64,000 bases of DNA from Jeotgalibaca dankookensis (GCF_002005405.1 NZ_CP019728.1:1054001-1118000), one strand, 5' to 3'; shown: positions 1 to 64,000, counted from the stretch's first letter. Notes: generated by a model not told the origin, from the sequence alone. Numbers and translations are program-made.

Positions 1-2513
1 ACAAATAAATCAATACATGCTTGCCAATCAGCTTCATCTTCAATACCCAGTCCATTATATTCAATATATATTTTAGAGGTCACATTCTCAGGGTTATTGT
101 CCCATACAAAGAGCTGTTTTACTTTGTTTTCAATTTCTGCTTGTTCTTTTTGAATATAATTAAAAATAGCCTTATTTTCATCTTTATTGTTTTTTCCTAA
201 ATTTAATTCGATCCGTATATTATCAAAGTTTGCAACGGTTCGAATATTAATACCTGAGTACCCAATATAAGTGTTTTTCTCATTGGATCTTGAAGGATTT
301 ACATTTTTAAACTGCCCTGTCTTCTCTCGAAAAATGGGTAAGGCTTCTTTCCAAAAGCCGTCTCGGATAACCCATCTTGAAGGTTGCTTCTCTGTCTTCC
401 TAGTATCGGCTAAATAGAAAACCAACTCTTCTTCTTCAACATCGTACATCTCAAATAAAGTTCGTAAAAAACTTAACTTGGTATTGGTATTCGTATTGAC
501 CCATAAGTAAATCCCGTCTTCCAACTTAGCATAATTTGAATTTCCTTCACTTTGATCGGATACAAAAGTACGGGGGGGCTCACCTGTAGAATCAACTGCT
601 AACTGATGCAAAATAACTGGATTTTCTGCATGCAATATGGAAATAATCTCCATATAGGCCTCAACCCAACTAATAACCTCTTGTTCAGTTCCTTGGAAGG
701 AAATCTTGGAGATTCGTCTATTAGTCATACTGATTTCATCTGCTAGTGTAATAGAATCCATAACTTTTTCAGCCGGTTCATATTCTGTTTCAACCATTGG
801 CCAAATATTCCTAGCCTGGCTTACTAAGCGATCATTGCGCTCTTCTAACTCTTTAGCTGTCCACTTATCATATTGAGCAATCGTTTGATTCATCCGAATG
901 CCACTATGGCGAAAACCGTTTTCCATATCGCGTTTCTTCTCAAAGCTACTATTGCTATATCGTGAGTTGTAAGCGGTCAGTGTTAAGTTTGCCAGTTTAT
1001 CATTCCACTCTTCATAAATGGTTTCATAGTCTGGACCTAATTCATCTTTCCATGCAGTGGTTAAAGTTTGAGGCATTATGTGTTCAATTGTATAAGTTCC
1101 TTCTTCAATAAGTCCCCAGACATCTTTCACTTCTTTTGTACCCCAGTTTTCAAATCGCTCCATAATGTACTTCTTGTTTTTCGACTGCATTAAATATACA
1201 TGTTTAGTCGATAATCCTTCAGCAAACATCTGATCATCTGGATAAATACGACTAGCTGTTTTACCCAATAAGGTATACTTTAATTTTTCGACATAATCTT
1301 CAATCGTCCCATCATAGCGCATAATCTCATTATTTAAAGAGGCAAAAATGCTTTTCAGTGAGTTGGTTGGAATATCACACATTTGCCGTCTAAATAGGTA
1401 GCTCTCCACTATTTTAAAGATTTCTATAAGGTCTGCTTCATTTAATCGATTGCCTTCACTGTCCCCTATTTCTGCATGTTTAATAACTTCCATTAAAAAT
1501 GGTCGGGTAACTGTTGCTTCAAATCGATTTAAGCGATCAATGATACTATTTAGTTCCCCTATTTTACTATTTGCCTTTAATAAAATTTCATAGCGTTTCG
1601 CATAATTGAGTAAATCACCCAACAAAAATTCTTTCTGGGCATTGTTTTCTTGGGTTTCTCTATTAGCAAAAGGGTTCATCTCCACATAATCCTTAAACTT
1701 CAAATACACTCTTTTCATTGCTGGCGTGGCCTGGGTCTTAATGCTTAAGTAGTCTCTTGTAAAAGCACTCACCTCATAGTCTGTATGTTTTTCAATCCTA
1801 TGCCAATATTTTTCATAAAATCTTTCTTGTAGTTTCGTTGGCTGCACACCCATTAAAATATAATTACGGATTTTGTCCCCTTCGCTTAAATCTAACCCAG
1901 TTGAATTCAGACTTTCAAAAATCAACTGTGGATTATCATCTCGTCCAAGGTTAATACTAATAATTTGTAAGCGACAAAATGCATCATATAATTCTTCTGG
2001 TTGTATTTCTTGCCTTAAAATCCGATTGTAAAAATAATTATAGTTAACTGTTAGATTCGAAGCCTTGATTGGATCATTAATATCATCAATTAGTGCCATA
2101 TAAGCCTGCATATCATCTTTAACCGGTTTTAATTTAATTTTTGTCTCGTCTTCTGTATATTTATCAATCAAAAATTCGTCTCTAATCTTTTCAGTTAATT
2201 TATTCCGATCCGTTTGAATTCGACCTTCTTCTAGTAAATCATACAAAGCCAATAACAACAAAGATACCGTAGTTAATCGTTGCTGGCCGTCTATAATTAG
2301 ATATTCGTGCATTCCTAACTGATCGTCTTTAGCTGAAACAATACTTCCAAAAAAATGGCTGCGTCTATTTTCTCTATGAACTTTTATCAAATCATCATAT
2401 AATCGTTTACAATGTTCAATCTGCCAATCATAGTTCCTCTGATAGACAGGAATCACAAATCGTTTGGATGACCCCTCCATATACTGAAAGAGCATCTCCT
2501 CTTGACCCTTCAT
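1..2513 (-). CDS. DUF262/DUF1524 GmrSD-like protein, C-terminus cut by window edge
   Basis: I translated this frame myself: it is open from an ATG at 2513 to the window edge, about 837 codons, so the C-terminus is missing. The N-terminus has the DUF262 elements VIPVYQRNYDW (near residue 20) and IDGQQRLTT (near residue 70). Near residue 477 is HIMPQTL, the DUF1524 HNH-type signature. The last 200 or so residues resemble DUF4268. In the GmrSD/BrxU/SspE families, DUF262 hydrolyses NTP and DUF1524 cuts DNA, restricting phage with modified bases. A GGAG-type ribosome site precedes the ATG. The genes beside it are also defence-like. Family assignment is firm; the substrate is unknown. Confidence 0.88.
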   Translation of the reverse strand, partial: MKGQEEMLFQYMEGSSKRFVIPVYQRNYDWQIEHCKRLYDDLIKVHRENRRSHFFGSIVSAKDDQLGMHEYLIIDGQQRLTTVSLLLLALYDLLEEGRIQTDRNKLTEKIRDEFLIDKYTEDETKIKLKPVKDDMQAYMALIDDINDPIKASNLTVNYNYFYNRILRQEIQPEELYDAFCRLQIISINLGRDDNPQLIFESLNSTGLDLSEGDKIRNYILMGVQPTKLQERFYEKYWHRIEKHTDYEVSAFTRDYLSIKTQATPAMKRVYLKFKDYVEMNPFANRETQENNAQKEFLLGDLLNYAKRYEILLKANSKIGELNSIIDRLNRFEATVTRPFLMEVIKHAEIGDSEGNRLNEADLIEIFKIVESYLFRRQMCDIPTNSLKSIFASLNNEIMRYDGTIEDYVEKLKYTLLGKTASRIYPDDQMFAEGLSTKHVYLMQSKNKKYIMERFENWGTKEVKDVWGLIEEGTYTIEHIMPQTLTTAWKDELGPDYETIYEEWNDKLANLTLTAYNSRYSNSSFEKKRDMENGFRHSGIRMNQTIAQYDKWTAKELEERNDRLVSQARNIWPMVETEYEPAEKVMDSITLADEISMTNRRISKISFQGTEQEVISWVEAYMEIISILHAENPVILHQLAVDSTGEPPRTFVSDQSEGNSNYAKLEDGIYLWVNTNTNTKLSFLRTLFEMYDVEEEELVFYLADTRKTEKQPSRWVIRDGFWKEALPIFREKTGQFKNVNPSRSNEKNTYIGYSGINIRTVANFDNIRIELNLGKNNKDENKAIFNYIQKEQAEIENKVKQLFVWDNNPENVTSKIYIEYNGLGIEDEADWQACIDLF

Positions 2514-2590
2514 CTAACTCCACTCCTTGTATAATATATTTTGTAATAGATAATGCTATATATTCCACATAAATAGAAGGCGCTAACATT

Positions 2591-2596
2591 ATTATA
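2591..2596 (-). promoter_or_regulatory. -10 element for the GmrSD-like gene
   Basis: On the minus strand an extended -10 (TGC-TATAAT) lies about 78 bp upstream of the ATG at 2513. No good -35 is seen at 17 bp. The TG dinucleotide of extended -10 promoters may compensate. Inferred only from the motif. Confidence 0.45.
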
Positions 2597-2708
2597 GCAT
2601 AATGATTTCAGTGCTTGATAAGATTCAGTAATTACTGCTTGACTTTGTTACAGCTAAATATCTTAAAATTCCATGACAAATCAATACTTATCTTTTTTAA
2701 ATCTAAAA

Positions 2709-2746
2709 AATCGCCTCGCTTAACAAAATGTTAAGCAAGGCGACCT
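2709..2746 (-). terminator. Rho-independent terminator after the kinase/HIRAN operon
   Basis: Stem CGCCT(c)GCTTAACA pairs with TGTTAAGC(a)AGGCG around a short loop, followed on the minus strand by a T-rich run. It separates the HIRAN gene (ends 2760) from the GmrSD-like gene. Confidence 0.85.
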
Positions 2747-2759
2747 AAGTGTATTAAAA

Positions 2760-3500
2760 TTAAATAGCAATCAGTAATTCCTCTACTTCATTCTCCATTT
2801 CATGAGGAACTTCACACTCTAAATCAACTTGTACCCACCAATGCGGATCAGATTGTTTATTGACACGCACAACTCGAATCTTAGGGATTAAATCTTGTTT
2901 AATTAAAGAAGAAATCGCTTTACTATAAAATGCAGGCACATAACCTAAACAAAATCCTCTATAGGTATAAATAGCTACTGCATATTCATCGTATTCATTA
3001 TTTGGCTCAGATTTTAAATAAAGTGTCGGATTTTTCGTAACTATTGAATACCAATCTTCAGGAAGGTTTTGATAGCGCATACCATGTATAAAGAAACGTG
3101 AAGATAATCGATTATCTTCTTCAATACGTAATGGCTGTTCAAAAGAATACGAATCTCCGGCTAAACGACCTCGAGTTGCTCGAAGAATATCCATTTGATT
3201 TGCATCTTGACCTAACCCCAACTCATCTAAAATACTATCATAATCTTTTCGATTCGATGAAGGTATCCGTTGGTTAAAAGCTGGGAACAGCTTCTTAGAA
3301 CGGTATTTTTTATCCGGATCCGGAAACAGAGGATGCTTCACATAACCATGCTCTAATGCATCACCTAGCTGCCCTTTTTTTTCTCTTGATGTATAATTAA
3401 ATTCATAAAATCCATTGTAATAAGAAAGTGTTCCGATATGGTAATAAGAACGACTATTTTCTTCTTGCCAAACCACAAGTAATGTTTGAATATTATTCAT
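2760..3500 (-). CDS. HipA-N-like plus HIRAN domain protein
   Basis: About 246 residues. I prefer the ATG at 3500 over the one at 3515 because GAGGAGG lies 6 nt before it. This start overlaps the end of the kinase gene by 8 bp, so the two are translationally coupled. The first half resembles the N-terminal subdomain of HipA kinases (LFPAFNQRIPSSNRKD, then GLGQDANQMDILRATRGRLAG). The second half is a HIRAN domain (FFIHGMRYQ; EPNNEYDEYAVAIY; FCLGYVPAFYSKAI), a fold that binds DNA ends or single-stranded DNA in helicases such as HLTF. The partner gene lacks this HipA subdomain, so together they look like a HipA kinase split into two chains. Function in the cell is unknown; toxin-like or defence use is inference. 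Confidence 0.75.
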   Translation of the reverse strand: MNNIQTLLVVWQEENSRSYYHIGTLSYYNGFYEFNYTSREKKGQLGDALEHGYVKHPLFPDPDKKYRSKKLFPAFNQRIPSSNRKDYDSILDELGLGQDANQMDILRATRGRLAGDSYSFEQPLRIEEDNRLSSRFFIHGMRYQNLPEDWYSIVTKNPTLYLKSEPNNEYDEYAVAIYTYRGFCLGYVPAFYSKAISSLIKQDLIPKIRVVRVNKQSDPHWWVQVDLECEVPHEMENEVEELLIAI

Positions 3501-4365
3501 GATGATCCTCCTCATCTATCCATTGTAAAATCATTTTTTGTCTGTGTGGAATAATGACTTGTAACCACTTTGCTTGCTCTACACTTAAAAAATCAAGCGA
3601 TTCGATTTCTTTTCTATATTGCTCTAAATCAAATTTTTTTAATTTTTTTATACTATTATTAAACTCGCTCTGATAGTAAATTTGTATGTATTCTAATAAA
3701 TCATGAGCTCTGACTGTGATTTTTTCAAATACTCCGGCTTTTACCTTAGTTCTTCTAACATACCCATTTAATTGGTCAGAATTAGTGTAAATCTGATGCA
3801 ATTTTTTATCATCAAATCGAAAACCTAAAGATGCTCCACTATCATAAATCGGTGAAAACCGACAATCTTTTTCAAAATATATTATCTGCCAATTATAAGG
3901 ATGTCTATCTTGGTTACCAATCAAAATATCAAATATTAACATATCAATATAAACTTTTTTAATTGAATCCCAAATATCTAATCTTTCTAGCACCTTGAAT
4001 CCCTCATTAATTAAATCCATGCCTTTTGATTTGGAATTTTGTAACTCTTGATATCCTGTAGAATGAGCACCTAATAGAAGCCCACCCTCAGCAAAGGTCT
4101 TTGCACCATATTCATCTAAAAAATTACGAAGCAAGCAACCTCTTTCGTCATTACGAGTTACTATCTCAACCTTCATCATTTCTAATCCAAAAATTGTTCC
4201 AATCTTAGCCGCAATAAGTTCAGTTACTTCTTCCCACGATACACCATTCGGCCTTGGGTATTTAATCAGGTACTGTAAGTTGTCAGGCGACTCTATCTCT
4301 TCTTTCGGTAAGGTACTCTCTCCACCATGTCCTGTTTTCACCCATTTTGATACGTCTCTTAGCAT
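3493..4365 (-). CDS. HipA-like (HipT/CtkA-type) Ser/Thr kinase core
   Basis: 290 residues, about two-thirds of a full HipA. Visible kinase elements are YLIK with the probable ATP-binding Lys35, NQDRHPYN (151-158) as the HipA-type catalytic loop with Asp153 and Asn158, and PIYDSGASLGF with the metal-binding Asp175. The HipA N-terminal subdomain is absent here and appears in the next gene. No Xre/HipB-type antitoxin gene is seen upstream, which is unusual for HipA/HipBST operons. H. pylori CtkA is a family member that works without HipB. First gene of a two-gene operon; AAGGA lies about 10 nt before the ATG. The target, if any, is unknown. Confidence 0.8.
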   Translation of the reverse strand: MLRDVSKWVKTGHGGESTLPKEEIESPDNLQYLIKYPRPNGVSWEEVTELIAAKIGTIFGLEMMKVEIVTRNDERGCLLRNFLDEYGAKTFAEGGLLLGAHSTGYQELQNSKSKGMDLINEGFKVLERLDIWDSIKKVYIDMLIFDILIGNQDRHPYNWQIIYFEKDCRFSPIYDSGASLGFRFDDKKLHQIYTNSDQLNGYVRRTKVKAGVFEKITVRAHDLLEYIQIYYQSEFNNSIKKLKKFDLEQYRKEIESLDFLSVEQAKWLQVIIPHRQKMILQWIDEEDHHE

Positions 4366-4490
4366 AGTATCAAATCCTTATATTTTATCAAAATACATAT
4401 TATTACTTATCGTAACATTTATAGGTGAAATTAGCTAATAGATTTTATCTCGTTTTACTCAGTTAAAATGCAAGTTATACTGGTAAACTT

Positions 4491-4506
4491 CACTATAGAT
4501 ATAGTG
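4491..4506. repeat. Palindrome upstream of the kinase operon
   Basis: CACTATA-GA-TATAGTG, a perfect 7-bp inverted repeat about 126 bp upstream of the kinase start and just after the DUF4357 scrap. It could be an operator. Nothing shows what binds it. Confidence 0.35.
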
Positions 4507-4535
4507 CTGGTAACATTACATATCTATGCTAAATT

Positions 4536-4667
4536 TCACTCTACTTGTTCTCTATAAATATCTATCGGTGGCCCTAAAATATTTTTCCAAACTAACCAAC
4601 CATTATTTGAACTTCCCAAGACGACCCATCCTGCTGTAGATGGTGAGTTACAATCAATATTCTCCAT
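4536..4667 (-). pseudogene. C-terminal remnant of a DUF4357-domain protein
   Basis: A 43-residue frame (ATG 4667, TGA 4536) reads NSPSTAGWVVLGSSNNGW, then LVWKNILGPPIDIYRE. This matches the DUF4357 pattern (SPS.AA..vlG.s.NGw..Wk...G..ld.lyr), normally a C-terminal module of restriction-associated proteins. Nothing recognisable lies upstream; the sequence runs straight into the integrase remnant at 4694. I take it as a leftover, although the ATG could be used. Confidence 0.55.
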
Positions 4668-4693
4668 CAATAGATTATTTTCAAAAAGAAGGG

Positions 4694-5031
4694 AAGATGC
4701 AGCAAGCACAGTTTATGTTCAAACTTGGATATAAGCCAAGTCATCGGATCAACTTGTGTTTTCAAATACTCGAAATAATTTCTATTCAATCAATGTACCC
4801 AATCGACGCATGAAAAACGTTCAAAAACGTAATGGTTTAAAAGAAATTACTGTTCATGGCTTGCGTCACACGCACTGCAGCATCCTATTCTCCATGGGAG
4901 CCTCAATAAAAGACGTACAGGCTCGCCTAGGACACACTGATATCCATACAACAATGAATATCTATGCTCATGTGACAAAAGAAGACAAGAAAGATACCGC
5001 GAATCATTTTACGAAGTTTATGGAAAAATAA
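4694..5031 (+). pseudogene. Tyrosine integrase 3' fragment, frameshifted (copy 1)
   Basis: The last third of a phage/ICE-type tyrosine recombinase. The frame from 4694 (MQQAQFMFKLGY) breaks near 4755 and resumes one base over as SNTRNNFYSINV. It keeps HGLRHTH and LGHTDIHTTMNIYAHV with the catalytic His, Arg, His and Tyr, but the N-terminal domains and the first catalytic Arg are gone. It is closely similar to the integrase remnant at 32000-32605. The ORF from 4756 (91 residues) is this fragment, not a separate gene. It lies next to an ssrA-end-like site at 5230, where an integrase of a ssrA-integrating island would sit. Confidence 0.88.
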
Positions 5032-5034
5032 AAA

Positions 5035-5155
5035 ATCATTACCCTTTTTAATTGGTAATGGTTCGATAAAGTCTTGTATTGACCGGTGTTTCGTCTGTAA
5101 TCATTCAAAACCATTACCCTTTTTTCGATGGTAATAGTTGGTACTGATTTATAGG
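5035..5155. repeat. CCATTACC/GGTAATGG repeats beside integrase copy 1
   Basis: Near-copies of ACCATTACCCTTTTT and its complement occur at about 5037-5062 and 5108-5140, and again on the far side of the core at 5284-5310. Similar repeats follow integrase copy 2 (32990-33052). They look like arm-type binding sites of one integrase family. That role is inferred from position and repetition. Confidence 0.55.
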
Positions 5156-5179
5156 AATTGCAAGCAGTCTATAAAATGC

Positions 5180-5208
5180 AAAAAAGCCTTCAAACGAAGT
5201 TTGAAGGC
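5180..5208 (-). terminator. Hairpin terminator at ssrA-like position
   Basis: GCCTTCAAAC pairs with GTTTGAAGGC, followed on the minus strand by six T. It sits at the same position relative to the 5230 core as the real ssrA terminator does to ssrA, and also lies downstream of the helicase gene (ends 5364). Confidence 0.7.
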
Positions 5209-5229
5209 TCTTAGCAATTCTTATTCACT

Positions 5230-5264
5230 TAATGGGGGTGAGGGGGCTCATCTTCCCCCCTCAC
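5230..5264. other. Putative att core like the ssrA 3' end, in a GC-rich hairpin
   Basis: TAATGGGGGTGAGGGG (5230-5245) matches 15 of 16 bases at the 3' end of ssrA (33126-33141), in the same orientation, 27,896 bp apart. From the GTGAGGGGG stretch onward it forms a strong stem with CCCCCTCAC near 5257-5264, unlike the AT-rich surroundings. I read it as the left end of the element that ends at ssrA. Whether it is still a working site is unknown. Confidence 0.55.
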
Positions 5265-5363
5265 GTCAACGTTTATAGCTATATGGTAATGATTTTGGTA
5301 ATGGTTTAGACTAAATTTTCACGCATACGCCTATGTTTTAAGAAAGTTAGACTATTCAAATAT

Positions 5364-7364
5364 TTAAAGTTTATTATCATATTGAAATTTCTTGACTTCT
5401 TCTATTTCATAAATGTGATTTTTGAAGGGTAGTTCATTATATATAATCTCTTTATACTTATAGTACGGCAAATTTAAACGTGAATCTAGGATGCTTACTA
5501 CCCCAATATCACTTTTGCTTCTAATCAATCTTCCAGTGCCTTGTTTTAACTTCATAATCATTTCAGGAACTAAAATATCATCTCGGTTTCCTAATCTACT
5601 TATTTTATTCTCAATAACTGGATCTGGTACAGGAAATGGTATTCTCACAACAATTAAATTTGTTAACAACTCCCCTTTCAGATCAATTCCCTCCCAAAAA
5701 CTTCCAGCACTTAAAATTATACCTTTAGTTTTTTCAAAGTCATTTAATATTTCCTTAGGAGTCAGATTATCATCATCTAGATATATTACATCATCAACTT
5801 TATTAATTAACTTTTTATGAACATTTACCATATCATATTTTGAAGTGAATAGAACTAAACAACCGCCGACACATCCACTAATTATATTAGAAATTAATTC
5901 TGAAATAGATAGATAGTAATTATTATTTCTATTCCTCTGATCTGGTAATGTTTTTGGAATAAAGAGGTTGCTCTTATTATAGTTAAATTCAGATTCTTCC
6001 GAATACTCCCACGATCCTTTATTCTCATCAAAACCAATACTGTCAATGATATATTCATATGGACTTTCCATATTAAGATTGTTAGTAATCGTTGCAGACA
6101 TTCCAACAGTTGGAATTGGTTCAGTAAATATATTAGATTTTAGGGTTTTACCTATGTCTCCTGGACAATAATAAATTGAAAAGAAACCCTTCTCCTGATT
6201 ATTAATTTCCGCCCAAACAATGTAATTATCATTTGAATTATTATAAGCTTGTAGAAAAATTAACAAATTTTCTAATTCATTTTCTATACTTTTATATCTA
6301 TTTCTACTATAGTATTCCTTTTTCTCAGTATTTAATATAAATGCAGTTAAGATATCTCGGATATTAATAATTAAATCATCTATCTTAACATCTCGTGAAG
6401 AAATAGTTATTTTTTCATTGATTAACAATGGATCATCTTTATTTATTTCTTTTTTAACTTCACGATTTATAGAATCATAAATTTTTTCTATTGATTTTCT
6501 AAGGGATTCTATCTCTAACTCTGTTATTTGCATTTCCCCATAAAACTTAACCTGACTTAGTGCACTTAAAGAACTATTTATATCAACTCTAGTTGTTAGC
6601 GCAGTTCTAGTCTTTTCCTCTAAATTATGTAATTCATCTATTATTAATAAGCATGGGTTTTCATGCAATATAGGATTTCTTCCAATCTCTATATTTTTAT
6701 AGTGATTAATTAGTAAATCTTGATTTATAACTAATACACGTGGATCAAATATCCTTTCAATATCTTTTGCAATAGATTGTTTTGTTAATTCTGCTCTCAT
6801 TTGATAAAAATAACAATTTTTTCTATCAAAACCTTTTGTAGATGTACATTCATGTTTGGTTATTTCATTCCAATATTTTCTTGGAATGCCATTCGGGTTT
6901 TGTCTGTCCACCCCTGCTTCAATCTTATCTAGTAATTCAACATATATTCTTTTACCTGTTGTTTCGATTTTATTCTTCACAGTACAGATACAAGGGTAAT
7001 TGTTTTTACCTTTTCCAATAACTGAATTAACTTTTCTTCCCTTCAGATAAGGAGTTAATAGTTTTCTAACGGTATCAATATCTTTAACTAGCTGTTCAGT
7101 TAATTGTATAGTCGAAGTGGCTACTATCAGAGGTTTACCAGTAAAGTAGGATATCAGTATTCCAGGGACAAGGTAACCAAAAGATTTTCCAGTTCCAACT
7201 CCTGCCTCAATCAACATATTTTCGTTACTTTCAAAGGCAGAAATCACAGTATACATTACATTTACTTGTCCTTCTCTACGGTCAAAACCTTGAGTTTTCA
7301 TATCGACTATCACTCTATCTGTAATTTCATAGACCTTGTTACTAATTGATCTTCGTATTGTCAT
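5364..7364 (-). CDS. DinG/XPD-like SF2 helicase with Fe-S cysteines
   Basis: About 666 residues from the ATG at 7364, chosen because GGGAGG lies 5 nt upstream; the longer frame from 7403 has no ribosome site. Helicase motifs are EAGVGTGKS (Walker A), IIDELHN (DEAH-like), FWEGIDLKG and QGTGRLIRS (motif VI, with Arg finger). Four cysteines between motifs I and II (YPCIC, HEC, NCYF) fit the 4Fe-4S cluster of the XPD/DinG family. Such enzymes unwind DNA 5' to 3'. It follows a membrane-anchored protein and an unknown 426-residue protein on the same strand, which suggests an accessory or defence operon rather than the chromosomal dinG. Confidence 0.85.
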   Translation of the reverse strand: MTIRRSISNKVYEITDRVIVDMKTQGFDRREGQVNVMYTVISAFESNENMLIEAGVGTGKSFGYLVPGILISYFTGKPLIVATSTIQLTEQLVKDIDTVRKLLTPYLKGRKVNSVIGKGKNNYPCICTVKNKIETTGKRIYVELLDKIEAGVDRQNPNGIPRKYWNEITKHECTSTKGFDRKNCYFYQMRAELTKQSIAKDIERIFDPRVLVINQDLLINHYKNIEIGRNPILHENPCLLIIDELHNLEEKTRTALTTRVDINSSLSALSQVKFYGEMQITELEIESLRKSIEKIYDSINREVKKEINKDDPLLINEKITISSRDVKIDDLIINIRDILTAFILNTEKKEYYSRNRYKSIENELENLLIFLQAYNNSNDNYIVWAEINNQEKGFFSIYYCPGDIGKTLKSNIFTEPIPTVGMSATITNNLNMESPYEYIIDSIGFDENKGSWEYSEESEFNYNKSNLFIPKTLPDQRNRNNNYYLSISELISNIISGCVGGCLVLFTSKYDMVNVHKKLINKVDDVIYLDDDNLTPKEILNDFEKTKGIILSAGSFWEGIDLKGELLTNLIVVRIPFPVPDPVIENKISRLGNRDDILVPEMIMKLKQGTGRLIRSKSDIGVVSILDSRLNLPYYKYKEIIYNELPFKNHIYEIEEVKKFQYDNKL

Positions 7365-7418
7365 GAGTCCTCCCAATGGAACTTTCAGTATCCACATCTT
7401 CAAACTTTATACTAATGA

Positions 7419-7997
7419 TTAAGTATATTCGCTCTCTATAATTTCTGCTTCTTTTGCAATCTTCTTTATGAACTCTCTTTTTTCATCGAAAAGAAATAAA
7501 GCTACTTCTTCACCATTTTGTTCCAAGTAGAAAATTTGCGGACCTATATTATCATGTCTCATCATATAATCATAATCAGCTTTTGCTTTACTATATGCCA
7601 TTAGTAAATCTACTGACATGTAAATTTTATTTTTTTCGATAATTTCCTCAATGTATTTTGATGCATTAAGTTGTATTCCATCTCCAAAGATTTCCACTGA
7701 ACTAGTTTCATCTAAATCACTCAATAGTCTTTCTTCGTTATCATATATTTCAATGATGGGGATTAAGACTTTATGTAATCGATCCATTTTATATTTTCTT
7801 AATTGTTGTCTATTTTCATGTTCTAATTTCAGTTCAAATTTTTCAGCTTCATTTTTTTGTTGCATTTCCTCATGTCTTAATCTCTGTTCAAATCTCTCAT
7901 TCTCTCTCTCATTATTATATACATTCGTACGATGTGCAATTACACCTCCTATTATTGCACCAAATATGACACTAACTACTCCAATGATTGCAACCAA
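7419..7997 (-). CDS. Membrane-anchored coiled-coil protein, unknown function
   Basis: About 192 residues. One N-terminal membrane segment (VAIIGVVSVIFGAIIGGVIA) is followed by a strongly charged coiled coil (about residues 28-70, rich in E, R, K, Q), then a mixed domain. The start is uncertain: the frame begins with TTG at 7997 and has only a weak GAG before it, while a better AAAGGATGG lies about 40 nt upstream with no ATG, GTG or TTG in frame. The helicase start is about 55 bp downstream. I recognise no family. The single anchor plus coiled coil could hold the helicase at the membrane, but this is a guess. Confidence 0.65.
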   Translation of the reverse strand: MVAIIGVVSVIFGAIIGGVIAHRTNVYNNERENERFEQRLRHEEMQQKNEAEKFELKLEHENRQQLRKYKMDRLHKVLIPIIEIYDNEERLLSDLDETSSVEIFGDGIQLNASKYIEEIIEKNKIYMSVDLLMAYSKAKADYDYMMRHDNIGPQIFYLEQNGEEVALFLFDEKREFIKKIAKEAEIIESEYT

Positions 7998-8120
7998 GAT
8001 CTCTGTACTAATTTCGTTGACTATATACCATCCTTTTACATTGAATTAATTTTATTTAAAGTAGTTTTTTAAATTTTTTTTATTATTTTTCAAGATAAAT
8101 TCTATAGGATTAATAAAAAA

Positions 8121-9401
8121 TTATGATTTATCTGTATATTTTTGACGTACATTTAAAGCTAATAAGTATTGCCAATATATCTCTTGCAGTGTCATATTTT
8201 CCCATTCTATCTTAAAGTAGTTATCTAATTCTGGTTGAAGTTCTAATAATAATAAACATGCCCAAGTTTCACTAGATACTCTGTTTATATTACTTGCCTC
8301 TGTTAAGTTATTAGTATAGGAGGTGATTTCATCAAGAAATGGGTAGCTTTCACTTTCACTTAAATATTCTTGAATCTTTTGACTAGCATAATGATCGATT
8401 CCCTTAGTGCTTATACCGTATGGAAGAAAATACATTTCATTATGAGTTAACTGCATGGTTTGAACCTCATTGGCATATTGACAAATAATATTTCCTTTTA
8501 TGTTTTGCAAGGATCTAAGTTCTAAATCTCTTTCATCACCAAACTCTATATCCCAATTCACAAAATCAAAAATCTCTTGTATCGCCCAATACTCAATTGT
8601 TTCTCCATTTGCATAAGTTTCATTTATTATTTCTCTAGGATATCGTTTAATAACAGCCGCCTTTAGTTCTTTTAAATATAGTTTATCTACTTTTTCTGGG
8701 AAGTTTATTTTTTCATTTTTAAAATAATTTTCTTTATCTTGAATCAGTTTGACAAGTTTTGCAGTCACTAATTCTAGTTTAGAAATAATTATTCTTATAG
8801 GTTCTATAATATCTTTCTCTATCCAAATTCCTTTATACTGTACTTCACCTAAACCATCTTCTGAAAATTCCTCTTCTATACGAAGTTCTAGCTCAACATC
8901 TCCATCTACTATCTTAAATGCTGAATTATTTTTAAAACGAACATCTTCTAGATAAACACCCTTAAACATTCCAAATTTTTTGAATGCTTTATCTGTTGTT
9001 CTTAAAGTATGTGCAGTCGTTAAACTTCTTAACGCCCTAAAAAAATCTATTTTTTGACGTTGTTTTTCCCGTTTTTTAGCATCTTTACTATCTGGTTGAC
9101 CATACAAATCATTATATCCACTTTTTACAACTTTAAATACATTTTCAATTTCGTCAAAGGCATTTAGAATTTGATATCCTTTCACTATTAATTCGTAATA
9201 CCAACTACTATCATATACATCATTTTGATTTATTTTATCAATCAGTTGATTTAAATCTTGTATACCTAAATTAATATTTATTAGTGCGCTAAATAACAAT
9301 GACTTATCTTCAAATTCCTTATATAAATCAAAAAATCGAAAGAGTTTATCTCTGAATTCATCATAATGTTCAAGTTTTATCTCATAAATTTCTTTAACCA
9401 T
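8121..9401 (-). CDS. Unknown 426-residue protein
   Basis: No family recognised. The protein is acidic and mostly helical with no membrane segment. An N-terminal helical region holds a conserved-looking stretch FFRALRSLTTAHTLRTTD (about residues 123-140). The middle has EDGLGEVQYKGIWIEKDI, and a helical C-terminal part ends ALNVRQKYTDKS. The R-x-L-T-T-x-H pattern loosely recalls HEPN-type or Abi-type helical proteins, but I cannot confirm it. It lies between the Mrr-like gene and the coiled-coil gene, all on the minus strand, with 48 and 123 bp gaps. Confidence 0.75.
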   Translation of the reverse strand: MVKEIYEIKLEHYDEFRDKLFRFFDLYKEFEDKSLLFSALININLGIQDLNQLIDKINQNDVYDSSWYYELIVKGYQILNAFDEIENVFKVVKSGYNDLYGQPDSKDAKKREKQRQKIDFFRALRSLTTAHTLRTTDKAFKKFGMFKGVYLEDVRFKNNSAFKIVDGDVELELRIEEEFSEDGLGEVQYKGIWIEKDIIEPIRIIISKLELVTAKLVKLIQDKENYFKNEKINFPEKVDKLYLKELKAAVIKRYPREIINETYANGETIEYWAIQEIFDFVNWDIEFGDERDLELRSLQNIKGNIICQYANEVQTMQLTHNEMYFLPYGISTKGIDHYASQKIQEYLSESESYPFLDEITSYTNNLTEASNINRVSSETWACLLLLELQPELDNYFKIEWENMTLQEIYWQYLLALNVRQKYTDKS

Positions 9402-9449
9402 TTAATTACTCCTTAAAATTTTTAAAGGAACTCATTTATGCAGTACTAC

Positions 9450-10358
9450 CTATTCTTCTTCAAAATAAAAATCGTTTAGCTCATACGTAGTTACTGGAGA
9501 AACATAAAATTCATACTTAGCTACTAAGTCGCATATATCATCACCATTAATCAACGTAATAACACGTGTTCCAATTCTCGATGCTTCAATCGCAGATCTA
9601 GGATAATCTGACGTCGTTATGAAGATACCGTATTCTGCATTATACTTATCCATTGCTCCACGGAATTTATCGATTTCGGGAGAGCTTACCTTGCCTTCCC
9701 AACGTTTTGCTTGAAGTGCAACACGAGTTGTTCTAAAATCATCGGCAGTTATGTATCCAAATCCATCAAGTCCACCATCGGCTGTAGCTTGAATACCAAT
9801 GGATTTATCTAATTCGATCCCCATTCGATTCATTAAGCCTCTAGCAAATATCTCAAATTTATGAGGAGTCATATTCTTAAGTGCTTCTTTAAGTTGGTCT
9901 CGCCATATCTCTTCTACATCTTCTGAATCGTCTACTTCTTCTCCTTCAATCTGTATCGGTTCTTTAATTTTCTTTTTCGCTATTCTTTTTTTCGACTCTT
10001 CTTCCATTGCTGATTCTGAAATGACACGTACTTCTGTTAAAGGATCAAAAGTTTCTAAGTTAACTTTTCGACCTTTTTCTGTTAGCTCAACTTCACCTCT
10101 TTTTGGATATCTTACAAAATCAGCTAATAACAAGTGTTTTATAGCAAAATTAAATTGATAATCAAATGGTTTATACTCATTTCCAGTTTGTTTTGATTTT
10201 CTAGTGTAATCTATATAATCTTCAGGAATAAGTGTAGAGTTATCATATATATTACGTTTTACTTCTTTACGCTTCTCAATTCCTCCTAAGTCAGTCAAAG
10301 ATTTTATAACTGCTTTCATAATTAAGTTTTCTCGTTCATTATTTGTATATTCATCCAT
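9450..10358 (-). CDS. Mrr-like restriction endonuclease
   Basis: 302 residues. The N-terminal winged-helix part (about 1-100) matches Mrr_N (FNFAIKHLLLADFVRYPKRGEVELTEKGR). The C-terminal Mrr_cat domain holds the PD-(D/E)xK nuclease residues ADGGLDGFGYI (Asp) and VALQAKRW (Q-x-K), then GIFITTSDYPRSAIE. Mrr-type enzymes cut methylated or foreign DNA. The ATG at 10358 has no ribosome site of its own; a strong AAAGGTGAG lies about 25 nt upstream with no ATG, GTG or TTG in frame near it, so the start is unsure. A hairpin terminator at 10399-10434 separates it from the restriction-modification genes. Confidence 0.88.
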   Translation of the reverse strand: MDEYTNNERENLIMKAVIKSLTDLGGIEKRKEVKRNIYDNSTLIPEDYIDYTRKSKQTGNEYKPFDYQFNFAIKHLLLADFVRYPKRGEVELTEKGRKVNLETFDPLTEVRVISESAMEEESKKRIAKKKIKEPIQIEGEEVDDSEDVEEIWRDQLKEALKNMTPHKFEIFARGLMNRMGIELDKSIGIQATADGGLDGFGYITADDFRTTRVALQAKRWEGKVSSPEIDKFRGAMDKYNAEYGIFITTSDYPRSAIEASRIGTRVITLINGDDICDLVAKYEFYVSPVTTYELNDFYFEEE

Positions 10359-10398
10359 AATTTTTGGTTTCGTATTGATAGTTATCTCACCTTTCTAT

Positions 10399-10434
10399 AA
10401 AACCCCATATCTCTTATTATTGGATATGGGGTTT
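10399..10434 (-). terminator. Terminator after the restriction-modification operon
   Basis: AACCCCATATC pairs with GATATGGGGTT across a 10-nt AT loop, followed by TTTT on the minus strand. It is just past the stop of the helicase-nuclease gene and before the Mrr-like gene. Confidence 0.75.
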
Positions 10435-10449
10435 AGTTATCAATCTAAA

Positions 10450-13400
10450 TTATTCAAATACTTCATCTAATTTTTCTTCTAAAGTTCCGTTTTCTGCATA
10501 TGGATAAGCATCTAACAGCGCAAAGTTCTTTTGGCTAATTCCCTCAGTCAATTCGCTAAAGATAAAACTTGTCGCGATTCTATAAATAATCTCTGTTGGT
10601 GCTAACCCATACACCTGATTCTCTAGTATATGTTTCAGACGGTCATAATCATCAGGAATCTCTAATTTAATTACCTCACTGTTATACAATCTTTTAATAA
10701 CTTCTGTGATGTATAAACCTGACTTCATATATAAATCAATAAAGGTCTTAGAAGAATCATCATAAATACCTGGATTTTCATCTTCTAATTGTTGTACCAT
10801 CTTTTGAACAACCCATTTAGGCGTATAAATTTGATTGGTATTTTGAGGTGGAATATAATCATAAATATTTTCTTCAGTTTCTTCAAAGTAGTTTGATAAC
10901 TCAGATTTCTTGCGTAAAAATTCAAGTATAGATTCATTAAACACTACTTCGTTAAACAAGTTACCATTAAACTGTTGTTCTTCACCTTCATCATCAACAT
11001 ACGTACCACCATCTCGTAAGAAAATGAACTCTTCTAATGTAACACCTGTAACATCATAAAATACTTCATCACTAACATACTCATCAAAGTTCATTAAATT
11101 TAAATCTTCATTCCCATATGCCATGATAAAACTAGGTATAGCTCTAGAAAACCCACGTAAGTTTGATCGTATATCATCTTCTACGGTATTCTTTTTCTTC
11201 TCTTCTTGTTTTACTTCATGTTCTTCTATGATTTCAGTAGTCGTTTCTAAAACTATTTCCTCTATTTTAGCTTTTAGGTCATTATAGGTTTCTTCAATAA
11301 AGGTTTTGTTTTCTTCATCAACTTTTTCAGGATTTTCTAATGCACCATCATCTTCTAATTGGGCTTTACGGTCTGCTTGACGTGCTTTTAACTCTGCTTC
11401 AAAGGTTTCAGTTGCTCTATCAATCTTTTCTTTAGCAGCACGCTCTTTTTGCTTCCGTTGGTTAATAGTCAGCCCATACTCCGTACGCATTTTATCAAAG
11501 CTAGGTTCTAATTCTTTGCTTAGGGCATCACTTAACTTTTCTCGAACTTGAATATTGGTTGTAAGACCTATATCAGTAGGTTGAAGAATCTCCTCGATTT
11601 CTTTTCTCTCGTAAATCTTGTCACCAAAAAGTCTGTCTCTTTTCTCTTCGACAACTTCATCTTCTACAAATGCATTTCCTTCTTCATCTACGTTTAAATC
11701 TTCTACATCTTTCGAATCTACTTTATCTTTATCTGTCGTTAATTTACCCTGCTCTGTTTTTTCAAACTTATTGATAATATCTAAGGCCTTTTTAGATCGG
11801 AAAATACCCGCAATATTATTAAATAATAGGTTACTCATGAATCCACGACGAACAACCTCTCGTGATTTTATTCTTTTTGGTAAAGTCAGGACTTGTTTTG
11901 CATCTAATTCAGTCATTTGACCGTCAGTATCTTCACCAATGACTGGAAAAAAGTTTAGTAAACGTTTTATATTTTCTTCACGTTCTTCTAGTGTTCCACC
12001 TCCACTAGAGGTTGAACTATTTAAATTATTTGCAAACTCATCAATAATATCCAATGTTCTCTCTGGGGCAAAGTCAAAAATATAAGCATTTTGTTTTCGA
12101 TAGGTCACTGGATTACCATCAGCATCTCTATCTGGCCATTTATGAGGGTTTTGAGCACGAAACCCTGCTTGCATATAAAGTGCGGGAGATTTCACGTTAC
12201 TTAACATCAGAACACCTGACCATTCAGGGACTGTTACACCTGTTGTCAATTGGCCAACTGTTAGAGTAATTGTTTTATCATTATTTGCTATAGCATTTTT
12301 TACGCGTTCCAAAGCACTATTTCGCCCGTCAACATTTTCTTCATCGACTTCTATTACTTCTCCATTAATTTGTTCGAGTTTTCCATCCCCAGCAACAGAG
12401 ACTATTTCATAGTTCTCAAATACAGGGTGATTTCGTAAAATATTAGCAAGTGCTTTGGCACTGTCAACTCTATTCAACAACCATAAAGTATGCTTTAATT
12501 CATTTCTTAATTCTGGAGTAGAAAATGGATATTTTTGATTACTTGTTAAAGAATCTAGCCAATTTAAGACATCTGCTTCATAAATTAAATTGCCCCTATC
12601 ATCAGTAGCAAAAAATTCATTCAGATCAAAAGCATAATCCACATTCGTCTCTTCATCTAAATCTGCACCTTGTTTAATTTGTTCAACAATCATGTTCGAC
12701 ATTTGATATGTATACATGTTTAAGGTAGGTAATTCTTCATATGGATTATGTTCATCAGTTTCACTTTCATCCCAGTTCGCTTTTGCTTCTTGTTCATCCA
12801 TATAAGACCAGTTAAATATTTGATTGGGTTCAAATTTGTCACCAGCAATTTGTTTAAATGGTGTTCCTGAAAGATGCAATATGTAGTCCGTTTGAATTCT
12901 CTCTAAAGCAAACTTAGTTTTATTCGTTTCAACAGCCTCATGAGCCTCATCAATAACCACTAAGTCCCAATCTACATCTCTAACCCAGCGCAATTTTGGA
13001 TAATCTCCTCCAAAGTAAGCAGAACCCTTCAGATCCTGTAAACTTACAAAAGCAATTTGCTTTAAATTCCAAGAATCTACAACTTTACTTTGGTACTCGT
13101 CGCGACTCAGTATATCTCTGTTTGCAATCGCAGGACTATCACTTACAAAGTGGTAATTATGCTCTTTGTCGTACTTAATAAACTTTTCATAATCATCTAC
13201 CCAAGAATTACCAACAGCTGGCCTATTTGTCAGAATTAAAATGTTTGAGAATTCCACTTTTTTAATCAGGTCATAAGTAGTTAGCGTTTTTCCAAATCGT
13301 GGTTTAGCATTCCACAAAAACTCTCCTGACTCACGACTTTTGAAATATTCAGCAGTCATTTCAACAGCTTCGGCTTGTTCTTGTCTTAGAACGTAACTCT

Positions 13401-13776
13401 CAGATTTTACAGAGCCTTCTAACTCATGAATGTCTTCTTTTAACATAAAAGCAGAAACCATTCGCTTTGATTTACTTACATCATTCTCAAAATTAAACCA
13501 CTCAGTTCCGCTATCTCTAGGGATACCTTTACGAACCAAGTAAGCATGGAAATCATGATCATTGAAATAATAACCATCATTAAAACGAGCAACATAATCC
13601 CATAGTTTTTCTGGTGTAATACCGGCTGTATGCGTTTGTTCACGAATCCGTCTATCTACGTCTCTTTCTGTATAACCAATTTTAAACCAGCCCTGTTTCT
13701 CCAGGTTACTTGGTGTTCGATAAGCATAAATTTTTGGAATAATACGCGCCTTAGTATTAATATTCGGTGTTTGCAT
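10450..13776 (-). CDS. GIY-YIG nuclease/DEAD helicase restriction protein with a partial methylase-like tail
   Basis: 1108 residues. Residues about 15-110 form a GIY-YIG (T5orf172/MUG113-like) nuclease: KIYAYRTPS, GWFKIGYTERDVDRRIREQ. A superfamily 2 helicase follows: NAKPRFGKT (Walker A), VVIDEAHE (DEAH), LSGTPFK, and FRAQNPHKW (motif VI region). A charged coiled coil lies around 690-830. Near the C-terminus IYTPKWVVQKMVQQL and FIDLYMKSGLYITEV resemble the first motifs of an N6-adenine methylase, but no NPPY follows, so this part cannot methylate by itself. It probably reads DNA sequence. The start lies 1 nt after the methylase stop, with AAGGGGATGG before it, so the two form one restriction-modification system. 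Confidence 0.88.
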   Translation of the reverse strand: MQTPNINTKARIIPKIYAYRTPSNLEKQGWFKIGYTERDVDRRIREQTHTAGITPEKLWDYVARFNDGYYFNDHDFHAYLVRKGIPRDSGTEWFNFENDVSKSKRMVSAFMLKEDIHELEGSVKSESYVLRQEQAEAVEMTAEYFKSRESGEFLWNAKPRFGKTLTTYDLIKKVEFSNILILTNRPAVGNSWVDDYEKFIKYDKEHNYHFVSDSPAIANRDILSRDEYQSKVVDSWNLKQIAFVSLQDLKGSAYFGGDYPKLRWVRDVDWDLVVIDEAHEAVETNKTKFALERIQTDYILHLSGTPFKQIAGDKFEPNQIFNWSYMDEQEAKANWDESETDEHNPYEELPTLNMYTYQMSNMIVEQIKQGADLDEETNVDYAFDLNEFFATDDRGNLIYEADVLNWLDSLTSNQKYPFSTPELRNELKHTLWLLNRVDSAKALANILRNHPVFENYEIVSVAGDGKLEQINGEVIEVDEENVDGRNSALERVKNAIANNDKTITLTVGQLTTGVTVPEWSGVLMLSNVKSPALYMQAGFRAQNPHKWPDRDADGNPVTYRKQNAYIFDFAPERTLDIIDEFANNLNSSTSSGGGTLEEREENIKRLLNFFPVIGEDTDGQMTELDAKQVLTLPKRIKSREVVRRGFMSNLLFNNIAGIFRSKKALDIINKFEKTEQGKLTTDKDKVDSKDVEDLNVDEEGNAFVEDEVVEEKRDRLFGDKIYERKEIEEILQPTDIGLTTNIQVREKLSDALSKELEPSFDKMRTEYGLTINQRKQKERAAKEKIDRATETFEAELKARQADRKAQLEDDGALENPEKVDEENKTFIEETYNDLKAKIEEIVLETTTEIIEEHEVKQEEKKKNTVEDDIRSNLRGFSRAIPSFIMAYGNEDLNLMNFDEYVSDEVFYDVTGVTLEEFIFLRDGGTYVDDEGEEQQFNGNLFNEVVFNESILEFLRKKSELSNYFEETEENIYDYIPPQNTNQIYTPKWVVQKMVQQLEDENPGIYDDSSKTFIDLYMKSGLYITEVIKRLYNSEVIKLEIPDDYDRLKHILENQVYGLAPTEIIYRIATSFIFSELTEGISQKNFALLDAYPYAENGTLEEKLDEVFE

Positions 13777-13777
13777 A

Positions 13778-15691
13778 TTATTCCATCCCCTTTATACTCT
13801 TTTCGATATGACTTACTTCATCTTGATTAAGATTATATTTTTTATATAATTGGTGACTAATATCTTCTACAGTTGCACTCCAGTTAATATCACTTTTAGC
13901 GTCAAAATTCTGTAATGGTACAAATCGATAAGTATTAGAAGTAGCATGATGACTACTTTTAGCTAAACTTAATAAATATCTTAGAAATTTTGTTTCCAAG
14001 TACTTAGTTAAATTAGTAGCAGATTCACAGGTCAGTTCCAAATCTCCACCTATAACAAGATAGGTTTCTGTACAAATAGTATCTGGTTCTCCTAAGTAAG
14101 CATTTAAATTATCATCTGCTAATTCTGTACCTATGTTATTAGCATATGGAGTATAAACTTTCCAATTCTTAATCCATTGACGATTAATTCTTATTTCCTC
14201 ATCTTCTATATAACCAATTGAAAAAGCTTTAGAATAACAAAGAACTGGTGATTTTAAAGCGTGTGGTTCCTTATGGTATCTAGCATCTTTAGTAAAGTTT
14301 GTTGCGAATCCGAAAGGTTTTCTGGAAGATACAATCTGACTAAAGGAATTAAAATTATCATCCATAATTTTTACTAATATTTCTGTTGCTTTTGAATCCC
14401 TAATAAAAATATCGACACCCTCTATTTGCAAAGGTCTTTGAACATCACTAACTACTTCTTTGTTTTTATATGTTACAACTCGAGTTCCTTCAGAATTATC
14501 ATAATTTGCATCCCAAAGGAAATAACATACACCCCCTCGAATATTTGTATTAGGAAATACATCTTTTGGATCTAAAAAATCATGTAATTCCTTAATATGA
14601 TTATTAGTTAACATATTATGTCTAAATTCATTCAATCCCTTACCACCTACATACCATCTTGTAGGAATAATTAATGTTAAGTAATTGGAGGAGATTTGCA
14701 TTCCAGCTTCAACAAAATGATGATAAACAGGTTTAGCACTTGATTGTGCTCCTCCATCTGCAACTTGATACGGTGGATTCCCAATAACTACATCAAATTT
14801 CATACTCTTATCCTCCCTTTCTGACATCTTCTTAACTTCAACAAGTTTATTTTTCTGCCATAGTTTTAACGTTGCTAATTCAGGAGTAATATACTCTTTT
14901 ACTTCAACCTCTTCGAATAGATTAAGTTGAGTCCCACTTTCTTCAAGGCCTCCATCTGAATATGGCACTTCGTATGTTAATCCATCCATTTGGAATACGT
15001 TAAGACTTATTATTTTGGTGATTTCTAATAATATTTTCTCTTTTGGGAAAGCTCCGAACATATAAAAATAGTTATCTATAAATGTTAAAATTAAATTTTC
15101 TCGAGCTAGTAAAAGTGAATCTCCTTGATATTCATAGCCATAGCTTGCTTTATATATTTCAACAGCTAATTTCAGCCATTCTTCTTCTGATTCTATTGCT
15201 TCATTTAATTTTTTAAATTTAACATCAATGAAGCCTGCTCTGTCTTTTAAAGGTATTACTTCTCCCGTTTCCATATCATAACGGTTTACCATATAGGGAG
15301 CTTCACCACATGTAATTTCTAGCCATTTTGTTTTGAGAAAATCAGTCAACGGTAATTTTTCCATATCCTCTAGAGCTGCATCTACTTGTAATTTAATCAC
15401 CCATGAGGGTGTGAAAACTTCTGCTCTATTACGTTGACGTTCAAGTTGGATATCTATATCTTTATCTACTCTTGGTCGAATAAAACCTTCATACCATCCA
15501 GTAATAAGATCTATTTTAATTTCTTGATCATCTCGGAATGAATAACCATGATTTATATAGCTATCTGTCCCCCATTTTATATTCTTACCAGTGGTATGAT
15601 CCTTAAGCAGTAAACTTAATATAGATTCATTTTCTCTTAAAATAGTTGAATCACTTAAATCTGAGAGCGATAAGTTATTATTTTCTTTCAA
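13778..15691 (-). CDS. Eco57I-type N6-adenine DNA methyltransferase
   Basis: 637 residues. AEVFTPSWVIKLQVD (about 90-104) is the N-terminal motif X region. LEITCGEAPYMVNRYD stands at motif I in place of the common DPACGSG. FDVVIGNPPYQVADGG (about residue 300) holds the NPPY catalytic motif IV of N6-adenine methylases. TLIIPTRWYVGG and NIRGGVCYFLWD follow, as in Eco57I/TaqI-like enzymes. It protects host DNA from the nuclease-helicase next to it. It stands between a small upstream gene and the nuclease on the same strand, all closely spaced, which is a typical restriction-modification operon. Confidence 0.92.
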   Translation of the reverse strand: MKENNNLSLSDLSDSTILRENESILSLLLKDHTTGKNIKWGTDSYINHGYSFRDDQEIKIDLITGWYEGFIRPRVDKDIDIQLERQRNRAEVFTPSWVIKLQVDAALEDMEKLPLTDFLKTKWLEITCGEAPYMVNRYDMETGEVIPLKDRAGFIDVKFKKLNEAIESEEEWLKLAVEIYKASYGYEYQGDSLLLARENLILTFIDNYFYMFGAFPKEKILLEITKIISLNVFQMDGLTYEVPYSDGGLEESGTQLNLFEEVEVKEYITPELATLKLWQKNKLVEVKKMSEREDKSMKFDVVIGNPPYQVADGGAQSSAKPVYHHFVEAGMQISSNYLTLIIPTRWYVGGKGLNEFRHNMLTNNHIKELHDFLDPKDVFPNTNIRGGVCYFLWDANYDNSEGTRVVTYKNKEVVSDVQRPLQIEGVDIFIRDSKATEILVKIMDDNFNSFSQIVSSRKPFGFATNFTKDARYHKEPHALKSPVLCYSKAFSIGYIEDEEIRINRQWIKNWKVYTPYANNIGTELADDNLNAYLGEPDTICTETYLVIGGDLELTCESATNLTKYLETKFLRYLLSLAKSSHHATSNTYRFVPLQNFDAKSDINWSATVEDISHQLYKKYNLNQDEVSHIEKSIKGME

Positions 15692-15710
15692 GAAGCCACC
15701 TCCTTTGTTT

Positions 15711-15944
15711 TTAATTAGTAATTATATTTGCTACGACGGTTAAACGATTTTTCCCGCATTGTTGCTTAAGTATTGTAGTAAAATCATCATTTTTTATTAT
15801 TTTACGTTGGTTATTTTTATAAATCATAATTATATTTTCTTCTAACTCTTCATCTGTTAGATTATCTACCCAATATTCATCAACTATTTCATTAATTACA
15901 GCAGCAACTTCCCGTTGGGTACGGTAATATTTCTTCACTTTCAC
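15711..15944 (-). CDS. Small TIGR04540-like protein leading the restriction-modification operon
   Basis: 77 residues, basic at both ends, helical. It resembles the small Firmicutes proteins grouped as TIGR04540: an opening TQREVAAVINEIVDEYW, a middle NNQRKIIKNDDFTTILKQ, and a Gly-Lys-x-Arg-Leu near the end. No catalytic motif is visible. It is 20 bp upstream of the methylase gene, so it is probably co-transcribed and may be a regulator or accessory subunit. The family match is from memory of the pattern. Confidence 0.6.
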   Translation of the reverse strand: MKVKKYYRTQREVAAVINEIVDEYWVDNLTDEELEENIIMIYKNNQRKIIKNDDFTTILKQQCGKNRLTVVANIITN

Positions 15945-16366
15945 AGAATCACCTCTGTCGTATTAAATTCTTACTTTTATTATACTTTAGATACAGATAA
16001 TTATCTATTAAACTTTGAGAATGTAAAAAGCTTTGAAGAAGATAAATCATTATTCAGATTTGTTATTATTATGAACTAGACTAATATTTTTAGTTCGCTG
16101 TTGTAGCGAGCATTCAGAGCGCATTTCAAATCGAAAGAAAGGTCATTGTCCGTTTAAGTTTCTCTAAACAACTCACTACTACCCTATTAATTTCATTAAT
16201 TGTTATTTTAAAGTACCACTTTTAAAAGTTTCTCAAGGAATATGATAATCACCTCTACTAGTTGAAGCATTTTCCTAACATAAATGATATAGAAAACACA
16301 CTTTACTAATGTTATTCTAGTAAGGTGAGAATTTATAATAGAGTATCAGAAAAAGGAGATTGTATT
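15945..16366. other. 422-bp gap holding a decayed coding scrap and the aquaporin promoter region
   Basis: AT-rich DNA between divergent genes. It contains repeat A (16111-16156) and, near 16280-16340, AT-rich DNA that may carry the aquaporin promoter. No intact gene or RNA is seen. Confidence 0.5.
16111..16156 (-). repeat. Repeat A, remnant of a coding 3' end
   Basis: About 46 bp shared, with several differences, with 21856-21903. On the minus strand one frame ends FDLKCALNARYNSELK-ILV-stop; the other copy reads FDLKCALNDCYSSF-stop. Both look like the end of the same protein, perhaps a transposase. The two copies flank the arsenic region in the same orientation. Confidence 0.5.
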
Positions 16367-16779
16367 ATGTGGAAGAAAGCAATCGCAGAAGTAATGGGTA
16401 CATTATTTTTGGTGTTAATCGGGACAGTAGCAGTGGTCTTTGGGGACAGTATGCTAAGTATTGCTCTAGCATTTGGTCTTATCGTCATTGCTATTGCTTA
16501 TAGTATCGGAACCATTTCGGGGGCTCATATGAATCCAGCAGTCAGTTTAGCCATGTTATTGAACGGTCGCATGAACTTTAAGGGATTTATCGTTTATGTC
16601 GGTGCACAATTAGCTGGGGCAGTGGCTGGCTCAGCAATCCTACAATATTTTCTTATCCAGTCAGGAAAAGATGCAACGAATCTCGGGGCGACTATTTTAG
16701 CGGAAGATTTAACTGCATCTAGTGGAGTGGATTTATGATTGAATTTATTCTCACTTTTCTCTTTGTGTTTGTGATTTGA
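16367..16779 (+). pseudogene. Aquaporin (MIP family), truncated by a frameshift
   Basis: The ATG at 16367 follows AAAAAGGAG. It gives the first half of an aquaporin: MWKKAIAEVMGTLFLVLIG, SGAHMNPAVS (first NPA box), GAQLAGAVAGSAILQYF. The frame ends at 16738 after about 123 residues. Directly after, another frame reads MIEFILTFLFVFVI-stop, which is what the second half of an aquaporin should begin with. So the gene has a frameshift, then a loss of the rest, including the second NPA box. Aquaglyceroporins occur in some arsenic operons (AqpS), but the half seen here cannot assign substrate. It faces away from the restriction genes and towards acr3. Confidence 0.8.
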
Positions 16780-16925
16780 CCGCAACAAAAAATGGCAGAC
16801 ATCTACTCCGATCAAAGATTAGATAAAGCCTGCCATTATACATTTGGACGATCTATGCATTCAAATTTTAAGTTAATAAAACAGTTGATAAAAGGTTCTA
16901 TCACATAATTTTCTTCTCTTTTTAA

Positions 16926-18005
16926 TTAATATTCGTAGCCATCAAACCAATGTTGTGTTTTGTTTGCAAATCTGACCAATAGTAACATCGTAGGAACCTC
17001 TATCAAAACACCGACAACGGTTGCTAAAGTTGCACCAGAATTTAATCCAAACAATGCAATTGAAACAGCGACAGCAAGTTCAAAAAAGTTACTCGTTCCA
17101 ACCATAGCTGCTGGTGCTGCAATGGAGAATGGCAATTTACACGCTTTTGCTCCACCGTATCCGAGGAAAAATATGACAAGATTTTGAATGATCAGTGGAA
17201 TAGCAATTAACAAGATATGAAGTGGATTGTTTAAAATTTGATTCCCTTGGAAAGAAAAAATGATGATTAACGTTAATAATAAACCAATCCGTGTGGTTCC
17301 ATCAAATTTATCGATAAAATCTTTTTCAAAATAGTCTGTTCCTTTTTGCTTCACCACATATTTTCGAACAATAATTCCTAGAGCCAAAGGAATTACTATA
17401 AATACGAATATGGAAAGAAACAGCGTGCCCATCGGTACAGAAACATTACCTACCCCTAATAAAAATGCAACGATTGGCGCATAGAGAAAGAGAACAATAA
17501 TATCGTTTATAGACACTTGCAAAAGTGTGTATGCTGGATCACCCTTTGTTAATTCACTCCATACAAATACCATAGCTGTACAAGGCGCAGCGCCTAAAAG
17601 AACGGCCCCAGCTATATATTCTTTCGCTAGTTCTGGACCCAAAAATGGTCTGAATACCACTAAAAAGAAAAAGGCAGAGATAGCAAACATTGTAAATGGT
17701 TTAATCAACCAATTAATGGTTGTTGTTAAAATTAATCCTTTAGGTTTTTTGGTTGCATTGACGATACTACTAAAATCAATTTTTAACATCATTGGAAAAA
17801 TCATTAACCAAATTAAGATCGCCGTTGGAATAGATACATTATAATATTCAAATTGACTTAAAAATTCTGGAATTGCAGGTAAAACTTGACTTAATAATAC
17901 CCCAGTAATCATCGCAAGTGCTACCCAAAGACTTAAGTAACGCTCCCATAGCCCCATACCGCTATTTTTTTGTGATACTGTTTCTTGTACTTCATTTTCC
18001 ATCAT
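16926..18005 (-). CDS. acr3: Acr3-type arsenite efflux permease
   Basis: 359 residues from the ATG at 18005, which has GGAGG 6 nt before it. The frame can be extended upstream to 18170, but that part is basic and family-unlike, so I reject it. About ten membrane segments; GAAPCTAMVFVWSELTKGD holds the conserved Cys of Acr3 in the fourth segment, followed by QVSINDIIVLFLYAP. It exports As(OH)3 from the cytoplasm. It is the last gene of the arsA-arsR-arsD-acr3 group, although 382 bp separate it from arsD, so it may have its own promoter. Confidence 0.95.
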   Translation of the reverse strand: MMENEVQETVSQKNSGMGLWERYLSLWVALAMITGVLLSQVLPAIPEFLSQFEYYNVSIPTAILIWLMIFPMMLKIDFSSIVNATKKPKGLILTTTINWLIKPFTMFAISAFFFLVVFRPFLGPELAKEYIAGAVLLGAAPCTAMVFVWSELTKGDPAYTLLQVSINDIIVLFLYAPIVAFLLGVGNVSVPMGTLFLSIFVFIVIPLALGIIVRKYVVKQKGTDYFEKDFIDKFDGTTRIGLLLTLIIIFSFQGNQILNNPLHILLIAIPLIIQNLVIFFLGYGGAKACKLPFSIAAPAAMVGTSNFFELAVAVSIALFGLNSGATLATVVGVLIEVPTMLLLVRFANKTQHWFDGYEY

Positions 18006-18387
18006 GACTTTCCTCCAAATTTTACTTTTTTTGATCAAGAACGAAAGAAGCCAAACTGCCTTACTTCGCTCTACTTTCTTTTGCTTTACAGACACAATCA
18101 GTTGTATATAATAATAAATAAATCGTTCCTTAATTGTCCTGTTCTGAAGTTTCTTCATTAACCGATTCATGCTGTCAGATATTATTTTTTAGCAAAAACC
18201 TTTCCTACGTTCACTAATATCTCGATATAGTGGGATAAAGTCGGTTATGTGAAAACAAAAACCTTTAAAATATAACAGCTCCACATTTCTTCGCATGACA
18301 GCATGTCCAAAACCTTTCCTCATCTTGGTTGGGACAAGGCTTAATTCTTTTGTATATTCTTCGTAATTTATTGCGTTAATCTTTCTA
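18006..18387. other. 382-bp gap between arsD and acr3
   Basis: No intact gene. On the minus strand at about 18265-18363 a startless frame reads CPNQDEERFWTCCHAKKCG before a stop, Cys-rich like a zinc ribbon and probably a scrap. A direct repeat of AAAACCTTTCC (18185 and 18314 areas) is present. An acr3 promoter may lie here; I cannot place it. Confidence 0.4.
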
Positions 18388-18723
18388 TTAAACTATAGAG
18401 TCTTCAGTTTCTTGCAAAGAAACATCTAACCAATCAGCAATTTCTTCATTCGTTGGATAAGCCCCTGTTTTGACAATGTCCCCATCTAATACAGTAATTG
18501 GAAGAGACTCTTGTCCTTCATTTTGCATGGTGTCTATGACGTTTTGATTTCGTACAAACGAATTAGGATTTGCCGCAAGATTGTAACGGACCATCATCAC
18601 ATCGTCTTCTTCTTTCACTTGTTTCATCACACCCGTAATACGTAGTAAATCCTCGTCCACTGAAGGGCCACAAACTCCGGTACTACAGCATAGGGCAGGT
18701 TCATAAAGGGCTAACTTTTTCAT
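18388..18723 (-). CDS. arsD: ArsD arsenite metallochaperone
   Basis: About 111 residues from ATG 18723. The ORF opens 6 codons earlier, but AAGGA spacing suits 18723. LYEPALCCSTGVCGPSVD holds the Cys12-Cys13-Cys18 type triad that binds As(III) or Sb(III) and hands it to ArsA. The rest is thioredoxin-like (AAYPTNEEIADWL at the end). It overlaps the end of arsR by 23 bp. Length is near the usual 110-120 residues; the second and third Cys pairs of E. coli ArsD are absent, as is common in Firmicutes. Confidence 0.93.
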   Translation of the reverse strand: MKKLALYEPALCCSTGVCGPSVDEDLLRITGVMKQVKEEDDVMMVRYNLAANPNSFVRNQNVIDTMQNEGQESLPITVLDGDIVKTGAYPTNEEIADWLDVSLQETEDSIV

Positions 18724-19042
18724 ATTGATCTTCCTTTTCATTTATTGTTGTATGACAAATACATCTTTCCGAACTTGAGAAAACACTTTGAAGGACTTCT
18801 GTTATCTCGGTAGATAATTCTCGATTCACCGAATAATGATGCCAAGTTCCTATTTTTTCAGTAACAATTAAATCCGCATCTCTTAATACTTTTATATGAT
18901 GAGAGAGAGTTGGTTGAGTAAAGTCAAAGTGTTCAAGCAAATCACAGGCACATAAAGTTTCACAAGATAGTAAATCAAGTATCTTAACTCGATTTGGATC
19001 GGATAAAGCTTTCATCTTTTCAGAAAATAATTCATAATTCAT
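18701..19042 (-). CDS. arsR: ArsR-family arsenic-responsive repressor
   Basis: 113 residues, winged helix. ETLCACDLLEHFDFTQPTLSHHIKVL has the Cys-x-Cys in the DNA-binding region typical of As(III)-sensing ArsR, and the recognition helix TQPTLSHHIKVLRDAD. GGAG lies before its ATG. It sits between arsA and arsD. It most likely represses the operon from the region upstream of arsA (20801-21040). Confidence 0.95.
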   Translation of the reverse strand: MNYELFSEKMKALSDPNRVKILDLLSCETLCACDLLEHFDFTQPTLSHHIKVLRDADLIVTEKIGTWHHYSVNRELSTEITEVLQSVFSSSERCICHTTINEKEDQYEKVSPL

Positions 19043-19060
19043 TTACATTCTCCTTTGAAA

Positions 19061-20800
19061 TTAAACAATTGTAGCAAGAACATCCTCTTTTAACTCAAAA
19101 GGACTCCAGTCGATGACCGCAAAATGTCCATTTGATAATCCATCTACACGTTGGATCCATTCTTCTTCCGATTTTGCACGAGCTAACAATGTTTCATTTG
19201 TAGTCCCTGTTGATAATAAACTGTTATTAACCACCCACCAAGTATGTGCAATACCTGCACGGTCTAAATCTTCTTGTAGACGAATTGATTCATAGACAGG
19301 TGTATTTTCAGGTAATGTCACCATGACCACTTCTGTTTGGTTGTGATCTTGTAAAATAGGCAGGAGTCGGGTAATTGATTCTGGTACTTCTCCAGAAGTT
19401 CGCTCCACCTCTTGGGCGTAACTTTGAGAAGATTCTAAAAGTAAAAGTGTGTGTCCAGTAGGCGCAGTATCAATAACCACCACATCTGCTTCCGTCATCG
19501 AAACAATTTCAGCAAATTTTCGAAATACCGCAATTTCTTCTGTACAAGGTGAGTTTAGATCTTCTTCTACATAAGCTAAGTCCTCTTCCGACATTGATTC
19601 ACGCGCTTTAGCTAAAACTTCATTTTGGTAAAGCTCTAACTCTTTTTTCTCATCAATATGGCTAATTCCAAGAGTATCTGATTCATGCACAATATAATTT
19701 AAGTGAGCGGCAGGATCGGTCGTTGTTAAATGCACTTTTTTACCTTTTTCTACAAGACCTTTCGCAATGCTGGCTGCAATGGTTGTTTTCCCTACGCCAC
19801 CTTTACCCATTGTAAAGACAACTCGTTTGTTTGTGTTGTATAAATCATCAATAACAGTTTGTAAGCGTGGGAACTCCTGAGCCTGCACTTCTTCATGCTT
19901 GATTTCAGGTTGTTCTTCACTAAGTAATAAACCGATACTTTCAATACTTGCTAGATTATATGGTCTTAATGGAATTTCAAAAGTAGGCAAGTTTTTAAGA
20001 TTTTCAGGCATTTGCTTTAATGACTCTTGTTGAATGTCATAGTATGTTTGAGAAATCGTATCTGTTGGATTTTCTAAAAGACCATTCACAATCAATTTTT
20101 GGTTTTCAACCCCTAATGCTCGTAATTCTTCGGACGCACGATTGGCTTCGACTAATGGTCCTTCTTGAGGACGAGTTACGAGGATTAAAGTTGTCATTTC
20201 AGCATTGGCAAGTGTTTCTACTGCCAAGCTATAACTTTCTCTCTCTTCATCTAAACCAGATAACTGACCCATACAGCTTGTACCGGTAGTATTTTCATCA
20301 AAGTAGTTTGTCCAAGCAGAAGGCAGTTGTAAGAGTCTCAATGTATGGCCGGTAGGTGCTGTATCAAAAATGATATAGTCGTATTGATCAGATATATCAG
20401 GGCTCGTTAAAAATTTTGCGAACTGATCAAAAGAAGCAACTTCTGTCGTACATGAACCACTTAATTGTTCTTCCATATTTTGAACTGCAGCGTCTGGCAG
20501 AATTCCACGATAAGGACCCACAATGGATTCTTTATATTCTTCTGCAGCACTGACTGGATCAAAGTTAGCGACTGTTAAGCCAGGAATTTCTTCAATTTCT
20601 GTTCCGTTATCATCTAGTTCTCGTTCAAAAACATCTTGTAAATTACTGGCAGGGTCTGTACTCACTAATACAACTTTGAAACCATCATTCGCTAATTGAA
20701 TGGCCGTTGCACTAGCGGCAGTTGTTTTCCCGACGCCACCTTTACCCGTATAGAATAAATACTTTGTATTAATATGCTCTTTTGGATTAAAAATTTCCAT
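19061..20800 (-). CDS. arsA: ArsA arsenite-transporting ATPase
   Basis: About 579 residues, two homologous halves joined as in E. coli ArsA. The start is the ATG at 20800 (GGAGTGG upstream). Each half has a deviant Walker A: FYTGKGGVGKTTAAS near residue 15 and FTMGKGGVGKTTIA near residue 330. Each half also has FDTAPTGHTLRLL or IDTAPTGHTLLLL. SGSCTTEVASFDQF, TGTSCMG and NSPCTEEIAVFRKF supply the three Cys of the As(III) site. ArsD delivers As(III) to it; here it should partner an efflux permease, here Acr3. Unusually it is the first gene of the operon, before arsR. Confidence 0.95.
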   Translation of the reverse strand: MEIFNPKEHINTKYLFYTGKGGVGKTTAASATAIQLANDGFKVVLVSTDPASNLQDVFERELDDNGTEIEEIPGLTVANFDPVSAAEEYKESIVGPYRGILPDAAVQNMEEQLSGSCTTEVASFDQFAKFLTSPDISDQYDYIIFDTAPTGHTLRLLQLPSAWTNYFDENTTGTSCMGQLSGLDEERESYSLAVETLANAEMTTLILVTRPQEGPLVEANRASEELRALGVENQKLIVNGLLENPTDTISQTYYDIQQESLKQMPENLKNLPTFEIPLRPYNLASIESIGLLLSEEQPEIKHEEVQAQEFPRLQTVIDDLYNTNKRVVFTMGKGGVGKTTIAASIAKGLVEKGKKVHLTTTDPAAHLNYIVHESDTLGISHIDEKKELELYQNEVLAKARESMSEEDLAYVEEDLNSPCTEEIAVFRKFAEIVSMTEADVVVIDTAPTGHTLLLLESSQSYAQEVERTSGEVPESITRLLPILQDHNQTEVVMVTLPENTPVYESIRLQEDLDRAGIAHTWWVVNNSLLSTGTTNETLLARAKSEEEWIQRVDGLSNGHFAVIDWSPFELKEDVLATIV

Positions 20801-21060
20801 TCTATTTTCCACTCCTTTATTAAACAATTTGGACGAAATGATTGATTTTTCTTCAACCATCGACTAACCACGTATATAGGTGATTGTCTATATAATGAAT
20901 ATATAGGCACCTATCTATGTATTGTATGTAAATCGATCTCTATGATGCAAGAAAACTTGCAATCTTTCTCTAGATTTCATATACTTTACTCACATAGATA
21001 CTTGTCAATGTATTAAATATAGATGAATCTCTATGTTTAGTCAAGCCATCTTATCATTTT
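20801..21060. promoter_or_regulatory. Divergent regulatory region, arsA and rhodanese gene
   Basis: Between the divergent arsA and rhodanese genes. ATAGG-CA-CCTAT (about 20903-20914) is a short dyad lying in repeated ATAGAT/TATAGG words. A second dyad, ACATAGAT...ATCTCTATGT, spans about 20991-21037 and encloses TTGTCA (near 21005), a -35-like word on the plus strand. Such AT-rich dyads suit an ArsR-family repressor. Exact -10/-35 boxes are not clear. Confidence 0.5.
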
Positions 21061-21174
21061 TATTTACTTCATTTTATCGAAGGGTAATTAGGGATATCTC
21101 TTGAAAAATCCCTATCTCCTTTAGCTACAGGTAAATAATAAATGAATACAAAACTATCAGGAGGAGTACCACAA

Positions 21175-21753
21175 ATGAAAAAAATAAATCACAAAGATAT
21201 CAATGATCAGCAACTGGTTGATGTTCGAACACAACATGAGTACCAAGCTGGACATCTAAAAAATGCACTTAACCTGAATCCAGGCAACTTCAAAAAGTAT
21301 GCGACTTATTATCTCGATGTAAATCAACCAGTTATCTTTATCGTTGGTTCTGAGGAAGAAAGTCATTTAGAAGAACTTTCTGAGTCTGCTGATGCACTAG
21401 GTTTTACTCAAAACAATGGCTATCTTTTGATAGAGGAAGTACCCAAAGAAAACTTAAAAACAACGGAAACTATCCCTGCTGAAGATTTCCTGAATAAAAC
21501 TGATGATTTTATATTACTTGACGTTAGACATCCAGATGAAATTACACGACCAGCACCTGAGAAGAATTTGGTCAATATTCCATTTGAGAATTTAGTTAAT
21601 GATTATCAATCACTGGATACGAGCAAACAAATTTTCACGCTTTGCGGATCTGGTAACCGAAGTACTGCAGCAGCTTCTTTCCTTGAATCAAAAGGATTTA
21701 ATCCTAAAGTAATTGAAGGCGGAATGAAAGCCATTCAAGAAATTGGTAAATAA
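21175..21753 (+). CDS. Double rhodanese-domain protein
   Basis: About 192 residues from ATG 21175 (AGGAGGAG upstream; the frame also has ATG 21142). The first rhodanese domain (QLVDVRTQHEYQAGHLKNALN) has lost its loop Cys: VIFIVGSEEES stands where it should be. The second (FILLDVRHPDEI...IFTLCGSGNRSTAAASFL) keeps the catalytic Cys in a CGSGNRS loop. Such proteins move sulfane sulfur. It is divergent from arsA and shares its control region, so it may respond to arsenic. Confidence 0.88.
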   Translation: MKKINHKDINDQQLVDVRTQHEYQAGHLKNALNLNPGNFKKYATYYLDVNQPVIFIVGSEEESHLEELSESADALGFTQNNGYLLIEEVPKENLKTTETIPAEDFLNKTDDFILLDVRHPDEITRPAPEKNLVNIPFENLVNDYQSLDTSKQIFTLCGSGNRSTAAASFLESKGFNPKVIEGGMKAIQEIGK

Positions 21754-21772
21754 TAAATTATAAGATGTTTTC

Positions 21773-21821
21773 AAAAAAATGGCTTTGCAGATCCTTACAG
21801 GAACGGCAAAGCCATTTTTTT
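21773..21821 (+). terminator. Terminator after the rhodanese gene
   Basis: AAAATGGCTTTGC pairs with GCAAAGCCATTTT, followed by seven T on the plus strand; also A-rich on the other side, so it may work in both directions. Confidence 0.85.
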
Positions 21822-21855
21822 GGTTTTTATTGTCGTTAAAAACTGCTGTAACAAT

Positions 21856-21903
21856 CATTTAGAGCGCATTTCAAATCAAAAGCAAAATCACTTTGTCCGT
21901 TTA
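21856..21903 (-). repeat. Repeat B, partner of repeat A
   Basis: See repeat A at 16111-16156. AGAGCGCATTTCAAATC is identical in both. Together they bracket the arsenic operon and suggest that it arrived between two copies of one element, or was inserted in it. Confidence 0.5.
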
Positions 21904-21955
21904 AAAGTGCTTAAACGTGCATGTAGAACATCAACTTTTCCCATTGCACTCTTTT

Positions 21956-22680
21956 TTACCCCGCGCAACACGATAATTTTGAAATATCATTATTATAACC
22001 AAGCGCTGTAAGTTTCAGTCTTTCCACCATCGTTAAATAGGGAGCCATTGTGTCTGTTAAATCCTCGATTGTTAACCCAACTGTACCTACTCCGGGATTT
22101 GTAAATATTACTCCAGGAACAACGGATAGATCGATCTTTTTATTTAAACCACCCATTGCATTATCTGCTACAATCTTGCCTTCATATGCTGCTACGTATA
22201 CAAACTGAGGGCCTAAGATAACATCTCCTGCCATATAAATCCGATCATTGCTTGTCTGACCATATTCATTCATTAAAATTTCATGGTTTTCCCCTATATC
22301 AACACTAGCCGCACTTAAATTTAAAGCGTCTGTATTCGGACTTCGAGCAGTCGCAACTAATACTTGGTCAGACTCAATCGTTTTTAGTGAGTGTTAGTTT
22401 TTTAATACCACCGTCTTGTACGATATGGTCATAATTTATACCAGTAATAACCTGTATGCCTCGTTCATGAAGGGATTTTTCAACTGCTGCCGAAACTTCT
22501 GGATCATAATCTTTTAGTAATTGTTTACTTCTCTGTACTAATCTTACTTCAGCACCTAAATTGTAGAATAATTGACCGAGCTCTAGCCCAATATAACCTG
22601 AACCAATAATAGTCAATCTTTCTGGAACTTCTTCTAGCTCTAATAAAGTTGTACTCGTTAAATAATCGACATGTCCACTT
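21956..22680 (-). pseudogene. merA: merA mercuric reductase, truncated and internally deleted
   Basis: MerA-like sequence from 22680 leftwards. It opens in the middle of the protein with VDYLTSTTLLELEEVPERLT and IIGSGYIGLELGQLF. A frameshift near 22375 separates it from [41 protein letters not shown] and [18 protein letters not shown]. There the sequence jumps to [16 protein letters not shown], about 60 residues later in intact MerA, and ends with the KLSCCAG vicinal Cys pair. The N-terminal half is missing. The deletion joins two GLT triplets, as expected from a short repeat recombining. No merR or merT is present. Confidence 0.93.
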
Positions 22681-22758
22681 TAATTTTAATTTTCTGTTAA
22701 AAGTCATTATATAAATTTAATAGATTCTATTATTGCAAGAAAATTAAATAGTTAATAA

Positions 22759-22828
22759 TCAAACGAACGTTTGACTGTCTCCCATGGAGGATGTATAATA
22801 TCTACACCATAATCAAATGAACGTTTGA
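22759..22828 (+). promoter_or_regulatory. cadC promoter with two operators
   Basis: TTGACT (22771-22776), 17 bp, TATAAT (22794-22799): a near-perfect sigma-A promoter. Palindrome TCAAACGAACGTTTGA (22759-22774) overlaps the -35. TCAAATGAACGTTTGA (22813-22828) lies just after the start site. The twin sites suit autorepression by CadC. Confidence 0.85.
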
Positions 22829-22844
22829 ATGAGAGGTGAATGAA

Positions 22845-23207
22845 ATGACTGAAGTCTGCCAAACGACGATCATACATCCTGAAAAAGTAGATGTAGTAAA
22901 AAATAAATTAGAAAATAAAAATTTATCGAATTTACTTGTGTTGGGGAAATGTTTTAGCGACCCTTCAAGGATTAAAATTTTCTATGCTTTAGAAACCTTC
23001 AAAGAAATGTGTGTCTGTGATTTAGCGGAGATCTTAGACGCTAGTATTGCCACGACGTCACACCATTTGCGCTATTTAAAAAAGCAAGGTGTGGCGAAAT
23101 CACGTAAAGACGGAAAAGAAGTCTACTACTCGTTAGCGAATAAAGAAATCCTTTCGACTATTCGTATAGTTTTAGACATGCCAAACAGCTTATCTTTGAC
23201 GTCTTAG
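22845..23207 (+). CDS. cadC: CadC-type ArsR-family metal-responsive repressor
   Basis: About 120 residues from ATG 22845 (GAGAGGTG 6 nt upstream; the frame also opens at a GTG at 22836). TEVCQTTIIHPEKVDVVKNKL is the CadC N-terminal arm with its Cys, and MCVCDLAEIL the paired Cys in the winged helix: together the Cd(II)/Pb(II) site of CadC. SIATTSHHLRYLKKQGV is the recognition helix. It should release the two operators at 22759-22828 when Cd, Pb or Zn binds, turning on itself, cadD and cadA. Confidence 0.93.
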   Translation: MTEVCQTTIIHPEKVDVVKNKLENKNLSNLLVLGKCFSDPSRIKIFYALETFKEMCVCDLAEILDASIATTSHHLRYLKKQGVAKSRKDGKEVYYSLANKEILSTIRIVLDMPNSLSLTS

Positions 23208-23223
23208 TTTGGAGGAGAATATT

Positions 23224-23835
23224 TTGTTACAAACTATTTTTTCAGCAATTGCTGTGTATATTTCGACCAGCATCGATTATTTATTTATCTTACTGATTAT
23301 TTTCTCGCAAGCCTATACACAAAAAGGACTTCGTCAGATTTATTTCGGGCAATATCTTGGAACCGGCATTTTAGTAGCCATTAGTTTATTTGCTGCTTAT
23401 GTGCTGAATTTTATCCCCCAAGATTGGATGATCGGACTTTTGGGACTCATTCCTATCTATTTAGGTATCCGAGTTGCTATGGGAAGCGAAGAAGAAGCAG
23501 AAGAAGAGGAAGTCGTGGAGAAGTTAGAGTCCAGAGGGTCCAACCGTTTGTTTTGGACTGTTGCTTTAATTACGATCGCTTCCGGTGGAGATAATTTAGG
23601 GATTTATATTCCTTATTTTACCTCTCTATCTGTTTCTGAAATAGTCATTGCTATAGTCGTTTTTGCTCTATCGATTGCGGTGCTTTGCTATATCAGTTAT
23701 CGATTGGCAAAAATTTCGTTTGTCTCTGAAACATTGGAAAAGTATGAACGAATTATTGTACCGATTGTCTTTATCGGTTTAGGAATCTTTATTATGCTAG
23801 AAAACGGGACCATTCAAACACTATTCGGTTTATAA
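23224..23835 (+). CDS. cadD: CadD-family cadmium resistance transporter
   Basis: About 203 residues from TTG 23224, with GGAGGAG 6 nt before; the earlier TTG at 23209 would overlap this ribosome site. About six membrane segments; IYISTSIDYLFIL-type start (VYISTSIDYLFILL), FGQYLGTG, and SGGDNLGIYIPYF match CadD. An acidic loop (EEEAEEEEVVE) lies in the middle. It exports Cd(II). It begins 16 nt after cadC and precedes the P-type ATPase cadA, so the three form one operon. Confidence 0.92.
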   Translation: MLQTIFSAIAVYISTSIDYLFILLIIFSQAYTQKGLRQIYFGQYLGTGILVAISLFAAYVLNFIPQDWMIGLLGLIPIYLGIRVAMGSEEEAEEEEVVEKLESRGSNRLFWTVALITIASGGDNLGIYIPYFTSLSVSEIVIAIVVFALSIAVLCYISYRLAKISFVSETLEKYERIIVPIVFIGLGIFIMLENGTIQTLFGL

Positions 23836-23861
23836 GGCTCGTATGTGAAAGGAAGAAAACG

Positions 23862-26312
23862 ATGAGCGAAAAGAAGAAATCGCATCAGTGGCTCCTGGAA
23901 GGAATTGACTGCGCCAATTGTGCTGCTAAAGTGGAGCGAGGGGTGGCTTCCATTCCTGGCGTCACTGAAAGCAATGTGAATTTCATGACAGAAACCTTGA
24001 GGTTTGAGGTTGCTGATGATCAAGAAAACTTAATCTTAGTCAATATACAAGAAAAAATTAACAAGTTGGAACCCGACGTGACTTTAAAAAACAAAGCAGA
24101 TGGGCAATTGATTAACATGAACCCAGCAATTGTTTTGGAAAGTCATTCCAAAGAAGATGAGGAAAGCCATCATGAATGGCTATTAGAGGGAATTGATTGC
24201 GCCAATTGTGCTGCAAAGATTGAGAATGGCGTGGCTGAAATAGATGGAGTCATAAATAGTAACGTGAATTACATGACCCAGACATTAAGCTTTGATCTTG
24301 TGGCAGAAAATGACGCTAAAACTCTTTCTTCGGTTAAAACTAAAATTAAAAAACTAGAACCTGATATCATCCCTCTTATAAAAGCTACAGGTCAGGAAGT
24401 TGGAGAAGACAGGGGTCTCCAGTCAGAAAAATCGGGTCAGAAACAGAATCACAAAAGACCAGAAAATTTGGGAATTAATTTAACCATCGGTCGCTTAATC
24501 CTTGCCGTTTCAGTGCTTTTACTGGCAAGTTTTGCCCCCATTACCCCTTCCCTTTCCTTTGGTTTGTTTGTGGTCGCTTACCTTGTGGCCGGTTATGATG
24601 TGATTTGGCGAGCCGTTCGAAATATCTTTAATGGCCAAGTCTTTGATGAAAACTTTTTGATGACGATTGCGACACTTGCTGCCTTCTATGTGCAAGAATA
24701 TCCCGAAGCAGTAGCCGTTATGCTTTTCTATCAAGTGGGCGAAGTTTTTCAAGATGTGGCCGTAAACAAATCACGTCGCTCTATCGCAGACTTGATGGAT
24801 ATTCGTCCGGATTACGCCAATATAAAGTTAGCCGATGGCAGTACACGCCAAGTTTCACCAGAATCGATTAAAGTCGGCGATACCATTCTCGTACGTCCAG
24901 GCGAAAAAGTGCCCTTAGACGGGAAAGTGGTCGGCGGTTCTTCCGCTATGGATACGTCTGCTTTAACCGGTGAGTCAATGCCCCGAAGTGTTAAAGAAGG
25001 TGACGACGTTTTAAGTGGTTTTATCAACAAAAGCGGCTTGCTAGAAGTCGTGGTTGAAAAGCCCTTCTCAGAGTCAACCGTGACAAAAATTCTCGAGCTG
25101 GTTGAGAATGCAAGCAGTCGTAAAGCACCAACCGAACAATTCATTACAAAGTTTGCTCGTTACTATACGCCGATTGTGGTCATTTTAGCGGTCTTATTAG
25201 CTGTTCTTTTACCCTTGACTATTCCTGGAATGACGTTTAACGATGGTGTTTACCGGGCAGCTATTTTCCTTGTTATTTCATGTCCTTGTGCCTTAGTTGT
25301 TTCAATTCCTGTCGGTTTCTTTGGCGGAATTGGTGCTTCTTCACGTAAAGGTATCTTAGTGAAAGGCGGCAACTTCTTAGAAGGCTTAAACTATGTCAAA
25401 TATGTCATTATGGATAAGACGGGTACCTTAACCAAAGGGGAATTTGAAATAACCGATATTCAATCGACACCAGAATTCAATAATGAAGAACTCTTAGAAC
25501 TAGCCGCTTATGCGGAAACCCATTCTTCACACCCGATTGCGGTTTCTATCAAAGAACATTACGGGAAAGAGATTGATGAACGACGAATTGATGAATACAA
25601 TGATCTCTCAGGCCATGGTGTTCAAGCGGTTGTTGATGGCAAAGAGATATTAGCCGGAAATGCTAAATTAATGGCTAAATATGGTATTCCTTTTAAAGAA
25701 GTAGAAGAAGTCGGAACGGTTGTCTATTTAGCGATTGAGGGAGCCTATGCTGGTTACCTTCTAATTGCCGATACGATTAAAGATGACGCTGCAGAAGGCA
25801 TTGCCTTAATGAAAGAAAAAGGCGTCGAACACATTATCATGCTTACAGGCGATTCAAAAGCGGTGGCCGAAGCTGTTGGGAATAAATTAGGGATCGATGA
25901 AATCCACTCGGAACTTCTTCCGCAAGACAAAGTGGAGAAAATGGAAGAAATTATGGCGCGCAAAAATAAAAAAGATAAAGTCGTTTTTGTGGGCGATGGT
26001 ATCAACGATACGCCCGTACTGGCCCGTTCAGATATCGGGATTGCGATGGGTGGCTTAGGATCAGACGCAGCCATTGAAGCGGCGGATATCGTGATTATGG
26101 ACGACAAGCCGTCTAAAATTGGAACGGCCATGCAAGTGGCCAAAGATACTCGCCAAATTGTCTGGCAAAATATCATTCTCGCACTAGCCATCAAAGGGGT
26201 ATTTTTGGTTTTAGGTGCTTTTGGTGTCGCTTCGATGTGGGAAGCAGTCTTTGCAGATGTTGGTGTAACGGTTATTGCTGTATTGAACGCCATGCGTGTT
26301 TTGAGAAAATAA
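23862..26312 (+). CDS. cadA: CadA cadmium/zinc/lead P1B-type ATPase with two HMA domains
   Basis: 816 residues. Two heavy-metal domains each carry EGIDCANCAAK (Cys17/Cys20 and about residues 115-118), where many CadA have one. Then the P-type core: TGES, ISCPCALVVSIPVG (CPC metal site), MDKTGTLTKGE (phosphorylated Asp), SSHPIAVS (HP), MLTGDSKAV and VGDGINDTPVLA. CPC plus cadC/cadD as neighbours indicates Cd(II), Zn(II) or Pb(II) export. GAAAGGAAG precedes the ATG. The gene looks richer in G and C than its neighbours (impression only), which suits separate transfer. Confidence 0.95.
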   Translation: MSEKKKSHQWLLEGIDCANCAAKVERGVASIPGVTESNVNFMTETLRFEVADDQENLILVNIQEKINKLEPDVTLKNKADGQLINMNPAIVLESHSKEDEESHHEWLLEGIDCANCAAKIENGVAEIDGVINSNVNYMTQTLSFDLVAENDAKTLSSVKTKIKKLEPDIIPLIKATGQEVGEDRGLQSEKSGQKQNHKRPENLGINLTIGRLILAVSVLLLASFAPITPSLSFGLFVVAYLVAGYDVIWRAVRNIFNGQVFDENFLMTIATLAAFYVQEYPEAVAVMLFYQVGEVFQDVAVNKSRRSIADLMDIRPDYANIKLADGSTRQVSPESIKVGDTILVRPGEKVPLDGKVVGGSSAMDTSALTGESMPRSVKEGDDVLSGFINKSGLLEVVVEKPFSESTVTKILELVENASSRKAPTEQFITKFARYYTPIVVILAVLLAVLLPLTIPGMTFNDGVYRAAIFLVISCPCALVVSIPVGFFGGIGASSRKGILVKGGNFLEGLNYVKYVIMDKTGTLTKGEFEITDIQSTPEFNNEELLELAAYAETHSSHPIAVSIKEHYGKEIDERRIDEYNDLSGHGVQAVVDGKEILAGNAKLMAKYGIPFKEVEEVGTVVYLAIEGAYAGYLLIADTIKDDAAEGIALMKEKGVEHIIMLTGDSKAVAEAVGNKLGIDEIHSELLPQDKVEKMEEIMARKNKKDKVVFVGDGINDTPVLARSDIGIAMGGLGSDAAIEAADIVIMDDKPSKIGTAMQVAKDTRQIVWQNIILALAIKGVFLVLGAFGVASMWEAVFADVGVTVIAVLNAMRVLRK

Positions 26313-26460
26313 ATGAGTCATGTGAATTTCTCATGGTTTGTTTGGTAACTAAATCATAGGCGTTCATTGATCTTTTTTCATTTCAAAAGCAAAAATGGTG
26401 TCAATTAATCAAAATTAGCCCATCAATACCATCTATTATAGAAACAATTTGACAAACAAA

Positions 26461-26510
26461 AAAGGAACACGCAACTGTACTTTGTAAATTCGCAGTTACT
26501 TGTTCCTTTT
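26461..26510. terminator. Terminator between cadA and dps (convergent)
   Basis: AAAGGAACA...CAACTG pairs with CAGTT...TGTTCCTTT with T runs on both sides. It is placed to stop both cadA and dps transcripts. Confidence 0.75.
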
Positions 26511-26523
26511 CATCTATATTGTA

Positions 26524-27078
26524 TTAGTCTTCCTCTTCATCGTGGTAATCATCATCTTCTAGGGCTTCTTTTCCTAAAAAGGCTTGCAACATCCAGATTT
26601 TTGTATCTAAGTCATCTTTAAATTCAATTAGCGTATCCTCAAAGACAACATTCTCTTCTTCTTGCGCCAAGTGAATGGCACGAATCGTTAATTCACGAGT
26701 TTCTCTGAAATCATCGATGATATTGTCAACCATTTCTTCGGCTTTTATATATTTATCTGCTGGATCTTCTGATAGCATAGAATACTCGACAAGCTCTTTG
26801 GTTGTAGAAGCTGGTTTATATCCTGAAGCTAGCAGTTGTTCAGCTAAACGGTCAAACCATTTTTCATTATCATCATATAGTTCCTCAAATTTTTCATGTA
26901 AAGTAAAGAAGTGAGGTCCCTTTACATACCAATGATACTGATGTAACTTCACATGTAGTGTGTGAATATTCCCTAAAAGATGGTCTGTAATGGCTGCTGC
27001 ATTTATTTTCGTATGATGCACATGATCTTTATATTCTTGTTCTTCTTTTAATCTTTCTTGTGGTGTTTTTTCTGACAT
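26524..27078 (-). CDS. dps: Dps-family ferritin-like protein
   Basis: 184 residues. LHVKLHQYHWYVKGPHFFTLHEKFEELYDD is interrupted only by my limit: HQYHWYVKG and FFTLHEKFEELYDD give the intersubunit ferroxidase His, Asp and Glu of Dps. A long acidic tail (EALEDDDYHDEEED) ends it. Dps oxidises Fe(II) with H2O2 and shields DNA. GGAGG precedes the ATG. It starts 40 bp after the HMA chaperone gene (27119-27349), so both probably share the FNR-type promoter at 27421-27462. Confidence 0.92.
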   Translation of the reverse strand: MSEKTPQERLKEEQEYKDHVHHTKINAAAITDHLLGNIHTLHVKLHQYHWYVKGPHFFTLHEKFEELYDDNEKWFDRLAEQLLASGYKPASTTKELVEYSMLSEDPADKYIKAEEMVDNIIDDFRETRELTIRAIHLAQEEENVVFEDTLIEFKDDLDTKIWMLQAFLGKEALEDDDYHDEEED

Positions 27079-27118
27079 GATTCATTCCTCCATTATTTTT
27101 TTGATTTTTTAAGTAAAC

Positions 27119-27349
27119 CTACGCGGCTTTTACACGCGATCTTTTTACGCCATAACCTAAGTCTTGGATAGCTTTTTCTATGTCTTCAATTGATACAGTG
27201 TCGTCGAAGTTTACTTTTACGCGGCTTGCATTGAACATCACTTTTAAGCTGTCTTTATCCACACCGTTTAAGTTACCAACACCATTTTCGATTTTTTGTA
27301 GACATGATGGACAAGTTAACGTTTCTAATTGAATATTTGCTTTTTGCAT
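27119..27349 (-). CDS. HMA-domain metal chaperone (CopZ-like), copy 1
   Basis: 76 residues, one HMA domain. LETLTCPSCLQKIE has the metal-binding CPSC (Cys13, Cys16); the usual motif in CopZ is MxCxxC. It pairs with the near relative at 31165-31377, which shares QLExLxCPSCxQKI. It likely passes Cu(I) or another soft metal to the nearby ATPase, which has no HMA domain of its own. GGAG before the ATG. Metal not certain. Confidence 0.85.
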   Translation of the reverse strand: MQKANIQLETLTCPSCLQKIENGVGNLNGVDKDSLKVMFNASRVKVNFDDTVSIEDIEKAIQDLGYGVKRSRVKAA

Positions 27350-27420
27350 GATACATTCTCCTTTGAATTTTTATTTATTATTTATTATTTATTCATTCGA
27401 TTTACCTTATTGACATCTAT

Positions 27421-27462
27421 AGTATATTAGCTATTCAAGCTTTTAATCTTGATCTACATCAA
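27421..27462 (-). promoter_or_regulatory. FNR-type promoter P1 for HMA copy 1 and dps
   Basis: TTGATCTACATCAA (27449-27462) matches the Fnr consensus TTGAT-N4-ATCAA exactly. On the minus strand 22 nt later is TATACT (27421-27426). This is the geometry of a class II activator site centred near -42. It gives a leader of about 65 nt before the ATG at 27349. Confidence 0.8.
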
Positions 27463-27463
27463 T

Positions 27464-27496
27464 TTAACGAGGTATTTTGTATTTCAATATTTTCAT
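27464..27496 (-). CDS. Possible 10-codon ORF behind promoter P2
   Basis: MKILKYKIPR-stop, with AGAGG 6-7 nt before the ATG, about 14 nt after the expected start site of promoter P2. It ends just before the P1 site. It may be a leader peptide or the stub of a lost gene. Only spacing and the ribosome site support it. Confidence 0.3.
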   Translation of the reverse strand: MKILKYKIPR

Positions 27497-27516
27497 TTCT
27501 TACCTCTTATGCATCT

Positions 27517-27558
27517 ATTCTAATCGAAGACTAGATAGATTGAATTGATGTAGATCAA
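27517..27558 (-). promoter_or_regulatory. FNR-type promoter P2
   Basis: TTGATGTAGATCAA (27545-27558), 22 nt, TAGAAT (27517-27522) on the minus strand: same geometry as P1. It lies 96 bp upstream of P1 and has only a 10-codon ORF directly after it. The 303-bp gap 27350-27652 holds P1, P2 and this ORF; otherwise nothing is seen. Confidence 0.7.
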
Positions 27559-27652
27559 GAATTAGTATTAATCTCCTAATTGTTTCTGAAATTTGTTCGA
27601 TTATATTATATTGGAAATTCTACCGTAATCTATTTAGTTTTTATTGTATTTT

Positions 27653-29554
27653 TTATGCATGAACCTCTTTTGCGTTCGCCGTTTCTACATCAGTTCCTTT
27701 GAGTCTGTAGCGCAATAGTCTCATACCGTTTAAGATAACGACTAGGATACTTCCTTCGTGTACTAACATACCAATTGACATGTTCATCCAGTCTGAGAAG
27801 AAAACGGCTGCTAGAAGAACAAGTACAGTACCTACTGCAATGACAATATTTTGTTTCATATTATTGGCGGTTGCTTTAGTTAAGCCTAAAGCGTGAGGCA
27901 AGCGGCTCATATTTGAGTTCATTAAAACGACATCAGAAGTTTCAATAGCGACGTCTGTTCCGCTACCCATTGCGATTCCAATATCCGCAAGGGCTAATGA
28001 AGGACTATCGTTTACTCCATCACCAACGAATGCGACAATTTGACCCTGAGCTTGGAGTTCTTTGAGGTAGTCTGCCTTATCTTCTGGCAGTAAGTTTCCA
28101 TGGGCTTCTGTTAATCCTAATTCTTCAGCGACTAAATCAACAGTACCTTGGTTATCTCCTGATAGTACGATTAAGTTCTTAACACCTAAAGCTTTCATCG
28201 CTTGTAAATCTTGTTTAATCCCTGGGCGAATTTGGTCACGAATCCCCATTAGAGCTTTCAACTCACCATCGACTACTGTAATAACTAATGAGTTTCCACC
28301 TTTTTCGTAGGCTTCAAAATCTTCACGAGCTTCTTTTGTTAATTGGATATTTTCTTTTTCCATTAAAGCTACGTTTCCTATTGCAACGCGGTGGCCATCG
28401 ACTTCTGCGACGATTCCTCCACCTTTTACAACGTTTGTTTCATCTACTGGATACATTTCAATATCGCCTAACTGTGAAAGAACCGCTTTTGCGAGTGGGT
28501 GATCCGATTCATTCTCGACACTTGCCAGATAGCTTAGTGCTTGATCTGCATCCCCATAGGTTTTAAATTCGGCAACTTCTGGGTTACCTACAGTTAGAGT
28601 TCCTGTTTTATCAAATAGAATCGTATCAACTTTACTAAAGTCTTGAATTACTTCTGAACCTTTTAATAATACACCATTTTTTGCACCATTTCCGATACCA
28701 GCTACGTTAGAAACAGGTACTCCAATGACTAATGCACCTGGGCATCCGAGTACTAGTATTGTAATGGCCAACTCGACATTTTGACTAAAAATCCACACGA
28801 TAAACGCTAAGACTAAGACGGCTGGTGTATACCACTGCGAGAACTGGTCAATAAAGCGTTCAGCTTCTGATTTTGAATCTTGAGCTTCTTCAACAAGCTC
28901 AATAATTTTACCGAAAGTTGTATCTTCTCCTACACGGTCTGCACGAATTTGTAGGGTTCCATTTTCTAAAATTGTACCTGCGAAGACTTCTGAATCTGTT
29001 TCTTTTCGAACCGGATCCGCTTCACCAGTGATTGATGCTTCGTTAATGTGACCTTCACCAATAACAACCGTTCCATCAACTGGAACTTTTCCACCTGTAC
29101 GGACTTGTAGGATATCGCCTTCGTCAACATCCCATACATCAACTTCTTCAAATTCACCATTTTCCATTTGTTTAAAAGCTACTTCTGGTGCCATTTCTGT
29201 CAATTCTTTAATCGCTGAACGAGTAGAGTTCAATGTGCGAGCCTCTAACCAGCTACCGAATAAGAATAAGAACGTTACGATAGCTGACTCTTCATAGTTT
29301 TGAATGAGGAAAGCACCGATTACTGCGATGGTTACTAACACATCAATTGAAATTACTTTTACCTTTAAAGCCCCAAAAGCTTGAATGGCGATTGGTGCCA
29401 CCCCTAAAATAGATGCGATAATGAATGCGATATTAAAAACTTGTGTGTTTCCAAAACCAAAGTGTGCAATAAATCCTATAACGATTAAAATTCGGCTCTT
29501 TGTCAAGAAGTGTTGATAGTGTATTTTTACGATTGAATGAAGTTTAAAATTCAC
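27653..29554 (-). CDS. P1B-type metal ATPase with CPG motif, 5' end replaced by ISL3 element
   Basis: 633 residues as it stands, but the first 20 codons or so come from the IS end. Core motifs: TGEADPV, VLGCPGALVIGVPVSN (CPG where P1B ATPases have CPC or a variant), LFDKTGTLTVG, SDHPLAKAV (HP), LSGDNQGT and VGDGVNDSPSLA. There is no HMA domain; two separate HMA proteins lie on either side. The original start is the ATG at 31075, and without the IS the gene reads as 631 residues. The current frame opens at GTG 29554 with no ribosome site, so expression is doubtful. Likely soft-metal export; metal unknown. Confidence 0.85.
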   Translation of the reverse strand: MNFKLHSIVKIHYQHFLTKSRILIVIGFIAHFGFGNTQVFNIAFIIASILGVAPIAIQAFGALKVKVISIDVLVTIAVIGAFLIQNYEESAIVTFLFLFGSWLEARTLNSTRSAIKELTEMAPEVAFKQMENGEFEEVDVWDVDEGDILQVRTGGKVPVDGTVVIGEGHINEASITGEADPVRKETDSEVFAGTILENGTLQIRADRVGEDTTFGKIIELVEEAQDSKSEAERFIDQFSQWYTPAVLVLAFIVWIFSQNVELAITILVLGCPGALVIGVPVSNVAGIGNGAKNGVLLKGSEVIQDFSKVDTILFDKTGTLTVGNPEVAEFKTYGDADQALSYLASVENESDHPLAKAVLSQLGDIEMYPVDETNVVKGGGIVAEVDGHRVAIGNVALMEKENIQLTKEAREDFEAYEKGGNSLVITVVDGELKALMGIRDQIRPGIKQDLQAMKALGVKNLIVLSGDNQGTVDLVAEELGLTEAHGNLLPEDKADYLKELQAQGQIVAFVGDGVNDSPSLALADIGIAMGSGTDVAIETSDVVLMNSNMSRLPHALGLTKATANNMKQNIVIAVGTVLVLLAAVFFSDWMNMSIGMLVHEGSILVVILNGMRLLRYRLKGTDVETANAKEVHA

Positions 29555-31012
29555 AATCTATGAAGCAGTAGCTGGGAACCGAACGGTTCCTAAGCTGCTG
29601 TTTTTATTTCTAGCAATTTATATTCTATAAAGATGCGGTTACGGAAATTAGAAAAGTTACGATAACCATAGGCTGCCCGCTTAATAACCTTGATTTTGTT
29701 ATTGATTCCTTCCACTAAGCCGTTCGAGTAATCATAGTTCAGTGCGTTGATAATTGCTTTTTCGGATTGACGGAATGTCTTCAAAGCCTGGTCCATTTTG
29801 ACCGTCAGCCCCTGTTGTTTTTCATGAACGAAAGAGCTGAACAGCTTTGGTTTCCGGTGATTAACCGTGAAGATGATGGTTTGGTAGGCGTTATAATTAA
29901 GGCGCAACCCCTCGTCCAAAGAGAGGAGATAGTCAATGATTCCCCTCTCCGTCACGAGACCCTTAAAAAGCCGGTGATAACGGTATTCGGTGCTATTCAA
30001 TGTCTCTTCCTTTTTCAGGATTAATTTCCAGTATTTTTTCAGCTTCCTGTAATCTCGATTAGCCTTTAAGTCTTTCGATTTCTTCAGGGTATTCATAAAA
30101 CTGACACGTGCCATATTGAGAGCTCGGTTCACCTGTGTGACAATGTGAAAACGATCAATGATCAACTCTGCCTGAGGAAAGAGGGCCTGAAACAGTTTTT
30201 GATAAGGACCGTAAAGGTCTACTACCACCGTCTTGACCTTCGCTCGTTGTTCTTGTGGAAAACGCATAAAGTAATCCATGATTGATTTGTTACGGCGATC
30301 TTCAAGAATATCAAAAATTTTCTTGTTGTCGGAATCACAAATAATCAGGCTCATTGCCCCCTCAGCGCTTTTTACGCTCTTAAATTCATCAATCGCCAAG
30401 TTCTCAGGAAGATGGGTATAGACTTGGCGGAATGTATCATAAAAATCTCCAAAAACCCTTTTGACGGTGTTATTGGAAACACGGTGTTCAAGCGCAAGAT
30501 CCTTTTCAGATATGTTCCTCGTCCCTTGGACGGCGATAGAACGCTTCACATCATTCGTGATATGGCAACGTTTTTTTACGATACACGTTTCCGCAATAAA
30601 CGTTTGACCACATTCCCGGCATAAGAATCGTTGTTTCTTCAGTTCCAAGTAGGTGGGACATCCCGCCATATCGAGGAGTAGAGGATGAGTCAGTTTTGTC
30701 CCATTTTTGACTATCGATCCCTCATTTACGCAGCCGCAGCACTTACAAGCCTCTGGTGTATAGGTCAGCTTGGCGGAGATGATTTTGCAATGCAGGCCAT
30801 TTCTAACTTCTTCCTTCAGCCAATCCTTATCCATCACTTTAATATTTTTATCTTTTATTCCTAGCAGATTTAATATAGAATGTTTATGAGACAAATGAAT
30901 TTCCTCCCTAAAATAAAGACTCGATACCTTCATTTTAACGGAAAAATTCATTTGTCTCTTTGTGTTTTCACAAAAGGGCCATGGGCCCATCAACACTTAA
31001 TATTCTAGAACC
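29494..31012. mobile_element. ISL3-family insertion sequence
   Basis: 1519 bp, ending at inverted repeats GGCTCT...AAGTGTTGATAG (left) and, reversed, GGTTCT...AAGTGTTGATGG (right). The 8-bp direct repeat TAAAATTC flanks it on both sides (29486-29493 and 31013-31020), the normal ISL3 target duplication. It carries one transposase gene. It is inserted after codon 21 of the ATPase gene. Confidence 0.95.
29590..30894 (-). CDS. ISL3-family transposase
   Basis: About 434 residues. I choose TTG 30894 (SHKHSILNLLGIKDKNI), which has GGGAGG 8 nt before; the open frame runs upstream to 30996 without family likeness. N-terminal zinc fingers (CKCCGC; CRECGQTF), then a helix-turn-helix (NISEKDLALEHRVSNNTVKRV), then the DDE domain with NLAIDEFKSVK, VVVDLYGPYQKLFQALFP, IIDRFHIVTQVNRA, and SNGLVEGINNKIKVIKRAAYG. 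No break seen, so it may be active. Confidence 0.93.
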   Translation of the reverse strand: MSHKHSILNLLGIKDKNIKVMDKDWLKEEVRNGLHCKIISAKLTYTPEACKCCGCVNEGSIVKNGTKLTHPLLLDMAGCPTYLELKKQRFLCRECGQTFIAETCIVKKRCHITNDVKRSIAVQGTRNISEKDLALEHRVSNNTVKRVFGDFYDTFRQVYTHLPENLAIDEFKSVKSAEGAMSLIICDSDNKKIFDILEDRRNKSIMDYFMRFPQEQRAKVKTVVVDLYGPYQKLFQALFPQAELIIDRFHIVTQVNRALNMARVSFMNTLKKSKDLKANRDYRKLKKYWKLILKKEETLNSTEYRYHRLFKGLVTERGIIDYLLSLDEGLRLNYNAYQTIIFTVNHRKPKLFSSFVHEKQQGLTVKMDQALKTFRQSEKAIINALNYDYSNGLVEGINNKIKVIKRAAYGYRNFSNFRNRIFIEYKLLEIKTAA

Positions 31013-31075
31013 TAAAATTCCTGAGATAAGTGTGATTTTATTTTTACTGCTTAATATTTTTTGCTGAAAACCCAT
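31013..31075 (-). pseudogene. Detached 5' end of the P1B ATPase gene
   Basis: From ATG 31075 (AGGAGGAG 6-7 nt before) it reads MGFQQKILSSKNKITLISGIL. With one copy of the 8-bp repeat removed, it joins in frame to IVIGFIAHFGFG in the gene left of the IS. So this is the true start, cut off by the ISL3 element. It would make a short peptide running into the IS. Confidence 0.9.
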
Positions 31076-31164
31076 TTCTTTCTCCTCCTAGTTTGTACTT
31101 GTTGACTACAGTATACCCTGCGCTTTTTCATTTAAAATTGACCCCAATCAACTTTCATACGTTA

Positions 31165-31377
31165 TTATATTTTCTTTGCTGAATATCCAATCTCTTCAAT
31201 CTTATGAAGAATTTCTTCCTCTGATATTTTATTGTCTTCAAATACTACTCTTGCTTTGCTTCTATCAAATAAAATTTTTATTGTTTCTATCCCCGTTAAT
31301 TCATTTACATTGTCTATGATTTTTTGCATACAAGATGGACAGTTCAATTTTTCTAATTGAAACGTTATCGTCGTCAT
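31165..31377 (-). CDS. HMA-domain metal chaperone, copy 2
   Basis: 70 residues. FQLEKLNCPSCMQKIIDNV gives the CPSC metal site (Cys13, Cys16). One complete HMA fold, ending GYSAKKI. 89 bp upstream of the native ATPase start, same strand, so it was probably co-transcribed with the ATPase before the IS came in. A close relative lies at 27119-27349, on the other side of the ATPase gene. Expression from promoter P3. Confidence 0.85.
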   Translation of the reverse strand: MTTITFQLEKLNCPSCMQKIIDNVNELTGIETIKILFDRSKARVVFEDNKISEEEILHKIEEIGYSAKKI

Positions 31378-31432
31378 CTTCTCTCTCCTTTATTTTTTTA
31401 GTCATTACTCTGAATGTTTTGATTACACAGTT

Positions 31433-31474
31433 AGTATAGACCGAATATTTTGTTTGCGAATTGATTTATATCAA
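31433..31474 (-). promoter_or_regulatory. FNR-type promoter P3 for HMA copy 2 and ATPase
   Basis: TTGATTTATATCAA (31461-31474), 22 nt, TATACT (31433-31438) on the minus strand. The hexamer and spacing equal those of P1. Leader of about 50 nt to the ATG at 31377. Confidence 0.8.
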
Positions 31475-31541
31475 TCTTTTACATTCATTTAAACATTCGA
31501 ATAAAAAATCACTATCCGTTAAGATAGCGACTCTTTTTCTT

Positions 31542-31853
31542 TTATGCACCATGTTCATCTTGTAGAATCTCAAGTTTTTGAAGGACAGTATCTATACTAT
31601 TGGGATCTAAATTCGAATCATCAAATTCCGCTCCATGCCCTTGAATCAGCATATTTAATTTCGGCTGCAAGCCAGTAATATCATGCGCTGCTTCTGGTAT
31701 CTCACAGTTATGCGCGACTAACAAAGCGTCTGCTTTTTCGTGAAAAGTATCTAAAGAGTCTAAAGCCATATTAGAATCATCAAATGTTACACCATGGTCT
31801 TCCAGTAAAAAATTTAATTTTCTATTTATGTCATTTGCTATATTTTTGTCCAT
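31542..31853 (-). CDS. Small internally duplicated protein, unknown function
   Basis: 103 residues, no family recognised. Two similar halves: LNFLLEDHGVTFDDSNMALDSLD (first) and LNMLIQGHGAEFDDSNLDPNSID (second), each followed by a helix. The repeated H-G-x-x-F-D-D-S-N is the most conserved part and could bind metal. Acidic, soluble. It has its own FNR-type promoter (P4). GGAGGATTTATAGAA precedes the ATG. Its neighbours point to metal or redox stress. Confidence 0.75.
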   Translation of the reverse strand: MDKNIANDINRKLNFLLEDHGVTFDDSNMALDSLDTFHEKADALLVAHNCEIPEAAHDITGLQPKLNMLIQGHGAEFDDSNLDPNSIDTVLQKLEILQDEHGA

Positions 31854-31893
31854 TTCTATAAATCCTCCGCATTTGTATTTTTGTTACATCTAC

Positions 31894-31935
31894 AGTCTAC
31901 AAGAGATAACCGCTGTAATAATTGATGCGTATCAA
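31894..31935 (-). promoter_or_regulatory. FNR-type promoter P4
   Basis: TTGATGCGTATCAA (31922-31935), 22 nt, TAGACT (31894-31899) on the minus strand. Leader of about 34 nt to the ATG at 31853. Fourth site with the same geometry. Confidence 0.75.
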
Positions 31936-31999
31936 TAAACTGTGTTATTATTAGAAATACTTTGAATGTATAGACACCGTTCTAAAACAAAATTTAAAT

Positions 32000-32605
32000 T
32001 TGAATATAACTAAAGATACAATGGCTGAAAATTTAGATGTAAACGGATATACGTACTTTAGGATATTATCGTACAGCGGTGCTCGAAAATCAGAAATACT
32101 AGCTCTTAAATGGTCGGATATTGATTTTGATACATCTACACTCAACATTAGTAAAACACTTACTAGGGGCTTAAATAATAAGATTATCATGCAACCTACG
32201 AAGACGGTGAACGGTCGAAGAGTGATTGATATGGATTATGACTCTATGAAGCTTTTAAAGCTGTGGAAGATGTATCAGGCTCAATTCATGCTGAAACTTG
32301 GATTTAATACCAATACACACGATCAGAATGCTTTTGCGAATACTAGAAATAATTTCTATTCAATTAATGTTTCCAATGACCGTATGAGAAATGTGCAAAA
32401 GCGTAATGGTCTTAAATAAATTACAGTTCATGGGTTACGACACACGTATAGTAGTATCCTCTTCTCTATGGGAGCTTCAATAAAAGATGTACAGGCTCGC
32501 CTAGGACACACAGATATTCAAACAACAATGAACATCTATGCTCATGTTACAAAAGAAGAGAAGAAGGACACAGCAGATAAGTTTGCGAAGTTTATGGAGC
32601 ATTAA
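32000..32605 (+). pseudogene. Tyrosine integrase 3' part with an in-frame stop (copy 2)
   Basis: The frame lacks the N-terminal arm-binding and core-binding domains and opens at MAENLDVNGYTYFRILSYSG. It has SGARKSEILALKW (catalytic Arg), a TAA at 32417-32419 where copy 1 has GAA, then HGLRHTYSS and LGHTDIQTTMNIYAHV (His, Arg, His, Tyr). It ends KFAKFMEH. Very like the fragment at 4694-5031. It lies about 520 bp from ssrA, the usual place for an integrase of a ssrA-targeting island. One base change would restore the last part, but the 5' end is missing. Confidence 0.9.
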
Positions 32606-32642
32606 TGACTAGTTATAAAATATTAAATAAAGGAGACGTCTT

Positions 32643-32858
32643 ATGGACTTGATACAACGAGCAATAGAGCTCAGATGGCCTGTATTACTATTCGAACTTA
32701 TTTTTTTAATTGGGGGAATTTTGCTTATAGTTAGCGGAAGAAAAATACGTAAACAAAGCAAAATCTCATCCTTACTCAATATGATTATAGGTTTAGTAAT
32801 TGCACTGGTTTCGATATACACTTTGTATTGGACAATTATGCTTGGTTATAATTCTTAA
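32643..32858 (+). CDS. Small two-span membrane protein, unknown
   Basis: 71 residues: MDLIQRAIELRWPVLLFELI, two hydrophobic segments (about 12-33 and 43-67) joined by a basic loop (SGRKIRKQSKIS). AAAGGAG lies 8 nt before the ATG. It stands between the integrase remnant and ssrA, so it is part of the island. No family recognised. Confidence 0.5.
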   Translation: MDLIQRAIELRWPVLLFELIFLIGGILLIVSGRKIRKQSKISSLLNMIIGLVIALVSIYTLYWTIMLGYNS

Positions 32859-32989
32859 TCACCTGATTTTTTAAAAAAATCGTCCATGAACGTTGTTATG
32901 ACAGTGATTCCGGAAAGTTTTAACGAGCAACTATGCACCAACCAACTTGAAATTATCTTAGAAACGCCGTCTCAACAGACAAATCAAAA

Positions 32990-33052
32990 ACCATTACCCT
33001 TTTTCGAGTAGTAATGGAAATGGTAGTGGTTGGTAATGGTTTATAGCATTTA
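32990..33052. repeat. CCATTACC/GGTAATGG repeats beside integrase copy 2
   Basis: AACCATTACCCTTTTTCGA is nearly the same as the repeat at 5108; GTAATGG, GGTAGTGG and GGTAATGGTTT follow. Same layout as beside integrase copy 1. Probable integrase arm sites (inference). Confidence 0.5.
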
Positions 33053-33071
33053 CTAGCAAAGTTCAGAAATT

Positions 33072-33110
33072 AAAAAAGGCTTCCCACCAGCCTTTAGAAG
33101 CTGGTGGGAA
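33072..33110 (-). terminator. ssrA terminator
   Basis: TTCCCACCAGC pairs with GCTGGTGGGAA, then T-rich on the minus strand. It lies about 20 bp after the tmRNA 3' end. Confidence 0.9.
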
Positions 33111-33128
33111 ACCTTAGTAAAGCTATAA

Positions 33129-33492
33129 TGGAGGTGAGGGGAGTTGAACCCCTGTCCAAACATATCGGCACTTCCAAATCTACGCTCATAGTTAAATTAT
33201 TTAGTTTTCGCCAGATGCTAGCCATTTAACCGGCATCACAACAAGCTAATCTGATTAGTCTCTTCCGATTCCTCCAGATGGAAAGTCACGGCGTAGTCCA
33301 CTGATTATGGGACCCTTACTTGAGCACATGGACGATGCCAAGAGGATCTTAGCTAGCTGTTATTAAGCAGCGAAAGCTAAAGTATTATTGTTTGTTTTGT
33401 CAGTTATATTTAACTGTAACGTTTTAACGTAGACGTAACCTACGGAGCGCATCAAAAGCTCGACCTATGCCTGTCGAATCCGTAACACCCCC
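33129..33492 (-). ncRNA. ssrA: tmRNA (transfer-messenger RNA)
   Basis: The 5' end GGGGGTGTTACGGATTCGAC and 3' end GTTCAACTCCCCTCACCTCC-A pair as an acceptor stem (GGGGGTG with CACCTCC) with a tRNA-like T arm; CCA is not encoded. Length about 364 nt. The tag frame is DKTNNNTLAFAA followed by TAA (33363-33401); the codon just before is ACT, not the usual GCN Ala, so the tag starts with Thr or Asp. tmRNA with SmpB frees stalled ribosomes. Its partner smpB and RNase R lie about 3 kb downstream. The 3' end is the attachment site of the island. Confidence 0.96.
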
Positions 33493-33563
33493 TAAATAAA
33501 GGGTAAGTCTCATGGACTACTCTTTATTATACAGGTTTCTAGTAAAAATTCAAGTCCTTACGC

Positions 33564-34319
33564 TTAAGGGAGTAAGGCATCATCCAAATCAATATCCGTT
33601 GGTAATACTTTATGAACTTCCGGTTCTTCTTCATCTTCATAACCAAAGTCCGGAACAAAGTGGTCAATGCTATTGAATTTTTCTAAATGATAAAACCCGT
33701 CATAGTAACTGACCGCAGATATACTAGCATTATCTAAATGACGTCCAATTTTAAATTCGGGAATCAAGGCATGAATAATATTTCGAATGGTAATACCATG
33801 AGAGACAATCAAAATATTGCGCCCTGTTTCACGGTGCTCATTGATCAATTGGATTAGTCCTTTTTCAACGCGCATCCAAAAGGTCATATAGTCTTCTGCT
33901 TCATGGTAAGGGTCCATCTTCTTCATACCGTCTAATTCTTTCATTAGTATACGGTCATCTAAGAGATCTGGTCCGTCTTCGTAACCTAAAAAGGTCCACA
34001 AATCTTCCCACGTTTCCCGAGCATCAAGTCCTTCAAATGATCCAAAGAAAATCTCACGAAACTCTGGCATTGCCTTGACTGGTGGGGTATCTTTGTGTTC
34101 ATTTTCTCGTAGAATAATTTGAGCTGTCTCAAATGTTCTTCGTAAATCACTACAATAAACAGCATCGAATTTTAGATTGGCTAAACCTGCTCCACTACGC
34201 GCAACGTCTCTTCTGCCACGCGGTGTTAACGGCGTATCCGCCCAACCTTGCATCCGATTATATTTATTTAAATACGTTTCTCCGTGACGCATAAAATAAA
34301 ATGTGACTCCTTTTGACAT
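33564..34319 (-). CDS. Histidine phosphatase (phosphoglycerate mutase-like)
   Basis: 251 residues. FYFMRHGETYLNKYNRMQG holds the phosphorylated His in RHGE. VYCSDLRRTFETAQIIL and the second His in IVSHGITIRN complete the active site. PDLLDD and REIFFGSFEG are as in GpmB-like phosphatases. Substrate not predictable from sequence. The C-terminal tail is acidic. It begins 18 bp after fbp, on the same strand. Confidence 0.9.
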   Translation of the reverse strand: MSKGVTFYFMRHGETYLNKYNRMQGWADTPLTPRGRRDVARSGAGLANLKFDAVYCSDLRRTFETAQIILRENEHKDTPPVKAMPEFREIFFGSFEGLDARETWEDLWTFLGYEDGPDLLDDRILMKELDGMKKMDPYHEAEDYMTFWMRVEKGLIQLINEHRETGRNILIVSHGITIRNIIHALIPEFKIGRHLDNASISAVSYYDGFYHLEKFNSIDHFVPDFGYEDEEEPEVHKVLPTDIDLDDALLP

Positions 34320-34337
34320 GTGACACCTCTCAATTCG

Positions 34338-36320
34338 TTATTTCTTTATTCTCTCAACTAATATACCATCCTGGTATGCTTCTAGCAAATCTTGTAAGTC
34401 GTTGACACGATTCGTCAACCGTGCCCCTACATCTGTTTCACGGACGAGTTTCCGTTTTAATTCTTTATCAACGATTCTTCTTGTTGAAACGATATCAATC
34501 TCGTTCGCTACCGCATCTTCCACTGAAGTAAAGGGTTGATGGGAAACCAACTGCATCCCATAAGAATTATATAAAAGCGTATAGCCGGCTAGTCCTGTCG
34601 TTGGCTGGTAGGCTTTGGAAAATCCACCATCGATTACAATGAGCTTACCGTCTGCTTTTAGTGGATCCTCTCCATGGCGTTCTTGAACAGGCGTGTGACC
34701 ATTAACAATATGACCTTTTTGAGGATCGAGACCAAACTCTTCTAAAATCTGATTGCACACTTGAAGGTTATCACGTTCTTTATAATAGGTATTTTTCTTT
34801 TCTTTATGAGTTGTTTTATCAGAAACATATAACCGCTCAAAAGTAGTCATCTTATCTTTTCCAAACAACGAAGATGCCTCACCTTCCCACTGATACCAAA
34901 TATAATCTAAATAGCGTTGATAACTGAGTCCACGGTGCCGATTTAAATAGCCTTTACGCAAAATATCTTCGTATTTATCTAATAAGGCTTTACCTTTATA
35001 ATTTTTTTTATTGATTGTCATCTCCATAAAACTCAAGTCTTCATTTAAAGGAACACACCCATGAAATAGCAAGTTATCATTATAAGTCAGATACATGGAC
35101 CCTTTACTATAGAGAAACTGGATATGTTTATGGAGGCGCTCGCTATTTAAGAACCCCTCTGTTAAGCGCGCAACGACAATCTCCTCTTCTTTTGTTAATT
35201 CGTAAGGATTAGCAGGATCAATGGTTGGAAAATAATCACAAATTAAGGGGTAATCTTTGCCATCAATGGTAATTGTACCCTTATCATGATTGATTTTATC
35301 GAGTAACAAGCGCTCGGTCATGTTAAATTCGGGCTGACGTTGAATGATTTGCCCTTCTAACTTGAACTGGATAATGGAAATGGCTTGATTCATCTTAGCG
35401 ATTTGACGGATTTCTTCTGGATAAATTTTTTCTTCGGAATCAGGATCAATCTTAGGTAAAAAAGGTTGGTAACGATCTTCTGGGTAATTCATCTCAGAAA
35501 ATAACATCAGAGATCGTAACGAGATGCCATAAGCATCTTCAATTATTTCTAAATTATTGTAGCGAGCAGATATGCGAATCACATTTGCCATACAAGCAGG
35601 TGAGCCACTTGCAGCTCCCATCCATAAGACATCATGATTACCCCATTGAATATCTAACTCATGTCCGTCCATTAAGGTATCAATGATTTTATCAGGTGCC
35701 GGACCACGGTCATAGATATCTCCGACGACATGAATATGGTCGACTACTAAGCGCTGAATGACATAGGCAAATGCGACAATGAGCTGCTTACCACGGTCCA
35801 GTGAGATAACGGTTTTGATAATTTTATCATAATAGTCATCTTTATTTGAAGTGGTGTTATCTTTAAAAAGCAGTTCTTCAATAATATAAGCATAATCAGG
35901 CGGTAAAGACTTTCTAACTTTGGAACGTGTGTATTTAGAAACAACAAAAGCACATAACTCCGTTATACGAGTTGTGGTCAACATATAAAACTCTTCAATC
36001 TCTTCAGGTGTTTCTAACTCGGAAACAATCAAGCTGATTTTTTTATTTGGGTAATAGACAATCGTAGCCAGTTGATTCATTTCTTTAGTGCTAAGGCGGC
36101 CTTGAAATATTTCTTTAATTTTTTCTTTGATGTTTCCAGAGCCATTCCGTAACACGTGTTGAACAGCTTCATACTCACCGTGTAAATCACTAATAAAATG
36201 TTCCGTTGCTTTGGGTAAATTCATAATCGCTTCTAAATTTATAATCTCGGTTACGGTTTCCGCAATCGTTGGGTACTCTTTTGATAGCAAGCTGAGATAC
36301 TTTTCTTTTTCAACAACCAA
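34338..36320 (-). CDS. fbp: Fructose-1,6-bisphosphatase class III
   Basis: About 660 residues, the size of B. subtilis Fbp (YydE type). Metallophosphatase motifs: FISDLHGEYEAVQHVLRNG, VGDIYDRGPAPDKIIDTL, IQWGNHDVLWMGAASG, and later HGCVPLNEDLSF and IVNGHTPV. It hydrolyses fructose 1,6-bisphosphate for gluconeogenesis. I take TTG 36320 as the start because AGAGGTG lies 6 nt before; the frame opens at GTG 36329, inside this site. Followed by the histidine phosphatase gene. Confidence 0.95.
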   Translation of the reverse strand: MVVEKEKYLSLLSKEYPTIAETVTEIINLEAIMNLPKATEHFISDLHGEYEAVQHVLRNGSGNIKEKIKEIFQGRLSTKEMNQLATIVYYPNKKISLIVSELETPEEIEEFYMLTTTRITELCAFVVSKYTRSKVRKSLPPDYAYIIEELLFKDNTTSNKDDYYDKIIKTVISLDRGKQLIVAFAYVIQRLVVDHIHVVGDIYDRGPAPDKIIDTLMDGHELDIQWGNHDVLWMGAASGSPACMANVIRISARYNNLEIIEDAYGISLRSLMLFSEMNYPEDRYQPFLPKIDPDSEEKIYPEEIRQIAKMNQAISIIQFKLEGQIIQRQPEFNMTERLLLDKINHDKGTITIDGKDYPLICDYFPTIDPANPYELTKEEEIVVARLTEGFLNSERLHKHIQFLYSKGSMYLTYNDNLLFHGCVPLNEDLSFMEMTINKKNYKGKALLDKYEDILRKGYLNRHRGLSYQRYLDYIWYQWEGEASSLFGKDKMTTFERLYVSDKTTHKEKKNTYYKERDNLQVCNQILEEFGLDPQKGHIVNGHTPVQERHGEDPLKADGKLIVIDGGFSKAYQPTTGLAGYTLLYNSYGMQLVSHQPFTSVEDAVANEIDIVSTRRIVDKELKRKLVRETDVGARLTNRVNDLQDLLEAYQDGILVERIKK

Positions 36321-36361
36321 CCTGATCACCTCTTATGAAATGGTTTGATTCACTATAGACG

Positions 36362-36402
36362 AAAAGAGGAGAAGTAGCTTTAGCTACTATCCTCCCCTCT
36401 TT
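36362..36402 (-). terminator. Terminator after smpB
   Basis: AAAGAGGAG..GTAGC pairs with GCTAC..CCTCCCCTCTTT around a 4-nt loop. It ends the rnr-smpB transcript before fbp. The smpB stop codon touches the stem. Confidence 0.7.
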
Positions 36403-36859
36403 ATCTTACTTTCATGGCACGATCAATCTCACGTTTCATATCTTTTTGTTTTAGAGACTGACGCTTGTCGTACTGTTTTTTCCCCTTGGCGACACCAATT
36501 AAAACTTTAGCGAAGCCATTTTTAAGGTAGACTTTTAATGGCACAATGGTTGTTCCTTGGGTCTTCACTTCGTTCGCTAACAGATTAATTTGTTTTTTGT
36601 GTAGTAGCAATTTCCGAGATCGAAGCGGATCATGGTTAAAGATGTTTCCTTGTTCATAAGGGCTAATGTGAACATTTTGCAGTAAAGCCTCTCCACCATG
36701 AATGGAGACATAGCCATCTCGTAATGTCATTTTACCGTTACGAATAGATTTAATTTCGGTTCCTTTTAAAACAATCCCTGCTTCAAAAGTGTCTAAAATT
36801 GTATACTCGTGACGCGCTTGTCTGTTTTGTGCTAATACGTTCCCTTCTTTTTTTGCCAT
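36401..36859 (-). CDS. smpB: SsrA-binding protein SmpB
   Basis: 152 residues: [59 protein letters not shown], and the basic tail [19 protein letters not shown]. It binds tmRNA and places it in the stalled ribosome. Lies 17 bp after rnr and 3 kb from ssrA. Usual size. Confidence 0.97.
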
Positions 36860-36876
36860 GTTCCCAACCTCAATTT

Positions 36877-39216
36877 CTATTTACGTTTCTTTTTTACGGT
36901 TTTTTTCTTGCCAGAATAGCGGTTATCTTTTGATTTTTTTTGGCTTGGTTTCTTGCCAAACTTTTGGTTCTTGCTACTCGCTTTTGATTTTGGTTTATTT
37001 GTTTTTTTAGTTTGTTTTGCTTTCATTTCTTGGTCATAAACATCTAAATCCGTATCTTCTACAAGGGCAAAGTCAATTTCGCGTGTATCCACATTTGCTT
37101 TGGTTACTTCAATTTTGACTTTTTGTCCGATTCTGAAAACAATTCCTGTTCTTTCTCCTAATAATACCATATGACTTTCAATAAAGTTAAAGTAATCTTG
37201 ATTCATATTTGAAATATGTACCAAACCTTCAACCGTATTTTCTAATTCTACAAAGATACCAAATTTTGTTACGGAAGAAATAACTCCTTCAAATTGCATG
37301 CCAACCTTATCAACCATAAATTCAGTCTTCTTCAAGGCATCCGTTTCACGTTCTGCATCAACAGCACGGCGTTCGGTAACCGAACTTTGAATAGCAATAT
37401 CCGGTAATTTACCTTCCCATTTTTCCTTTTTAGTCGCTATATTTCCCTCTGAGTATTCACGTATTAAACGGTGAACAATCAAGTCAGGATAACGGCGAAT
37501 AGGTGAAGTAAAGTGTGTATAATCTTGAGCTGCCAGACCATAGTGCCCAACTGGACTCATATCATATTTTGCTTGTTTCATAGAACGCAATAAGAAAGTT
37601 GAAACAACAGCATCATATGGTTCGCCTTCTGTTTGTCTAAGAACGTTTTGTAATTGTTTTGGTTTGATGTTTTCATTAGTTCCTTTTACCATAATCCCAA
37701 AAGTCGTTACAAATTCCATAAAGCGCAACATTTTGGCTGGATCAGGTTGTTCATGAATTCGGTAAATAAAGGGTAACTTCTTACTATCGTAATTAGCCGC
37801 AATGGTCTCATTTGCTGAAAGCATAAAGGATTCAATTAAGCGTTCCCCGATTCCCCGTGTCACAGTCACAATATCTAACGGATGACCTTCTTCATCAACT
37901 AAGATTTTGGATTCGGTCGTATCAAAGTCAATGGCTCCTCGCTTGCGACGTTTTGCTTCTAATACTTTATGGAGTTTTCCCATCCCGTCTAGCATTTCAA
38001 CATAATCCGCATATTGCTCCATTAACTCTGGATCACGATCTTCTAAAATACCATTCACTGCTAAATAGGTGAAGCGTTCACTTGAATTGATAATACTTGG
38101 GAAAATATCATAATTAATGACTTGGCCGTTGCCATCCATTTCCATCACACAAGACATGGCAAGACGATCCTCATGTGGAAGCAGCGAACAAACACCATTT
38201 GATAATTTTTGTGGCAACATTGGTACCACACGGTCGGTCAGGTAGACACTGGTCCCACGCTCATAAGCTTCACGGTCAATCGGTGAGTTTTCAGTCACAT
38301 AGTAAGAAACATCAGCAATATGGACGCCTAATTGGTAGTGGCTGTTTTCTAGTTTCTTAAAAGAAATGGCATCATCTAAATCTTTTGCGTCTGCCCCATC
38401 GATGGTAATGACTTTCTCATGACGTAAATCCACGCGTTTAGCAATTTCTTCTTCAGGAATATCAAAAGAAATTTCTTCTGCTTGTTGGATGGCATCTTGA
38501 GGGAACTCCGTTGGGATTCCAAGTTTATACAGGATAGATAAAATATCAACCCCCGGTGCATTTTTGTGTCCAATTTCCTTGGTTACAAACCCTGTCATAG
38601 CAACCGGTTTTTCAGGCGTTGGATAGGTATCTACTTCTAAGAGTACAATACTACCTTCAACTGGATGCAAGCCTTGTGGTAGCACGTATGCGACCATATG
38701 ACTAATCTTTTTGTCTTCAGGTACGACGTAACCTAAGAAACCTGTTTCTTCCCGGCGATTTGAGTCGTAAGGGAAAAACTCACCGACAACGCGGCTTCTA
38801 CTTCTGGTAATAATCTGAACAACTTTACCTTCTGGTCCTTTGCTATTCCAAGGCTCAGGTTTTCCAGTAATTTTTACTTCAACTGTATCGCCTTCCATAG
38901 CGCTACCCGTTGATTCTTTAGAGATATAAATATCGTCCTCATCAGAATCGTAATCAACAAACCCAAAGCCACGATCGTTCGCTCGAAAAGTTCCGACAAT
39001 GGTACTTGCTTCACCTTTCAGACGGAATTGTCCTTGTTTATTTAAAACGATTTGACCAGACTCTTCTAAGTTAGCAATTGCTTTTACTAGCTCTTTAAAT
39101 TTTTTTGACTCTTCGTACTTGAGTGAAACACTTAATTGTTTCACCGAATAGCTATCTGGTTGATTTTTTTTCAAAAAATCTAAAACTTCTGACTGCATGT
39201 CATTTGTTTTACTCAT
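36877..39216 (-). CDS. rnr: Ribonuclease R
   Basis: 779 residues. N-terminal helix-turn-helix and cold-shock domains ([16 protein letters not shown]). RNB catalytic domain with [16 protein letters not shown] (metal-binding Asp residues), [30 protein letters not shown] cut short here, and [16 protein letters not shown]. The S1 domain follows ([17 protein letters not shown]), then a Lys-rich tail of about 50 residues. It degrades structured RNA 3' to 5', including tmRNA-tagged messages, hence the link to smpB. Confidence 0.96.
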
Positions 39217-39219
39217 TCT

Positions 39220-39981
39220 TTATCCTTCTTTCCAATTTAATTTATTTAAAAATGCTATAACTGTCGTTTCAAAAGATTCTCGGTTTGGACCAACGGTTAT
39301 CACATGGGTTAATTCTGGAAACTCATGATAAGTAACCTCTGTGTAAGGCATTAAAGCTTCTTTTAATATTTGACCATTTGCTGGATCAATTAGCTCATCA
39401 TTTCCAGAAGAAGCGATGTAATAAGGGACGTTGATTTGATTTAAATCCTCGGCTACCTTTTTTGAAAATTCAGCTATTTCTTCTAATTGTTGGGTCCTTT
39501 TTGTTTTAATACGCGGAATACTATCTTGGATGCGTGCATCTGGCACACCCATTCGTTTGTTAAACGAACGATACAAGCTTATAAATGTTTCAGGTAAGCG
39601 CGTTTTGCCAATGTGATGGATGGGCGAGTTAAATGATCCCCCACCTATATAATCGCCAACTTCTAACGCCCGCGTTGCCATTATTCCACCCATCGAGAGG
39701 CCCATTACTGCGATTTCTTCATAGCCTTTTTCTTTTAAAAATCTAGTTGCTTCCACTACGTCTGCAAACCACTTATCAGGACTACCCTCATCTAAAATAT
39801 CTTCGAATCGCTCACTCGCATGTCCCCTGAACTGGGGTGCATAAACGGTATAATTGTGTCGTTGTAATTCTCGTCCGAGTAAGCGCACATCATTGGCACT
39901 TCCTGTATAAGCATGTAAAAGCAAAACCGCTCGTGGTCCAGCTTCAAACAAAAAAGATTCTGGTAACTTCATTTTTCTCAC
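39220..39981 (-). CDS. Carboxylesterase (Est30-like alpha/beta hydrolase)
   Basis: About 253 residues. FEAGPRAVLLLHAYTGSANDV near the start, the nucleophile elbow VMGLSMGGIMA (Ser), SGNDELIDPANG (Asp) and FPELTHVITVGP (His) complete the triad. The start is unsure: GTG 39981 has AGGTGG 6 nt before, while ATG 39972 and ATG 39999 are also possible. The secG-est-rnr-smpB order is common in Firmicutes. It lies 3 bp from rnr. Confidence 0.92.
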   Translation of the reverse strand: MRKMKLPESFLFEAGPRAVLLLHAYTGSANDVRLLGRELQRHNYTVYAPQFRGHASERFEDILDEGSPDKWFADVVEATRFLKEKGYEEIAVMGLSMGGIMATRALEVGDYIGGGSFNSPIHHIGKTRLPETFISLYRSFNKRMGVPDARIQDSIPRIKTKRTQQLEEIAEFSKKVAEDLNQINVPYYIASSGNDELIDPANGQILKEALMPYTEVTYHEFPELTHVITVGPNRESFETTVIAFLNKLNWKEG

Positions 39982-40068
39982 AGTACTCCACCTCATCATT
40001 GAATAATCTAACTCTATTGTACGTTAAGATAGCCAAATATCCAAAGAGAGTGCAAATAAGAATAAAAA

Positions 40069-40095
40069 GAGGCTGGGAACTTTTGTCCCAGCCTC
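40069..40095. terminator. Hairpin between secG and the esterase gene
   Basis: GAGGCTGGGA pairs with TCCCAGCCTC around a 7-nt loop, GC-rich. T runs are weak on the minus strand, so it may only partly stop secG transcripts. Confidence 0.6.
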
Positions 40096-40106
40096 CCATA
40101 TCTTGA

Positions 40107-40340
40107 TTAGTTTGAAGATAAGTATGCAAGTGCCATCGCAAGAATGATAAATGCTGCACCAAGTAACGCTGCAACTCTTCTAAGTCCTGCTTCAAATCCT
40201 CTTGCCTTCTGTTTTCCAAAAAGTGCTTCTGCTCCACCGCTCAATGCGCTTGCCGCATTAGTTTTAGATGGTAACATCAAAACTGTAATAATTAGCAAAA
40301 TTGATACGATGATAAGTGCGATTAATAAGACCTCGTACAA
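40107..40340 (-). CDS. secG: SecG protein translocase subunit
   Basis: 77 residues: two membrane segments (LLIALIIVSILLIITVLML; ALLGAAFIILAMALAYL) joined by SGGAEALFGKQKARGFEAGLRR. This loop is the SecG signature. It helps the SecYEG channel. GGAGGTCCACC precedes the ATG. Usual place before rnr-smpB. Confidence 0.95.
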   Translation of the reverse strand: MYEVLLIALIIVSILLIITVLMLPSKTNAASALSGGAEALFGKQKARGFEAGLRRVAALLGAAFIILAMALAYLSSN

Positions 40341-40433
40341 TGGTGGACCTCCTTTAAATACTACTGTTAACTATAGCATAAATTTATTTAATATTCTACA
40401 ATTTATAGCGGTATTCTTTACTTTGCAAACAAA

Positions 40434-40462
40434 AACCCCTCGTCCACAAAAGACGAGGGGTT
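40434..40462 (-). terminator. Terminator after eno
   Basis: AACCCCTCGTC pairs with GACGAGGGGTT, then TTTTTG on the minus strand. Ends the glycolytic operon. Confidence 0.93.
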
Positions 40463-40475
40463 GAGTAACGAAAGA

Positions 40476-41816
<1,341 letters not shown>

Positions 41817-41868
41817 TTAATTTTAGACAATTACCTTAGTAATTGCAACAAAATCTTCTAGTCGTTGC

Positions 41869-43398
41869 TTATTTAACGATTAAAGACGAACCTGTCATAT
41901 CTTCTGGTTTTTCAATATCTAGCAGTTCAAGCATCGTAGGTGCAATGTCAGCTAACTTCCCATCTTTGCGAAGTGTGACACCCTTTTTCGTCACAATAAC
42001 CGGAACGGGTACTGTTGTGTGAGCTGTGTGTGGTTTTCCTTCAGGCGTGATCATTGTATCTGCATTCCCATGATCAGCAAAAATAATTGCATAACCATCA
42101 TGTGCTAAGATATTATCAACGACTTTTCCTAAGTTTTCATCCACTGCCTCAATCGCCTTAATGGTTGGTTCTAACATTCCTGAGTGACCCACCATATCCG
42201 GATTAGCAAAGTTTAAGATAATGGCATCGTACTTATCTTCATCAATTGCTGCATTCAGTGCGTCACCTACTTCATAGGCACTCATTTCAGGTTTTAAATC
42301 ATAAGTAGCTACTTTTGGTGAAGGAATTAAAATTCGGTCTTCACCTTCAAACGGCTCATGTTTACCACCATTCATAAAGAAGGTAACATGCGGATATTTT
42401 TCGGTTTCCGCGATATGCAATTGTGTTTTTCCTTCCTTACTTAGAACTTCAGCTACAACATTTTTCAATGGAATAGGCGGGAAAGCGACATCTGCAACAA
42501 CAGACTCTTGATAAAGGGTCATGGTCACAAATTTAACATTATTCGGAGTTGCACCACGATCAAATTCTGAAAATTGTAAGTTTGTAAAGGCGTTTGACAT
42601 TTGAATCGCACGGTCCGGACGGAAGTTAAAGAAGATGACAGCGTCATTATCTTTAATAGTTCCAACAGGTTGACCATCCTTTACAATGACACTTGGTAAA
42701 ACAAACTCATCGGTAATGCCATTGGCATAGCTATCTGCAATAACTTCTTGAGCCGTATTAAACATTTTCCCTTGACCATGAACAATGGCATTATAAGCCA
42801 ATTCAACACGCTCCCAGCGATTGTCACGGTCCATTGCATAATAACGACCTGAAACCGATGCAATTTCTCCTAAACCGACTTCTGCCATTTTGTTTTCAAC
42901 TGCTTCGATGTAGCCAGGTGCGGCGTGAGGATCCACGTCACGGCCATCTAAGAAAGCATGTAAATAAAGTTTTTTAACACCTTTTTTACTAGCACTTTCA
43001 ATTAAAGCAAAAACGTGTTGCAACTGACTATGCACACCACCATCTGAAACAAGTCCAAATAGATGTAAGGCAGAGTCGTTACCAGCGGCATGGTTATAGG
43101 CTCCGACTAATGCTTCGTTAGTTAAGTATTCACCATCTTCAATCGCTTTATCAATACGTGTCAAACTTTGGTAAACCACGCGTCCTGCACCAATATTGGT
43201 GTGTCCAACTTCTGAATTACCCATTTGACCTTCTGGAAGACCAACAGCTAAACCTGAAGCAGCAAGTGTTGCATGAGGATATGAATTCCAATAGCGGTCA
43301 AAATTAGGTTTTTTTGCTTGTGCAACCGCATTTCCCATCACTTCACTGCGACAACCGAAGCCATCAAGAATAATAATTGCTACGGGTTTCTTCTTCAT
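41869..43398 (-). CDS. gpmI: 2,3-bisphosphoglycerate-independent phosphoglycerate mutase
   Basis: 509 residues. [19 protein letters not shown] at the start, [18 protein letters not shown] with the catalytic Ser, [22 protein letters not shown], and [10 protein letters not shown] with metal ligands. Mn-dependent isomerisation of 3- to 2-phosphoglycerate. Its ATG shares a base with the tpiA stop (TAATG), so the two are coupled. Confidence 0.97.
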
Positions 43399-44153
43399 TA
43401 TTTTACTGCCTCCAATAATTTCAAGAAAGATTCTGGTTCTAGACTTGCGCCACCTACTAATGCGCCGTCAATGTTGTCTTTGGCCATATATTCTGCAATA
43501 TTTTCAGGTTTTACACTACCGCCATATTGGATACGTACCGCATCAGAAACCGCACGGTTGTAAAGATCCGCTACTGTTTCGCGAACGACACCACAGGTCT
43601 CATCGGCTTCTTCTGCTGAAGATGATTTCCCTGTTCCGATTGCCCAAATTGGCTCGTATGCAATAACTAGATTAGATACTTGTCCTTCTGTTAAATCTTT
43701 CAAAGCATTTGTAATTTGTCCTTTAATCCATTCAGCAGTTTCACCAGCTTCACGTTGTTCGAGTGTTTCACCACAACATACGATTGGTGTCATTCCATTA
43801 CGGAAAACAGCATGAACTTTCTTATTGACATCTTCGTCTGTTTCATGAAAGTATTCTCTTCTTTCAGAGTGTCCGAGAATCACGTAATCAACGCCTAATT
43901 CTCCTAAAGCATATGGACTTACTTCACCTGTAAACGCACCAGAATCTTCAAAATAACTATTTTGAGCAGCTACTTTTAATTCAGTACCTTTTGTATCTTC
44001 AACCATTTTTTCTAAAAATAAAGTTGGAGCTCCCACTACAGAATCCACATTGTCATTACTTGGAATCTTATTTTTTACAGCTTCAATAAAAGCATGTGCT
44101 TCTTCAGCTGTTTTATTCATTTTCCAGTTACCTGCAATAATTGGTTTACGCAT
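43398..44153 (-). CDS. tpiA: Triosephosphate isomerase
   Basis: 251 residues. [12 protein letters not shown] (Lys), [11 protein letters not shown] (His), and [15 protein letters not shown] (Glu and loop 6) are the active site. Between pgk and gpmI in the glycolytic operon. Overlaps the gpmI start by one base. Confidence 0.97.
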
Positions 44154-44175
44154 ATTTCTCCTCCTAGTTTTACTA

Positions 44176-45366
44176 TTATTTATCAGAAATTGAAGCTACA
44201 CCTGGTAAGGTTTTACCTTCTAGATACTCTAGAGATGCACCACCACCGGTAGAAATATGAGTAAAGTCATCTGCATAGCCTAGTTGCATTGCTGCTGCTG
44301 CTGAATCGCCACCACCGATAACTGTGATTGCATCGTCAAGTTTCGCGATTGCTTCGCAAACACCAATTGTTCCTTTAGCAAAGTTTTCAAGTTCAAAAAC
44401 GCCCATTGGTCCGTTCCAGACAACTGTTTTTGCACCTTCTAGCTCTTTAGCAAAAAGTTCAACTGTTTTTGGTCCAATATCTAACGCTTCCATATCAGCT
44501 GGAATATCATCTATAGACACAACGCCTTCTAATCCTTCATTACTGAATGATGACGCAATGGTTGCATCTACTGGTAAGATCAACTTATCGCCAGCACGCG
44601 CCATTAAGTCTTTAGCAAGATCAATTTTGTCTTCTTCGAGAAGTGAATGACCAATTTCTTTTCCTTGGGCTTTCAAGAATGTATAAGCCATTCCGCCACC
44701 GATAATGATTTTATCTGCTTTTTCAAGTAGATTCTCGATAACACCAATTTTGTCACTTACCTTTGCGCCACCTAAGATTGCTACAAATGGACGCGCTGGT
44801 TCGTCAACTGCTCCACCGATGAATTTGATCTCTTTGTCCATCAAGAAGCCTGCTGCTGTTTCTAAGTTTGATGAAATTCCTACGTTAGAAGCATGCTCAC
44901 GGTGAGCTGTACCAAATGCATCATTCACAAACAAATCACCGAGACTAGCCCAATACTTACCGAGTTCTGGATCATTTTTACTTTCTTTTTTGCCATCAAT
45001 ATCTTCAAAACGCGTATTTTCAAATACTAATACATCGCCTTTTTCCATAGAATCGATAGCAGATTCAAGTTCTTCACCGCGTGTTTCGGCTACAAACTTC
45101 ACTTCTTTATTTAATAGTTCACCCAAACGTGTTGCAACAGGACGAAGGCTCAAAGAAGCCTTGTCTGCTTCTGTTTTAACTTTACCTAAGTGTGAAAACA
45201 GAATAACTTTGGCATTATTCTCAATTAAATATTCGATAGTTGGTAAGGCTTGAACGATACGGTTATCATTCGTGATCGCTCCGTCTTTCATTGGTACATT
45301 AAAATCCGCACGAAGGAGTACTTTTTTTCCTGAAACATCTAAGTCTGTAACTACTTTCTTTGTCAT
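44176..45366 (-). CDS. pgk: Phosphoglycerate kinase
   Basis: 396 residues from ATG 45366 (GGAGG 6-7 nt before; the frame opens 6 codons earlier with no ribosome site). [15 protein letters not shown] is the family signature. [31 protein letters not shown] and [10 protein letters not shown] form the nucleotide site. Makes ATP from 1,3-bisphosphoglycerate. First gene after the terminator that follows gap. Confidence 0.97.
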
Positions 45367-45390
45367 ATGAGAACCTCCACTCAAATTTAT

Positions 45391-45421
45391 AAAAAAAAGC
45401 AGGAAGCGCGTCGCTTCCCGC
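45391..45421 (-). terminator. Terminator between gap and pgk
   Basis: GCGGGAAGCG pairs with CGCTTCCTGC, then eight T on the minus strand. It lets cggR-gap be more expressed than the later genes, or only partly stops transcription; pgk has no clear promoter in the short gap. Confidence 0.93.
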
Positions 45422-45444
45422 CTATTTTACGAGTACATTCAAAA

Positions 45445-46437
45445 TTATTTTGCAGCCATATAAGCTAGTGTACTTACCATGTTTGCAACGAAACCATACT
45501 CGTTGTCATACCATGCTACAGTTTTAACCAATTGGCCATTTTCACCTTCGATGATTTTTGTTTGTGTTGCATCGAAGATAGAACCAGCTGGAACACCAAT
45601 AACGTCAGAAGATACAATTTCATCTGTTTCATATAGGAATGCATCAGATGAAGCTTCTTTCATTGCTGCATTGATTTCTTCAACAGAAGTTTCTTTTGAA
45701 AGTACTGTATAAAGTTCAACCATTGAACCAGTAATAACTGGAATACGTACAGCAGTTCCATCAATTTTACCGTTCAATTCTGGAATTACTTTGCCTACTG
45801 CTTTAGCTGCACCAGTTGATGCTGGAATAGCATTTGCTGCACCAGCACGGTTTTTACGTCCGCCTGGAGAGTCTTGTAGAGCTTGAGTTGCAGTGTATGC
45901 ATGAATTGTAGACATCAGTGCACTTTCAATTCCAAATTTGTTGTTTAATGTGTTAGCAAGAGGTGCTAAACAGTTTGTTGTACATGATGCTGCAGAAACA
46001 ATTTTATCTTCTGCTGAAATTTCTTCATGGTTAACACCATAAACGATTGTTTTTAGATCGCCTGAAGCTGGTGCAGAGATAAGAACGCGTTTTGCGCCTG
46101 CATCAAGGTGCGCTTGTGATTTTTCTTCACTAACGTAGAATCCTGTACATTCTAGGACAATATCAATTCCAAGGTCTCCCCATGGTAATTTGCTCGCATC
46201 TTTTTCTTCGTAAGATTTGATTGTTTTACCATCTACAACTAGGTCGTCACCTTCAACTGATATAGAGTATGGGAAACGTCCTTGTGCTGTATCATATTTT
46301 AGTAGATAAGCTAAGTCTTCGTTACTTGTTAAGTCGTTAATTGCTACAACTTCCATACCTGTATTTGATTCTAGAATACGACGAAGTGCTAAACGTCCAA
46401 TACGTCCGAAACCATTAATCGCTACTTTTACTGTCAT
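45445..46437 (-). CDS. gap: Glyceraldehyde-3-phosphate dehydrogenase
   Basis: 330 residues. [15 protein letters not shown] binds [17 protein letters not shown] holds the catalytic Cys, and [18 protein letters not shown] follows. [16 protein letters not shown] is usual for glycolytic GapA. 45 bp after cggR. GGAGG precedes the ATG. Confidence 0.97.
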
Positions 46438-46482
46438 GTTTAAAAAATCCTCCTTCAGGATAATTAATTTATTTTAAAGGGT

Positions 46483-47511
46483 TTACCCTTTTAAAATCAA
46501 GTTAGCTGCACCTTCATCTGTCACTAACCATGTATGATCAGGTGCAATGTGTGAAAAAGCTTTAATTGCGTTACTTTTTGAACTTCCCCCTGCGATAGCT
46601 ATGGCATAAGGGATTCGAGCAACGTCTTCAATTTGCAAGCCAAATCGTGATAATCGATGGACAATTTTACCTTGTTTATCAAAATAGCATCCGAACGCTT
46701 CACCAACTGCTTGCTTGGCAATCAATTCATTCTTTAAATCATCTGCCAGTTTTCTTCGTTCCATCATAATCTTAGCATTTCCGACACTATATAACAAACA
46801 ATTCGCTTGCTTCATCATATCTAAAGTATGACGAATAGTCGGTTCGTCTTTAAGAAGATTAAGAACTGCTTCACTCAAATTATCGGGTACAAACAAAGCG
46901 GTATTAGCGCCGCCCGTTTTCTGAGCCATCAAATCACTAATGGAGTTAGCTTGGATAGACATTAAGTCTCCTAACCCTCCCCTAGCTGGAACAAAGGTAA
47001 AGTGCCTGTTATCAGAAAGTTCAAAGGTCATATTCTCAGCCATTGCGGCTAAAGAACTTCCTCCCGTTACTGCGACAACAAACTCACCTTCCGGCAAGAG
47101 TTCATTAAACATCCGAGCCGCTTGGATTCCTAATTCGTTTAAAACGGATAAAGATAAATCGCTATCACCCGGTACAATACGACAGAATTGGATATTTAAC
47201 TTCTTAGCAAGCGTCTCTTCTTTTAAATCCATCTTCATTAATCTTTCTAGAATACCTTCCATTTGATTAAAGACTTGTTTGCCTTTTGATGTCAACGACA
47301 TGCCGGATTTAGAGCTGAATAACAAACCCTGACTTCTCAAGAAGCTTGTTTCAGTTCGAAGCGTTCGTTCTGAAAGGTTCATTACTTCCGACAGCGCACG
47401 TCTACCAATTGGTTGGTGTAAAGAGATAACTTCCAAAATACGATAGCGGCTATTTAAAACAGCTAGCATGTCTGGAATAATATTTTGTAGAACAGAAATG
47501 GTATCTTTCAT
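46483..47511 (-). CDS. cggR: Central glycolytic genes regulator CggR
   Basis: About 342 residues from ATG 47511 (TGAGGA 6 nt before). N-terminal helix-turn-helix (GRRALSEVMNLSERTLRTET) and a SorC-type sugar-phosphate domain (FVVAVTGGSSLAAMAENM; YAIAIAGGSSKSNAIKAF). In B. subtilis CggR represses gap and the genes after it until fructose 1,6-bisphosphate binds. The same order here suggests the same role. Confidence 0.95.
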   Translation of the reverse strand: MKDTISVLQNIIPDMLAVLNSRYRILEVISLHQPIGRRALSEVMNLSERTLRTETSFLRSQGLLFSSKSGMSLTSKGKQVFNQMEGILERLMKMDLKEETLAKKLNIQFCRIVPGDSDLSLSVLNELGIQAARMFNELLPEGEFVVAVTGGSSLAAMAENMTFELSDNRHFTFVPARGGLGDLMSIQANSISDLMAQKTGGANTALFVPDNLSEAVLNLLKDEPTIRHTLDMMKQANCLLYSVGNAKIMMERRKLADDLKNELIAKQAVGEAFGCYFDKQGKIVHRLSRFGLQIEDVARIPYAIAIAGGSSKSNAIKAFSHIAPDHTWLVTDEGAANLILKG

Positions 47512-47646
47512 AATCAATCCTCAATTCTAGGTGTAGGTCCATAAATGGCCAACCAACCATAAAAGATTCGACTATCGTATAGCTTTTAAAACTATTCACT
47601 CAATAAAAAGTAAAATAGTAATATATGCCTTTGCCCTACTACAGAC

Positions 47647-47675
47647 ATTGTACCAACATAAGAAAAAATTTACAA
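47647..47675 (-). promoter_or_regulatory. cggR-gap promoter
   Basis: TTGTAA (47670-47675), 17 bp, TACAAT (47647-47652) on the minus strand, about 136 bp before the cggR ATG. A sigma-A-type promoter. GTAGTAGGGCAAAGG just downstream may be part of the CggR operator. Confidence 0.75.
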
Positions 47676-47792
47676 CTATTTTAGCACTTTTTTCTAAAAA
47701 TCATTGCAAAACGTAGTAGGTCTTATAATGTCCCACATAACAAAGTTTAGCGCAGAAGGTTGTGAAGCGCTTTCAATTTAATCTTAAATAAA

Positions 47793-47822
47793 AGAGGTCA
47801 GCCTATTAAAGGTTAACCTCTC
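47793..47822 (-). terminator. Terminator after clpP
   Basis: AGAGGTCAGCCT pairs, with mismatches, with AGGTTAACCTCT; T-rich after it on the minus strand. Confidence 0.7.
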
Positions 47823-47838
47823 TTGTGAAAATATTTTA

Positions 47839-48432
47839 TTAATGTAAATTTTTAGAACTTTCCATCACTTTATCAACAATACCGTATTCTTTGGCTTGTT
47901 GCGCAGTCATATAGTTATCACGATCTGTGTCTCTTTCAATAACTTCTAGCGGTTGACCTGTTCGTTCAGCTAAAATTTTATTGAGACGTTCACGTGTGGC
48001 TAAAATATGACGAGCAGCAATTTCAATTTCAGTCGCTTGTCCTTGTGCTCCACCTAACGGTTGGTGAATCATAATTTCAGCGTTTGGTAATGCAAAGCGT
48101 TTGCCTTTAGTTCCTGCTGTAAGCAAGAAGCTACCCATTGACGCTGCCATCCCCATTGCAATTGTTTGGACATCAGCTTTAACAAAGTTCATGGTGTCGT
48201 AGATTGCTAGTCCTGCAGAAACAGATCCGCCTGGAGAATTGATATAAATATAAATATCTTTTTCTGGATCTTGTGCATCTAGAAATAAGAGTTGTGCAAT
48301 AACTGAGTTTGCCACATTATCGTCAATAGGACCACTCAGCATAATAATACGGTCTTTTAATAAACGTGAATAAATATCATAAGCACGTTCGCCACGAGAT
48401 GATTGTTCAATTACTGTAGGTATTAGATTCAT
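47839..48432 (-). CDS. clpP: ATP-dependent Clp protease proteolytic subunit
   Basis: 197 residues. [11 protein letters not shown] (Ser), [15 protein letters not shown] (His), and the Asp in [10 protein letters not shown] form the triad. Single clpP with a CtsR site and sigma-A promoter upstream. AGGAGG precedes the ATG. Works with ClpX/ClpC. Confidence 0.97.
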
Positions 48433-48475
48433 TTAAGTTCCTCCTGAATTTAAAATAATTTACTTTACAAAATAA

Positions 48476-48505
48476 ATTGTACCCCATTGGTCAATAAAGG
48501 TCAAT
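48476..48505 (-). promoter_or_regulatory. clpP promoter with CtsR box
   Basis: TTGACC (48499-48504), 17 bp, TACAAT (48476-48481) on the minus strand. The direct repeat GGTCAAT-AAA-GGTCAAT (48489-48505, plus strand) fits the CtsR heptad repeat GGTCAAA-N3-GGTCAAA and covers the -35. clpP is thus likely repressed by CtsR until heat or protein stress. Confidence 0.88.
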
Positions 48506-48551
48506 GATAATGCTTAGAATGTGTTTACCAATTCTTTATAGCAATCTGGAT

Positions 48552-48587
48552 AAAAACCCCCGCTCTAGTAGATTAGAACGAGGGTTT
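48552..48587 (-). terminator. Terminator after tRNA-Arg
   Basis: AAACCCTCGTTCTA pairs with TAGAGCGGGGGTTT, then TTTT on the minus strand, 15 bp after the tRNA. Confidence 0.88.
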
Positions 48588-48601
48588 AACTCTGCTTATA
48601 A

Positions 48602-48673
48602 CGTCGCCTGAGGGAATCGAACCCCCATTGTAAGAACCGGAATCTTACGTGATATCCATTACACTAAGGCGAC
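48602..48673 (-). tRNA. tRNA-Arg (CCG)
   Basis: 72 nt. Acceptor GTCGCCT pairs with AGGCGAC, discriminator G. The anticodon stem TAAGA/TCTTA encloses TTCCGGT, so the anticodon is CCG (reads CGG). T arm GGGGGTTCGATTCCCTC is clear. CCA not encoded. Alone between clpP and murA. Confidence 0.95.
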
Positions 48674-48773
48674 AAGAGTACTGCTATTATACCACTAAAC
48701 TATAGGTGGGAGCAATACTTTTATTCATCTACTTCTTTTTAAAGTCTAATTAAATAAGAATTCCACTCAACTG

Positions 48774-48956
48774 CTACTGACTGATGTAATCGGTAATATG
48801 GTGCCACGTTTCAGGCTTGAAAATGTCAAACGTACTCTGTCCACCTACCACACCATAACCAATCATTAAGCCGACAGCAAACAGAACGACTGCTAGTACT
48901 ATAAATAATGCAATCCAAAAGAGTGCTCTAAATATAGGTTTCGAGTTGAATTTCAT
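48774..48956 (-). CDS. Small EpuA-like membrane protein (annotated elsewhere as RNA polymerase subunit beta)
   Basis: 60 residues with one membrane segment (ALFWIALFIVLAVVLFAVGLMIGYG) and a tail FDIFKPETWHHITDYI. Matches the small protein after murA in many Lactobacillales, sometimes called EpuA or short RNA polymerase beta. No catalytic residues. 59 bp after murA. Confidence 0.8.
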   Translation of the reverse strand: MKFNSKPIFRALFWIALFIVLAVVLFAVGLMIGYGVVGGQSTFDIFKPETWHHITDYISQ

Positions 48957-49015
48957 AGGAAACGTCCTTTACGATTAATTTATTTGAAAATATCTTTATG
49001 GTCGTAACTATTCGT

Positions 49016-50326
49016 TTATACGAATAAAGCATCTAACTCTTTAGCAGAGAGAGCTTTCTCGGAATCTTCGTTGATACGCTCAACGTCGGCTCCTAAATTA
49101 CGAAGCTTTTTATCAAACTCATAATAACCACGATCCAAATGTTCTAAAGCAGTTACACGGGTATAGCCTTCTGAGACAAGACCTGCAATAATTAAAGCTG
49201 CAGCGGCACGTAAATCTGTTGCTGCTACTTCTGCTCCTTGAAGTTCAGAGTTTCCATAGAGTAAAACTGTTTGACCATCGATTTTAAAGTTGGCATTCAT
49301 ACGACGCATTTCTTCTAAATGCATAAACCGATTTTCAAAAACTGTTTCAGTCATGGTGCTAGTTCCTTGAGAAACAAGTTGTGCAATTGTCATTTGTGCT
49401 TGCATATCAGTAGGGAAACCTGGATGTGGCATCGTTTTAACGTCTGTGGCTTTTAGTTGTTCTGGACCGATAATCCGCAAACCATTTGCTTCTTCTTCGA
49501 TACGAACGCCCATCTCTTTTAGTTTAGAAATAAGTGGTTTGTTGTGTTCAGAAATAGCATCTTCAATTAATATATTACCATTGGTTACAGCAGCTGCAAC
49601 CATAAATGTTCCCGTTTCAATCCGATCAGGAATGATTGAATGCGTTGTTCCTACCATTTCTTCTACGCCTTCGATACGAATCGTTTCTGTACCGGCACCA
49701 TAAACTTTAGCACCCATATCATTTAGGAATCTTGCTAAGTCCACAATTTCTGGTTCACGTGCAACGTTTTCTAAAATGGTTGTTCCTTCGGCTTGCACCG
49801 CACCCATCATCAAGTTTTGTGTTGCGCCAACGCTTGGGAAGTCGAGGTAAATGCGTGCACCCTTTAGTTTATCAGCATATGCTTCAACAAAGCCATTTTC
49901 AATTTTTATGGTTGCTCCCATTGCTTCAAAACCTTTTAGGTGAAGGTCTATTGGACGTGTTCCAATCGCACATCCTCCAGGTAAAGCTACTTTTGCTTTA
50001 CCTAACCGAGCTAGTAAAGGACCCATAACTACAATCGAGGCACGCATTTTACTAACATACTCGAATGGGGTTTCCCAGCTAACATCTCCAGTTGCATCTG
50101 CTACAAAGACATTACTTGCTTCATCAAACTCTACATCAATATTAATATTATTTAGTACGTTTTTAATAGTATAAACATCTGATAATACCGGTACATTTTT
50201 AAGAACCGTTCTACCTTTAGATGCTAGGATTGTTGCAGCAACGATAGGCAATACAGCATTTTTGGCACCTTCTGCTTTTACTGTTCCTACGAGTCGGTTG
50301 CCACCTCTAACAATCATTTTTTCCAT
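49016..50326 (-). CDS. murA: UDP-N-acetylglucosamine 1-carboxyvinyltransferase
   Basis: 436 residues. [20 protein letters not shown] (Lys), [20 protein letters not shown] (Cys that reacts with PEP and fosfomycin), [23 protein letters not shown]. First step of peptidoglycan synthesis. GGAGG before the ATG. It is next to DUF1146 and the atp genes, as with murAA in B. subtilis. Confidence 0.97.
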
Positions 50327-50418
50327 TATGTTATCCCTCCGAAATTGTTTTACCTGTGAGTCTAAGCGATTTTCATTTAATTAGCCATTTAAAGTTTACC
50401 TTTGTTCATATCTTTTTT

Positions 50419-50655
50419 TTAATTGGCGAATAGGAACGCTAAACTTCGGGATAGTGACGTAAATTCTAAAAAAAATGAACTTACATTGTATCCTAAAGCA
50501 ATTGCTGTGAAAAAATAAAGCAATCTTGCTTGTGGAATTTTATTTTTCCTTATCCACATCTCAATTCGCGTTGCTCGCAATGCCCAAAAAGACAAAAAAA
50601 TAAATACCATGTGGGAGATAATTTCTAGTATACCGAGTGAAAGTAGTATGTTCAT
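50419..50655 (-). CDS. DUF1146 (YwzB-like) membrane protein
   Basis: 78 residues, two membrane segments (LGILEIISHMVFIFLSFWAL; LLYFFTAIALGYNVSSFFL) with RIEMWIRKNKIPQARLL between. This is the DUF1146/YwzB pattern, usually between atpC and murA as here. Function unknown. AGGAGG precedes the ATG. Confidence 0.88.
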   Translation of the reverse strand: MNILLSLGILEIISHMVFIFLSFWALRATRIEMWIRKNKIPQARLLYFFTAIALGYNVSSFFLEFTSLSRSLAFLFAN

Positions 50656-50820
50656 CTTTCAAACCTCCTCATAGTCTTAGCCCATACTACCATAAAACCG
50701 AACAAATAAAAATAAGAAACTCTTTAATATCAGTATAAAGGTGTTTTATTCCATTAAAAAACTTAACTATAAAATTTTAAGTAAGTGTTTTCAAGCTACT
50801 AATCACTAGTTTCCTATTAA

Positions 50821-50864
50821 AAAAAATTAGAAGAAATCAACGAATTGATTTCTTCTAATTTTTT
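50821..50864. terminator. Terminator originally after atpC, now beyond the IS30 element
   Basis: AATTAGAAGAAATCAA pairs perfectly with TTGATTTCTTCTAATT, with A and T runs on both sides, so it works in both directions. Only 10 bp from the left end of the IS30 element, which now separates it from atpC. Confidence 0.93.
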
Positions 50865-50874
50865 ATTTTTTGAT

Positions 50875-51928
50875 TTGTCAATTTAAGCTAGACAAAGTAG
50901 ATTCATTTATGTAACTCAAAAATACTTCCAGCGGCGTCTGGTATGCCAAGGATTTTCGTGGGATATTATTTCGCTTGTTCGCAACCGATGAGACAAATGT
51001 TTGGTCCACTTGATTGAAGTCCATTTCTTTTGGCAACCCATCTTTTCGCAGCAATCCGTTGGAGTTTTCATTTAATGCGCGCTGTGATGGCGTTCCAGGA
51101 TCGGCAAAATAGATGGCGATATCATGTTGGTTGCTTAGGTTTTTCCAATTGGAGAATTCTTTTCCACAATCAAAGGTGATGGACTTAAATAGATGTCTAG
51201 GAATCGATTCAAACCACTGATTCAGTGTATTCTCGATATCGTTTGCCTTTCGCCCATGGGGCTTCAAGGTGATAATGACTTTGGAAAGTCGTTCTACCAA
51301 GGTGATGACGGCACTTTTGTGATGGACACCAACAATAGTATCACCTTCGATATGACCAAATTCTTCCTTGAATACCGGATAATCCTTTTCCCTTTCAACG
51401 ATATTCCTCTTGAAAGCCTGTTTTCCCCGACGTTCTTGATGGCCGTTTGGTTTCCGCTTTCCCTTCATGGGTAAAGTTGTTTCATCGAATATCTTTTCTT
51501 TGAAGCGACGATAGAGCGTCCGCATGGAACATGCGATTGGCATTTCTTGGCGACCAATGATGACATCTGGCGTCCATCCCTGTGCAATTTTTTTATTGAT
51601 GTACACTTGTTGTTCCTCGGGCAGGATTATCTTGTGCCGTCCACAACGCGCCTTGTTTTTCTTATATTGTCGGTAATAATCCAAGGCCGTATGGCCTTTC
51701 TTCAGGAAGTTGATGACGTTGTAGATGGTCATTCTAGAACGTTTTAACTGAGCCGATATTTTTGTTACAGCGATATTTTGGTGGTAGTAAGCCTCTATCA
51801 TCACTAGTTCATCCATGGTAAGATGGGTGTAGGTCATTCGTGATCACTCCTTTGTATTCTTTGGTAGGAATTACAATTTGAGTGTACCACGAATGGCTTA
51901 TTTATTTGTCTAGCTTAATTTTACAATC
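50875..51928. mobile_element. IS30-family insertion sequence
   Basis: About 1054 bp with imperfect inverted ends TTGTCAATTTAAGCTAGAC (left) and, reversed, TTGTAAAATTAAGCTAGAC (right). One transposase gene, whose stop lies inside the left repeat. The right end is 8 bp from the atpC stop. I see no convincing target duplication. Confidence 0.88.
50878..51837 (-). CDS. IS30-family transposase
   Basis: 319 residues. N-terminal helix-turn-helix (VTKISAQLKRSRMTIYNVI), then the DDE domain: GHIEGDTIVGV (Asp), ITFDCGKEFSNW (Asp), and ALNENSNGLLRKDGLPK (Glu), with RNNIPRKSLAYQTPLEVF at the end, the IS30 hallmark. GGAG before the ATG. No break, so it may be active. Confidence 0.95.
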   Translation of the reverse strand: MTYTHLTMDELVMIEAYYHQNIAVTKISAQLKRSRMTIYNVINFLKKGHTALDYYRQYKKNKARCGRHKIILPEEQQVYINKKIAQGWTPDVIIGRQEMPIACSMRTLYRRFKEKIFDETTLPMKGKRKPNGHQERRGKQAFKRNIVEREKDYPVFKEEFGHIEGDTIVGVHHKSAVITLVERLSKVIITLKPHGRKANDIENTLNQWFESIPRHLFKSITFDCGKEFSNWKNLSNQHDIAIYFADPGTPSQRALNENSNGLLRKDGLPKEMDFNQVDQTFVSSVANKRNNIPRKSLAYQTPLEVFLSYINESTLSSLN

Positions 51929-51935
51929 GGCGTTT

Positions 51936-52358
51936 TTAATACTTTTTATTATAGACTCCAATACGGTTAATCGCTTTTGCAAGCGACGCACGGGCACGTT
52001 GGAATTCTTTAGTATTTTGTGTTTCACGTATTTCAGCTAAGGCGTCTTCAGCCTCGCGTTTAGCTACTTCTGCTCGGTCTAAATCAATATCCCGTGATCG
52101 TTCAGCGGTATTCGCAATAATGTTCACTTGATTATCACGCACTTCCATAATACCACCACCGACAGCAATATAATTTTTATCATATCCCTCTGTCAAACGC
52201 GTCACTACCAGCTCACTAATTGCTAGCGGAACAATGATTGGTGTGTGGTTGGCTAAAATGGTAATACCGCCATCAGGTGTTCGAGCATCAACTGCTTTCG
52301 CGCGATGTTCAAAAACAGTTCCATCCGGTGTGATAACTGATACGTGTAGTTCAGCCAT
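51936..52358 (-). CDS. atpC: ATP synthase epsilon subunit
   Basis: 140 residues. LHVSVITPDGTVFEHRAKAVDA, TPDGGITILANHTPIIVPL, and a C-terminal helical hairpin (DLDRAEVAKREAEDAL). Central-stalk subunit that can inhibit ATP hydrolysis. Last gene of the atp operon, 4 bp after atpD. The IS30 element starts 8 bp beyond its stop. Confidence 0.97.
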   Translation of the reverse strand: MAELHVSVITPDGTVFEHRAKAVDARTPDGGITILANHTPIIVPLAISELVVTRLTEGYDKNYIAVGGGIMEVRDNQVNIIANTAERSRDIDLDRAEVAKREAEDALAEIRETQNTKEFQRARASLAKAINRIGVYNKKY

Positions 52359-52362
52359 ATCC

Positions 52363-54725
<2,363 letters not shown>

Positions 54726-54736
54726 TTCTTCACCTC

Positions 54737-56263
54737 TTAAAGACTATGTGGTATAAATCCGGATGCAAATGCTTTGATAGCCGCAAACAACTCAACTTCT
54801 ACCTCATCTGTCAATTTTTTGGTTGTAACAATTTCCTCAATGACATGCGGAACAGCGAAATGTAAATTGGTCATTAATTCTGACTCGAAACGAGGAATAT
54901 CTCTAACTGGCACAACATCTAAGAACCCTTTTGTAAGAGCGTATAAAATAATTACTTGCTCTTCCATAGGCATCACTTGGTGCAGACCTTGTTTTAATAC
55001 TTCAACTGTTCGGTGGCCACGGTTTAATCGTTGTTGAGTAGAGGCATCTAAATCGGAACCAAATTGCGTAAAGGCTTCTAACTCTCGGAAGGTTGCTAAA
55101 TCTAAACGGAGTGTTCCAGAAACCTTTTTCATGGCTTTCGTTTGTGCAGATCCACCTACACGAGATACTGATAAACCTGCGGAGATAGCCGGACGTATTC
55201 CAGAAAAGAATAATTCACTTTCTAGGAAAATTTGACCATCCGTAATAGAAATAACGTTGGTAGGAATATAAGCAGAAATATCACCCGCTTGTGTTTCCAC
55301 AATCGGAAGTGAGGTAATGGAACCTCCTCCTAAAGCATCACTCAGTTTTGCAGATCGTTCTAGTAAGCGTGAGTGTAAGTAGAAAATATCTCCTGGATAG
55401 GCTTCTCGACCAGGTGGCCGTTTGAGAAGTAAGGACATTTCGCGATAAGCTGCCGCTTGTTTAGATAAATCATCATAAACAATTAAAACATGTTTCCCTT
55501 CATGCATGAACTCTTCTGCGATTGCAGTTGCTACATAGGGTGCAATATACAGCATAGGTGCTGGGTTAGAAGCACTCGCTGATACAACAATCGTGTAATC
55601 AAGCGCTCGGTATTTCTTAAGTGTCTCGGTCATATTCCGAACTGAGGATTCTTTTTGACCAATTGCTACGTAGATACAAATAACATCTTTGCCACGTTGG
55701 TTTAAAATAGTATCCATTGCAATGGTTGTCTTTCCAGTCTTACGGTCACCAATAATCAACTCACGTTGTCCTCTACCAATTGGCACAAGCGAATCAATCG
55801 CTTTAATCCCAGTTTGTAAAGGCTCTTCTACTGGCTGTCTGTCCATAACACCTGGCGCTTCATTTTCAACTGGACGTTTTTTGGAAGTCTTAATAGGGCC
55901 TTGGCCATCAACAGGATTTCCAAGTGCATCTACTACGCGTCCAATTAAGGCATCCCCAACAGGAACTTCCATGATATGTCCGGTCCGTCTAACTGTTTCC
56001 CCCACACGAATATTAAAGTATTCACCAAATATGACAATTCCGACGTCTTTTCTTTCTAAGTTTTGGGCCATACCAATGGTCCCATCTTCAAACTCGAGCA
56101 GTTCCCCACTCATAACATTCTCTAAACCAGTCGCACGAGCAATTCCATCTCCTAGATAGGTCAGTTTTCCAATTTCCTCCATTTCTGAAGTCGATTGAAA
56201 AGAGCTGATTCTTTGCTTGATCAAAGAATGTAAATCTTCTTTGTCTAATGCCACATTCTTCAC
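54737..56263 (-). CDS. atpA: ATP synthase alpha subunit
   Basis: 508 residues. [15 protein letters not shown] is Walker A (Lys in place of the common Gln), [21 protein letters not shown], and [17 protein letters not shown]. Its N-terminus ([17 protein letters not shown]) is the part that normally binds the delta subunit, which is short here. 10 bp after atpH. Confidence 0.97.
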
Positions 56264-56273
56264 CTCTTCAATC

Positions 56274-56579
56274 TTATTGGTCTTGTAATATATGTTTCTT
56301 CATTTGTGATAATTTATTACGTAATGTGTTGTCGTAGGAAAAATTATCTGATTCGAGGTTTACTCCGCCGAGTACAGACTCATCGACAACTTCAATAACT
56401 TCGTATTCATCCGTGTAATTTATCTTATTGAGGAAAGCTGTAACGATGCGTTCTTTTTGCTCAGGACGTAATGGAACGGCTGATGTCAACTTAATAATTT
56501 TAGACTGATTTTCAGGTTCAAGTTCATCTAAAAATTCGTCAATGTAACTATCAATAAGAGATTCTTCAATTTTGTCCAT
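56274..56579 (-). CDS. atpH: ATP synthase delta subunit, N-terminal domain missing
   Basis: About 101 residues from ATG 56579, 1 nt after the atpF stop. The usual length is 175-185. It has only the C-terminal half: [39 protein letters not shown], and [15 protein letters not shown] match the end of AtpH. The six-helix N-terminal domain that binds the tip of F1 is absent; a short acidic helix ([19 protein letters not shown]) stands in its place. atpF upstream is complete, so no frameshift explains it. A natural short form, or an old deletion. Confidence 0.85.
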
Positions 56580-56580
56580 A

Positions 56581-57087
56581 TTATTTTTCCAGTCCTTCGA
56601 TAAACTCATTAACCAATCGATCTTGATCTTCTGAACTCAATTCTCTGCCAATTATCTTTTCAGCAAGTGCAATCGATAACCCACTAATTTCAGTTCGCAT
56701 ACTTTGGAGCATACGTGTTCGTTCAAGTTCAACTTCTTGTTCAACTTGTTTTCGAATCCGTTGTGCATCTTCGTTTGCTGTTTTGATAATTGTTTTTTGT
56801 AATTCTTTACCTTCAATTTGTGCTTTACTTAATAATTCATTTGCACTATTACGTGCTTCTCGTAACTGCGCTTCTGTTTCGGCACGATCTCTCAAAGCAA
56901 TTTTTTTTGCTTCTGATGCTGTATCTATGTCAGAATTAATCGTCTTTTCTCTTTCTTCCAATACATTCATTAGTGGTTTCCAAGCAATACGCTTTACTAG
57001 CCAAAGTAATAATAAGAATGAAACAAGAGTAACGATTGTATTTCCCAGTGCTGTGGAAGTAGCTCCCAGCAACATTAGTGGTTTCAT
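56581..57087 (-). CDS. atpF: ATP synthase b subunit
   Basis: 168 residues. One N-terminal membrane segment (NTIVTLVSFLLLLWLVKRIAWKPLMNVLEER) in pieces NTIVTLVSFLLLLW and KRIAWKPLM, then a long charged helix, ending FIEGLEK. Peripheral stalk. GGAGGGTTTAT before the ATG. Confidence 0.96.
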   Translation of the reverse strand: MKPLMLLGATSTALGNTIVTLVSFLLLLWLVKRIAWKPLMNVLEEREKTINSDIDTASEAKKIALRDRAETEAQLREARNSANELLSKAQIEGKELQKTIIKTANEDAQRIRKQVEQEVELERTRMLQSMRTEISGLSIALAEKIIGRELSSEDQDRLVNEFIEGLEK

Positions 57088-57119
57088 ATAAACCCTCCTA
57101 TTTATGTATCATTCTTTTT

Positions 57120-57347
<228 letters not shown>

Positions 57348-57356
57348 TTATTTAAA

Positions 57357-58067
57357 TTAATGTTCGATTTTATGAGATAAATAAACCATTGTTAAAGTTG
57401 TAAATACAAAAGCTTGAATAGAGCCAATGAATACTGAGAATCCTTGCCAAACCATTTGTAGAGGAATACCAATAATCCAAGTCCACGGTCCAAAACTTAA
57501 TGCCAGTGATGCTATTAAACCGAGTAAAATTTCACCCGCAAAAACGTTACCGTATAAACGCAGAGCTAAAGTAAGCGTATTTGTGAATTCTTCCAAAATT
57601 TTAATTGGGAATAATGCTGGCACAGGACGTATGTAGCTATTCATAAAGTAATCTTTAAAACCTTGTTCACGTACTCCATAGTAATGTGTCATTAAAATAA
57701 CCAATAGTGCAAGAGCTAATGTGACAACCGGACTAGCGGTAGGACTCTTAAAGTAAGAAAAACCACCTATGTTTATAACCAAAATTAATCCTACGATATT
57801 TGCTACCCATATGAATAAAAAGAGAGTAAAACCTAGTAGATAAAATTGTTCGCCAACTTTCCAATCCATTGAACTGGAAATCATATTCTTTACAAAATCT
57901 GCAATATATTCGATAGCGAGCTGTGCTTTCCCAGGCTTAACAGACAATTTTCTTGTCGTGATATAGGAAAAAAGAAGGATAATTATACACGTTACAATAA
58001 CACTGATGATGATACTCAAATCAAAACCAATTCCCATAAACTCAACAATAACAGATTCGTGTTCCAA
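57357..58067 (-). CDS. atpB: ATP synthase a subunit
   Basis: About 236 residues from TTG 58067 (AGAGGTG 6 nt before; the frame opens at a GTG inside that site). Five or more membrane segments; the essential Arg is in LTLALRLYGNVFAGEI. KPGKAQLAIEYIADFVK and PVPALFPIKILEEF are normal. Proton channel of Fo. First gene of the atp operon; no atpI is present. Confidence 0.96.
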   Translation of the reverse strand: MEHESVIVEFMGIGFDLSIIISVIVTCIIILLFSYITTRKLSVKPGKAQLAIEYIADFVKNMISSSMDWKVGEQFYLLGFTLFLFIWVANIVGLILVINIGGFSYFKSPTASPVVTLALALLVILMTHYYGVREQGFKDYFMNSYIRPVPALFPIKILEEFTNTLTLALRLYGNVFAGEILLGLIASLALSFGPWTWIIGIPLQMVWQGFSVFIGSIQAFVFTTLTMVYLSHKIEH

Positions 58068-58389
58068 TCGTTTCACCTCTTTTCAACCAAATTAAAACAA
58101 ACCATAAAAAGACACACTAAATAAAAGCGGCTTGCTTGCTTGCTCAATGATATCATCTTGTCGTAACATTTTCAAAGTTTTTTGAAAAAATTAAGAAAAT
58201 TTCTTTACTATAACATATAATAATATTGTTTAAAAGCATTGTGACAAGGTTATTTGTAATTTTTATCTGCAACATCATTTCAATCCACTTCATAATGTGG
58301 ATTTAGTCATAGCTATTTAATGACATTATCATTTATTGACAAAATAAAAAAGAGGGAAAGAATCGCTTTTTTTCCTCTTCGATGTTTAA
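58068..58389. other. 322-bp gap: atp promoter region and upp terminator
   Basis: AT-rich. TATAGT (58207-58212, minus strand) with TTTAAA 16-17 bp upstream is a weak candidate for the atp promoter; TTGTCA near 58243-58248 is too far away to pair with it. No atpI and no RNA gene. The upp terminator is at its right end. Confidence 0.45.
58346..58379 (-). terminator. Terminator after upp
   Basis: AAGAGGAAA pairs, with a bulge, with TTTCCCTCTT, followed by TTTTTT on the minus strand. Confidence 0.7.
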
Positions 58390-59025
58390 CTATTTCGTTC
58401 CAAATAGACGGTCACCAGCATCTCCCAGACCTGGAAGAATATAACCAATTTCATTTAATCGATCATCCAAAGCAGCAACGACGATTTCTACATCCGGGTA
58501 AGCATCATTAAGTGCTTTAACTCCTTCAGGTGCTGCAACAAGACAAACAAATTTAATATTTGAAGTTTTAGCTCCTCGTTTTTCAAGCGCTTCGATTGCA
58601 GCAATAGCTGATCCGCCTGTAGCTAACATAGGGTCAACAACGAATAATTTACGTTCAGAAATGTCTGCTGGTAATTTTACGAAATACTCATGTGGTTGAA
58701 GTGTTTCTTCATCTCGATATAACCCAACATGGCCTACTTTCGCAGCTGGTAACATTGCTAAGAAGCCGTCGACCATCCCAATTCCCGCACGGAGAATAGG
58801 AATAATAGCAACTTTTTTACCACTTAACGTTTTTTCTACTGATTTTACAAGTGGTGTTTCAATTTCAATATCCTCTAAAGGCATATCACGGGTGACTTCG
58901 TATGCCATTAGCATCGCAATTTCACTTACCACTTGGCGAAAGTCCTTTGTTCCTGTTTCTACTCTACGAATAATTGTCAATTTATGTTGAATCAACGGAT
59001 GATCCATTACTGTTACACGTCCCAT
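58390..59025 (-). CDS. upp: Uracil phosphoribosyltransferase
   Basis: About 211 residues from ATG 59025 (GAGAGGGG 8 nt before; the frame opens 8 codons earlier). [31 protein letters not shown] (PRPP loop) and [18 protein letters not shown] (uracil site) are clear. Salvages uracil to UMP. Before the atp operon, as in B. subtilis. Confidence 0.97.
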
Positions 59026-59089
59026 TTGTATTCCCCTCTCAGTTTTCACTTGTTACATTGTATAAGATTACCAGCCATTTTGCTAGGTA

Positions 59090-60319
59090 TTATTTACTTT
59101 TTTCGTATAAGCTAAAATTCTCTGTTAATTCATGTACGGAATTTCTGATGGCTTCTAATTGTTCGGGCTTATCTCGATTTTCTAGTGTCTCAATCATCAA
59201 TTCGGCAACTTGCACGGCTTCTTTCCTACCAAATCCGCGCGTAGTTATGGCTGGTGTTCCAATTCGAATACCACTTGTTTTTGATGGTGGTAATGTATCA
59301 AAAGGAATCGAATTTTTATTAACAGTGATTCCTACTGAATCAAGTAACGTTTCTACTTCTTGACCATTTAATCCAAACTCTGAGACATCCAGTAACAGCA
59401 AATGATTGTCTGTTCCGCCACTAATCACTCGGAATCTGGACTGTTTTAAAACTTCTGCCATTGCCTTAGCGTTTTCGACTACTTGACCGATATATTCCTT
59501 AAAGGAAAGGTCCATTGCTTCGTTGAACGCTACTGCTTTTGCGGCAATTACATGTTCCAAAGGCCCGCCCTGGATTCCTGGAAAAACAGCGGAGTTTAAT
59601 TTTTTCCCATATTGTTTTTTGGCCATAATAATTCCACCACGTGGACCTCGTAAGGTTTTATGAGTCGTCGAAGTAACAACATCGGCATACGCTACCGGAT
59701 TTTGATGGTGTCCTGTTGCGCAGAGTCCAGCAATATGAGCCATATCAACAAGTAATTTAGCGCCTACTTCATCTGCTATTTCACGAAATTTTTTGAAATC
59801 AATTTGGCGGGAATAAGCACTAGCACCTGCAACAATCAATTGCGGTTTTTCTTGGATCGCGATTTCTTTTACTTTTTCATAATCGATAACTTCTGTATCT
59901 TTATCAACCCCATACGATACAAAGTCATACGTTTGTCCACTAAAATTAACTTTAGACCCGTGCGTTAAATGTCCACCATGATTAAGGTCCATCCCTAATA
60001 TTTTACTACCTGGTTCCAGAAGCGCCCGATAGGCGGCCATATTCGCTTGACTGCCAGAATGGGGTTGTACATTGGCATACTCTGCTTGAAATAGTTCTTT
60101 TAATCGATCGATGGCTAAATTCTCAATCACGTCCACAAACTCGCAGCCACCATAGTAACGTTTACCTGGATAGCCTTCTGCGTATTTATTCGTTAAAATA
60201 CTTCCTTGCACTGCCATTACCTCTTCTGAAACAAAATTTTCGGATGCAATCAACTCAATCCCATTTTCTTGTCTTAACTTTTCATTTTCTATTGCTTGGA
60301 AAACTTGCTTATCATACAT
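59090..60319 (-). CDS. glyA: Serine hydroxymethyltransferase
   Basis: 409 residues. [55 protein letters not shown] (PLP Lys), and [19 protein letters not shown] in part. Makes glycine and one-carbon units. CAGGAGTGATAAG before the ATG. Between sua5 and upp. No riboswitch seen upstream. Confidence 0.97.
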
Positions 60320-60387
60320 CTTATCACTCCTGAAATAATCATTTTATTAAAATACGATTAGAGCTCGTGCCAAGTATAGCACAGAAC

Positions 60388-61407
60388 CTATTCTGGATAA
60401 ATGGTTGTTGCAGCTTTTTCTAGTCGATTCATAACGGCAATTCCAATTCCCTCTTTAGGATAGACTTCGGCTAAGATGATATCAACGTCTTGACCATCAA
60501 AATAACGTAACCCTGCATACAATTTTTTCGAAGCTAGCATCGGTTCTTTTATAGAACCTAGTGAATAAACTGACAGTTCTGATTTTTCTGTCAGTTCAGC
60601 TATTTTTTCATCAGAAGCTAGAATACCAATTCTTTTATTTTTTTGCAGGAGCTCCTTAATCTTTCCTTGCCAATCACTTTTTATTAAGACGACAGGTTGT
60701 TCTGGTGAGTAATGGATATATTTCATTCCAGGTGCTTTGGGGGCACCTTCTTGATTTTTCTGGCTTACTTCGTGATTCATCCAAACTTTCTGATCAATAA
60801 CGATTTGAATTTGTTCTCGAGTAATGGCTCCTGGGCGCAAAATAATTGGCCCTCTTGAATCAGTCAAATCAAGAACAGTTGATTCCACACCGATATTGGT
60901 CTCACCGCCGTCTACAACCCCTACAATTTTTCCTTCAAGGTCGTGTAATACATGTTCTGGTTTAGTCGGACTGGGTTTTCCTGAGGTATTCGCACTTGGC
61001 CCTACTAGGGGAAATCCAGCTTCTTTAATTAATTGTAAAGTCATTGGCTGATCAGGCATACGCAAAGCGACTGTTGTTTGATTGCCAGTTACAGATGGCG
61101 CAAAGATATCTGGTTTAACATTGAAAATCAATGTTAAAGGACCGGGCCAATAAGCACGCATCAATTTTTTTGCCATAGGAGAAACCTCGGCCACATAAGA
61201 GGCAATGTCATCTGAAGCAACATGAACAATCAAAGGGTTATCACTAGGTCTTCCTTTTACTTGGTATACTTTTTTTACAGCAGCATCATCTGAAGCAATT
61301 GCTCCCAGCCCATAAACTGTTTCGGTTGGAAAAGCGACTAACTCCCCTGCTTTCAAATAATGACTCGCTTCCTCTAAATTTTCAGAATGAAACAATTTTG
61401 TTTTCAT
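60388..61407 (-). CDS. Threonylcarbamoyl-AMP synthase (Sua5/YwlC)
   Basis: About 339 residues from ATG 61407 (GAAAGGA about 10 nt before); the upstream frame to 61470 has no ribosome site. YrdC domain: LVAFPTETVYGLGA, KVYQVKGRPSDNPLIVHV, PLVGPSANTSGKPSPT, STVLDLTD. A C-terminal Sua5 domain follows (GIGIAVMNRLEKAA near the end). First step of t6A in tRNA. 60 bp after prmC. Confidence 0.95.
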   Translation of the reverse strand: MKTKLFHSENLEEASHYLKAGELVAFPTETVYGLGAIASDDAAVKKVYQVKGRPSDNPLIVHVASDDIASYVAEVSPMAKKLMRAYWPGPLTLIFNVKPDIFAPSVTGNQTTVALRMPDQPMTLQLIKEAGFPLVGPSANTSGKPSPTKPEHVLHDLEGKIVGVVDGGETNIGVESTVLDLTDSRGPIILRPGAITREQIQIVIDQKVWMNHEVSQKNQEGAPKAPGMKYIHYSPEQPVVLIKSDWQGKIKELLQKNKRIGILASDEKIAELTEKSELSVYSLGSIKEPMLASKKLYAGLRYFDGQDVDIILAEVYPKEGIGIAVMNRLEKAATTIYPE

Positions 61408-61466
61408 TTTTCTTAGTCCTTTCTCAAAAAAAAACCAAGACAAATGTCCGGCTTTTTTATAGTGCA

Positions 61467-62324
61467 TCATTTTACAATTAACATACGATCTAATCCGTTA
61501 ATGTCTTGTTGGATCAAAACTTCTTTATCTGGAAAAGCTTTTTTATAGAGTTCTAAGAGTTTTTCCCCTTGTTGAAAACCTATTTCCATAAATAAACAAC
61601 CATCCGTTTTTAAAGAAAATGGCAATGAATAAGCTAGACGCTCATACAAGCTCATTCCTTCATTTCCGGCAAAAAGTGCTGAATGTGGTTCATACTCTAA
61701 CACAGATTCATCCATTAATTCCGTTTCGCTATAACTGATGTAAGGTGGATTGCTAATAATACAATCAAAGGTTTCCAAAGAAACTGGTTCTAGTAAATCG
61801 CCTTGTAAAAAACGGATATCTAATTGATGATTTCTAGCATTTTCTTCTGCGACTCGCAAGGCTTTCTCAGAAATATCAGTTGCCGTTACACTATCTTGGT
61901 TTCGCTCATGTTTCATCGTAATGGCAATTGCACCGGAACCAGTCCCAATGTCTAATGTCTTTAGAGGTTGCGTTCCCACTTTTTTATTCAGGTGTGTCAG
62001 TGCTATTTGGACTAACTCCTCTGTTTCAGAGCGCGGAATGAGCGTATCCGAATTAACCTTTAGAGGGAGGCCATAAAACCATTCTTTTCCTACAATATAC
62101 TGTACGGGTTTTCCTTCAATAAATTGGTTCAAATCGTCTAAATATTGTAAAAATATATCTTCGGGCATCTCTTGGTTCAGATGCTTAATAAAGTCTGTTT
62201 TATTCCAATCCAAACGATCTAATAACAAGCGTTCAGCTACGTAGGTATGTTTATTATTTAATTCTAAATAACGCGCACCTTGTTGAACCGTTTGTTGATA
62301 GGTTCGCTTCCTAAGAATTTCCAT
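61467..62324 (-). CDS. prmC: Release factor glutamine methyltransferase
   Basis: 285 residues. [30 protein letters not shown] (SAM site), and [15 protein letters not shown] (NPPY) are clear. Methylates the Gln of the GGQ motif in release factors. Overlaps the end of prfA by 14 bp. Confidence 0.96.
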
Positions 62325-63390
62325 CGTTAATCTTCTCCAACTTCTCAGCTTGATCTGCTAATATTAGCGCGTCAATAATTTCATCTAACTTACCACTTAG
62401 TATTTGGTCTAATTTTTGAATCGTCAGTCCAATTCGGTGATCGGTCACTCTATTTTGTGGGTAGTTATAAGTTCTAATCCGTTCAGAACGGTCTCCTGTC
62501 CCAACGGCTGACTTTCTACTAGCATCGTACTCAGATTGTGCCTCAGAAGAGAGCTTGTCTGACACGCGCGCGCGTAGGACAGTCATAGCCTTTTCGCGAT
62601 TCTTTAATTGTGAGCGCTCATCTTGCATAGCAACAACAATACCTGTTGGAATGTGCGTTAATCGTACAGCAGAAGCAGTTTTATTAACGTGTTGTCCACC
62701 CGCTCCTGAAGCGTGGTAAATATCGACCCGGATATCTTTATCCGCTATACTCACGTCTACTTCTTCCATTTCCGGCATAACCACAACCGTTGCAGTTGAC
62801 GTGTGCACCCGTCCTTGTGATTCAGTTGAAGGGACACGCTGAACGCGGTGTGCGCCACTTTCGTATTTCAATTTTGAAAAGACATTTTGGCCGGTAATCA
62901 TTAAAGTGATTTCTTTATACCCACCAATACCAGTAATATTGGCATCCATCACCTCAACTCGCCACCCTTGGGATTCAGCAAATTTGCTATACATTTCAAA
63001 CAAACTCCCAGCAAATAAAGCGGCTTCGTCTCCACCTGCTGCGCCACGGATTTCCATGATAATGTTTTTATCATCATTTGGGTCTTCAGGAAGCAACATA
63101 ACTTTAATTTGTTCTTCAAGCTCTTCTATTTCAGTTTTTAAATCACTTAGTTCTTCTTTAGCTAATTTGGCCATATCGTCATCTAAGCTCTCTGACAATA
63201 ATTCTTCTGTTTCCGCCAGTTCTTCTTGGATTCGTTGATAACGACGAAACACTTCAACTTTTGGTCGGAGATCGGCCTCTTCTTTTGTAAGTTCCATTAA
63301 GCGTTGGGTATCCGAAATAACTTCGGGATCACTTAGTAGCTCGGAAAGTTCTTCATACCGAATAATAAATGTATCTAGTTGCTCAAACAT
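62311..63390 (-). CDS. prfA: Peptide chain release factor 1
   Basis: About 359 residues from ATG 63390. [37 protein letters not shown], and [20 protein letters not shown] with the GGQ that frees the peptide. Its GGQ is the target of prmC, its neighbour. Reads UAA and UAG. Confidence 0.97.
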
Positions 63391-63440
63391 ATTTTTCAAA
63401 ACCCTTCTAATTTTCGAATACTGGCATCTTTCAGCTTACT

Positions 63441-64000
63441 TCACTTCAGTGGTGGATGGAAGTAGTGGTTACGACAAACGGGTATGTAGGCTTCATTCCC
63501 ACCAATTTGAATTTGTTCACCTTGGTAAACAGGCTTGCCGTTTACAAGTCGCATATTCATAATTGCTTTCTTATGGCAGTACCAGCAAATTGTTTTAATT
63601 TCTTCAATTTTATCTGCATACAAAAGTAAATATTTTGACCCTTCAAAGAGTTCATTAGAAAAATCATTTTTTAAACCAAAAGCCATAACAGGTATATGCA
63701 GTTTATCAACAATATTAGCTAACTGTAACACATGTTTTTTTTGTAAGAATTGCGATTCATCAACCAATACACAAAAAGGGGTAGTAGTTTGTTCTTCTAC
63801 AATTGCATACATATCTGTTTCCGAATAGACCGGAATAGCTGCTCGTTTTATGCCAATACGGCTCGCTACAACGCCTATTTTATCACGGTCATCAACAGCG
63901 CTGGTAAAAATTAAAACTGTTTTATCTTGCTCTTCATAATTGTGGGCTACTTTTAAAATTTCAATTGTTTTCCCACTATTCATTGCTCCGTATTTAAAAA
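63441..64000 (-). CDS. tdk: Thymidine kinase, N-terminus cut by window edge
   Basis: [20 protein letters not shown] (P-loop) continues past the window edge, so the start is missing by a few residues; ATG 63983 is internal. [14 protein letters not shown] (DES), [11 protein letters not shown] and [10 protein letters not shown] (zinc Cys/His). Usual size about 190 residues. Upstream of prfA, as in many Firmicutes. Confidence 0.95.

Follow-up and report, generated by a model that had tools for sequence, protein, structure and literature searches.

The closest described relatives of the regulator considered here are L. casei FLP, L. lactis FlpA and FlpB and S. suis FlpS, likened to it by features: they too are FNR-like, have few cysteines and come from Lactobacillales. 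Among them, S. suis FlpS controls arcABC, whose expression was unaltered in a C129S variant, a result that warns against presuming cysteine control (PMC5039431), and RegPrecise lists the FlpA regulon under metal homeostasis (PMC3616900). On the side of the targets, metal-efflux ATPases take part in oxidative-stress defence in the PerR- or Fur-controlled iron efflux systems PmtA, PfeT and FrvA (PMC7012047, PMC9993123), and P1B-4 ATPases are defined by an SPC motif in M4 and HEGxT in M6 (PMC8880997, PMC7012047).

The window analysed here, a stretch of 64,000 nucleotides from the Jeotgalibaca dankookensis genome, holds a metal/Dps locus whose features are collected in Table 1. Sequence comparison makes it highly probable that its genes belong to a small, mobile set for metal export and iron/peroxide protection, under the control of a Crp/Fnr-type class II activator. 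This regulator is called FLP for its FNR-like features and its distribution in the Lactobacillales, and not for orthology to the named Flp proteins.

Table 1. Features of the probable regulon in the window and its regulator gene (window coordinates unless a contig is given; L and a number denote compared loci)
Feature	Coordinates	Strand	Details
HMA1-dps promoter 1 (FLP-type)	27517..27558	(-)	site 27545-27558, N22, TAGAAT 27517-27522; also in loci L181, L184, L185
HMA1-dps promoter 2 (FLP-type)	27421..27462	(-)	site 27449-27462, N22, TATACT 27421-27426
HMA2 promoter (FLP-type)	31433..31474	(-)	site 31461-31474, N22, TATACT 31433-31438
P103 promoter (FLP-type)	31894..31935	(-)	site 31922-31935, N22, TAGACT 31894-31899; same in L181, L182, L184, L190
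Fifth promoter (FLP-type), directly before ATPase	31110..31151	(-)	TTGATTGGGGTCAA 31138-31151, N22, TATACT 31110-31115; kept in L181, L182, L184, L185
Dps-type ferritin-like protein	26524..27078	(-)	PF00210 E 4.5e-26, 91.9 bits vs cut-off 24.5
HMA1, metallochaperone-like, CPSC motif	27119..27349	(-)	PF00403 E 3.9e-11
10-codon ORF MKILKYKIPR, between the two HMA1-dps promoters	27464..27496	(-)	
CPG-type P1B ATPase, remainder	27653..29493	(-)	TIGR01525 E 2.3e-166; CPG motif
ISL3-family element inside ATPase gene	29494..31012	(-)	transposase 29590-30996; 8-bp target repeats TAAAATTC
CPG-type P1B ATPase, first 21 codons, cut off by the element	31013..31075	(-)	flank comparison
HMA2, second CPSC HMA-domain protein	31165..31377	(-)	PF00403 E 1.3e-11
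P103, duplicated His-containing protein	31542..31853	(-)	predicted four-helix
FLP, Crp/Fnr-type regulator, 234 residues	G000:C1:1171789-1172490		~53 kb past window end

Promoters of a Single Geometry

A first-pass annotation of the window had described four copies of TTGAT-N4-ATCAA, at 27449, 27545, 31461 and 31922, each followed on the minus strand, after 22 nt, by TATACT, TAGAAT, TATACT and TAGACT, respectively; both the positions and the spacing prove exact. Such palindromes are observed 4 times in the window against 0.30 expected, and that number was reached in 0 of 100 dinucleotide shuffles. The second promoter of HMA1-dps lies 96 bp downstream of the first. The same annotation saw no further copy and overlooked a fifth promoter, in which one half-site is degenerate and which surfaces, with the same N22-TATACT arrangement, when the search is relaxed to TTGAYN4RTCAA; the ATPase gene that it precedes starts at 31075. 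With the hexamer as a -10 element that occupies -12 to -7, the site would extend from -48 to -35 and be centred at -41.5, which is the class II position.

Whole-genome pattern searches (2.1 Mb) returned eight matches to TTGAYN4RTCAA-N22-TANNNT and none to the reversed control. Five of them are the promoters of the window, and a sixth is the 31922 palindrome read, weakly, in the divergent direction; the remaining two are outside sites (C1:1169076 and C1:1169768), ~84-88 kb from those of the window. All eight fall in two loci, one of them adjoining the FLP gene. Exact palindromes number 26 genome-wide, mostly outside the window, and TANANT stands at N22 in only six, namely the window's four and the two beside the Crp/Fnr gene, with no such hexamer at that distance from the other 20 on either strand. 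Random recurrence of the spacing across the genome had been named beforehand as grounds for rejecting the regulon, and on this test the scan did not refute the regulon.

Related Lactobacillales loci were fetched via FLP or via the promoter pattern. Across them, a TATAAT-like hexamer lies at N22 in 77 distinct sites, and none of the other gaps between 8 and 39 occurs in more than 5; the promoter-chosen loci inflate this peak, and its weight rests on the FLP-chosen loci and on degenerate TTGAC/GTCAA sites, which played no part in the selection. In a larger set, the hexamer follows at N22 in 85 of 215 sites, as against 0 of 29 with swapped halves, 0 of 2 reversed and 7 of 1621 single half-sites. 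These 85 promoters look activator-dependent, since TTGACA is matched at 4 of 6 positions in seven of them and better in none, and TGn occurs in just six. Among 295 Lactobacillales genomes, the strict promoter is present in 90 of the 115 with FLP, called at the arbitrary threshold of E<=1e-35, and in 8 of the 180 without it (odds ratio 77, Fisher p 2e-42, kinship being ignored); the counter-cases are thus 25 genomes with an FLP-like protein and no strict promoter, and 8 with the promoter and no FLP. A chance origin of the sites is ruled out by the controls on the window, the genome and the 295 genomes.

Two arrangements of these promoters may be mentioned here. In L127 and L128, a single palindrome between divergent FLP and ATPase genes has N22-TATACT on both strands, and tandem copies 89-123 bp apart precede different regulon genes in L119, L126, L129, L131, L143 and L145.

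The Regulator FLP

The window holds no Crp/Fnr-type gene; the first-pass annotation had stated that no regulator gene is present there, and the search that it proposed for a Crp/Fnr/Flp gene elsewhere in the genome led to one ~53 kb beyond the window end, beside two more copies of the promoter. FLP consists of a cNMP-binding domain (PF00027, E 2.5e-24) and a Crp-type HTH (PF13545, E 1.3e-17), and it is the sole PF00027 protein of the genome. A second HTH match (1895858) was rejected as a Crp-type regulator, because its sequence looks GntR-type and PF00027 matches FLP only; a scan of genome contigs with FLP as query found only distant relatives. At this second locus, an HMA protein and the 97-residue P97 lie behind one of the outside sites, and an intact P1B ATPase gene, convergent to the FLP gene, lies behind the other. 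FLP is likewise found beside HMA, the same ATPase, P97 and/or Dps genes in most of the fetched Lactobacillales loci, where most operons carry the site.

Residues E200, S203 and R204 of the recognition helix are conserved in at least 95% of homologues and align with the E..SR of FNR. Two cysteines, C18 and C116, are invariant in 37 of 37 homologues, the former aligning with the last N-terminal cysteine of A. fischeri FNR and the latter with its core cysteine, whereas the other two cluster cysteines of FNR have no counterparts in FLP. The tail before C18 is 19% His, compared with 2% in the rest of the protein.

Probable Target Genes

Both HMA proteins bear the C-P-S-C motif, which is conserved in 56 HMA homologues, and HMA1 scores below the CopZ cut-offs (50.6 vs 91; for TIGR00003, 61.1 vs 62). 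P103 has no match in a Pfam/NCBIfam profile search; its predicted structure (pLDDT 91) comprises helices at residues 3-19, 34-47, 59-72 and 87-101, a search of PDB structures with this model gave no match, and homologues exist on Corynebacterium plasmids. P97 is best described as a shortened RIC-like protein on a weak profile match: it reaches 41.7 bits with the RIC/ScdA/YtfE profile, below the cut-off of 204.7, ending soon after the matched stretch, and its predicted fold is closest to S. aureus RIC (9r7j; probability 1.0 and TM 0.83, but E 0.007). In two structure predictions, input rows from plasmid records were left out. HMA proteins usually imply copper, and Dps, RIC and FetB imply iron. 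With Dps, the RIC-like fold of P97 and fetB on plasmids all bearing on iron, gene content suggests that the common theme is a redox-active metal, iron foremost, and the HMA proteins would allow for copper or other soft metals.

The first-pass annotation had also named a second HMA protein together with a P1B ATPase as targets. Both are present, but the ATPase gene is split after codon ~21 by an element with the transposase (NF033550, 315 bits vs a cut-off of 180), the inverted ends and the 8-bp target duplication of the ISL3 family. Joined without the element, as in an empty site, the flanks form one open frame, and near-identical loci that lack it occur in L181, L184 and L185, of which L184 carries all five promoters. 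The regulon is probably still functional in this strain, since the second locus retains an uninterrupted ATPase gene next to that of FLP. The protein is a P1B heavy-metal ATPase by family score (TIGR01525, 555 bits vs a cut-off of 346), and its M4 motif reads LGCPGALVIG in nearly all members of the clade, also on Corynebacterium plasmids. To judge from these motifs, P1B-4 is not the right class for it, because CPG replaces SPC in M4 and HEGSI replaces HEGxT in M6. A second, canonical P1B-4 ATPase (SPC, HEGST) is encoded near the regulon in genomes and plasmids, at L159 45-1928, L145 2631-4427 and L182 13793-15589.

For the 10-codon ORF, which had likewise been counted among the targets, comparison gives no backing: it has a good Shine-Dalgarno sequence and start, is unchanged in near-identical copies only and is absent in L182.

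Mobility and Distribution

The window locus shares 95-99% DNA identity with loci in another family of Lactobacillales. Together with an integrase remnant that adjoins the tmRNA gene (window 32000-32606 and 33129-33492, a frame of 139 residues that continues beyond a stop), this identity suggests an island at ssrA. An ArsR-type regulator, CadD and a double-HMA CadA-type ATPase adjoin the regulon (window 22836-26312, plus strand); the CadA-containing segment probably travels with it, as the CadA part is 97% DNA-identical in L181. On the other side, positions 32643-32858 of the window (plus strand) encode a small membrane protein that matches DUF308 weakly, and a DUF308 protein also occurs in a Tetragenococcus plasmid cassette (L161). 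In one genome (G194:C1), the promoter cassette recurs at 813186, 886309 and 959432, each 73123 bp apart, as if a 73-kb unit had been tandemly triplicated.

The cassette reaches well beyond this locus. It is found with the same promoters on the plasmid pPIR00540, and fetB stands beside it on Listeria and Enterococcus plasmids. Corynebacterium marinum has a Crp/Fnr gene, HMA, P103 and the CPG ATPase with TTGATCCAGGTCAA-N22-TATCTT, and judging from such sequences the module crosses phyla. The Corynebacterium plasmids L163 and L180 carry HMA, P103 and the CPG ATPase with TTGATC..GGTCAA-N22-TATCTT, to which L180 adds a Crp/Fnr gene and CueP.

A Model of the Regulon and Its Alternatives

The five window sites and the two ~84-88 kb away would be the operators of FLP, a dimer of which would bind TTGAYN4RTCAA centred at -41.5, take the place of the absent -35 element and contact RNA polymerase as in class II activation. 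FLP would thereby switch on the HMA chaperone-like proteins, the CPG-type P1B exporter and Dps, along with the RIC-like P97 and the four-helix P103. More likely than a four-cysteine iron-sulfur cluster as the sensor is the invariant C18/C116 pair, which would become oxidised or bind metal, and the His-rich tail would probably take part. The output would be both export and sequestration of a redox-active metal, for which ferrous iron and copper-like soft metals, singly or together, are the best candidates, and hence protection from peroxide. A small Crp/Fnr-controlled regulon of class II geometry that ties metal export to Dps had been proposed at the outset, and the spacing, the genome scan and the regulator gene all back it.

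The overlap of the site with the -35 position could fit a repressor that covers this region until released by metal or oxidant; such a role is very improbable, as there is no -35 hexamer for basal transcription (0 of 85 above 4/6) and a fixed 22-nt spacing is demanded by contact with RNA polymerase, not by repression. Still less credible is a leader-peptide attenuator upstream of HMA1-dps, formed by the 10-codon ORF and the two promoters that flank it: the ORF has its good translation signals, and other genes too are preceded by tandem sites spaced 89-123 bp, yet the leaders between tandem sites are unrelated across the other loci and mostly lack a short ORF with start signals, and L182 has neither tandem nor ORF. 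That the repeated promoters are functionless copies left by duplication or transposition of the cassette would suit a mobile locus in which some sites are near-identical between genomes. We give this account practically no credence, since half-sites, spacing and hexamer are kept while spacers and the four central bases vary, both among the window sites and across families, and since the presence of the promoter tracks that of the regulator gene.

If FLP is an activator, the question of its signal follows, and here the FNR-style oxygen sensing of the first-pass annotation fares less well. An iron-sulfur cluster sensor of the FNR kind would agree with the FNR-type recognition helix and DNA site, with the presence of A. 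fischeri FNR among the best named PDB relatives, with the response of S. suis FlpS to oxygen (PMC5039431) and with the report, as cited in that paper, that L. lactis FlpA holds its cluster partly via non-cysteine residues. It is nonetheless improbable, because only C18 and C116 are invariant and two of the four cluster ligands are absent, the tail is His-rich, and the targets belong to metal and peroxide defence and not to anaerobic metabolism. From the two retained cysteines and the His-rich tail, we infer a disulfide or metal switch in place of a four-cysteine cluster; a signal from thiols or a metal is no less likely than oxygen, and we moderately favour it. A more far-reaching version, possible though short of probable, would make FLP a direct metal-sensing (or metal/thiol) activator that works through its tail and two cysteines and is dedicated to a mobile detoxification cassette, the ATPase an unclassified CPG/HEGSI subclass with a cargo of its own, and P103 and the shortened RIC new metal-binding helical proteins.

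Comparison with Known Systems

In the literature searched, with most subscription papers out of reach, no account was found of an FNR-Dps-ATPase regulon, of the promoter geometry or of the CPG-type P1B clade, and nothing direct on the identity of HprA1, an iron-binding L. casei protein to which P97 or P103 might correspond. For Lactobacillales, the RegPrecise FlpA regulon nevertheless foreshadows a metal regulon under an FNR-like protein (PMC3616900), and the cassette has been seen in plasmid annotation: the segment of pLM58-type Listeria plasmids is the same (ABC transporter, Dps, Crp/Fnr, copper chaperone, P-type ATPase) and is visible as automatic annotation in a study whose topic is ClpL and which, in the parts consulted, does not describe the cassette regulon (PMC5663981). 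The regulon outlined here would give a precise set of targets to the FNR-like regulators of lactic acid bacteria, in which the nature of the signal has never become clear, place metal export and iron/DNA protection under one activator, and supply a control logic for a Listeria/Enterococcus plasmid cassette so far annotated merely as copper transport. It also draws attention to a clade of P1B ATPases whose metal site is unusual.

With FNR of E. coli and A. fischeri, FLP has in common the fold, the E..SR helix, the TTGAT-N4-ATCAA site and the presumed -41.5 position, whereas it differs in having two and not four cluster cysteines, a His-rich N-terminus and targets in metal and peroxide defence, the last also in contrast to the arcABC target of S. 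suis FlpS. The nearest solved relative of the ATPase (~606 residues) is the P1B-4 protein sCoaT (PDB 7qbz), in comparison with which it has CPG for SPC in M4 and HEGSI for HEGST in M6. Finally, the logic of a metal-efflux ATPase in oxidative-stress defence is that of PmtA, PfeT and FrvA, but here the regulator belongs to another family and the ATPase has CPG/HEGSI instead of SPC/HEGST.
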